A program made the position numbers and the translations under genes. This document shows, one piece after another, positions 1 to 64,000 of a DNA stretch of 64,000 bases; the first letter of the stretch is position 1; every line of letters begins with the position of its first letter. This stretch comes from Xiphophorus maculatus (lineage: Eukaryota; Chordata; Actinopteri; Cyprinodontiformes; Poeciliidae), in the NCBI RefSeq assembly GCF_002775205.1, contig NC_036454.1:1747382-1811381 (forward strand). The letters are read 5' to 3'. The notes below the pieces were generated by a model. The model searched no databases, was not told where the DNA came from, and was given only the letters and a program-made list of their open reading frames with translations.

Positions 1-1769
1 CTCTGTTAAACTGACGAAGGTCTGCAGCGGGCTGGACACAGACATCATCATCATCATCACAAGCCTTAAACATAAACCTGAGATATGCTAAGGTGCTATA
101 CCAACATGCTATTCAGCGGAAGCTAATGCTAACGCGCTACCTTCCACAATACTGATACCCTCTATGTGTCGTGAGACTCTCAAAACATTTCATATTAATT
201 TCTAATTAACTGTTAATTAAAAGTTTGTTCATGTTGGTTTCTTCTGTGCACCTCATCCGTTCATTTGTTGTATATTTGCCAATTGCTCAATAAAGTTTCT
301 TGAAATCCTAGCTCTGCTATTAGAGTGTTAGCCGAAGCGTGCCGACCACTGCGTGGTTCTGGTTCTGATCAGGTGGAAAAGTTCTGACCGTGTTGAGAAC
401 GATGTGATGCAGACAGCGAACTCCCAGCATGCAGTTCTCCGGCTTGTAGTCGTCATTCAGGAGGAGCGAAGGGGGGAGGAGGCGAGGCAGAAAGGGGGAC
501 AGGAAGGGGCGGGTCACCTGTGAAAGCCAGAGCTGTGATTGGCCGATCACACATCAGACACTTTAACGAGGAAAACTGACATTAACGAGAGTTTTAATGG
601 AATCAGTCATGTATGTAGGAAACACTTTCTGCCAGCAGGTGGCGTAATGCAGTGTAATTTTTACTTTGACTCCGCCTATAAAAACTTAACAAATCTATAA
701 TAAATCTGATTGGTTAATAAACAGCAGCTGATTTAAACTGGTTTCACATTCTGGATATTCAGAAACATATTCATATTAATTATTTTACATAAAAGCTCCT
801 TAAAATGTTCAATACTGATCAGCACCGTGATATTATGTCATTAACATTCATCATCATGCTGCCGTCACAAGGTTGTTGCCATGGCAACGCGATGACCAAC
901 CTGCAGCAGCGTCCAGGAGAACTGCAGCTTCAAGGCGGCACACCGTCGCCATGACTCCCTGAGACACAAACAGGAAGTGAGAGGAACGGCAAGTGGCCAG
1001 GTGAGGTTCCGACAGAACCAACCGGGTCACATGTTCTAGTCTCACCTGGTCAGCTGAGGCTGCAGGATGTCCAGGACTCCTCCCAAAATGCACCTGTCCT
1101 CCTCCTCCTCCCCCGCCAGCAGGTGGGCGGAGTCTCTCCATCCGCCTGCCCTCAGCAGCGCCACCTGAAGGTGCCGCGCCGCGGTTCTGGAGGCGGCGCT
1201 GGTCCAAACCTCGTCCTGAAGAGATGGAGCCATCAGAGCCACCAGAACCACCAGAACCATTGCTGATGTCAGCAGCGACTCACCTGGAAATGCGTGACAG
1301 CGAACAGGTAGATGGGTGGAGCCACAGCAAGGAGCAGCCTGGCTCTTCTGGCTCCGCCCCCTTCCTCCCAGTTCCCCAGCAGTGCTGTGAGGGCGGAGCT
1401 TACGGCGGCGGCGCGCTTCGGGACACTCTGATAGGCTGAGGGGTCTAATGAGCCACAGTCTTCCTCGCACAGTGGCAGCGCGGCACAGCCAATCAGAGCG
1501 CTGATCATTGAGCTGTACGCTGCCTGAAGCTCCGCCCACCTGCTGTCCTGGTCATCCAACAGCGGAGGGAACAGCCAATCAGGATCTGAAGCCTGGAACA
1601 GACGCTCAACCTGGCCAATCAGATCACTTCTTTCAGCCACACTAATCAGCTTCTTCTGCAGCTCAGAGAGGAGCTCTGTGATTGGTGGGAGGGGAATAGA
1701 GGGGCGTGTCTTCTCTGAGGAAGAGGAGGAGGAGAGATGAAGGTCATGAAGAAGAGGTGAAAGCTCCAT
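1..1769 (-). CDS. tti2: TELO2-interacting protein 2, 5' half (partial)
   Basis: TTI2 is a subunit of the TELO2-TTI1-TTI2 (TTT) co-chaperone that stabilises PIKK kinases such as mTOR, ATM and ATR. Five exons are visible on the minus strand: 1284..1769, 1046..1215, 901..958, 389..517 and 1..31. All phases join without a stop, giving about 291 residues so far. The start at 1769 gives MELSPLLHDL, like the human MEL start; an upstream in-frame ATG at 1820 is less likely. Recognisable blocks in order are APPIYLFAVTHFQ, ESWRRCAALKLQFSWTLLQ, VTRPFLSPFL, NDDYKPENCMLGVRCLHHIV and PAADLRQFNR, each matching the human order. The 389 donor (ACG|gtcaga) is weak but keeps phase and homology. The C-terminal part lies left of the window. 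A Ser-rich stretch follows the N-terminus. Confidence 0.9.
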
Positions 1770-3556
1770 CCTGACAAGAAGAAGAAAAAATAAAACGATG
1801 AAGGAAGAAAAAAACGTCATCTGAAGTTAAAAGGACATAAACAAAAAAATGATTAAAAAAAATAAACAAAAAAAATAAACATAAACCATAAAATAAAGGA
1901 GAAACTGATCCGCTGACCGGAAGTAGCCAAACAGCTGATTCATGCTTCCGTTTCTGTTCTTCCTGCTGTTGTCGGTTCTGTTTCTCTTGTAGCTGCTCAC
2001 ACGCTGCAGCTTACATGACCATGTTTATGTGTGTCTGCCGGCAGTCACACATAAACAGACTGAAACTGGTTAGACTGGGAACAGGAGAATAAAAGCTGAA
2101 CTCCAGGATTTGCCTCATCTGGTTCCGTCCAGAAGGAGCCCAGTGGGCCGGCGCTGGACGGTGAATGTAACTCTGGTTCTGATCCGTTTCTATGGCTTCC
2201 AACATTTGATCATTTTGGGCATTAAAGCCGAATCTCATTATTTCTCAAGGTAATTTACACTGAGGGGTTCTGGTCGGGTTCTGAAACTGGAAAACGGACC
2301 TGGTACAGAGACAGAAATGAATGAAGTCCAATACTGTTTTCATTTCTAACCCGATTTACAGTCTGGACTGGACCCGCTGGTTCTGACAGAACCGGAACCG
2401 GTTTGAGCTGCTCGGTACCAAACTTCCTTCATCAGGCGGTACCGGTCCGGATCTCGAGTCAGAACCGAACTGGTCAAAAGAACGAAATGAACCGGATCCT
2501 GCTGGACTAACTGACCTGGGATCCCCGGAACCAGAAGCTGCTCCGGTTCAGTTTCAGTTGGGTTTCTGCTGGCCGAGCCGAACAGGCGGGCAGCTGGCGG
2601 GAACTTCCGGTGAAAACTTCCGGCTGAAGGAGGAGCGCCGTGCCGCCCCCTGGGGTTCCGGAGGAATCACGAGCAGGAGGTTCTGGTTCTGTTCAGAATC
2701 TGGACCTCAGGGAGGAAAACCGGACCGGGTCAGGATTTAAATAGAACCTTTCTAAAGACGGTCCAACTGAGAAAATCTAATAATTTTTATTATGAAAAAA
2801 TAAAATAAAGAAAATAAACAAACAGAAAAATTAAAATTGTAAGGTATTAAAATTTCCATGAGGAAATTCTGTGAATATTTTATTTATTTTGTATTTTTAA
2901 ACCATTTTGTCTTTGCTGAATAAATGCAGCTCAGGTTACCAGAAAATGTGGATTGTTAGTAAAAAGTTCATTTTTTTAAAAATTGTCCTCAAATAAACCT
3001 AAAATAAATTTTAAAAACATAGAAATCAATATTTCCCGTGTTATTCTGGACTTGCTGCCATCTGGGGTCAGTTCTTATGCTTGGCCAGCAGGTGGCGCTC
3101 CTTCCACCAGGAACAGTGTAGCTGAGTGAAATCGCGTTTATTTCCTGTTGATTCATTAAAAATGGAAACTAAGCAACATTTTTACAGCAGATCTTTAAAA
3201 GTTTTTCTTGCTGCTGACCGCCGGATCCTGTCAGAACCAACTTTATGCTTAATGAAATGATTTGAATATTTGTGTTTAGTAAATCTGAAAATAAAATCAG
3301 CCGCCCTTAAAGTAGAAATATATAAACCTAAATATTTTTTATATTAAAAAGAAACCAGAGAAATCCAGAGCCGCTTCCATCAGTGAGGTCAAAGTTTTAT
3401 TATTTTCTGGTTTTTATCAGCATAAACTCGGTTCTGCAGCAAATCGGACCTTCACCATCTGCAATAAACAATATGAGTTACAGCAACATTTCATTTCCTT
3501 TGGGATCAATAAAGTATCTCTTCATTTAATTTCTTGTAACGGCTCTGAGGCGGCGA
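1770..3556. other. Intergenic stretch left of the SET-gene block
   Basis: No gene recognised. The first 150 bases hold the likely TTI2 5' UTR and promoter. The stretch from about 2240 to 2750 is dense in GGTTCTG/CAGAACC and ACCGG words, and 2770-3540 is A/T-rich. Short open frames here show no family resemblance. Confidence 0.6.
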
Positions 3557-3567
3557 GTGTTGCAGGA

Positions 3568-3570
<3 letters not shown>

Positions 3571-3655
<85 letters not shown>
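3571..3655. repeat. (TG)n microsatellite
   Basis: About 42 uninterrupted TG units that run directly into the left inverted repeat of the SET-gene block at 3657. A second TG run lies just outside the right inverted repeat at 14310. Confidence 0.97.
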
Positions 3656-3656
<1 letters not shown>

Positions 3657-3682
3657 GGTATATATGGTTTAGCCTGCCTTTT
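3657..3682 (+). repeat. Left terminal inverted repeat of SET-gene block
   Basis: Begins GGTATATATGG and continues into TAGCCTGCCTTTT. It pairs with 14277-14302 on the other strand, 24 of 26 positions identical. Confidence 0.75.
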
Positions 3683-4089
3683 GACCTGAATACGTACTTA
3701 CGTTACGCGGACCTAGGGGTAATACACGGACAGTGCCAATGTCCGCATAAATCATGGAGTGTATTTTAAATTTTGAGTATCTAAACAACACTTTTTCTCA
3801 TAAATCTAAAGTTTTATAGGAACTATGCCAGTGTTTGCATGATTTGGACCATGTATTTGTACTTTTCACTGAATAAACAGCGTGATATCTCACTTTCTTT
3901 AATTGTCCTTTTATACCTGTAACCTGAGTTTTGTGTATTCCAGTGTATAACACAGCGCCGCCTGATGTCAGTGTATGAATTGCAGTTTTACACACATTTT
4001 TATACACTACGCGCGCTTTTAGCCGGTCATCATCTGATTGGCTGGAAAAAAACTGTGGGCGTGTCTTATTACCAAACCATCCCAGACGC

Positions 4090-4167
4090 AAGGTTTTTAA
4101 AAATTAAATCCTCATTTGAAGCCGCAGCCCTCAATATGGACGTGTTGGTGGAATAACCGTGCACAGG
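4090..4167 (+). other. Probable 5' UTR exon of the SET-domain gene
   Basis: A clean donor, CACAG|gtaagc, ends at 4167 and is followed by A/T-rich intron to the acceptor at 5372 (catgtcag), six bases before the ATG at 5379. The start of transcription is not defined; the 5' limit given is a guess. Confidence 0.5.
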
Positions 4168-5378
4168 TAAGCATTAATGGTAAATTAAAATAATTTTTGC
4201 CTAGATGAAGTTATTTACAAGTAAATAACTGCAGATGCAAGAAAGGTTTTTGAGCAAAATGGAATATTTCAGATTTTAATTTAGGTGACATTAAAGCTAA
4301 GCAACTTATTTTAGATATTTGCATCAAGTAGCTTAAATATGTATGCTTTTATGACTGAAAAGACTTACCTGAAGCAGTATAGTTTTTATTCCGACTGTTT
4401 CAAAGTAAGAGACTAGCTGGGCTAGGAGAGCTAGCTTCCTAGCTAGAGCTAGCCTCCTAGCTAGAAACAGGTGTTTGACAAGTTGACAATATTTGGGGTA
4501 GGTGGTACCTGTGTGGTACCTACTACCTAGCTTTTGGTGATAAAAGTTGGGTGATGAACTGTAAGGTTTTCATCATTATATTTAACAATATTGGTGAACT
4601 GCTTGCTTTATGTTAGCTAATTGCACCGTAGTGATGCTTGTTAAGCTCGTTAAGCTTGATTTCAAGCAGGAGATTAATAAGAAGCAAACCCACAGGTTTC
4701 TGTGAAACTTGTTTATCTTTTGGAAAAGCACCAATGGTTGAAGGTTTTAATAATTGGCTGCAATAGGGCTGGTGCATCAATGGCTTTAAAGCTGTGTACT
4801 GTAATCACTTTCATGACTTAAATGCTGAAAGTGTAAATCAAGAGTCCTCAAATTTAGGCAAATATCGGTGTCCTTCAATTTTTAAATGTATATTTGTGCC
4901 TGAATCAATTAGCTGAATAACCTCCTCATATGCAGCCAAATTCTCCAGATTTCTGACCACATTATTTGACTTAGGTGTGTTGAAGCAGAGATGCAACTAA
5001 AAGTTGGAGGAGACTGTCCCTGGAGGACTGATTAAAACTGTTTAATTAAAGATAAATAGGACTTCTCTAATAAAATTCATTTGTGCAACAAATTACCCTT
5101 TTTCCTTAAAGTATGGCTCAAATGTTCTTGTAAGGCTGTACTATTGGCTGAACATCAATATATTGAACACTGAACTATTTGTAGATGGTAAAGCACTTTT
5201 TTAAATCAGTGATTAAATAAATTATAGTGTTGGTGTTTTATCTGAGCTGTGTGTCTTGCATGCATAACATGTTTCCATATTTATAATTACATTTTTAGCT
5301 TTAACATTTGTAGGAATTACAAAGACACTTGTAATTCCTTCTTTGACTGTTATAACTTTTCATACATGTCAGTAAAAC

Positions 5379-8300
5379 ATGCAGAGGCGAAGACGCATAA
5401 ATCCGAAGGAAGATGCCAAATATTATATGCATACCAAAACGGACAAAGTGGGGCTTGACGTCACATACATCAATGCCTTTAAAGGTATGGGGATTTTTTT
5501 GGAGTGGTTTAAATACAATCAAGCCTTTATACATTGTTTACTCTTTCTACTATTATTTTTGCTTTCTTCTTTAGGTCGTGGTATCTTTGCCACAACCTCT
5601 TTTCAGAAAGGAGACTTTCTGTGTGAATATCGAGGTGAACTGATCAGTAAAGAGGAATGTGAGAGGAGACAGAGAGTTTACCATGACAACCTTAAAGTAT
5701 TCTTGTTTGAATTCTATTTTAATGGAAAACTCTGGTGGTGAGTATGTTTGTATCAGAAGTCTAATTAGAACTAAATGGCATATATATAAATTAATATTTT
5801 AATATTTAAAATTAAATGTTATGTATTTGCAGTGTTGATGCAGCAAAAGAAGATTGCTCCCTTGGAAGGCTTATAAACGATGACAATATCAGCCCAAATG
5901 CCAAAATGAAGTATTTGACCGTCCAACAGAAGCCACATTTGTGTTTATTTGCAACTCGAGATATCAATCAGGGAGAAGAGATTACGTACAATTATGGGGA
6001 CTCAGACTGGCCATGGCGACTCAAGGTACTAAAAAAATAAAAATGTATGAATCTTAAGACAATGTTCATTTAAGAAATGCACTAATAATGATGATTTACA
6101 ACCTGAACCTCCTTTTTTTTACCATTCTTTTCACAACACTAGATGGCTGACTATACAAGACATTACTGGGCAAATTAACCAGTTGCCCACAAATGTATAA
6201 TAAATAATTACAGTATAGTAGTATTTACAGTAGTATTTTACGTATTCTCAAAACATTGTTACATCTACAATAAATTTGATATATATTCAAATTCAACAGA
6301 ACTCCAGTGGGATGTCTTCAACTGGACAAGATGTTGAGGTGCCATCCACATCACGGTTGGTTTCATACTATCAAGCAAAGACCAAATAAAGGTGTGGGAA
6401 AATGATATTATTGAAAGTTTTAAGACAAAATCTGAATATAAGTGAGGGTATCTCTGTGAATTAATGTAGGGCAGTATGGTGTTGACTGGTATTTATTTTC
6501 TGTTTCAGATCAGAGCTGAAAATGACCAGGATCAGATGATAACCAGTGTCCCAAACGAGACAGATCCAGTCCTGGATTCACTCCCCATCAAGGTTGGGAA
6601 TATTGGTTTGACCTCTGATAAATGTTGACTTGGCACCACAGAATATATTGGGAGAGTAAATATTTTAATTTCTTAAAGGTTATAGAAAATATTTTTATTT
6701 TTGGTGATTTTAATCTAACAGAATCAGACTTCAATTTGGTCAGTGCTGGTGAAATTATAATAGTCAACTTGTTTCTTAGCATTCGTCTTGCAGACTGTTT
6801 CCAGAATTCAAAACACTTGGGTTAACAACCAAATTATTTTCTCTGCTACATCAGAAAATCTTCTGTGGGGATAAATCAATCAATCTTTCATCTTTTTCAC
6901 AGGAATTGGAGGAAGAAATGTCCCAAAGTCCTGACTGCACTCATTCAACTTCTACGGCTGGCAACACAGAACAGGTACAGAAGTTGGGTTTTCATTTTGA
7001 ATTTACCAAACATTTTGGCTGGATTTAAAACTAGTTTCCTTTCATGGGTGTTTTCTCTCATAGAACAATCATTTAAGTGAAGATATCTCTGTGAAGTAAT
7101 CAAGGGCAGTATGGTGTTGACTTGTATTTATTTTCTGTTTCAGATCACAGCTGAAAATGATCAGAATCAGATGACAACCAGTGTCCCAGATAAGACAGAC
7201 CCTGTCCTGGATTCACTCCCCATCAATTCAGAGGTATTTTATGTTTAAGGTGCAGCTAAATGATGTCAGTCAGCCAACCTGTTCAACTTCAGTGTGTCTG
7301 TGTGTGGACCTGAATGCCATGTGGTTTATCTGGACATTGGTTTGTAAAGACAGTCTCATGTCATGGTTTTCAGTTTGTAAGTTCAGCGTGTGTATGTGTG
7401 TGTTTCATGGTCACCTGCCCCAATGTGATACAGGAGGACCATATTGTATATGGGGACCTTGCGTTCTTGAATTGATAAAAACATATGTTTTGGTTCTTGT
7501 GACCTCGTAAATATTGATTTGACCTCTGACAAATGTTGACTTGGCATTACAGAATATATTGGGAGAGTAAATATTTTAATTTCTTAAAGGTTAAAGTAGA
7601 TGCATAGATTTTTGCTAAAATTTCTTTTAATTTCACAACAGAATCAGACTTCAATCTTGTCAATGCTGGTGAAATTGGAGTATTTTGAATATTTGTTAAA
7701 GTTTGCTGTCATTCAATGTGTATAACGTTCATCTTTTAAGTTGTTTCCAGGATTTAAAACACTTGAGTTACAATCGGACTATTTTCTCTGCTGCATCACA
7801 ATTTCTGTGGAGAAAAAAATCAATTTTTCTTCTTTTTCACAGGAATTGGAGAAAGAAATGACTCAAAGTCCTGACTATCCTTGTACATCTCCTTCAGCTG
7901 GCAACACAGAACAGGTACAGAAGTTGGGTTTTCATTTTGAATTTACCAAACATTTTGGCTGGATTTAAAACTAGTTTCCTTTCATGGGTGTTTTCTCTCA
8001 TAGAACAATCATTTAAGTGAAGATATCTCTGTGAAGTAATCAAGGGCAGTATGGTGTTGACTTGTATTTATTTTCTGTTTCAGATCAGAGCTGAAAATGA
8101 TCAGGATCAGATGACAACCAGTGTCCCAAATGAGACAGACCCTGTCCTGGATTCACTCCCCATCAATTCAGAGGTATTTTATGTTTAAGGTGCAGCTAAA
8201 TGATGTCAGTCAGCCAACCTGTTCAACTTCAGTGTGTCTGTGTGTGAACCTGAATGCCATGTGGTTTATCTGGACATTGGTTTGTAAGGACAGTCTCATG

Positions 8301-10079
8301 TCATGGTTTTCAGTTTGTAAGTTCAGCGTGTGTATGTGTGTGTTTCATGGTCACCTGCCCCAATGTGATACAGGAGGACTATATTGTATATGGGGACCTT
8401 GCGTTCTTGAATTGATAAAAACATATGTTTTGGTTCTTGTGACCTTGTAAATATTGATTTGACCTCTGAAAAATGTTGACTTGGCATTACAGAATATATT
8501 GGGAGAGTAAATATTTTAATTTCTTAAAGGTTAAAGTAGATGCATAGATTTTTGCTAAAATTTCTTTTAATTTCACAACAGAATCAGACTTCAATCTTGT
8601 CAATGCTGGTGAAATTGGAGTATTTTGAATATTTGTTAAAGTTTGCTGTCATTCAATGTGTATAACGTTCATCTTTTAAGGTGTTTCCAGGATTTAAAAC
8701 ACTTGAGTTACAATCGGACTATTTTCTCTGCTGCATCACAGAATTTCTGTGGAGAAAAAAATCAATTTTTCTTCTTTTTCACAGGAATTGGAGGAAGAAA
8801 TGTCCCAAAGTCCTGACTGTCCTCATACGACTTCTACGGCTGGCAACACAGAACAGGTACAGAAGTTGGGTTTTCATTTTGAATTTACCAAACATTTTGG
8901 CTGGATTTAAAACTAGTTTCCTTTCATGGGTGTTTTCTCTCATAGAACAATCATTTAAGTGAAGATATCTCTGTGAAGTAATCAAGGGCAGTATGGTGTT
9001 GACTTGTATTTATTTTCTGTTTCAGATCACAGCTGAAAATGATCAGGATCAGATGACAACCAGTGTCCCAAATGAGACAGACCCTGTCCTGGATTCACTC
9101 CCCATCAATTCAGAGGTATTTTATGTTTAAGGTGCAGCTAAATGATGTCAGTCAGCCAACCTGTTCAACTTCAGTGTGTCTGTGTGTGGACCTGAATGCC
9201 ATGTGGTTTATCTGGACATTGGTTTGTAAGGACAGTCTCATGTCATGGTTTTCAGTTTGTAAGTTCAGCGTGTGTATGTGTGTGTTTCATGGTCACCTGC
9301 CCCAATGTGATACAGGAGGACTATATTGTATATGGGGACCTTGCGTTCTTGAATTGATAAAAACATATGTTTTGGTTCTTGTGACCTTGTAAATATTGAT
9401 TTGACCTCTGATAAATGTTGACTTGGCATTACAGAATATATTGGGAGAGTAAATATTTTAATTTCTTAAAGGTTAAAGTAGATGCATAGATTTTTGCTAA
9501 AATTCCTTTTAATTTCACAACAGAATCAGACTTCCATCTTGTCAATGCTGGTGAAATTGGAGTATTTTGAATATTTGTTAAAGTTTGCTGTCATTCAATG
9601 TGTATGACGTTCATCTTTTAAGGTGTTAACAGGATTTAAAACACTTGAGTTACAATCGGACTATTTTCTCTGCTGCATCACAATTTCTGTGGAGAAAAAA
9701 ATCAATTTTTCTTCTTTTTCACAGGAATTGGAGAAAGAAATGACTCAAAGTCCTGACTGTCCTCGTACGACTTCTACGGCTGGCAACACAGAACAGGTAC
9801 AGAAGTTGGATTTTCATTTTGAAATTACCAAACATTTTGGCTGGATTTAAAACTAGTTTCCTTCCATGGTTGTTGGCTCTCATACCACAATCATTTAAGT
9901 GAAGATATCTCTGTGAAGTAGTCAACCATTTCATATATGGGGACCTTGCTTTATTGAATAGATAAAAACATATGTTTTGGTTCTTGTGAGGTTGAGAATA
10001 TTGGTTTGACTTCTGATAAATGTTGACTTGGTGGCACAGAATATAATCTTAGAAAAATGTTTTAAATGTTGTCAAAGTT

Positions 10080-10151
<72 letters not shown>

Positions 10152-13102
10152 TATAAATTTTGTCTTTTGTATTTATCTACATCTTGACCACACAATATTT
10201 TTAATTCAACAATTTAAAAGTTTGCAGAAAATGTTGTTTTTTATGACTGGAACCCTCAGTAATTATTTGTCTCATTTATTATCCAATATAGTATGATCCC
10301 AGAGGGGAAATTGCTTACTCATTGAAAAGCTACTCCATCTGAGCTAATACATATAAATAATAAAATATGTCTGTCTGTCTGTGAAAACGTTTGGGCACCC
10401 TTATTAATCTTAATTATTTTATTTCTAAATATTTGGGGTTTTGCAACAGCTATTTCAGTTTGATATATCTAATAACTGATGGAAACATTAATATTCCAGT
10501 ATTAAATTGAGGTTTATTGTACTAACAGAAAATGTGCAATATGCATTAAAACAGAATTTGACAGGTGCAAAAATTTGGGTACCCTTATCATTTTATTGAT
10601 TTGAATACTCCCAACTACTTTTCACTGACTTACTGAAACACAAAATTGGTTTGGTAACCTCATTAAGCTTTGAACTTCATAGACAAGTGTATCCAATCAT
10701 GAGAATATGTATTTATGGTGGCCAGTTGCAAGTTGTTCTCCTGTTTGAGTCTCCTCTGAAGAGTGGCATCATGGGCACCTCAAAACAACTCTCAAATGAT
10801 CTGAATACAAAGATTGTTCAACATAGTTGTTTAGGGGAAGGATACAAAAAGTTGTCTCAGAGATTTAAACTGTCAGTTTCCACTGTGAGGAACATAGTAA
10901 GGAAATGGAAGACCACAGGGACAGTTCTTGTTAAGCCCAGAAGTGGCAGGCCAAGAAAAATATCAGAGAGGCAGAGAAGAAGAATGGCGAGAACAATCAA
11001 AGACAACCCACAGACCACCTCAAAGACCTGCAGGATCATCTTGCTGCAGATGGTGTCTCTGTGCATTGTTCAACAATTCAGCGCACTTTGCACAAGGAGA
11101 AGCTGTATGGGAGAGTGATGCGACAGAAGCCTTTTCTGCAAGCATGGCACAAACAGTCGCTTGAGGTATGCAAAAGCACATTTGGACAAGCCGGTTTCAT
11201 TTTGGAACAAGGTCCTGTGGACTGATGAAACAAAGATTGAGGGGTTCCGGTGACGTCAACTTCCGAGATGGCAGCTTGAGCTGACTGCACCTCCAGTAAA
11301 TCTTAATTTGACCGCCATTAATTGCCAAATATAACAAAAAATGAGTAAAATGGAATCTATAAGGGGGTCTAGAATGGGGAAAAGGGACGGGAATAAGAAA
11401 ACCACGAATAAAGAATTGGCAAAAGAAAGAAAGACGGCAGGTAGCTCACCAACACATCAGCACCTCGGCGAAGCTAATGCTAATAAGCTTTCCACTGACT
11501 CGACTGCACTAGCGCAAATCCTGGGGGAGTTACGGGATTTCCGAAAAGATATGAAACAACAGCTTGATGACATTAAGTCAGAACTCATCAACATACACCA
11601 AAAAATTAAGGAGACGGATGACCGAGTCAAAACGCAAACCATTATCATGTGTTCTGGGACTACCCAATCATAAAAGATTACTGGAAAAAGATAAATAGTG
11701 CCTTACAAGATATTTTCAAGCAGAACATTCCTTTTGAGATCAAGCTTATGTATTTTACATAATTTCTTCAAAAAGAAATAAATATTTAATGACTATTTTA
11801 TTAATAGCAAGTAAGAAAAACATTACAAGAAAATGGTTGTCACAAGACAAACCAACTTTCGACGACTGGATCGACATAATATTTAACATGTATAAAATGG
11901 AAAAGAAATAACAGTCACAGGACTGAACAATTCTGTCAGTGGTGGCAGATTTGGGTAGAGATCTGATTTCATTTTTAGAGACCAAACTTGATTAAATCTC
12001 CTATGACAGCCATACTTCATAATTATTCTATACTATGTCTTTCGTTTATGTATTTCTTTTTTTTTCTGGTTTGCTCTTTACATTTCTAACTCGATTCCTT
12101 TCTCTATTTTTGGTTTCTTCTTTCACACTCTTTATTCCTTGCTTTATAATCTTTCTCAGGGAAGTGAAGTTGCATTTTTGTTTTGACTGTTATTATGCAA
12201 TGGTCTGCATGTCTACCTTATTACAAATGTTGAAGTTAATCCTGTGATGTAGAGACCTAAGTTTATGTAAGTGGTGCTTTCTTGAGAATCAATAAAGATA
12301 AAATAAAAAAAAGAAACAAAGATTAAGTTGTTTGGTCATAAAAAATGGCGTTATGCATGGCAGCAAAAAAATACAACGTTTCAAGAAAAACACTTGCTAC
12401 CCACTGTAAAATGTGGTGGAGGTTTCATCATGCTTTGGGGCTGAGTGGCCAATGTCAGCAATGGGGATCTTGTTAAAGTTGAGGGTTGCATGGATTTCAC
12501 TCAATATCAACAGATTCTTGAGAATAATGTTCAAGAATCAGTTACGAAGTTGAAGTTGCGCTGGGATATTTCAGCAAGACAATGATCCAAAACACCGCTC
12601 CAAATCTACTCGGGCATTCATGCAGAGGAACAATTACAATGTTCTGGAATGGCCATCCCAATCCCCAGACCTGAATATCATTGAACATCTGTGGGATGAT
12701 TTGAAGCAGGCTGTAAATGCTCGGCGACCATCAAACTTAACTGAACTGGAATTGTTTTGCAAAGAAGAATGGTCAAAAATACCTTCATCCAGGATCCAGG
12801 AACTCATTAAAAGCTACAGGAAGTGACTAGAGGCTGTTATTTTTGCAAAAGGAGGATCTGCTAAATATTAATGCCACTTTTCTGTTGAAGTGCCCATATT
12901 TTGCACCTGTCAAATTCTGTTTTAATGCATACTTCACATTTTCTGTTAGTACAATAAACCTCAATGCAATACTGAAATATTACTTATGTCCATCAGATAT
13001 ATCAAACTGAAATAGCTGTTGCATACACCCAAATATTTAGATATAAAAATAATTAAGTTTAATAGGGCTGCCCAAACTTTTTCATATGACTGTATATATA
13101 TG

Positions 13103-13173
<71 letters not shown>

Positions 13174-13542
13174 TTTTAAATATATGTTTAATTTGTTCTT
13201 TGTAGTGAGGTTCCACCAGCAGCCATCTTGAATGTTTTTCATTTTTTGTTTTAATAAACTGTTTTAATCATTTTTCTCTTTACTTTTTTCCCTTCAGAGA
13301 CCTCCTCTACTGCACCCAGAAGACAACCAAAAAAACCATGGTCAAGTGCTGAGGTTTCTGCTGTTATGAGGCATTTTAAAGCTCACATAGGTAAAGGAAA
13401 ACTTGCCACTAAAAATGAGTGCAAACACTGCAAGTTGGTGGAAGGTCCTGTGCTGGCTCAAAGAACAGCACAAAATATCAGGGACTTTGTGAGAAACCGT
13501 GGAATAACTGCTATGAGGCAGGCACAAAAGAAAAGGCTCTAG
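5379..13542 (+). CDS. KMT5A-like SET-domain protein with repeated linker exons
   Basis: Thirteen exons splice in phase to 468 residues: 5379..5484, 5575..5737, 5833..6025, 6300..6359, 6509..6592, 6903..6974, 7144..7233, 7843..7914, 8084..8173, 8785..8856, 9026..9115, 9725..9796 and 13300..13542. Residues 1-154 are a SET domain of the KMT5A (SETD8, H4K20 methyltransferase) type: [40 protein letters not shown], then [10 protein letters not shown]. The usual NHS of the catalytic pocket reads NDD, so activity is uncertain. Residues about 155-388 are low-complexity linker from alternating 72-nt and 84/90-nt exons in tandem. The last 80 residues hold [18 protein letters not shown], a CxxC pair and [11 protein letters not shown] recall this tail at the end of multi-copy fish tyrosine-recombinase-like proteins, but cannot verify it here. 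The donor of the 60-nt exon (gtttca) is weak. AATAAA lies at 13959. Confidence 0.75.
6903..9900 (+). repeat. Tandem array of ~940-bp units, each with two in-frame exons
   Basis: Units start near 6903, 7843, 8785 and 9725 (spacing 940, 942, 940); the last copy is cut short near 9900. Each full unit holds a 72-nt exon ([12 protein letters not shown] type, ending AGNTEQ) and a 90-nt exon ([17 protein letters not shown]). Both are phase 0, so any copy number keeps the frame. Introns are nearly identical between units, showing recent duplication. An older diverged 84-nt copy lies at 6509. Confidence 0.93.
10083..10155. repeat. (TA)n microsatellite
   Basis: Near-perfect AT dinucleotide run with one TATGTATA interruption, about 220 bases left of the Tc1 element. 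Confidence 0.95.
10771..11118 (+). pseudogene. Tc1-type transposase, N-terminal fragment
   Basis: The ATG at 10771 starts [17 protein letters not shown], a normal Tc1-transposase beginning. The paired helix-turn-helix region and the GRPR hinge (SGRPRKIS) are present. The frame is lost around residue 90-115 and the C-terminal third lies beyond the L1 insertion at 12325-12826. It would have bound the Tc1 ends; it cannot now make a full enzyme. Confidence 0.88.
11239..12312 (+). mobile_element. Internally deleted L1-like LINE
   Basis: Flanked by a perfect 12-bp target duplication, GAAACAAAGATT, at 11227-11238 and 12313-12324. The 5' UTR leads to an ORF1-like start at 11341 ([15 protein letters not shown]) with a coiled-coil region ([20 protein letters not shown]). 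Around 11650 the sequence jumps to the end of an ORF2-like region ([20 protein letters not shown] in another frame). It ends in a 3' UTR and an A-rich tail (aataaagataaaataaaaaaaa). Only about 1.07 kb remains of an element that is normally several kb, so the endonuclease and reverse transcriptase are gone. Confidence 0.85.
13097..13163. repeat. (TA)n microsatellite beside the Tc1 right end
   Basis: TA run directly outside the Tc1 element; the TA target of Tc1 probably lay in or seeded this tract. Confidence 0.93.
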
Positions 13543-13958
13543 ATTTTATGTGAAGTAATCATTTGTTCAAAAGTGTTCCATTTTGTTCATGCTACTAAAA
13601 CATTTTTTTTTGTTGCCTATCAAACAATATTATCTGTAAAGTCCCGTGACTTAGAGGCTGTTTAAATGTATTTGTGTTGATAGGCAGAAAAGCGTTTTTC
13701 TAATGGTGAGGCATTTTTCTGTTGTCCAGCATAAAAATTATTCGAAAAGGTGGCAGAATTTTAATTTAACATTCTTTTACTTATTTATTTATATTCAGAA
13801 TATTTGGCAACAGTCTGCACCCTAAAACCCTTATTTTACTTTTGTGTATGTTTTGTTGAGGCACTTAAATTAGATTGTTTTTCTTTTGGTAATTTCAATT
13901 TGAGGCTTACTTTTATTTTTTAAAGAAAAATAATTGAATTATTTGGTCATATTTACCT

Positions 13959-13964
13959 AATAAA
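13959..13964 (+). terminator. Polyadenylation signal of the SET-domain gene
   Basis: AATAAA 417 bases after the stop codon at 13542 and 313 bases before the right inverted repeat, so the transcript would end inside the block. Confidence 0.6.
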
Positions 13965-14276
13965 ATATGTTCTGTTAATGCTTTGTGCTGTCACGTTGTG
14001 TATTTATGCTAATCAGCAGGTTTTTAAATATGACGTAGTTGTCCCTTTAAAGTTCTCACAATACTTTGTTTTGTTCTCATAAACCACATTTGCTGATGTC
14101 CATACAAGCCACCATGTTGTCAGGCTGCTGAAAGAAAGGCTGTGTAGCTGCTATCTGAAACCTAAAGGGAGCTAAATTTTTTTCAGATTTTTTGCAGTGT
14201 TTTAAGCCACCTCCCATTGCTCTAGCTACTTGGGAAAGGGTAGTCCAGCTAAACCACCGTCGGGCCTGTTTGGCGA

Positions 14277-14302
14277 AAAAGGCAGGCTATACCTTATATA
14301 CC
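14277..14302 (-). repeat. Right terminal inverted repeat of SET-gene block
   Basis: Reverse complement begins GGTATATAAGG and continues to TAGCCTGCCTTTT, pairing with 3657-3682. A TG run starts 8 bases outside it. Confidence 0.75.
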
Positions 14303-15266
14303 TGTATAGGTGTGTGTGTGTGTGTGTGTGTGTTCAGTAGCACCAGATTAAATGATCTGGATCCTCTGATTAATGATGAATCAGCATCAGATCTGCAGCC
14401 TGCAGCGGTTCCTGCGACCGAGCCGCACCAAAGCAGCCGCCGCCTTGATGGAGCCGCTGACGGCTGGGAGCAGGAAGCCTCTGAAGCTGCTGACACACCC
14501 ACACCCCCCCACACCCCCCCCCCACACACACACACACACACACAGGGACAGTTGACCTGTCCAATCACAACATGCCGACCTTTCAACCTGAATGAAAGCA
14601 TCACTAAAATGTTTTTATCATTAAAAAATATATATATTTTGGTTTTAAAAACCAAAATCTAAATAATTTTTGTCCTCAGTAGAAACGTTTTGTGGTTCCT
14701 GAAACTGGATTCTGTATGTCATAATGTTCATCAGGTCACCCCGAGTTCGGTGAGTGCTTTAAGACAAACCGGACCGGACTGAACCGGACCGGACCGAACT
14801 GGTACAGCTGCAGCAGATTGCAGCCTGATTGCAACTCTGTCGTGAATCGGTCCTTTCCTGTTTTTACTATTTCTAGTATAAATGAAAATGTTCATTCTAA
14901 TTTTGTTTTTAAATTTTTACTTCTCTGTGAATCTGTGATCTGCTCCTCTAGCTTCACCCTGCTGCTGTGCCTGATGTCCCTCTGCTGGACAGAGAGGACA
15001 TTTCTGTGGTGAAGACTGAACCCCGGCGAGACGCGTTCGTCTCAGAGACGACAGGAGACACGAGGCGTGTTGAAGCGTCCTGTTATTTTTGCACAAACAC
15101 AGAACAACATGAGGAACCAGCAGCGACTGCAGCTGAAGCCACTGAGGCGTCTTTAAAGTATTCACACCCTGCAGGTTGTCCTCCAGCTGGAACCGAGCCG
15201 GCCTGTCTCTGGACAGGAAGTGGGAAGACGTGTCTTTGGGAGACGCCACGGCGGGACGCGAGCGTC
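14303..15266. other. Stretch between SET-gene block and slc18a1 stop
   Basis: Contains TG and CA runs (14310-14333, 14523-14543) and a C-rich CACACCCCCC tract. It probably includes the 3' UTR of slc18a1 (minus strand), though I see no canonical AATAAA. Open frames here resemble nothing I recognise. Confidence 0.5.
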
Positions 15267-23451
<8,185 letters not shown>

Positions 23452-23453
23452 GC

Positions 23454-23458
<5 letters not shown>

Positions 23459-23529
<71 letters not shown>
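23459..23529. repeat. (CA)n microsatellite at the slc18a1 first coding exon
   Basis: About 35 CA units (TG on the gene strand) that end two or three bases before the acceptor AG of the exon holding the slc18a1 start codon. Confidence 0.97.
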
Positions 23530-23530
<1 letters not shown>

Positions 23531-25059
23531 AGAACCAACACAGAAATGTCAAAAACTGTCACTGCGGAGGATAGCAATGATTAAAATGACAATAACACAC
23601 TGTTTGTGTTTTTTCAGTGTAATTAGACGCATTTCTTGTTTTTCACCAGTTTTTCTGTCAGATTATAATTTGATGAAAGTTAATTTCTGTTTTATTTCCA
23701 TTCATGCTCCCTTCATATCGTTTGTACTGCTCCTGCATATCACATCTGATCTTTAATAAACTCCAAGCCAGGCTGTTATCATGCAGGATCCAGGTATTAG
23801 TCTGATCCCGCCGTCTGCAACTGCTCCGCCTGGTGTCTGACCTGACACTCTGGACGGTCAGCAGCTTTGGTCTTTAGTGATAATTTCTCACTCAATGCCT
23901 CTGACGTCCTGTGATCACCCTCCTCTCCCTCCTGCTCTCCCTCCGTGTTTGATTGTCAGGTTTGAATTTTCTCCAAAGTTAAAGTTTTTTTCCGTGACAA
24001 TGTTCCAGGATCAGATTGGATATTTACAGATTTCAACTCACCATCAGGCTAAAAATGTTCAGAGAAAACATTAAAACATTAATCTGATTTCAAAGAAAAA
24101 GAATAAAACCACCTTTAAATCATGTACGCCCCATTATTCCTGCACATCCGTCAGTGTTTGGTAGTTTCTATCGTAGTTAAAGTGAATTTAACTCAACCAG
24201 GTTTCTGGCTAAACTCCTCTGGATCATAACGAGACGGATGAAGAAACTATTTAAAAGCTGATAAAAGCAGTAATTAAATGTCTTTGGTTGTAAAACAGTG
24301 AGGGTAAAACTAAATTCTAACATTATGAATTTATTCCCAGAAATGAACTCTCATAACGTCAGCAGCAGGTTCGTTAAGTTTTGGGTCTGCTGATTGTTTC
24401 AGATGCTGTTTCCTGCCTCCGTAACGTAATTATCCCACATCCACATGCCGCCTTCTCCTCTTATCGTCCTCCATCTCATTTCCCATCTCTACCTCTGCTC
24501 TCCTGTTTCCACAATAAAATTTATCTAAAATTTCATTTTTCTTTTCAGTATTTTGTCGGATGCAAGAGGAAAGGACACAGCAGATTGCCAGAGTTTTAGG
24601 AAATTAAGGATTTTCCAGAAACTAAACTTCACAGAAACCTTTTCTTTAAACAGACAAATGATTGATTCAGAATTAACACCAGCAGATGATTTTAAAATAA
24701 AAAATAAATTAGAAAAATGGAACTAAAGTAGAAAATCCAAATAAAATAAAAAGTAAACTAATAAACTTAAAATGGAAAAGAAAGCATTTTTAAATCAATT
24801 TTTTTAATAAACATTAAAATTTAAAGTAAAAATTGTTAAAAAGCCTGAAATAAAATAACCAAGAAAAAATTTAAATCCACTAAATATAAAAAAATTGTCA
24901 AAATGAAACCTTAAAATTTGATGATTTTTAAAAAGAAAGATCAGAATAAAATCCTATTCATTACCATAATGCAAACATGTTCCACAGTCTGTTAACGCTT
25001 CATTGACAGATCAGATTTAAGGTAAAAACCGTGAGTCAGAAGCAAACAGGTGGTCCTAC

Positions 25060-25115
25060 CTGAAGCTGAGATGCTCTTTTATTCTCCGTCCAGCAGATGA
25101 ACGTCCGGCTATAAA
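25060..25115 (-). promoter_or_regulatory. slc18a1: Probable slc18a1 first (non-coding) exon and promoter
   Basis: On the minus strand a donor CTTCAG|gtaggac ends at 25060. Upstream are aataaaag (25076-25083) and a TTTATAG box near 25108. This would place a short 5' UTR exon about 1.6 kb upstream of the coding start. Confidence 0.45.
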
Positions 25116-25394
25116 CCCCCCAGAAAGGAGGGGCTGGGAGTGGGGGTGGGGGAGGAGGAGATGAGGTGGATGTTTCCTCTTTTTCATTCTAATCGGGATA
25201 ATCTCAGCCATCATGAAGACAGTCTCAAAATCTGGACTCTCCACATTCTTGTTTTCATAATTTATAGGGACTTTTTCAGCCGTTGTGAGGATTCTGTGAA
25301 TTACGGGGACATTCAGGAGGTTTAACACATCTGAGTCCATTTCAGGTTCAGATCAGAACCATGTTTGGCTCAGACGTGTGTCAGTGTTGTTGGT

Positions 25395-25672
25395 GAGTGT
25401 GTGTGTGTGAGAGAGAGAGAGAGGGGGTGAGTGTGTGTGTGTGAGAGAGAGAGAGGGGGTGAGTGTGTGTGTGTGAGAGAGAGAGAGGGGGTGAGTGTGT
25501 GTGTGTGAGAGAGAGAGAGGGGGTGAGTGTGTGTGTGTGTATCTGTGTAAGAGAGAGCGACGGTGTGTGTGTGTGTGTGTATCTGTGTAAGAGAGAGTGA
25601 CGGTGTGTGTGTGTGTGTGTGTGTGTATCTGTGTAAGAGAGAGCGACGGGGTGTGTGTGTGTGTGTGTGTGT
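25395..25672. repeat. TG/AG compound minisatellite
   Basis: Four near-identical ~34-bp units of gtgagtgtgtgtgtgtgagagagagagaggggg type, followed by three units ending atctgtgtaagagagagcgacg. These are higher-order repeats of simple TG and GA runs. Confidence 0.93.
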
Positions 25673-26159
25673 GCTTGTAATTGCGAACGTCTGCTCTTCT
25701 CTTATTGAAGTCCTGGAACAACCTGCAGGCTTCAGATCTTATCTCCGGCTCCCTTCTCAACACGCTGCCGCTCTGCTTACACGGCAGCAGGACACGCTTC
25801 ATGTATGTCATGTTGGCACACGATCCACATACAAGCAGAGATGAAACAGATGCAGCAGAAGGTTAAAGGTCAGATGCGATTTAGATGGCGAGTATGTCTC
25901 TGTTTTAACGTCAGCACTGATCAGTTTCCAAATCGTCCACCACCGCTCAACCTTCTGGCAGCAGCTCAGTTTAGGTCAGCAGTGCAGGGCTAGAGATAAT
26001 GTCAGGAGGCCCCAGAGCACCGGGGGCCCTCAGGGGGCCACCGGGGCCCCAGCAACCAGACAGCAGGGCAGTGAGGAGCCTCCAGCTATGTTAGCCTGAC
26101 AGAGAAGCTGTTCTGCACTGGTGATAATGACCAGACCAGAAGAGGACCGGCTGAAGTTC

Positions 26160-26203
26160 TTCATCTGCTGTGATCTATTGATGTATTGATCACAGCAGAT
26201 GAA
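26160..26203. repeat. Perfect 16-bp stem hairpin
   Basis: TTCATCTGCTGTGATC at 26160-26175 and its exact reverse complement at 26188-26203, with a 12-base loop. Confidence 0.95.
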
Positions 26204-26983
26204 CCTGCACTTCCTCCACTTGGTTTGCGATCATGAACAGTTCCTGCCGACAGAGGCATGTCTTTTATCCGTTTGATTATCTTGTCTTTGTTCGGAAGAT
26301 CATCAAAAAGTTCATTGGCTACATGAAGCATGAACGTTTTAGCATACTCGCCATCTGTGAATGGTTTTCCGTTCCTCACTATTGCTAAGGATCCAGCAAA
26401 GCTAGTGGAATTATAGTCGCCTTGTCGGGTCCATACGCGGAGTGGCTGCTGGCTAGCTTGCACGCTGCTCAGTAGCTCTTGGCACGCTTTCTTTCTACTG
26501 TCTCCCGCCGGGTATTTTGACGCAAAGGTAGCATGGCGTGTGTCAAAATGCCGCTTTACATTCGGCCGTTTCATCGACGCAATTTTGTCATTGCAAATTA
26601 GACACACCGCAGAACCTGCTCTCTCCACAAAGGCAAATTCTTCGGTCCATTCGTCCTGAAATGTACGATACTCCTCGTCTTTTTTTCTTTTCGCCATCTT
26701 CTTCGTCGAAGGGTTAGCTTTGAGCTAATGCCCGAGCAGACTGATTCAAAAGGGGGCATTTACCTGTTTACCCAGCAACAGCCAACGTAGGCTATTATCA
26801 TCCAATTAAAATAATGGACTGCTCCTGCAGCCAATAGCAAGCCTGAACAGGACATGAGCGGTGGAAAATCCAAATCCAAGTTTTAATCCATCCAAATTAA
26901 ATATTTTATGTTTTATCTGTGAACCAGATGCAATCATCAAAAGAGCCACACCTGGCTCGCGAGCCATACGTTCCCGACCTGTC
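26160..26983 (-). mobile_element. hAT (Charlie/GTF2IRD2-like) transposon fragment
   Basis: An open frame from 26697 down to about 26235 matches the N-terminus of hAT transposases related to ZBED5, FAM200 and GTF2IRD2: EEYRTFQDEWTEEFAFV, a BED-type finger (CLICN, then HFDTRH), KTFMLHVANELFDDLP and MPLSAGTVHDR. A CAG-initiated end lies at about 26983 (reverse complement CAGGTCGGGAACG, then TGGCTCGCGAGCCA). After VHDR the frame shifts (AANQVEEVQ continues in another frame) and the element stops at a hairpin at 26160-26203. The catalytic DDE part is missing. Confidence 0.8.
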
Positions 26984-27189
26984 ATAGACGTTTCTCAGTG
27001 ACTATGTTTGATTTGACAAAATTAACATCTGTTAATTAAATTTCAAAATAAGAGCATCAACATCAATCACTGTTTTAATAAGTTATTGTAGAGATTTTTC
27101 AGAGATATTTATAAATAGTGAAGGCTAAATATTGACAATTTGCGAGTTTCATTTGTTTAATGAAATTAACTAAATATACAAAATGTACT

Positions 27190-27780
27190 CAATCAATCAT
27201 CAATCAAATTTTATTTGCACATTTCAGCAACAAGGCATTTCAAAGTGCTTTACATCATAAAAACACAAAAACACAAAGTCATGCAACACAGAATCAACAA
27301 TAAAACATCACATTAAGTTCCATCAATTTGTAATTGATTACATTTCAAATACAATCCTAAACAGGTGGGTTTTTAGTCCAGATTTAAAGGAAGTCAGTGT
27401 TTCAGCTGTTTTACAGTTTTCTGGAAGTTTGTTCCAAATTTGTGGTGCATAGATGCTGAAAGCTGCTTCTCCTCGTTTGGTTCTGGGGATGCAGAGCAGA
27501 ACCAGAACCAGAACCTGAGAGGTCTGGAAGGTTGATACAACAACAGCAGATCTTTAATGTATTGTGGTGCTAAGCCGTTCAGTGATTTATAAACTAACAA
27601 CAGGATTTTAAAGTCTATTCTTTGAGCTACAGGGAGCCAGTGGAGGGACTTTAAAACTGGTGTTATGTGCTCTATCTTCCTGGTTCTAGTCAGAACGCCA
27701 GCAGCAGCATTCTGGACCGTTGGTTTGTCAGTCAGACCTGTGAAGACGCTGCTGCAGGAATCAAAGCCTGGAAAATGAAA
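27190..27780 (-). mobile_element. L2-like LINE 3' end
   Basis: The minus-strand frame at 27600-27510 reads LVYKSLNGLAPQYIKDLL, a motif of the reverse-transcriptase C-terminus of fish L2-type LINEs. The 3' end is marked by CAATCAATCATCAATCAA at 27190. The rest is degenerate. Confidence 0.75.
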
Positions 27781-28595
27781 CGCCTGGATGCTAAAATATG
27801 GTCAGCCATCACACTGCAGGAGATGGCTTGCAGTAAGGTTCAGTAAATGATAAATGGGCGTGTGTGTGTGTGTCTGTGTGTGTGTGTGTGTGTGTCAGTG
27901 TTACAATGTTGTTGTTTTAACAAGATTAGCTCACAAGCTAACATTACTTCAGGCTTTCATCAGGTCAAAGGTCAAAGGAGGTTGGGAGAAGTAGAGCCTT
28001 GGTTTCATTCTTTCATCTCTAAGTCCAGACGGACGGATGGATGTCAGATTTTCTCTCTGATCCTGTTCTTTCATGAAACGTTTTCCAGTTTTTTGAGCTA
28101 ATTTAAATCAGTTTGTGTCTAATCTGGAGATTAAAGCAGTTTCCTGTAATCCCATCTAAGCTCCGCTCCTTTCTTCTTCTTCTCTGCTGACAGAAACAAA
28201 CTTCCTCACTCCGTTAGAAGAGCTCCTGAGGTTTAAATCTGTTTTCATCATCGGTTAACTCAGCTTTAATCGCCCGCAAACAGCCGCACATCCGCCACCG
28301 GAGCGCCGCAGCTCCAGCCTGATGAGTCGCCATGGTGACCTCAGGACCACATGAAGGGAAAACCACACACGCCTTCAAACGCAGCAGCGCTACCTGCCCG
28401 GCTCCCCAGGTGTGTTTTAATCTCTCTGCGGTCTCTATGGTGTCGGGTTTCAAACGGCCGCCTCACCTGAGGCCTTCCAGGAAGGAAACGAAGGCGGCGC
28501 TGTCCCGCCGACTGATGCGGTCGAGCTTCAAACGCCACGCCAGACTTCTGAGGCTCTGCAGGCTCAGCGGAGACGGATCAGAGGCAGCACGGCGC

Positions 28596-28602
28596 TATAA
28601 AA
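28596..28602 (+). promoter_or_regulatory. TATA box of the Dickkopf-like gene
   Basis: TATAAAA, 112 bases before the start codon at 28708; transcription would begin around 28627. Confidence 0.6.
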
Positions 28603-28707
28603 CCCCACGGCTCCTGAAGGCAGCGCAGCACTCACCTGGCTGGCTGGGAGAAAGGAAGAGGAGAAGATCCTGAGGAAGAGGAGTGATTTCAGAGGAAGGG
28701 TGGATTG

Positions 28708-31114
28708 ATGGATCGCAGGATGTGGATCTATCGCAGCTTCCTGTGTGCTTCGCTGGTCTGTGGTTTGGCGCTGGACTCCAACACCATCCGGTCGTCCAAA
28801 GAGGCGGCGCTGCAGAACGCCGAGCAGCCGGTGAGGCTAAAGTTTCACACTCTGGAGACTCTTCCTCTCCTCTTCCTCTCCTCTTCCTCTCCTTTTGAAT
28901 CAAACTGAGGAGTTTCTGCTAACGCTAGCTGCCCAATAATCTGCTGTCAGTTTATCTTAATGTTCTCTGACTCCTCATTCCTGTTTTTTATCATTCAAGG
29001 TAAAAAATTATTAAAACTTCATCTAATGATGCTGAGAATCTCAGATAAAATACATCTGCAAACAAACAACAGAAACGTTCTTTTTCTCTTGTGGTTCTGC
29101 AGTCCAGACTCGTTTCCTCCTGTTGTAAGATTCGACGTTGAGACATTTTAAAATGATTCGGGTCAAATGTTCTCAAGATGCAAATAAAACAGAGAGAAAA
29201 TGGAGATGAATCAATTAATTTAAGGAAAACCCTGAGAGATTCATCCAGCTTTTATCTTGTGTTTTCATAGATTCAGGCATGAAAAGCTGCTAAACTCAAA
29301 GGATGAACCAGTTTCTGTTTGATTCAGGATCAAAGATCCAGTTTTAGACTGAAGGTTTAGTCATTAAGGCTCATTAGAGCAGGAGTGTCCAAACGTTCAA
29401 AATCAAAATCAATCAAATACAGAAATTAAAAGCAGATCTGAAGAACCAAGGTGAAATTTAGAGTATAAGTCAATGAGGATGTGTTTCCAGTTACTATGGC
29501 AACCAAAGGAAAGCAGAACGCTTGGAAAAGATGATCACTGTGTGTCGCATTCAGCATCTTTGTAAGTAGATTTTAATTTAAAAGTTGTAGTTTTGTCCTA
29601 ATTTATTTGATTTATTTTAATTTAGGTTTAATCTAATCCACTTTGAACAGTTGTGACCTGGAGAAAATCCCACAGATGAAACAGATTCATAGTCAGGAGA
29701 TTTTAGCTCCAACAACATTAGACGTCATTTTAAATGTTTATTTTTGAAGCTCTTATTTCCAACCAACGACCCAAAACATTAAAAACTCATTTTAACCTAA
29801 TTACTTTATTCAAGCCAGCTTTTGTTTGGGGTTTCTGTTTAGCTTTCCTAACTTAGCATGTCTCAGCTCAGGTTAGCTTAGCTGAATATATCTTAGCTTC
29901 ATCTACTTTCAGTTTTTTTCCTTTTCCTAACTGAGCCTCATTTAACTTAGCTTGTTAGCTCAGTGTTTCGTACTTCACATTGTCTAGCTTTGTTTAGTTT
30001 AATTAGTTAGCAACGCTGCTTTGCTAAGCTAAGCTTAGTTTATTTAAGTTTGAATTGTGTTCCTAGTTTACCTTTTCTAGTTAACCTGCTTTAGGTTAGC
30101 CTAGTTAGCTCAGTTTAGCCTGTTTGCTCTTCATGACTTGATTTATTTGTCTGTATTTAGAATATCTTAGTTTTTCTAACTTTGATTTTTAAAATTGGTT
30201 AACATAATCTTACCTATTTTTCCAAGATTAGCTAAATTCTGTTGTTTCAGTTAGCTACCTGTAATTAGCCCAGTTAGCCCAGTGTTTATCCTACCTTTGC
30301 ATTATAGATCTTTATTTATTTTTGGTCTGTTTAGCTTTACTCTCCCCCACTGCCATTCTAGTTTAGCACATTTTTTATCTTAATTTAGGTTAGCTCATAT
30401 TATTTTTGCTTCTATTAGCTCATTTTAGCCTAGCTTAGCTTAGTAGATGCTACTTTTTCTCATGTTAACAGATTTTCTGTCCAGATAAAAAAGAATTTAC
30501 TTATTTTTAGCAGCTAATCGGTTGATTTAAATTCAAAGCGGACTGTTAATCAGTGACCTGAGCGAGCAGAAGCCGTATGTTTCCGTCATCAGTCGATATG
30601 CTGACGATGCGCTTCTGTTCTCCAGAGGGGAGGCTGCAGTAACAGAGCTCAGAGGAGACACTCCAACACCGACCGACAGCTGGACCGACACCAAGTCAAA
30701 GACAGAATCACAGACAGCTTCAACAGAACCAAAGGTGAGTGGCTGGATTCCGACTCCCAGCATGCCCTGTGGCTCCGCTCTGACACCTAGCATGTTTTAA
30801 CTCCAGAGATATCGAGCTGCGTCCGATCCGGGGACTGTGCCGCCGGCCTCTGCTGCGTCCGGTACCTGACCTGGAAGCGGTGCCAGAAGATCCCGCTGGA
30901 GGGCGAGGCCTGCCAGCTGTGGGGCGCCACCAAGCGCCACCGCAACCTGGGCCGCTGCAACTGCGCCGCCGGGCTGGCGTGCGCCGCGGCAGGCGGCGCA
31001 GATCAGGCCAGCAGCAAGCGGCAGGGAGTCTGCATGGTCCGGTCCGGACCGGCCCAGAGGAAGACCAGGCACTCCGGCCGGAAGAAGAAGAGGACGGCGG
31101 AGCGAAGCTGCTGA
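28708..31114 (+). CDS. Secreted Dickkopf-like protein with one cysteine-rich domain
   Basis: Three exons (28708..28830, 30626..30734, 30807..31114) splice in phase to 179 residues. Residues 1-22 look like a signal peptide (MWIYRSFLCASLVCGLAL), followed by LDSNTIRSS, which recalls the LNSN start of mature DKK1. Residues about 80-150 reproduce the second Dickkopf domain (colipase fold), with spacing C-5-C-4-CC-8-C-9-C, then CxC, then C: CVRSGDCAAGLCC, KIPLEGEAC, GRCNCAAGLAC. The tail is basic (RKTRHSGRKKKR). Known DKKs bind LRP5/6 through this domain and block Wnt signalling; the same role here is inference. The first cysteine domain of DKK1/2/4 is absent, and nothing like it was seen in the 1.8-kb intron. 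Exon 2 is supported only by splice sites and phase. Confidence 0.75.
29860..30450. repeat. TTAGCT-rich region in Dickkopf-like intron 1
   Basis: Dozens of TTAGC/AGCTTAG/GTTAGCT words over 600 bases without strict periodicity. It looks like an old, diverged simple repeat. Confidence 0.5.
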
Positions 31115-31219
31115 AGGAACTGAGCCAGGGATGGGGTCCAAACTGGCCTGGGGGCCGTGACCGGGCCCTCCATTCAACCTTATGGACACGTTCTTCTTCT
31201 CCCCTTTAGGGAAAACCCA

Positions 31220-31225
31220 ATAAAC
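31220..31225 (+). terminator. Polyadenylation signal of Dickkopf-like gene
   Basis: AATAAA 106 bases after the stop codon, giving a short 3' UTR. Confidence 0.8.
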
Positions 31226-32870
31226 GTTCATGTGAGCGGCTCAAAAACTGGATCAGAACTCAGAGTGGACCCAAACACCTGATCCGGTTCATCTCCCAGA
31301 CTCAACATGGCAACCTGCTGCAGGCTATCTGGGCCAATATGGCAACCCGCTCCAGGCAGCCTGGTCCAACATGGCAACCTGCTGTCTGGTCCAAACTGAA
31401 AACCTGTCAGTGTTTAAATCAACCAGATCTTTTCTTCCTATCAGAACCAGAACCACCCAAGATTCAGAATCTGAGTTACTTAAAAATCCAGATTCTTCTG
31501 TTTGGGTCGAGCTGAACCAGAACCTTTTGGTTCCAGACAGGACTGGCCTTCTGTTTCCAGTTAGCATAAAGTTAAGATGTTCTGATCCAGATTAAACACA
31601 GCGGTTCTGTTCTGTTCAGCAGAACGGCTTCGCTCCAACATCGTCCCGGTTCTGGTTTTGTTGACCTGTGAATCTGCCGATCGGACCCAGAAAGGAAACC
31701 AGAACCAGAACCTCGGGTCCAGGCTGAAACTGTGGAGGAAATGGTTCTAAAACCACCGACCAGAACTCAGCTGGGGGTCAAAGGTCAAATAAACTGTGAG
31801 AACGTTCATCCCGGTTTCAGATGAACGAATCAAGGTTCTGGTGGTACCAGAGATACTTTCCTGTCATTCAGAGGTCAAAGGTCACCTGTAAATATAGAAA
31901 TGACTCGCATCGTCCTGTTGATATTTTTCTGATTAAATCTCAATAAAAGTTAATTTGTTATAAATCTGAATATCTGACTTTTTCTCTGATAAACATGTAA
32001 GTGCTGCCCCCTGGTGGAGGAGCGGAGTAACTGCTGCTGACCTTTGAACTCCTGGTCCTGTCAGAAACTCATCAGTAAAATTTGAGAGCTGAATATAAAC
32101 TTCATTTTTCCATAACAGTAAATAATTAAAGGTCGTTTTGATCTCACAACCAGATTCTGATTTGATCAAATATTTCTGGATCCATTTGAACTTTGACCTA
32201 ATGATTAAACTCGGTGGCTGTAGAAAGTATTCAACCTCTGCCATGTTTTACTCTTGTTTTTGTGAGTCAGGAGCAAAAATTTTAGATTTTTAAAAAAAAT
32301 TTATGTCAAAGTGAAAAATTATTTTTGGTTTTTACAAAAAGTTTCCCCCTTCCAGTCAGTGTTTAGTGTTTTAACCCGGATGTTTACCTTAAGCCGCTCC
32401 TCTTAGCAGCTAGCCGTCCCGTTAGCATTTCCAGCCAGCTTCTTCATCCCTCCTCTTCCTCAGTTTGTCCTCTTCATCCTCTCATTCTTGCATTTCAAGG
32501 CTCTCAGGTTCAAACTGAAAGTTACAATAAAATTACTGTTCCGGCTGGACGGAGCTAGCTTAGCAACACCTAGCCCTCGCCACTTACCCAGGATGCAGTG
32601 CGGCAGAAACAGGACGACACCCACATGAATAATTTATATACAAAGGGCTACAATATTTTACATGAAGTACCGATGGATCCCTGTGAGGAAACAAACTCCG
32701 ATCGGTTCATCTTAAAGCATCAAATCAGAAGCCAAGATTCACTCAGACACCAACTGACGTCACTGCGTCATTCAGGGAACTTTCCAGGTGCAGTTCCAGG
32801 AAACCTCCAGCAGGTGGCTGCAGCAGAATCCGTTTAACATTAAAACCCAGAGACTGGTGTAATTATCAAG
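31226..32870. other. Intergenic stretch between Dickkopf-like gene and PPIA
   Basis: No gene recognised. Rich in GGTTCTG/CAGAACC words up to about 31860, then A/T-rich. The two neighbouring genes converge on it. Confidence 0.6.
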
Positions 32871-32876
32871 GCATCT

Positions 32877-32882
32877 TTTATT
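32877..32882 (-). terminator. ppia: Likely PPIA polyadenylation signal
   Basis: AATAAA on the minus strand about 245 bases after the PPIA stop. Confidence 0.6.
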
Positions 32883-33126
32883 TCCTCATTTCATTTGATT
32901 TAACAAAAAAACCGTCAGGACTTTGTGGAAAAACGTTAATGCAAAAGAAACTTCAGAAAGGCAAAGTCACAGATGCAGCAACATTATCAGTCGACTGAAC
33001 ACAAACAGGACGAAATCTGCTGAATCTCCATCGATAGGAATGTTGATTTATGGAGGGGGAGGAGCCTAAAGGGGGCCAGACTACAGGGTCAGCAGGGGGT
33101 CGTGTTGGGGTTGGTTGCCATGGTGC

Positions 33127-35917
33127 TCAGAGCTGGCCGCAGTCGGCGATGACCGTCTTGCATTTTGGTTTCCCTGAAGAGGTTCCAAAGGACTCCATCT
33201 TCTTGACGATGTCCATTCCCTCCACCACGCTGCCGAACACCACGTGCTTCCCGTCCAGCCTGCAGACAAAGAGCAGGGATTAGCAGAGGCTCACCACGAG
33301 GCGGGCGGCGATAGGCCGGCGCCGTACCATGTGGTCTTCACGGTGCAGATGAAGAACTGCGAGCCGTTGGTGTTGGGCCCAGCGTTGGCCATGGACAGGA
33401 TGCCCGGCCCGGTGTGAGTCAGGCTGAAATTCTCATCGGCGAACTTGTTGCCATAGATGGACTTCCCGCCGGTTCCGTTGTGGTTGGTGAAGTCGCCGCC
33501 CTGCAGGCCAGACAGAGGTGAGCGGCGCGATCGGACCGACCCGCAGGTCGACCGGGAGCGGCGGCCTCACCTGGCACATGAAGTCCGGGATGATGCGGTG
33601 GAAGGACGACCCCTTGTAGCCGAAGCCCTTCTCTCCGGTGCACAGCACCCGGAAGTTCTCTGCCGTCTTGGGAACCACGTCGGCGCGGAGCTGCGGAGAG
33701 TTAGCAACATGGCTGAGCAACGGCCCAATAAACCCAACAAACTGATCAATTATTAACGTTTCATCTGATTCAGTGACAACTTCTACATCCTGTAGAGCCT
33801 TTCAGAGTGACGGCCACCAGGGGGCGCCTCGAGGACAAAACATACATTAATTTTATAGCATAGATGCTAATTGGTTTCTCAATCATAAACATAAGCTTAA
33901 ACACTTTATTGGAACATTATTTTCCATGTTTATCTTTGGTAGCTAGCTGTTTTGCTCTTTAAGCTAGCTTAGCGAGAGCTAAACAGGTTTACGGTCGGAC
34001 CATCTGGAAACTAAAACCAGAAGCCATGAGACAGCGTTTTGCTAAACTAATAAAATTACTTCTTAGTTGATGTTTTTCTGCTGTTCTTTTTGGAGCCTCC
34101 AGGTCTAAAGGTCAGAGTCACGGCGGGCCGGATTTGGCCCGCGGGCCTCCAGTTTGACATGGAGGAACCATCTAACCCTGAAGGATCAAGTCTAACAGAA
34201 CCAGAACCTCTGCGGCATGACCAGAACCAGAACCCAGTTCTCTGATCAGAACCCAGATGTTTCATTAAAACCCATAGAGGTTCTGGATGAAGTCGGCTTC
34301 TGATTGGGCGATTCACCTGGAGCGTCTTTTACCTTCTTTAGGTTAAAAACCGAAACGCTTCAAACTGGGACGGGATTATTTCACACCAAACACAGAATAT
34401 TAAAAAAAACAACAAAAAACAGTTTGTGCTTTAATGCATCTGAAGCTGCTCTACTTTGATCCAAATGTAAAGAAATAAACATGATAATGAGGCTTTTTAT
34501 TAACGTTTCACTAACAGGTTTTCTGCAGTCAGTGCAGAATAATCCCGTCCAGATTTGAAGAGTCTAACTGTTGTAGGTCTGGATTCTTTCTAATCTGGTT
34601 CAGAGGAATAAAAAACAGATAAATTTCCCTTTAAGTGTCTAATAAACTTGATCTGAAATATTCTGCAAACCCAGTAGAATAATCCAGACCAGGTTTGATG
34701 AGTTCAGATGTTATAACTTTATATTTTATGTACATTTAGATTTTTTATGTTTTAATCTGCAACTGTTAGTCTGCTTAGCAAAATGACACTTAATCAATTT
34801 ATTCCAACATAAACAGCAAGTTCTCTTCCTTGCATCTCATTTTGTCTAGTTTAATTTATGAATGTTTTTCAACTTTACATTACATTTCTGTAATGTAAAC
34901 TTTACATTTTTTCTGTAAAGAATTTTTAATTGTCTTGCAAACTAACTGCAACTGGACTTTCTAATCTGGTCCAAAGGCAGAAAAAGATAAAATTACACTT
35001 TATTGAAGTGTCACTAATAAACTGTTAAATATTCTGCAACCAGAGCAGAATAATCCTGAGCAGATTAGAAGTGTCTTAGTTTTTAACTTGCAGCAGATTA
35101 GGTTCCCATCACCCAATCAGAGGCCAACTTCAGCTGCTGCAGCGCCTCATGGCTGCAGCAGCTGCGGCCCGGGAGGTAACCGGAGCCCTCAGCAGGATCC
35201 AAGGGTCAACTCCGGGACCGCCCAGAGCCTGGCTCAACAGCAGCACAACTCATGAGTCAGACCGGCTCCCCGGGAACGTTCCTGAACCGCTCCGTATCCC
35301 CGAACCGAACCGGGGGGCTTAACTGGGTCTTCCTAGTTACATCCGCATTTCGCAGCGTTCAGACGGCGCTCCTCCCCCTCCCCCTCCCGCACCGCGCCAG
35401 TTCAGTGGAACTTTCCAGAACCGGACCGGGCCCGCAGCGACCGCGCCTGCCGACCCGCACGCCCTGCGCGTCGCGCCGCCGAAGTCCCGCCCAGATTACA
35501 CGCGGGAAAAACCACCGCAGCGGGCCTCGCGCTCCGCAGCTCCAGTCGCGGGAAGTAGGCCGCGCGAGCGACCCTGCAACAAAGACTCGCGCGCCTCGTG
35601 AGGCTGCGCGTGACCCGTTATAACTGCGGGTCTAATAGGGCCCTTGCCGGAACAGAGCGCCAGCAGCCACGGCGGTAGCCGCTACGGGCTCCGGTTTCGG
35701 TTCGGGTCAGCCGCTGCGGAAAGTTCCGGCAAAAGCTGCCGGACAGAGGCGGCTGGAGGGCGGCGTGAAGCCGAGCGCACCCCCGATGTACACCAGTTTC
35801 ACCCACGCACATCAGCCAGCTGCAACCGCCGGCTGTGAGCCGCCTTACCTCCATGACGATGCGGCCCAGAGGTTTGCCGTCAGCGGTGATGTCGAAGAAG
35901 ACTTTGGGCTTGGCCAT
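33127..35917 (-). CDS. ppia: Peptidyl-prolyl cis-trans isomerase A (cyclophilin A), complete
   Basis: Cytosolic cyclophilin that catalyses proline cis-trans isomerisation and is the cyclosporin A receptor. Four exons on the minus strand (35849..35917, 33571..33690, 33328..33500, 33127..33259) join in phase to 164 residues, the normal length. The catalytic Arg is in [17 protein letters not shown] and the cyclosporin-contact Trp in TTWLDGKH are present; the end is IADCGQL. Mammalian PPIA has a separate 31-nt exon after the first; here that segment ([10 protein letters not shown]) is fused to the next exon. The start context, [10 protein letters not shown], is typical of fish cyclophilin A. A GC-rich region with a TATA box lies upstream. 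Confidence 0.97.
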
Positions 35918-36420
35918 GATGTCTGCAGGCGGGCGTCAAATGGCTGGATCGAGGAGTTTTCCGGCGAGAGGACGAGGGAGGCCACAGGAAACCGAAAAAG
36001 ATGGCCGAGCTCCGAGCAAATTTATATAAGACCCTAGTGGGCGGGGCTTAGTTCCAGACAGCCAATCAGTTATGAGGACGCAGATTGTGGCACGTTTTTG
36101 AGCTAATCAGCATCCGCAGCAGCAAACGCAAGCATTTTAGTAGCGACGCACATTTTTGAGTGTGTTGCATTGTTTTGACGGCGTACACCGGCTCGGAGAC
36201 GCAATGAATGTTTTCAAACATGCCCGTTAAACCCCGCCCCGCTTAGACATCCCGGTGACAGAGTTAAACTCACAGCAGAGCGGGCAATGCGCGCCAAGCA
36301 TCACGGACGTGAGCTGTTCACGCAGCGCCCCGCAGTGAAGGCGCGCGCCTGGTGCCAGGGTTAAAATGTGCTGGCTGCGCGGTCACGCGCTCAGGGTGCG
36401 GTCGGTCGGCCCGGTTCAGT
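35150..36420. promoter_or_regulatory. ppia: CpG-rich PPIA promoter region with TATA box
   Basis: High density of CG and GCGC words around PPIA exon 1, in contrast to the A/T-rich flanks. On the minus strand TATATAA at about 36021-36027 lies 105 bases before the ATG at 35917, so transcription probably starts near 35995. Such a mix of CpG island and TATA suits a strongly expressed housekeeping gene. Confidence 0.7.
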
Positions 36421-37787
36421 CAGAACAAAGTTAGTGAGCGTGTCCCGGTATAACCGGAAAATCACAGAGAACACCGACAGCCAATCAGACAACATCGGGA
36501 AAGAGAAACACAGACCCAGAGCATTCTGGGTGAGATAAATTCACCCAGAACCGGGTCGAACCCCCCAGAACCAGGATAGAACCACTCAGAACTAGATTAG
36601 AATAGTTTTCGTAAGTTACTCTGTCAAAAAGCCACATTTTATTAATCGTTATTTAATTTATTAAAGCAATAAGAGGGTATAACATCCAAGGGGGCGAATA
36701 CTTTTCCTAGACTGTGATTCAATTTAATGTTTTTGGTAATTTGAGCTGAACTGTTTTTCACTCACAGAAACTAAATATTCCCAGTCGCAGGGATTCATTT
36801 GAACATTTGAAGAAGTTAAGGCTTTATTTAGAAATGCTGTAAGTCAGCAGCGCGATACACACATACTTTTGGCACCAATGGAACCCCGTAGCTCTGCAGG
36901 TTCCTCTGGTAAGGCAGCTGAAGTTCATGTCACCGTTTCATTGAGGTTTTCTGCTGCATTGACTCGAACCTCAGGATGATCTGAGCATGCTCAGAGAGAA
37001 CTGCAGTATCTCTACTTCGCCACCAGAGGGCGCCACTGAACCAGCAGCGGCTTTAGCAGACAGATGAGGTTCTGTTTGACCCGAAGATCTTCAGGAATGA
37101 ACCAAATCCAGATGATTTGGTGGAAGGAAGAACTTCGTAACTTGGAAAGAGGAAAAGCCATTTTCTCTGATTGGAAACGATTCTCCTCCCAGTCCTCCCA
37201 GTGATCAAACCTGCTCAGGTTCTGACGTCCTGCAGCGAGGTCCAGAACGGCTCAGTTAAAGGATTCAAATCAGGGTTTTTAATCCATAATTCTAACATAA
37301 TCCTGACTGGAACTAAAACATGATCCAACTGCAGTAACTAACAACATGATATGCATTATATAATATTTCCTTTCAAATTAAAATAATTAATCCCAGAGGA
37401 ACAAAACCTCTTGATGGCAGAAGGCTCTCCTGCAGCAGTCTGTGTTACAGCACACCTGAAAACGCCTCTGACTGGAGTCATTTTAGAAAAGACGATCTGA
37501 ACTCTTTTCTTATGAAAACCGGTCCAGACCTGGATCAGTCCGGACCTGGACCTGAACCAGACCGGATCCAGACCAGACCCAGACCTGGACCCGAACCAGA
37601 CCTGGACCCAAACCAGACCCTGGAGCAGACCGGACCCGGACCAGGACCAGTCACCTTGTTCCTGCCGGTCCTGCTGGTTGTTCTGTGTTGCCATGGTTAC
37701 ACCCGATACACCCAAAGGGAACCCCAGAGCTTTGGTGACCTTTGACCTGCAGACAGAAACACTCGGCAGACTCGAGTCTTTCCAGCG
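36421..37787. other. Intergenic stretch between PPIA and ZMIZ2
   Basis: No gene recognised. Contains an ACCAGACCTGGACC-type degenerate repeat at 37520-37650 and otherwise unique-looking sequence. Confidence 0.6.
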
Positions 37788-37793
37788 TTTATT
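37788..37793 (-). terminator. zmiz2: Likely ZMIZ2 polyadenylation signal
   Basis: AATAAA on the minus strand (AATTTAATAAACG context), about 490 bases after the ZMIZ2 stop. Confidence 0.6.
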
Positions 37794-38278
37794 AAATTAC
37801 AGGTTATGAACTCGTCTCAAGACTCTTTATGTTAATGTTACTGGATCACAGCTGTTGCCCCGGCAACACACAGAAGTCACAACAGCGGGCCAGCCAATCA
37901 GCTCAGAGGGCGGGGCTTGGTCTGGAAGAGTCTCTGATTGGTTGAGAGCAGCCACTGGTTCCTCTGGCCCAGCAGGCGCTGGTTCTGAGCGGGTCCACGG
38001 TACCAGAACCAGTTAACAGTTAAACCAAAACTGGACCTCAGCTCTGTTTTGGTTCTGTAGCTCATTGGGTCAGAACGAGAACCAGCCTCAGATCCAGAAC
38101 CAGTCCACGGCTGCAGCCGGGCTGACGGGTCAGAACCACAATCAGGAGACAAAACCAGTAAAATGAGAACGACTTCAGTTACACACAGAACCAGGTCCAA
38201 ACGGTTTAAAGTTCTGCAGTCTGTGCGGTTCTGTCTGGGAGGGAGCAGTTCCTCCAGTCCGGTTCGGTTCTGGACTCC

Positions 38279-46886
<8,608 letters not shown>

Positions 46887-49640
46887 GGCAGACGGAACCG
46901 GCGGCCCAATCCGGCAAACAGAACCCTGGCGCACAGAGACAGGCCGTGTTAAACTACGTTTCCCATCAGCCACCTGGGGCCCGCTCAGCACCAACCAGAA
47001 CCAGTTTCTGCTACGATAAAAACATTTTGAAACTGTCAGATTACAGGAAACTGGAATCTGTTCAACCTGCTGATATTTACATGTGGAGTCCCTCAGGGCT
47101 CAGAGCTCAGGGCAAAACATTTCACTGTAAATTTAAGTTAAAATGTTACAAATCATCCTGATGGCAGATATATTTTATTAAGGGAATGATTCAATAAACA
47201 TTAAAGAACCTGTGGTTAATGAGATGTCTGAACTTACTGACTGGATTAAATTAAATAATTTATAAACTGGAAAAAAATGTAATTCATGATTTTTAGTAAC
47301 AGAAAAGCAGATTATTCTATTATAACAACCATTAATGATAATCTAGTAGAGTGAATAAATTAAGTTACATCGTTATGAATTATTTTATCTCATAAACTGA
47401 GAATGAAATATTTAAAACACAAACTGTGTAACATTATTAGCCTAATAAATTTACTTTATAAAGGTTTGGAGAAACATTTCACACTAAACTGCTGTTAGGA
47501 CTTTATATGAGGTGAATGTTAGAGAACAAACCCACAAATCTAATTTATTACATCTAAGTGTTAATTATGTCTAAAGCGGGAAAGAGATTTACTGTCAGTT
47601 TACTAAACTTCTTTCTTAAATGACAGAAACCAAACAGGAAGTAGGGCTGACCAATAAATCAATAACAATACATATATCAATAGACATACGATCAATATCA
47701 ATTAATATGTCTGATAGAATATTTCACAGAACTCTGATCCAGAACTGCACAGCATTCTGGGAGATGTAGGCAGAGGAAAAGCTTTAGCTGCTCAACCTCT
47801 CAGCAATAGCTAAGCTAGCAGGTAGCATCAACTCACTCTGGAGAACCCTAACCCTTTCAACACATCACCTTGTTCCTGGAAGGTCACCTGATCTCCAGGT
47901 GAGCCTGTTCACCTGTAGGCTGAGGACAGGAAGTAAACAATGGAGGCTCCGCCTTCAGGAAGTTCCTGATCCTTGAGTCTCCCTGTGAGTCAGCGCTCAG
48001 CTGGAAGCCGCCCTGCAGGATGTTTTCAGGTTGAGTCGGATCAGAACCAGTGGGAGGAGTGAGACCTCCTCTTTTGGAGGATCTTTGATGGTCTCTGTCT
48101 GCAGGTATCTGATTGGCTCTCCCGTCGGTCCAGTCCAATCCCCTTTATGTTCCTCAGGGAGGTTCTGACCAGAGCAGCGACCCGTTAAAACCGGTCCAAC
48201 AGCAGAACCGCCGCCGCCCGATCACACCTACAGCTGACTCACCCGAGTCACGTGAGCGGACCTGAACCCGACCTGCTTCCAGTTCTGCTGGGTGGAACCA
48301 CAGGAAGCAGGAAGCAGGAAACAGGAAGTAGCTCTGAGAAGCAGGAAATAAAAACAAGAGTCTTCCTGGTTCTGCTAAAACAAACCAACCCTGCGACCCG
48401 GTCCAGCTGTAATTAACACCCAGACTGACCAGAACCGCTCCGACAGATCAGAACCAGTTCTCCGGCTTCCCGAGGTTCTTCTCGTCACAACCAGAACCAG
48501 AATATTTCAGATGAAGGTTTGTTTATTTAGATGAATATTCGGGGAAAAGTGTGGCAGTAAAACCAGGAAGACACGGGCCTCAGCAGAACCTCCAGCAGAA
48601 CCTCCTGACCCGTGTTCGCTGAAGCCTCATCAGAACCTGCTCAGTAATGGAACAGAACCAGGCCTTCAGCAGGTCCAACAGAACCTCAGAACCAGATCGT
48701 GAGACCATCCACTCTGACCAGAACCTGTCAGGTTCCAACATATGAACGTTCCCATGGCAACGCTGGGAGAAGATGCACTGCAGGACTATCTAACCATAGC
48801 TAAGGGTCCGTAGCTGGTTTCCATGGCTACGGGTTAGTAGTCCTTAGCTGGTTTCCATGGCCAGCTAAGGTTGTTAACTAGTTTCCTGCTGGGTAACCTG
48901 GGCTGCCTCACCAGGAATCATTCAACGAGTTTCACTGTAAAGGTCAGAGGTTAATATTATTCTGTGAAACAGAAGGCAGACAGCAGATCGTGGGTGTATC
49001 TCGCGTGGGCTGTTTCACCACGTAATAACGGAGAATAAAAGCTGATTTCATTTCTGCTCTGCTCTCTGGACGGATTTTAAACCACCAACCCCACTGCCAC
49101 CGTGAACGCGACACATTAATGTTATTAGTAACAACCGTTTAATTAATTATGAAAACAGAAACGCGTCCGAAGCGGGCCGTGTCTCCTCCGTGAGCCGCCC
49201 CTCGGCCTCCGGCTCCCCCCAGGAACAATGACGGCCACCGGAGACATTTTGAGGGAAGCTAGGGCTAAGCTAGGGTTTTTCTGCTAGCATGCTAATGTTA
49301 GCATGCTAGCAGAAAAACAACAACAACCGGAAGTTCAGGACCGATAAATGCTACATGAAATTATGTGGTTCCAATATCCACAACTAATATCTGTTTATGC
49401 GTTCAACCTGACATGTTTTACATCAAATTATTGTATTTTTACAGTTAGCATGGTAGCCTAGCTAGCGGTGACAATGGAATGCTAACAGGTTAGCAGCAGC
49501 AGATTCTCCAGCATGAAACCTTCAGCTGATGGTCTCCCAGTTAGTTTCCATCGAGCAGACCATCCCGAATCCACCGGACACACACCTCACACACTCCGGT
49601 CACACACACACACGGGAGCCAGCAGAACTCCTGTCACACA
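46887..49640. other. ZMIZ2 5' intron
   Basis: Contains no recognisable coding sequence. The coding-start exon begins at an acceptor near 46926. CAGAACC words are frequent at 48360-48730, and a GTTTCCATGG unit repeats near 48815-48860. Confidence 0.55.
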
Positions 49641-49644
49641 GCGG

Positions 49645-49900
49645 ACATACCTCCTTTAATTCCCCGGTGTCCGAGCCCTGCTCCGGGGCTCCGCGGTCTC
49701 AGCTCCGCGGGGCCTCCGAGGCATCAAGAACCGAGAGCCCGATGAGCCTTCACGGTCCCGCCGACTGAAGACGCGGTGCGTCCTGAAAGATCCAGAAATA
49801 GATCCAGTAAATAGATCCAGTAAAGATCCGGGATTGAGAGATTCAGCTGCTTCAAACTGCTTCTATCTGGTTTCTGCGGCTGATAATCCGGCCTCAGAAA
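49645..49900 (-). promoter_or_regulatory. zmiz2: Likely ZMIZ2 first non-coding exon and promoter
   Basis: On the minus strand a donor AAAGGAG|gtatgtcc lies near 49650, preceded by GC- and CG-rich sequence (49670-49770). Together with the acceptor at about 46926, this predicts a 5' UTR exon about 2.8 kb upstream of the ATG. Confidence 0.5.
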
Positions 49901-51130
49901 GAACCGCAATCCGCTGGAGCTCTGGCAGAGTTCACATTGAAATCCAGAGAAACAAACCGGAACAACGAGGGTTAACCACAGAGCGGAGGTTAGCAGCGGC
50001 TAGAGTTTCCTCCTCCTTCTTCTTTTTTATGGCGGTTGGCAACTTACTGATGTGCAATACCGCCATCTACTGGAATGGAGTGTGGATCGGGACGCCAGTG
50101 TTTCCTTCTCCGCTTCACTGCTCACGGTGTGGGGGTTCGCTCCCTAGCAGTCCGCTGGAGGACGATCCGGTGAGAAGCCACAGGGGCGGAGTTCCTCCGG
50201 TTTAACATGAGGACGATGAATTAGAGCTGTAACCAGCCTCCTCTAACCTCCTGCTAACCGGATGTTATTCAGCAGGTTCAGTCAGTTTACAACATGATTC
50301 ATCTTGAAACAGGGAATCAGAGCGGAGTCCAAACCCCGCCCACCATGCGCACCGCCTGCCGCGCCAGTATGTAAATGGAGCAGAGTCACTAAATCAGGTT
50401 TAAATGACATTTGTTTTCTGGGAAGCAATATGTTATAGTTCCGTCAAGCCGAAGGGCAATAAACAACCAGAAAAAGTTAATTACTAACAACATTTATTGT
50501 TACACACATAAAAAGGATTCCCGTTAACTTTATCTGTCGTTTGTCAACCCGATAAAGTTCGACCCGAATTTAACCACTTCAGGCGGACAAACCCGTATAA
50601 ACCACAACAATGTTCACTGCAACATTAAGATGCATCCGATACACTGCAAACATGATCACATGCAATTCAAACTGAGATCACACCAACAGGATGGGTCTCA
50701 ATTATTTAAGATCAACAGCGACACAGGATATAGATATTCAGGGAAGTGACCCAGAAACAAACAAATAAATGAAAAGTTGTCAGCCTGACCTCCCAAGTAG
50801 TAGAAGAAATAAACAAACTGGGCGGACTAACAAAAAGAAAACCAAACTCTAAAAGGACAGCAGGAAACAGTGCTAACACTGTAAAACAAAAACACAAAAA
50901 TTACTAAATGCTTATTAAATCATTTTAATCAAGTCAATCTAAAACACATTAAAACTGCATAAACCATCACTCTGAGATCAAACTTAGTGTAGCAGATCTG
51001 GTGCAAACCTACCAAATAAAAACAATATAAAAACATACAATTCATTCTGATTAAGACACTAATGTTTAAACCAAGCAGGTAACATTAATAATGCAGCCGT
51101 GTATAAAAACACATCAGCACAACTGACTCA
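49901..51130. other. Intergenic stretch right of ZMIZ2
   Basis: No gene recognised; unique-looking and then A/T-rich sequence. Confidence 0.55.
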
Positions 51131-51414
51131 ACCCTCCATGGGTCAGTTTGACCCGGGGACTGTTTTATCATGCTATGGTGTCAGAAACCAAAAATTCCTC
51201 CAAAACATTTTTGTATCTGATAATTAACTCCAATACTAACAATTTCAATCAATATTTGTGCAATTATGTTTTTTTATTTCTCAGAAATTAAGGATCAATA
51301 ACGACAACCTGCTCATTTATTCATTTGGACATAAAAATCTAATTTACATTTTTAATGTCCACTGAAAAAAACCTAGACACAAAAAACTATAATTTCCTTG
51401 AAATTGATCTTTGG

Positions 51415-51497
<83 letters not shown>

Positions 51498-52058
51498 CAC
51501 TTTTTTTTTCAATGTGTATCTTTATAATTGAACTTGAGACACACACACTGTTCAGGGTCAAATTGACCCGCTGATTAAAATCAAGATAAATGAATCATGC
51601 AGAGATTATTTATGTTTTTCTCCATTTCTGCTGAGTGTCACTCAGTGTGGGTGGAGTTTATCCACAGGAACAGAAAAGATTCCCGTCAAACGTTGTGTGA
51701 ACACTTTCTGCTTTCTCGCAGTTTTCTAGTGAAGTAAAGAGAATATAGTGAGAAAGTGTGTTTGTGTGTGTGTGTGTGGTGAAATATTGTTCAAAGCTAT
51801 AGAATTGGAAATGTTTTAATCTTTTTTTGCACTTCAACTTAATTACCGGGTCAAATTGACCCGAACAGTATCTATGTAAAAGGTAGAGCTACTGGTTGGT
51901 ACAAATGTGTAAAATGAGTAAATGTTCAATTTATATGTAGAGTGCACCTATTAAGACAAATAGAAAAAGTTTCATGCAAAAAAAAATTCTTCCAACTATT
52001 TAAAAAAAAAAAAAAAAATTTAAAACGGGTCAATTTGACCCGGAACATAACAGGAGGG
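51131..52058. mobile_element. piggyBac-like non-autonomous element with GGGTCA..TGACCC palindromes
   Basis: The right end reads, on the minus strand, TTAACCCTCCTGTTATG, and the left reads tcaACCCTCCATGGGTCAG. A TTAA lies at 52059-52062; the left flank is TCAA, one change from TTAA. The palindrome GGGTCAAATTGACCC or near copies occurs at about 51140, 51559, 51848 and 52027. TTAA targets and CCCT ends fit piggyBac. No transposase is present; the interior has a (TA)n tract at 51424-51494. Confidence 0.65.
51424..51494. repeat. (TA)n microsatellite
   Basis: About 35 TA units inside the piggyBac-like element. Confidence 0.97.
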
Positions 52059-52372
52059 TTAAGATTCATTTTCAAACTTTTCCTCCAAACAGCGTGGGCC
52101 CAACACACACCTGGCCTCACACAGGAAATGAACACCTGGCCTCCAGCTTCAGGCTTCCAGCTTATGGAGGCTCAGGCTGTGGAGACAGCGCCACCTGGTG
52201 GTGCCACCTGTTACAAACACACAAAGGAAAAGAATTTCTACTTATTAATTTAAACTTTGATTGAAAAAAGTTGTGCTTTTAGATATAAATCTAAGTTTTT
52301 CATTCCAATCAAGCTGGAGTCTGAAAACATTCCAACCTGTTTGTGTTTTCATGTGGAGTCTAAACGATGTCC

Positions 52373-52625
52373 ATGGGGCTGCACAGTGGTGCAGTAGGTA
52401 GCACTGCTACCTTGCAGCAAGAATGGGTTCGATTCCCGGCCCGGGGTCTTTCTGCACGGAGTCTGCATGTTGTCCCTGCATGGTGGGTTCTTCCTCCCAG
52501 TCCAGAAACATGACTGTCAGGTTGATTGTTTGTCCTGTCTGTCTCTGTGTTGCCTGGCGACAGGCTGACCTGTCCAGGTGACCCCGCAGCGCCTCCTGAC
52601 CCACCAGGGTGGAAAGAAAATGGAT
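52373..52625 (+). mobile_element. tRNA-derived SINE (second family)
   Basis: Polymerase III boxes: GCACAGTGGTGCAGTAGGTAGC near 52381 as A-box region and GGGTTCGATTCCCGG near 52425 as B-box. The body then reads GTCTTTCTGCACGGAGTCTG and CATGTTGTCCCTGCATGG, the common fish tRNA-SINE layout. The end near 52625 has GAAAATGGATGA. It is a different family from the copy at 21625. Confidence 0.85.
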
Positions 52626-52766
52626 GAACAATCAGCTTGTTCTTGTCAGTTAAACATTTCCTGCAATATGGAATATTAAATATTTAATATACACTGTTAG
52701 CCTTTGCTGTATTTATTACAGTTAAATACCACAAAATGCCCAGTAAAACTACCATAAATAGGGTGA

Positions 52767-53130
52767 CCATATTTTCAGTTGGGAAAACCAGGACACGTTG
52801 TAGCGAGGGGGGAGGGGGGGGGTCTGAAAGCGGGGAAACTCTTTTGTAAATAGTAGGTAAACATACATTTGCGCTTTCGTATGTTGTTGGCTACTGACAG
52901 CCACGCTATCTATCTTCTGATTAAGAACAGGGCTGCCCGCACTGACGCGGCTCAGGGATTACGTCACACGCAGGGCCGTGCGCAGTGCCCTAGTGCCTGT
53001 AAATATAATGGTCCAATGAAGGTAATTTAAAAAACAGGACATTTCCTCACTTTCTAAAAAAAACCCGGGACGCCCGGGACAGGACGTGAAATACGGACAT
53101 GTCCCGGGAAATACGGACGTTTGGTCACCC
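52767..53130. mobile_element. Small nested inverted-repeat element (MITE)
   Basis: GGGTGACCATATTTTC at the left and, on the minus strand, GGGTGACCAAACGTCCGTAT at the right. TACCATAA lies just outside on both sides (52749-52758 region and 53131-53138) as a probable 8-bp duplication, so hAT-like. No coding content. Confidence 0.65.
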
Positions 53131-53479
53131 TACCATAAGACATCTTTACAAGTAGTTACTGTAGTTTGCATTGCATTATGGGTAAAGTACATAGTATTAC
53201 AGTAACTTACTGTATGTTTTGAATTTGCAGTAATTTACTGTTTACACATTACAGTAGTGGTACTGTACTTATAATATACAGTAAGAATTATATTTGATTT
53301 CCAACCGTCATCATAGCTGCTTCATCGTGGTTCCCTGTTTCTGTATTTTTACTCCTTTAGTAGTTAACATATTTTTAAGGCAGAAAGAGAGCATGTACTT
53401 TTGTTTTTTTCACATCCTAGCTAACATTAATATGCAGTTTATCTAGCTACGTCATCAAGAGTGGCTTCGCTTCCAACTG

Positions 53480-54245
53480 TTTTCTGATGACGTTTGTTTT
53501 AAACTCCGAAGCTTTTCTCTCCAAGTGCAGCTCTGTCTCCGTGCTGTGGGCTCACACTGCTTCAGCTCTTCAAGACAGGTAAGAAACCACTTCTTAGAAA
53601 ACTGTTTGAAGCCAAAACCTAGTCTGGAAATGTACATTTTAGATGGAGTTAACGTAGCTTATAGCATCATGCTATCATGCTATAACTTAGCATTATAGCA
53701 TGAGCTCGTTTGTTCTGGTTAGCCTGGTAAAATAACGTTACCTTTACGTTACTAACTCTGGTGTTTTATATAACTGGCATATTGCAACGTTATAAGTTAC
53801 GTGTCTGTAAATGAGGTGAAAGAAAGGAAAATATGATGGTGTTATTTTTTGAGCTGGTTCGGAGTTAACATTAGCTAAGGTGCTAATTTTACCGCTGAAG
53901 GTTTTAGCTTGACTTTTGCCGCTTAATCTTCCTTGGGCGGCTTTGGGTTGAGATGAGCTCAGTGCTGAGTGTCTGTTAGCATTGTTGCTACATCCTTTGT
54001 ATTTATATAACCTTAACTGATAATTGATCCCCCCCCCATTTGTTTAAACCATGATCTTCCAAATGTTAAAAGTGCAGATTAGCTACGTAGGTCAGCAAGG
54101 ATGAATTTCTAACATTGTTCTTTTTTTTCTTTTCTTCAGATGACCTTTTGTTTTAACTCCCAAGCTTTTTCCCTCCAAGTGGCTGTGCAGTTCTGTCCTG
54201 CTGACTGCTAACATAGCTTCATCTCTTCAAAAGACAAGACAACAG
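53480..54245 (+). repeat. Tandemly duplicated 5' exon region
   Basis: Exon-like segment ending in CTTCAAGACAG|gtaag near 53579 and a second ending ACAAGACAACAG|gtaaaa at 54245. The sequences leading into both (TTTGTTTTAA.CTCC.AAGC, CCAAGTG.CAG) and just after (TTTGAAGCCA, TAGTCTGGAAATGTA) match. The duplication spans exon plus flanking intron and probably provides two alternative first exons. Confidence 0.75.
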
Positions 54246-54516
54246 GTAAAAAGCTCTTCAAACATATTTGAAGCCACAAAATAGTCTGGAAATGTAGAGG
54301 AGCAGCTAACCTAATCTATAACTTTGAGCTTGCTACAGCTGGTTAGCCTGCTAAAGTACCATTACATCTCCAACATAGTGTATAAGAGTCTGTAAATGAG
54401 GACAAAGGTGAAAAACATTAAAGTGGTTTCTGTTATTTTTTGAGTTTGTTCAGCCACAGTGGCAGGTGGACAAAAAAGTTAATTTCCAACCCTGGTTACA
54501 TATAAGGACTGTTCAC

Positions 54517-54792
54517 ATGTTTAAACCATGCTCCTGTAAATTTAAAGTTAAGTCAGTACTAACAGGTGCAACTATGTACAGGTGTAAATTCTGCAGCATT
54601 TGTACTTCAGAATTTACAGAATTTTGTACTCATGTGAAGAAACATCAAAACACAGCTAATTATCGGTTTGCATGTGGAAGAGAGCAATGTCCTGCTTCCT
54701 TCAGAACATTTTCCGCATTCAGGTCCCACATGCACAGGAGTCACCGCCATTGCAGAAGTCAGACTGAACACTTGTGGAATGTAATGCTTTAA
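54517..54792 (+). CDS. C2H2 zinc-finger fragment of a multi-copy fish family
   Basis: Single frame of 91 residues from the ATG at 54517. Two finger-like units: MYRCKFCSICTSEF with HVKKH, and FACGREQCPASF with HMHRSH (C-x4-C-x12-H-x4-H). I recall the same finger pair at the N-terminus of large multi-copy fish proteins, but cannot search to confirm. Here it ends at 54792 with no obvious donor, and the usual long middle region is not present. It may be a retained intron-like segment between the 5' exons and the exon at 54988, or an internally deleted copy. Confidence 0.5.
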   Translation: MFKPCSCKFKVKSVLTGATMYRCKFCSICTSEFTEFCTHVKKHQNTANYRFACGREQCPASFRTFSAFRSHMHRSHRHCRSQTEHLWNVML

Positions 54793-55003
54793 AAAATGCA
54801 TTTAGCCCCACAAACTGTCATTCACATCCGCTGTTTCAGAGTGGTAGCAGGATGTAGGGGTAAAGTCTAGTCTAGTCTCTGGGATGAGGTTCTCAAAAAC
54901 CTGTTGTAATCTGGGTGAACTGGCCCTTTAAATATAAATTACTACCAGTAATTCATATTTAAGAGAGTATTCCTTTTATGTTTTAAAGGTATCTTCCACC
55001 AAG

Positions 55004-55648
55004 ATGTCTGTTGAAATGGAAATGACCTTCCCCACTACACCAAGGGTAATCATGCTTGGTAAGAGGAATATTTTCTATCACTATAATTTTTTCGTAGCAA
55101 TGTATGTAATTGTTATGGTAGTCTGTACTTTTACTCACTAGCGTTAGCCTGACAAGGGTTTGTCTATTTTAGGAAATAGCTCGATGTCTGCAACCCGGTG
55201 GATGGTCAGTATGGAGGAGAAGGTATTTTTCCAGCCTGAGCAACTCCATGACTTTGCCAGCGTCCTTGCTGTCGTTTTTGGGTCATATTCTGTCTTCAAT
55301 CTGGAGTATCAGGAGTCGGCATCCACCACGCTGGAGATGATACAACGGTAAGTACTCTACACCAAGCCATTTATGAATTAAATTTAATGACAGTTTGACT
55401 GATGATGAAGAACCATAGCTGATTGCTGTATTGTACGTCTTCATTAAAAAATACAATTAATCTATTTTATTTCTGTTAAAAGATTCTTTGTGAGGATCAA
55501 TCCAGATGTTGGTACCAAATGCACAGCCAAAGTCGATACAAGCCGCAAGACGGGAAGTCTTGTCAAGAGGAAAGTAGTCAGTGTCAACTCCCAGATCACC
55601 ACCTTCTTCCAACAACTTGCTGAATTTGAATGGAGGACTTCCAACTAG
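55004..55648 (+). CDS. Small spliced protein, C-terminal domain of the same fish family
   Basis: Three exons (55004..55058, 55173..55347, 55483..55648) join in phase to 131 residues starting MSVEMEMTFPTTP. Recognisable blocks are VFFQPEQLHDFASVLAVVFG, SYSVFNLEYQES, MIQRFFVRINPD and FFQQLAEFEW before the stop. I recall this domain as the C-terminus of uncharacterised multi-copy fish proteins; function unknown. A donor immediately follows the stop (TAG|gtaagta), so the 3' UTR continues in another exon starting near 56305. AATAAA occurs at 56486. The upstream acceptor at 54987 links to the duplicated 5' exons. It sits inside the CACTA-like block. Confidence 0.65.
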
Positions 55649-56791
55649 GTAAGTATTTTACCAAATGTAAATGTTTATTATTTTGTTGTCTTTTCCTCCT
55701 ATCTTGCATGCTCTGACTTTACTTTAGCCTTTTTAATATGATTTTAATGATTATTTATAAATGCCATGTGATTCCTACACAATAGCCCTTTAGAGTAGCC
55801 TGCATCTTTTCTGTGTCCGTGGTAAAAAGTGGATGTCGCTGCATCTCTTAATAAATCACAGAAATGTATAAGTGTGTAGTCGTTTAAGTGTGGTGTATTT
55901 TTATACTATGCAGTTTTCAGTTTATTAGGCACACCTTTGCAGTAATCCGTCAGCACCAACAAAATGACTAAAAAGATTGTTGTACTTCATCGTCCCCTTG
56001 GGGACATTTGTAGGACGCAATCTTTTGAATTACTGAAGACTGACTGACTGCTTTTGCCATAAACAATCCAAAAACCTGAAGTGAAGCCAGTCCTGCTCAT
56101 TCTTTATGCAGCTTCTATTATCACTTCAGTCCAATTGATTTTTTTTAAACAAATTATCAACTTAATGCTGCTTTATGACAAAGATTTTATGCATGTGAAC
56201 ATTGTCACTTCAGCTTAATTTGTCAACTTCCTGTCGATTTGAAAACGTAGGTAACTTCCTGACCATCTCATGACCTCCCACATTGTCTGTCTTATTCTTT
56301 ACAGTTCAGCTTCCACAAGATGGATCCCACTGATTTTGTTTGACGAATGGAATAAAAGTTCTTCTGATGTAGGAAATGTGTTCTATGGTTTTGTTGTTTT
56401 ACAGCACATTATATTGTATTGTGACATTGTTTTTTATGACATTGCGAATATGTAAATGGATTTTATTTCTACAAATCTGCTGAAAATAAATACCTGTTAT
56501 TCACAGTACTTGGACTAAAAATTTTTTTTTAAAATTTTTTGGTTTATGGTAAAATATTCTTATATTAAAAAAATGTAAACTTTAATTTACAGTAAAACTC
56601 TGACATTATGTTGTGAAACAAGTTTACAGTAGACCAGCTTTACTATAAAATACAATTACTGTATTATACTAGAAACTACATTTACAGTAATGCAGTTATA
56701 ACTGTAAAGCACACTCAGTAAAAATGAACTGTGAAATATAACAGTAAAGGTACTGTAGAATGGTAAAATTACAATAAAAGGTCTAACAGTG

Positions 56792-58080
56792 TGCAGTATG
56801 GAGATGTTTAATGATGCGTTCATCCGGGTCTCTGACTCCTCCTGCTGAAAAATTCCCACACAGTTTGTGATTTTATGTTAAAAGTTCTTTATAGATTAAA
56901 ATGATCAATATAATTTGATGCTCTGACGTTAAACTGAGACGGAGCGGATTCTTCAGGAAAGTTTTGGATTTCACTTTGCTGAGAGTAAATCAGAGTTTCT
57001 GATGGTTTAATGAATGAAAACACTGAGTGAAGCTCTGCTTATTAAATCTAAACATGTTATAGATGATTTATTGATTGTATTTGATCAGAATGAATTGTTA
57101 TCCTGGTCTGATCAGAGATGATGAAATTAAAGAAATTAAGAGCATTAAATGGTCATTTTGTCATCAGTTCTGCTCACACAGAACTCGGATCTCGGAGGAT
57201 GGATTTATGTCAGGATGTAATAAACAGAACCAGAACCCAGAGGAACCAAGCGGTTCCGGTTCTCCTGGATCGTTTCTGTTTGTGCTGCTGTTTCCTGTCT
57301 TGGCCACTAAATGGCCTCATCAAACTTTTCCAAACTTTTTACACCAAGGACCAAAATCTCATCAGGGGTCAAAGATTATGACCTTTCAACGTGAAACTCA
57401 GAATCATTTTTATTATTTTCTTTACATTTACTCATTAATAAATCAACAAAGTGACATTTTAATGAAACAAAAGGTCTGATTTCTGTTCTGTTTCTCAGGA
57501 TTCTGGGAAATGTCCTGTTAAAGTAACGTCTTCCAGTCGCTCTGAGTGCTGCTGGACCGTCTGGGTCTCAGGCTGCATGTTGTTTTCCTGCAGTGGAGCC
57601 AGACTTTCTGGACTGAGCCAAAACCCAACGGAGCAACGGCAACATTTACAGCAACTTCAACCGTTTGGTGGGATTTGAACCTGCAGCGTGACGGCGGCCT
57701 GCGGGTCACACACCGCCTGGAGGAAGTTTTCCTTCAAAACCAAGACACAAAAACATGTTTGAATATATTTACATTATGGGAACAGAGGAAACCTTTTCAT
57801 GGTCAACATCATATTTTAACCTCATGTAAATAAAATAAGCTGATCAGACAAGCAGAGAGCATTTAGAGGAAGAAGGACATGAAGCCGGTTTCGATGTGCA
57901 AAATAAAATCAAGTAAATTGAACAAACTTTTTCTTTCAGTGGATTTTAGAAAAGTGCAGAAAGATTCGTCTGGTTTCAAAAAGTTTCAAAGTCAAGCGGA
58001 TTATTTCTACTTTCCTGATCTTAGGTCTTTAGTAATTTCTTAAGTTGTTTCACATTTCCTTTTTTTAATCCCACGTCTTA
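56792..58080. other. Stretch between CACTA-like block and the pyrimidine-rich region
   Basis: No gene recognised; short open frames without resemblance to known families. Confidence 0.55.
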
Positions 58081-58089
58081 AAACCTCTT

Positions 58090-59901
58090 TTTTTTCGTAC
58101 TCTTGATTTGTTCTTCATGTTTCTGCTGGAATTCGTTAAACTCCTCGGTTTTCTTTCTGGCTTCGTCCTCATGGATCCTCTTCATGTTTTCCCTTCAGGT
58201 TTCATTTCTGCCTCCTGGTTTTTCCTTCTCTCTTCTTCTTCTTGTTTCTTGTGTTTTTGTTTTTCTTTGTCTTCGGTTCTTTTTCATCTTGTTTTTCTTC
58301 CACCTGTTTTTGCTTTAATCTCATCTATCATCCAGTTTTCTCTGAATAATTTCATTTTCCTTTTTATTTTCTTTTTTTGGTGCAGAATTAGTTTCTCCAA
58401 ATTGTCAAGCCAGGCCTGTCCTGATAAACGATAAATCAATTAATCGTAAGACAAATTAAAACTATCGACGTCATTTCAATTATCGGCATTATCGTCTCTT
58501 CTGACCTTTTTCTCTTTCTGTTGATGACACTGAATGAAAAAAGGCTCAACTCCGGTGCTCTCCACTGACCCTCCCTTCCTCATTTCCTCAGTGTAAAGCC
58601 CAGCGCAGAGACAGATCTTAGAGCTGTCGGCCGATTGTCGGTCCATTTTTAAAACCTGACAGAGACCACACATTAGCCGACAGAAATCCTAGGTATAACG
58701 GTTCGATCGGGTTCGTTCCTGCCGTGTGGTGTCCAACAATGGGCACAAAATAATGGCTACAAGTTCAGTGAACTAATTTTAAAACCAGGCATTAATCAAT
58801 GCTTTACTACAATCTACCTGCAATGCATGTGGCTAGTGTCAGAGTAAAGTCCTGACTGAATGAAAATCATTATAAACTATTTACGTCACGTTAATGAAGA
58901 ACAGCTGAAAAGTTACCGGGTTTATCAACTGCAGTAGCATTTTCGCTCCAACTCCTCCTCTTGTCATTTCTATATTCTTTGCATGTTGAATAAACATTAA
59001 TGTTGTTTCCACATATCATCTCCGATGTCCGCTGGACTTCGGGTTGCGTCGTGTCAGCTGTTTGGGATTCCCCTCCGTAATTTCCCCTCAGAAAACACGG
59101 AGGAGAATCCGCGCTTTCTGATTGGCTGCCTGTCACATTCAACAGGCTGCGTTAAGATCCCAGTCGGGGAAAAACCCTGATTTAGATCGGAGCGGCAACG
59201 ATGATCTACCGTAACACACCACACAATCGTAGAAAGACCAACGATCTAAGATTGTTGTTAGTGTGAACTATTGCATCAGGTAGTCGATGTGCCCATCTTC
59301 TCTATTTAAATCTAATTATTACTGAAGGGCAACATAATATACAGACTTCATAATCTTTTGGTTGAATGCAGTATTTATTTCCACTTTGGCTTTATGTTGT
59401 TTAGTTTTTATCAAGTACATTTTTTGTTAATGGAGACTGAGAATCATTTTTGTTTTTGGTTGTTTTGTTTATTTTGTTTATCAGCTCCAGTGTTAAATAT
59501 TCTTTTGAAAATAAAGTGTATCTATCTTTGGCAGGAAATCACATCATTATTATGTCATTTATATTAAATCAGTGTAAAAAGGTCTTCAAACAATATTATT
59601 GTTTATCGCAATAATTTTTTGAGACAATTAATCGCTCAGCAAAATTTGCTATTGTGACAGGCTTATGTCAAGCTAATTATTTCTTTCTTCTCTTTTCATT
59701 CTCTTTCTCTCTCTCCTGATTCAGTTTTCCTCCGCTGGTTTTCTTTCTCCATTTTCTGAAGTTCTTTTGCTTTCTGTTCCCTTTCCTCTTCCAGTTTTCT
59801 GCCTTCCTGGTCTTTCTGTTTTCTCTCCTTTTCTTCTCTCTCTCCAGTTCATTCAGTTCTTCTGTTTTCTTCTTCTCCATCTCCTCCAGTATTTTCTGCA
59901 T
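58090..59901 (-). pseudogene. Lys/Glu-rich coiled-coil coding remnant split by a hAT element
   Basis: On the minus strand 59901-59677 reads LEEMEKKKTEELNELEREKK and similar charged coiled coil. Past the hAT at 58411-59665 the charged reading continues (EDEARKKTEEF, NEFQQKHEEQIK) down to 58090, with stops. It resembles the K/E-rich tails of fish GIMAP-like or related coiled-coil proteins, but composition alone cannot prove this. No globular domain is visible nearby, so I treat it as a decayed exon. Confidence 0.4.
58411..59665. mobile_element. hAT-type non-autonomous transposon
   Basis: Perfect 8-bp target duplication TGTCAAGC at 58403-58410 and 59666-59673. Ends: CAGGCCTGTCCTG left and, on the minus strand, TAAGCCTGTCACAATAG right, sharing GCCTGTC. 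Subterminal repeats (GATAAACGATAAATC, AATTAATCG; ATTGTTTATCGCAATAA) are typical of fish hAT elements. It spans 1,255 bp and no transposase frame is seen. Confidence 0.88.
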
Positions 59902-61130
59902 CTCCTTCCTAATTGTCCTAATTAGTCAGTAAAATAACTTCTCTTGTTTATTTGCTCAACTTTATTCCGCCATGTTCATCAGAAGAATACAAAGCCAGGA
60001 ACATATGATCCTGGGACAACAGTGCCCCCTGGCGGATGGACATGTAATACAAACAAAACAAAGAGGTAACAATTTCCCATTTAAAAAATAAAACACAAAA
60101 AACAAAGACATGTGTGTGTGTGTTTCTAAGACTCACGACAAAGCACAGCCTTTAAGGTTTTAGTTGGAACAGTTTCAGTGATATAATGTGAAACATTGTG
60201 TGAATTAATTATTAAACAATCCAAAGAGCCTCCAGCAGGGAGGCGGCTGATGTTCCCGTCTTTGATGGTTTTAGTTTGAGACCACAACACCTGATGAACT
60301 TTCTCAGTTTGAATCAGCTCTTTAATTGAACTGATTTCCAGGCATAAACTTTGATCTGCAACAAACTTAGTTGACTTAAGAGCAACAAGAGAGAAATGAT
60401 CAGAATCAGATTACAGTACTTCCAGCACCGAGTTCAGAAAAGAGTGTGGAAAGTCCTCCAGCTGTACTATGCGTCATATTCATATATTAGAAAATAATTT
60501 CCTAAATTAAGATTGTCTGAAGTCTTTCCCAGACACTGCTGACTGTCTGATCATCCTGTAGCTTTTCATGCTTGTCTGTAGTTCCTGACTTCATCCATGT
60601 AAAAAGGTCAAAGGTGAATGAAACTCTGTTTTTCTCCACCGTCTGAGTCAGTTCTGGGATCAGCCTCTAATGTTCTTCCTCCACTCTGAATGAGATGCTG
60701 GGTGTTTCTGTCTACAAAGTTATTTAGGAACAAACTTCCAGAAAACTGCAAAACAGTTGAAATCTAGTTCCTTTGAAAAGTCAGCCGTTAAAAGCTGTTT
60801 TTAATAACCGGTAACACAACTGGTTATGTTTTTATTGTGTAACTGCTGAAATGGGCTTTAAAAAATAAACTTAGGGCGATTCAAATCAACCTTAACGATC
60901 ATGTCTTCCCTCCGGTGGCCACTAGGGGTCTCTCTCTGAAGGGAGGCTTGATGATGTGCAGATAATAAAAATGAAGCAGAAGCTCTGATAGGAAACCGTT
61001 TAGAGCTGCAGCTCCTTCACAATAAGATCTGATTTAAAGGTGAACAAAGATGAAAACTGATACTGAAAATGATGAAATGTTTGCATTGTTATGAAATAAA
61101 AACATGAAACCAGGCAGTCTGTTCAGCACA
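59902..61130. other. Intergenic stretch left of OGDH 3' end
   Basis: No gene recognised; A/T-rich, unique-looking. Confidence 0.55.
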
Positions 61131-61136
61131 GATTTC

Positions 61137-61142
61137 TTTATT
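61137..61142 (-). terminator. ogdh: Likely OGDH polyadenylation signal
   Basis: AATAAA on the minus strand (TCAATAAAGAAATC context), about 720 bases after the OGDH stop. Confidence 0.55.
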
Positions 61143-61793
61143 GAATGAAGCAAAACAACGCAGCAGACTTCAATCCCCTAATATGAAAATAAATAAATGA
61201 TTTTTAATCTTTGTCTCTCAGAAGCTCGGATCGCCACGACTTCCTCCTCTGCTGACGATTCTTCCGGTTTCCCGCCGTCAGTTCAGCTGCGACCAGAAAA
61301 ATGACCAAACAGAAAAACTGATGGCGGCAATTTGGCACGAGATGAACGCAGACCGGCGCGGGGAGGGCGGGGCTAAATCAGCAGCGCGTGATTGGTTCAT
61401 CCCAAACATCCCCTCAGAATAATATATGATAAAATCTCAGTGATAGGCGTTACCATGGCGACTAATTACAAAGAAGAGAAGCACCACCAAACTCCCTCTG
61501 ATCTCTGCTAACGATGCTAAAGAGCCTTAAAAGCTAAAATAAAACTCAGGAGAAGCAGCAGCTCCGATCCTCTGGGTGAGCGGAGGAAACAGGAGGCGTC
61601 ACTCTGACGGGTATCTGCAGCTGGAGCGGGTGTGCGGACGGAGGGACGTGTGTGTGGAGTTCGTTGTGACGACGTTAAATCAGCCGATTTCAGAGGAAAC
61701 TTCAAACCGAAACCCAAATGTTTCTGCTGCTTCAACTTTAACTCAATAATTACTGAATTTATGGATAAATCTGATCGATTCTGCATGAATCAT

Positions 61794-61796
<3 letters not shown>

Positions 61797-61839
<43 letters not shown>
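61797..61839. repeat. (TG)n microsatellite in OGDH 3' UTR
   Basis: About 21 TG units, 20 bases after the OGDH stop codon on the gene strand. Confidence 0.96.
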
Positions 61840-61840
<1 letters not shown>

Positions 61841-61858
61841 TGAGTCCAGTGAGGCGGT

Positions 61859-64000
61859 CTACTGCTCGCTGAACGCCTCCAGGTCGAAGGCTGTGTCCAG
61901 GAAGCGCCGCAGCTCCACCAGGTGTGTGTTCTTGTTTCCGGTGGCCGGCGCCGCTGCTGGGTCTCTGCCGGCGTACCTGAGGCACAGGGAGGGGGCGGAG
62001 TCAGAGCCGGCAGCGCCGCCGGGCCGTGACCGAGGCGGCGGCGGCGCTGCACTTACCCGACGTTCTTGGCCTTGTTGATGGTGGTCCTGATGCGCGGCTT
62101 CACGTAGTCGTAGTAACCCTGGTTCTTGTGCTCCTCCTGACACCACACCAGGTCGGCGTTGGGGAAACGCTCAAACTCCGCCTTCACCTGGTCAAACGGG
62201 AACGGGGAGAGCTGCAGGGGGAGAGGGAGGGAGGGGCGGGGCTTAACGTCTGCTGGCTCAGCAAACATACCACGATTATGACTGGAAACATTGATTATTC
62301 ATTTGATTTGGTTCAGACTGCAGGAATCTCAGGCAGATTCATTTAAAGTGGGATTTAAAGAGATTTGTTTGGCTTTTTGAACTTTCAGACTCAGTTTAAA
62401 CACAAAGTTTCCCTGGATGACCGGCACCAGATCACACGCAATTTACAGAAATAATTACCTTTTCAGGCAGATTGCAAAAACTGAAAAGATCAGGGCTAAA
62501 TATGAAACATGTATTGTGGTAAACTGTCCTGAATTTCTGTGACTGTTTTGTAATTTGACTTTATTTACATGCTAACTGTACAACATCCTCCTATTTGTTA
62601 TTTTGTTGTATTTTTTTGTTCATATGTTTAGTTATGTCATTAAGATAAATAAAAATCCTGCAGTTTAACAGCATCAATGTCACGTGCTGCCCCCTGCTGG
62701 CGCCACCAGGAAACACCAACCTTCCTGCTGCGCTGTGTGATCCGTTTACTGAGGTCCGGTTGGTTCTTCTGTCTGAATCCCAAACAGATTTCACATTAAA
62801 AACTGCAGAGCGTCAGAGCTGAGGCGTTCAGTTTGACCTTTTAACCCGGGAAGGTTCTGCGTCTTCCTGAGAGCCGACCGTCTCAAAGACCGCGGCTACA
62901 AACCGTAAAACTGATTTTTATGAGTTCTGCTGTGATTATCGGCCCAGTTTGACTCAGAGTCCAGAGCAGCTGGAGGACAGAGGTCCAGGGGGTTCTGTTG
63001 GGGTCAGCGGGCCGGTCCTGGTACCTGCTCCATGCGGCTGATGGCCACTGTCTCCTCCAGGCCTCTCTTCTGCCTCTCTTTGGTCAGCTCGTAGTAAACC
63101 TTCCCGGTGCAGAAGATCAGCCTCTTCACGGCGTCGGGTCGCTGCGCCGCCGGCCCGTCGTCCGGGATCAGCCTCTGGAAGTGTGTTCCTGCATACAGGG
63201 AGGAAGAGGAGGAGCGCCGAAGGTCAGGGTGAGCAACCCGGGCTAGCGGCTAGCTGCTAGCATCAGAACCACGAGCGGCGGCGTTACCGGGCAGCATGCC
63301 GTCGAAGCTGGAGCGGGCATCGGGATGGCGCAGCAGAGACTTGGGAGTGAAAACGATCAGCTGAAGAAACAGGAAGTTCAACAGAACAGGTCAGTTTTCA
63401 AAACAAAAGCCCACACAGGAAGTGAAGGCTGCGGCCGGTACCGGCTTCCTGAAGGGCAGCAGGATCTGCCTCCTCAGAACATGGAAGTAGTTCCCAGGAC
63501 TGGAGCAGTTCACCACGATCCAGTTACAGTCGTACAGCTGCCGGACCGCCAGGTCCTCCGACAGGTTCTGGAGGACGGAACCACAGTTAGAACCGGCCGA
63601 CCCAAACACCGTACCGGTACCAGTTTGGGTTCTGTTATTAGAACCATATAATGTTTATTTCCTGTTTCCCGGTTTGAAAAACTTTGAACTTTTAATTTCA
63701 TTTCCTTTGGGATCAAAAGTGTTTTTAAATTGAACTGAACTGAACTGAACTGAACTGAACTGAACTGAACTGAACTGAACTGAACTGCCTCATTGCTGAA
63801 CTGTTCTGTAAACCTACCGGCATGACATCCGGGTCGTCGTTGCACATCTGGAGGAACCGTTCGGGCCGGGCCGAGGAATGTTCTGGACCCTGCGGAAGCG
63901 AGCGGAGCGGCGTGTTAGGAGAAGCTCTGAAGGCCGGACCTGGTTCTGGTTCTGGAGCCTCACCATGCCCTCCATGCCGTGCGGCAGCAGCAGGACGATG
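61859..64000 (-). CDS. ogdh: 2-oxoglutarate dehydrogenase E1 subunit, C-terminal part (partial)
   Basis: Thiamine-diphosphate E1 subunit of the mitochondrial 2-oxoglutarate dehydrogenase complex (TCA cycle). Seven 3' exons on the minus strand: 63964..64000 (cut by the window), 63818..63889, 63442..63567, 63288..63360, 63025..63188, 62057..62211 and 61859..61976. All phases join, giving about 248 residues of the transketolase-like C-terminal region. Blocks: [89 protein letters not shown] and [20 protein letters not shown] is preferred to OGDHL from [15 protein letters not shown] and from synteny with ZMIZ2/PPIA. Teleosts have two OGDH copies; I cannot tell which this is. One residue is odd: human KPVWYAGRDP reads KNVGYAGRDP. 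Confidence 0.96.
63732..63787. repeat. (TGAAC)n pentamer repeat
   Basis: About 11 perfect ACTGA/TGAAC units in an OGDH intron. Confidence 0.96.

Follow-up and report, generated by a model that had tools for sequence, protein, structure and literature searches.

What is the block at 3657 to 14302 of the window, the whole stretch of 64 kb from Xiphophorus maculatus analysed here, and how does a KMT5A-like SET gene come to lie in it? A first-pass annotation had read it as a DNA element with inverted ends that sits in TG repeats and carries this gene. As far as sequence comparison can tell, the block is a mobile DNA element that has moved recently. I consider it probably a DNA transposon copy, itself non-autonomous, that is moved by a tyrosine recombinase (YR); its lineage would insert into TG microsatellites and bring along a chromatin-modifier-like gene.

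Ends and contents of the block

The 26-bp inverted repeat previously described as enclosing the block is confirmed: the arms pair at 24 of their 26 positions, and in all 64 kb of the window the left arm, once reverse-complemented, has a single site with at least 18 of 26 matches, which is the right arm. The TG-repeat DNA said to adjoin both ends is also present, with (TG)n arrays outside both arms in the same orientation (3571-3655 on the left, 14311-14333 on the right), the right one being separated from its arm by the 8 bases TGTATAGG. TG/CA arrays of at least 12 bp, including the two at the ends of the element, together make up 0.75% of the window.

The SET gene had been regarded as the only gene of the block itself. 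Its exons are there, but 'only' does not hold in a simple sense, as the block also contains a tandem repeat, a nested Tc1-like element and a 'tail' exon (Table 1). The joined exons A, B and C have KMT5A as their top relative in the PDB (E 5e-25 over 123 residues), and the top 14 distinct PDB sequences for the SET domain are all KMT5A/SETD8; judged by such matches, the domain is nearest to the KMT5A family. The nested Tc1-like element is interrupted by a LINE-like piece, presumably an L1 ORF1 fragment, in which a Pfam scan found nothing above the cut-off.

Table 1. Features of the block and of its insertion site, in window coordinates
Feature	Position	Strand	Basis
Left (TG)n array, final T/TT adjoining the arm	3571..3656	.	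Repeat reading, F1 left-end comparison
Left terminal inverted repeat arm	3657..3682	+	24/26 vs right arm; identical in C20, C4
SET gene exon A, start MQRRRR	5379..5484	+	tblastn with joined reading; GT-AG borders by eye
SET gene exon B, N-terminal half of SET domain	5575..5737	+	Pfam SET E 4.2e-7; borders by eye
SET gene exon C, C-terminal half of SET domain, ...ITYNYGD	5833..6025	+	Pfam SET E 9.7e-11; borders by eye
Tandem repeat of ~940 bp inside the element	6436..9987	+	C20: one extra unit
Nested Tc1-like transposon, 84-bp arms 94% complementary	10489..12982	+	In all four F1 copies
Point where 3.7 kb with recombinase exons is missing	13208..13208	.	vs C20, C22
C-terminal 'tail' exon, common to recombinase families	13294..13539	+	Matches beside relatives
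Right terminal inverted repeat arm	14277..14302	-	100% in C4, C20, C22
Right terminal motif TGTATAGG, from arm to array	14303..14310	+	Related motifs in F2, F3, F8
Right (TG)n array	14311..14333	.	Repeat reading

Copies and relatives in the genome

The family of the block, F1, has at least four copies in the X. maculatus genome, namely the window copy (C12) and copies C4, C20 and C22, all with unrelated flanks. The left end of the window copy recurs at no fewer than three other sites (two at 100%, one at 84%) and its right end at five or more (three at 100%, two at 82-83%), and both ends are present, amid unrelated sequence, in the window copy, C4 and C20. The earlier question whether the two ends recur as pairs is answered positively by C4 and C20, and these recurrent pairs in the same genome uphold the description of an inverted-end DNA element that lies in TG repeats and carries a KMT5A-like gene. 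Divergence between F1 copies is 0.06-0.76% overall: the window copy and C4 show 7 differences in 10,630 aligned bases, C20 and C22 show 7 in 11,898, and the two subtypes are 0.64-0.76% apart. A TG array of 79-83 bp lies directly outside the left arm at all three located F1 left ends, and 3/3 copies with both ends have TG of the same orientation to their left and right, where the length of the repeat makes an exact target duplication unreadable. An old left-end remnant (C23) has no TG array.

C20 and C22 contain an extra 3.7 kb with a 703-aa open frame that is absent from the window copy and C4. In C20, the sole enzyme-bearing copy read from arm to arm, the order is (TG)n, arm, SET, zinc-finger-like exons fused to the putative YR, tail, arm, (TG)n; the tail exon of the longer copies lies downstream of the recombinase ORF that is deleted in the window copy. 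This comparison indicates that the window copy arose by deletion and moved after the loss of its recombinase part. As the longer copies carry the putative recombinase, the SET gene appears to be part of the mobile unit and not the lone cargo of an unknown transposase; the earlier interpretation of the block as a whole is partly supported.

Relatives of the YR form three further multi-copy families (F2, F3 and F4), besides degenerate single copies. Their YR is 42-63% identical between families, the same end type recurs, and tail matches adjoin copies of all four YR families. Among 41 matches in the YR search, 17 belong to F1-F4 and 4 are the aligned single copies, while 20 shorter or broken ones were set aside, including one C2 group named for its adjoining SET exon. 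The tail search gave 34 matches, of which C14:23374217, C4:34126428, C5:30815714, C17:953198 and three C12:611xxxx rows were set aside. A SET exon lies upstream of the YR in the F1 copy C20, in 3/3 copies of both F2 and F4, at two C13 loci and in one C2 remnant. The position of the SET exon in C22 falls in a gap of Ns. None of the nine F3 YR copies has a SET match in the approximately 1.5 kb read upstream of the YR, and the YR frame of the F3 copy on C8 is interrupted by a stop. A further group, F8, with nine copies or more, has SET and tail and no YR match.

Among the copies listed, (TG)n is present in one orientation at 26/26 right ends (F1 4, F2 3, F3 10, F8 9); the terminal motif was read in 13 of these, and the other 13 have the array at the predicted end position. 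The right terminal motifs CCTGTATG, CAAGTATG and CCAGTATG in families F2, F3 and F8 are akin to TGTATAGG. No TG array was found in the sequence examined past the ORF in the three F4 copies, whose ends were not located. Left ends were also sought for F2 and F8, where the upstream sequence was still inside the element in 3/3 and 9/9 copies, respectively. Since left ends were located in F1 and not in F2, F3 and F8, terminal inverted repeats (TIRs) are shown for F1 only.

The genome contains at least 23 SET loci (26 rows of the search, three F4 loci having two rows each), this and the other genome-search counts being lower bounds because only the best candidates were scored. Three lie beside single-copy or broken YR relatives, two in neither setting and 18 in F1, F2, F4 and F8, which agrees with the earlier suggestion that such an element may explain multi-copy KMT5A-like loci. 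C8:24279139 and C12:17093260 are probably host KMT5A genes.

The putative recombinase and rival explanations

The 703-aa protein is a putative tyrosine recombinase, on the basis of motifs and of their loss in single copies. R507, K554, R627, H629, H653 and Y662 are retained in one representative each of the four multi-copy families, and three or four of these six residues are lost in 4/4 single copies. An integrase-style residue pattern, which I composed from general knowledge of integrases, is found in 4/4 intact families, 0/4 single copies, 3/7 phage integrases and 37 of 20,000 shuffles; a stricter pattern is found in 3/4 families and 0/20,000 shuffles, yet in 0/7 phage integrases. The protein has no recombinase match in Pfam, PHROG or PDB, and DUF3504 is absent from the Pfam matches of 8 proteins up to E 10, a range in which few matches weaker than about 0.1 pass the HMMER filters. 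An hhalign comparison with seven phage integrases gave no significant result (score 17.95, beaten by 5 of 50 column shuffles with a maximum of 25.4; reversed control 17.0, N-terminal control 15.6), and its aligned columns took in K, R, LGH and Y. Searching IMG/VR with one YR protein and with the alignment confirmed no relative. I infer that the SET and YR genes contain introns.

In the proposed mechanism, the recombinase would cut the element out in circular form. A TG core would there lie between the inverted arms, which would resemble recombination half-sites, and the expected junction is TATATACCTGTATAGG(TG)nTTGGTATATA. The circle would integrate when this core crosses over with a TG microsatellite of the genome, so that the inserted element has TG to its left and right and the target is not otherwise duplicated. 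The window copy and C4, which lack the recombinase, would be mobilised in trans. Because YR-less copies retain SET and tail, the SET protein may aid the element in chromatin, either by anti-silencing or by opening the site or the target. Only tentatively do I suggest that this is a new vertebrate superfamily of YR transposons, with inverted ends as circle half-sites, TG microsatellites as its niche, and a captured KMT5A-like SET and tail working in mobility or anti-silencing; such a working part would be kept even with the recombinase lost, and the 'KMT5A-like' gene families of fish would on this view consist largely of transposon genes.

Alternatively, the block may be a DDE transposon of the usual cut-and-paste kind, bounded by TIRs and by target duplications that include TG, with the 703-aa protein and SET as passengers. 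TIRs of about 26 bp are typical of DDE elements, which counts in favour of this explanation. Moreover, Ginger2-type DDE integrases with 46-bp TIRs are described as inserting crab nimavirus genomes in (AT)n arrays (PMC10871703). However, I consider it unlikely, as transposase matches in the 10 ORF stretches scanned in the window copy occur solely in the nested Tc1-like element, and this one genome has YR relatives in four multi-copy families, each of which includes copies with the tail nearby. Tc1 itself was rejected as the mover, its pieces being confined to the nested element with its own 84-bp arms.

Segmental duplication of a host KMT5A-like gene, with no transposition, would fit the multi-copy state of such genes in this genome. 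As an explanation of the block it is extremely improbable, as similarity ends at the arms and TG arrays, the copies have unrelated flanks, and families with 42-63% identical YR have this type of end in common. Exact ends common to the copies contradict duplication. A DIRS/Ngaro-type retroelement (YR plus reverse transcriptase) or an endogenous virus stripped of its other genes might carry a YR as well, and the YRs of nimaviruses, which as a rule have a C2H2 zinc-binding domain, accompany (TAACC)n insertion according to PMC10871703. Such an origin is nevertheless very improbable, given the lack of a virion-type match in the ORFs scanned, the probable introns of the SET and YR genes, and the old nested Tc1 element common to all four F1 copies. 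No reverse transcriptase or RNase H was found in the 10 window ORF stretches and the YR ORF, and a retroelement was rejected on this reverse transcriptase result, the introns and the nested Tc1.

If the reading as a YR-moved transposon is true, vertebrates would have a further lineage of transposons of the recombinase type, whose precise TG target may do little harm, and which would show recent movement in a living genome with a chromatin-writing enzyme aboard. The use of histone methylation by mobile elements for their own movement would become testable, and multi-copy 'KMT5A-like' annotations would be explained. A recombinase able to recognise TG repeats would, in addition, make an interesting system for biochemistry.

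Comparison with known systems

In the open-licence literature, screened by title and start of abstract, no such element is described; Repbase and subscription papers lie outside this scope. Cryptons (Kojima and Jurka 2011, PMC3212892) are likewise DNA elements with a YR, putative in the present case, in which no reverse transcriptase is found, and non-autonomous derivatives exist in both. However, by the sections of PMC3212892 consulted, Cryptons are without TIRs and animal Cryptons without any terminal repeats, whereas F1 has a 24/26 TIR; CryptonA proteins match DUF3504, which the YR of this element does not, and SET, tail and TG targeting go unmentioned there. Two more Crypton traits are a YR with R-(K)-H-R-Y residues, where one representative of each multi-copy family keeps the residue pattern but profile searches give no significant match, and short direct repeats at both ends with no additional target duplication, where the length of the TG arrays hides any exact duplication. 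The telomere-repeat YRs of endogenous nimaviruses (Kawato 2023, PMC10871703), compared by description, are alike in having a zinc-binding YR and one simple-repeat target, but, as the part consulted has it, belong to large crustacean viral genomes with a (TAACC)n target and no clear inverted repeats.

KMT5A / SETD8 (PR-Set7), of a family with H4K20 monomethyltransferase activity, is the best solved relative of the SET domain, with its NHS motif changed to NDD in the element. To my knowledge, KMT5A comes with neither a recombinase nor a tail. HarbingerS and MuDR elements use DDE transposases. Those of oomycetes carry a SET gene (Kojima and Jurka 2014, as cited in PMC12730594), and although the passage on them in PMC12730594 reports no YR or TG target, they are, like the element described here, DNA transposons with a SET histone-methyltransferase gene.

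Structure and copies of the element

The first-pass annotation described a 26-bp inverted repeat with TG-repeat DNA at both ends, and this description holds: 24 of the 26 positions agree between the two arms, nothing else in the 64-kb window comes up to 18 of 26, and TG arrays of the same orientation lie directly outside both arms. Its view that a KMT5A-like SET gene is the only gene of the block is right as to the SET gene, but not as to its being the sole content, since the block also holds a tandem repeat, a nested Tc1-like element and the tail, a C-terminal exon separate from the SET gene. The arms of the nested element are 94% complementary, and it is interrupted by a piece that I take to be LINE-like. 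The tandem repeat unit appears to contain an exon, and the number of units varies among copies, with one more in C20. Just beyond, the element adjoins the 3' end of a gene whose exons, going by the protein sequence, presumably resemble an SLC18-type vesicular transporter.

Positions of features in the window and elsewhere on contigs (C) of the same genome
Feature	Location	Strand	Remark
Left TG array	window 3571-3655
Left arm	window 3657-3682
Tandem repeat, ~940-bp unit	window 6436-9987		inside element
Site of 3.7-kb segment	window 13208		segment absent
Tail exon	window 13294..13539	+
Right arm	window 14277-14302
SLC18-type-like gene	window 15267-18133	-	label presumed
Recombinase relative L040	C12:6109108		single copy
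Recombinase relative L041	C13:13565336		single copy
Recombinase relative L042	C13:13560025		single copy
Recombinase relative L043	C7:6511961		single copy
F8 element, example	C14:25516900-25524500		8 further places

The genome, of 704 Mb and apparently fish-like in its content, holds the window at C12:1747382-1811381. In a search of it, 100% matches to the left end lay in C4, C12 (the window copy) and C20, with an 84% match in C23; for the right end, C4, C12, C20 and C22 gave 100%, C1 gave 83% and C5 gave 82%. The ends recur as pairs, the point that the first-pass annotation proposed to check: both arms are present in C4, C12 and C20 (10.68, 10.65 and 15.23 kb from arm to arm), with unrelated outer flanks; the left part of the C22 copy falls within a run of 5,000 N. 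Within these four copies (family F1), C12 and C4 show 7 differences in 10,630 aligned bases, C20 and C22 show 7 in 11,898, and the two subtypes diverge by 0.64-0.76%. An old nested Tc1 element is common to all four, and therefore the element stayed mobile after this insertion. The window block is a mobile element.

A putative recombinase and the SET gene

A 3.7-kb segment absent from C12 and C4 is present in C20 and C22, and has in both a 703-aa open frame, a putative tyrosine recombinase (YR). As C12 and C4 carry the identical deletion at different genomic places, the shortened form was still moving once the segment was gone; most simply, its enzyme would have come from a full copy acting in trans. 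Upstream of the frame, two short in-frame exons encode a zinc-finger-like stretch with a weak RING-like match (E 2e-4, below the Pfam cut-off). Two C2H2-like fingers occur in the protein itself, and its C-terminal region shows RRxGEV, GKRGRK, LRKH and LGH-x8-Y, ordered and spaced, as I take it, like the motifs of tyrosine recombinases. Sequence searches of Pfam, PHROG and PDB gave no recombinase match, and a profile comparison with seven phage integrases was not significant (score 17.95, against 17.0 for the reversed control and higher values in 5 of 50 shuffles), the same alignment pairing the columns of K, R, LGH and Y. Among 20,000 shuffles, a loose residue pattern occurs in 37 and a stricter one in 0; the phage integrases fit these in 3/7 and 0/7 cases, and the intact YR families in 4/4 and 3/4, respectively.

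A natural control, and a better one than these profile and pattern tests, is the retention of residues in multi-copy families versus their loss in single copies. The six putative catalytic residues (R507, K554, R627, H629, H653, Y662) are all kept in families F1, F2, F3 and F4 (one representative compared per family; 2, 3, 9 and 3 YR copies among the matches listed), and three or four of them are gone in each of the four single-copy relatives, which look like host-adopted (domesticated) genes. The open frames of these relatives are still long despite the lost residues. The YR search gave at least 41 matches, of which 20 beyond the families and the single copies are shorter or broken and unclassified; as the genome searches score best candidates only, all copy counts are lower bounds.

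The SET domain is nearest to that of KMT5A, with NHS replaced by NDD and the YxYG motif kept, and the gene product is a putative methyltransferase. SET and YR go together in several groups: a SET exon lies upstream of the YR in F1 (C20; in C22 the position falls in the N gap), F2 (3/3), F4 (3/3), one C2 remnant and each of the two C13 loci, which stand in tandem. Among the matches listed, none to the SET exon lies close to L040, L043 or any of the nine F3 YR copies. In F8, nine nearly identical elements with right ends in TG arrays, SET and tail are ~3.4-3.8 kb apart, with no YR match between or near them among the matches listed; SET exon C is stop-free in 9/9 copies, and the tail has a stop in 1/9. 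F8 and the window type are two YR-less forms that keep SET. The two ends of contig C100 (99,800 bp; loci L166-L168) meet within an F8 element with a single base missing, and the contig therefore closes as a circle of ~99.8 kb; this may be an extrachromosomal circle, the unit of a tandem array, or a loop that the assembly made between two F8 copies in direct orientation.

TG arrays and a proposed mechanism

All 26 right ends that were followed run into TG in element orientation, never CA (F1 4/4, F2 3/3, F3 10/10, F8 9/9); TG/CA arrays of at least 12 bp account for 0.75% of the window, a figure that counts the two belonging to the element. At 13 of these ends (F1 4, F2 3, F3 2, F8 4) the reading includes the terminal motif; for the remaining 13 it covers only the array, located where the tail or a genome search predicted the end. 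Of the ten F3 ends, nine belong to copies with YR and the tenth to a copy recognised from its tail alone, and in the F3 copy on C4 just 11 bases of the array were read. The right terminal motifs are alike (CCTGTATAGG, CCTGTATG, CAAGTATG and CCAGTATG). TG at left ends is known from F1 only (3/3, arrays of 79-83 bp, with right arrays of 23-39 bp in 4/4), the left ends of F2 and F8 lying beyond the sequence read. Two results speak against TG as the target: the left-end remnant in C23 is without a TG array, and for the three F4 copies no TG array was found in the sequence examined beyond the ORF, where the element ends were not located. The left arrays are of near equal length (83 bp in the window, 83 in C20, 79 in C4) and the right ones vary, as though the element brought its left array along with it.

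In a circular form, the arms would lie opposed on either side of TGTATAGG(TG)nTT and could act like half-sites around a YR core. If this core then recombined by crossover with a genomic (TG)m, the inserted element would be bordered by TG at each end, with no further duplication. The three copies with both ends do have TG on either side in one orientation and no other duplication is seen, the length of the repeats making an exact duplication unreadable. I infer this mechanism of circle and TG crossover from the anatomy of the element.

Relation to known elements

Searches of an open-licence literature library brought up no description of a fish element that combines a YR with SET. A review of fish mobile elements, in the sections available, treats Crypton in general terms (PMC7599744). 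According to the available text of PMC3212892, Cryptons are without TIRs, and animal Cryptons without any terminal repeat, whereas the F1 element has TIRs; CryptonA proteins match DUF3504, in contrast to the proteins scanned here against Pfam. The YRs of nimaviruses are described, in the portion available, as targeting telomeric repeats (PMC10871703). In the part available of PMC12730594, oomycete HarbingerS and MuDR carry SET genes and fungal transposons carry TET/JBP genes, both cases being precedents for a DNA transposon that bears a chromatin modifier.
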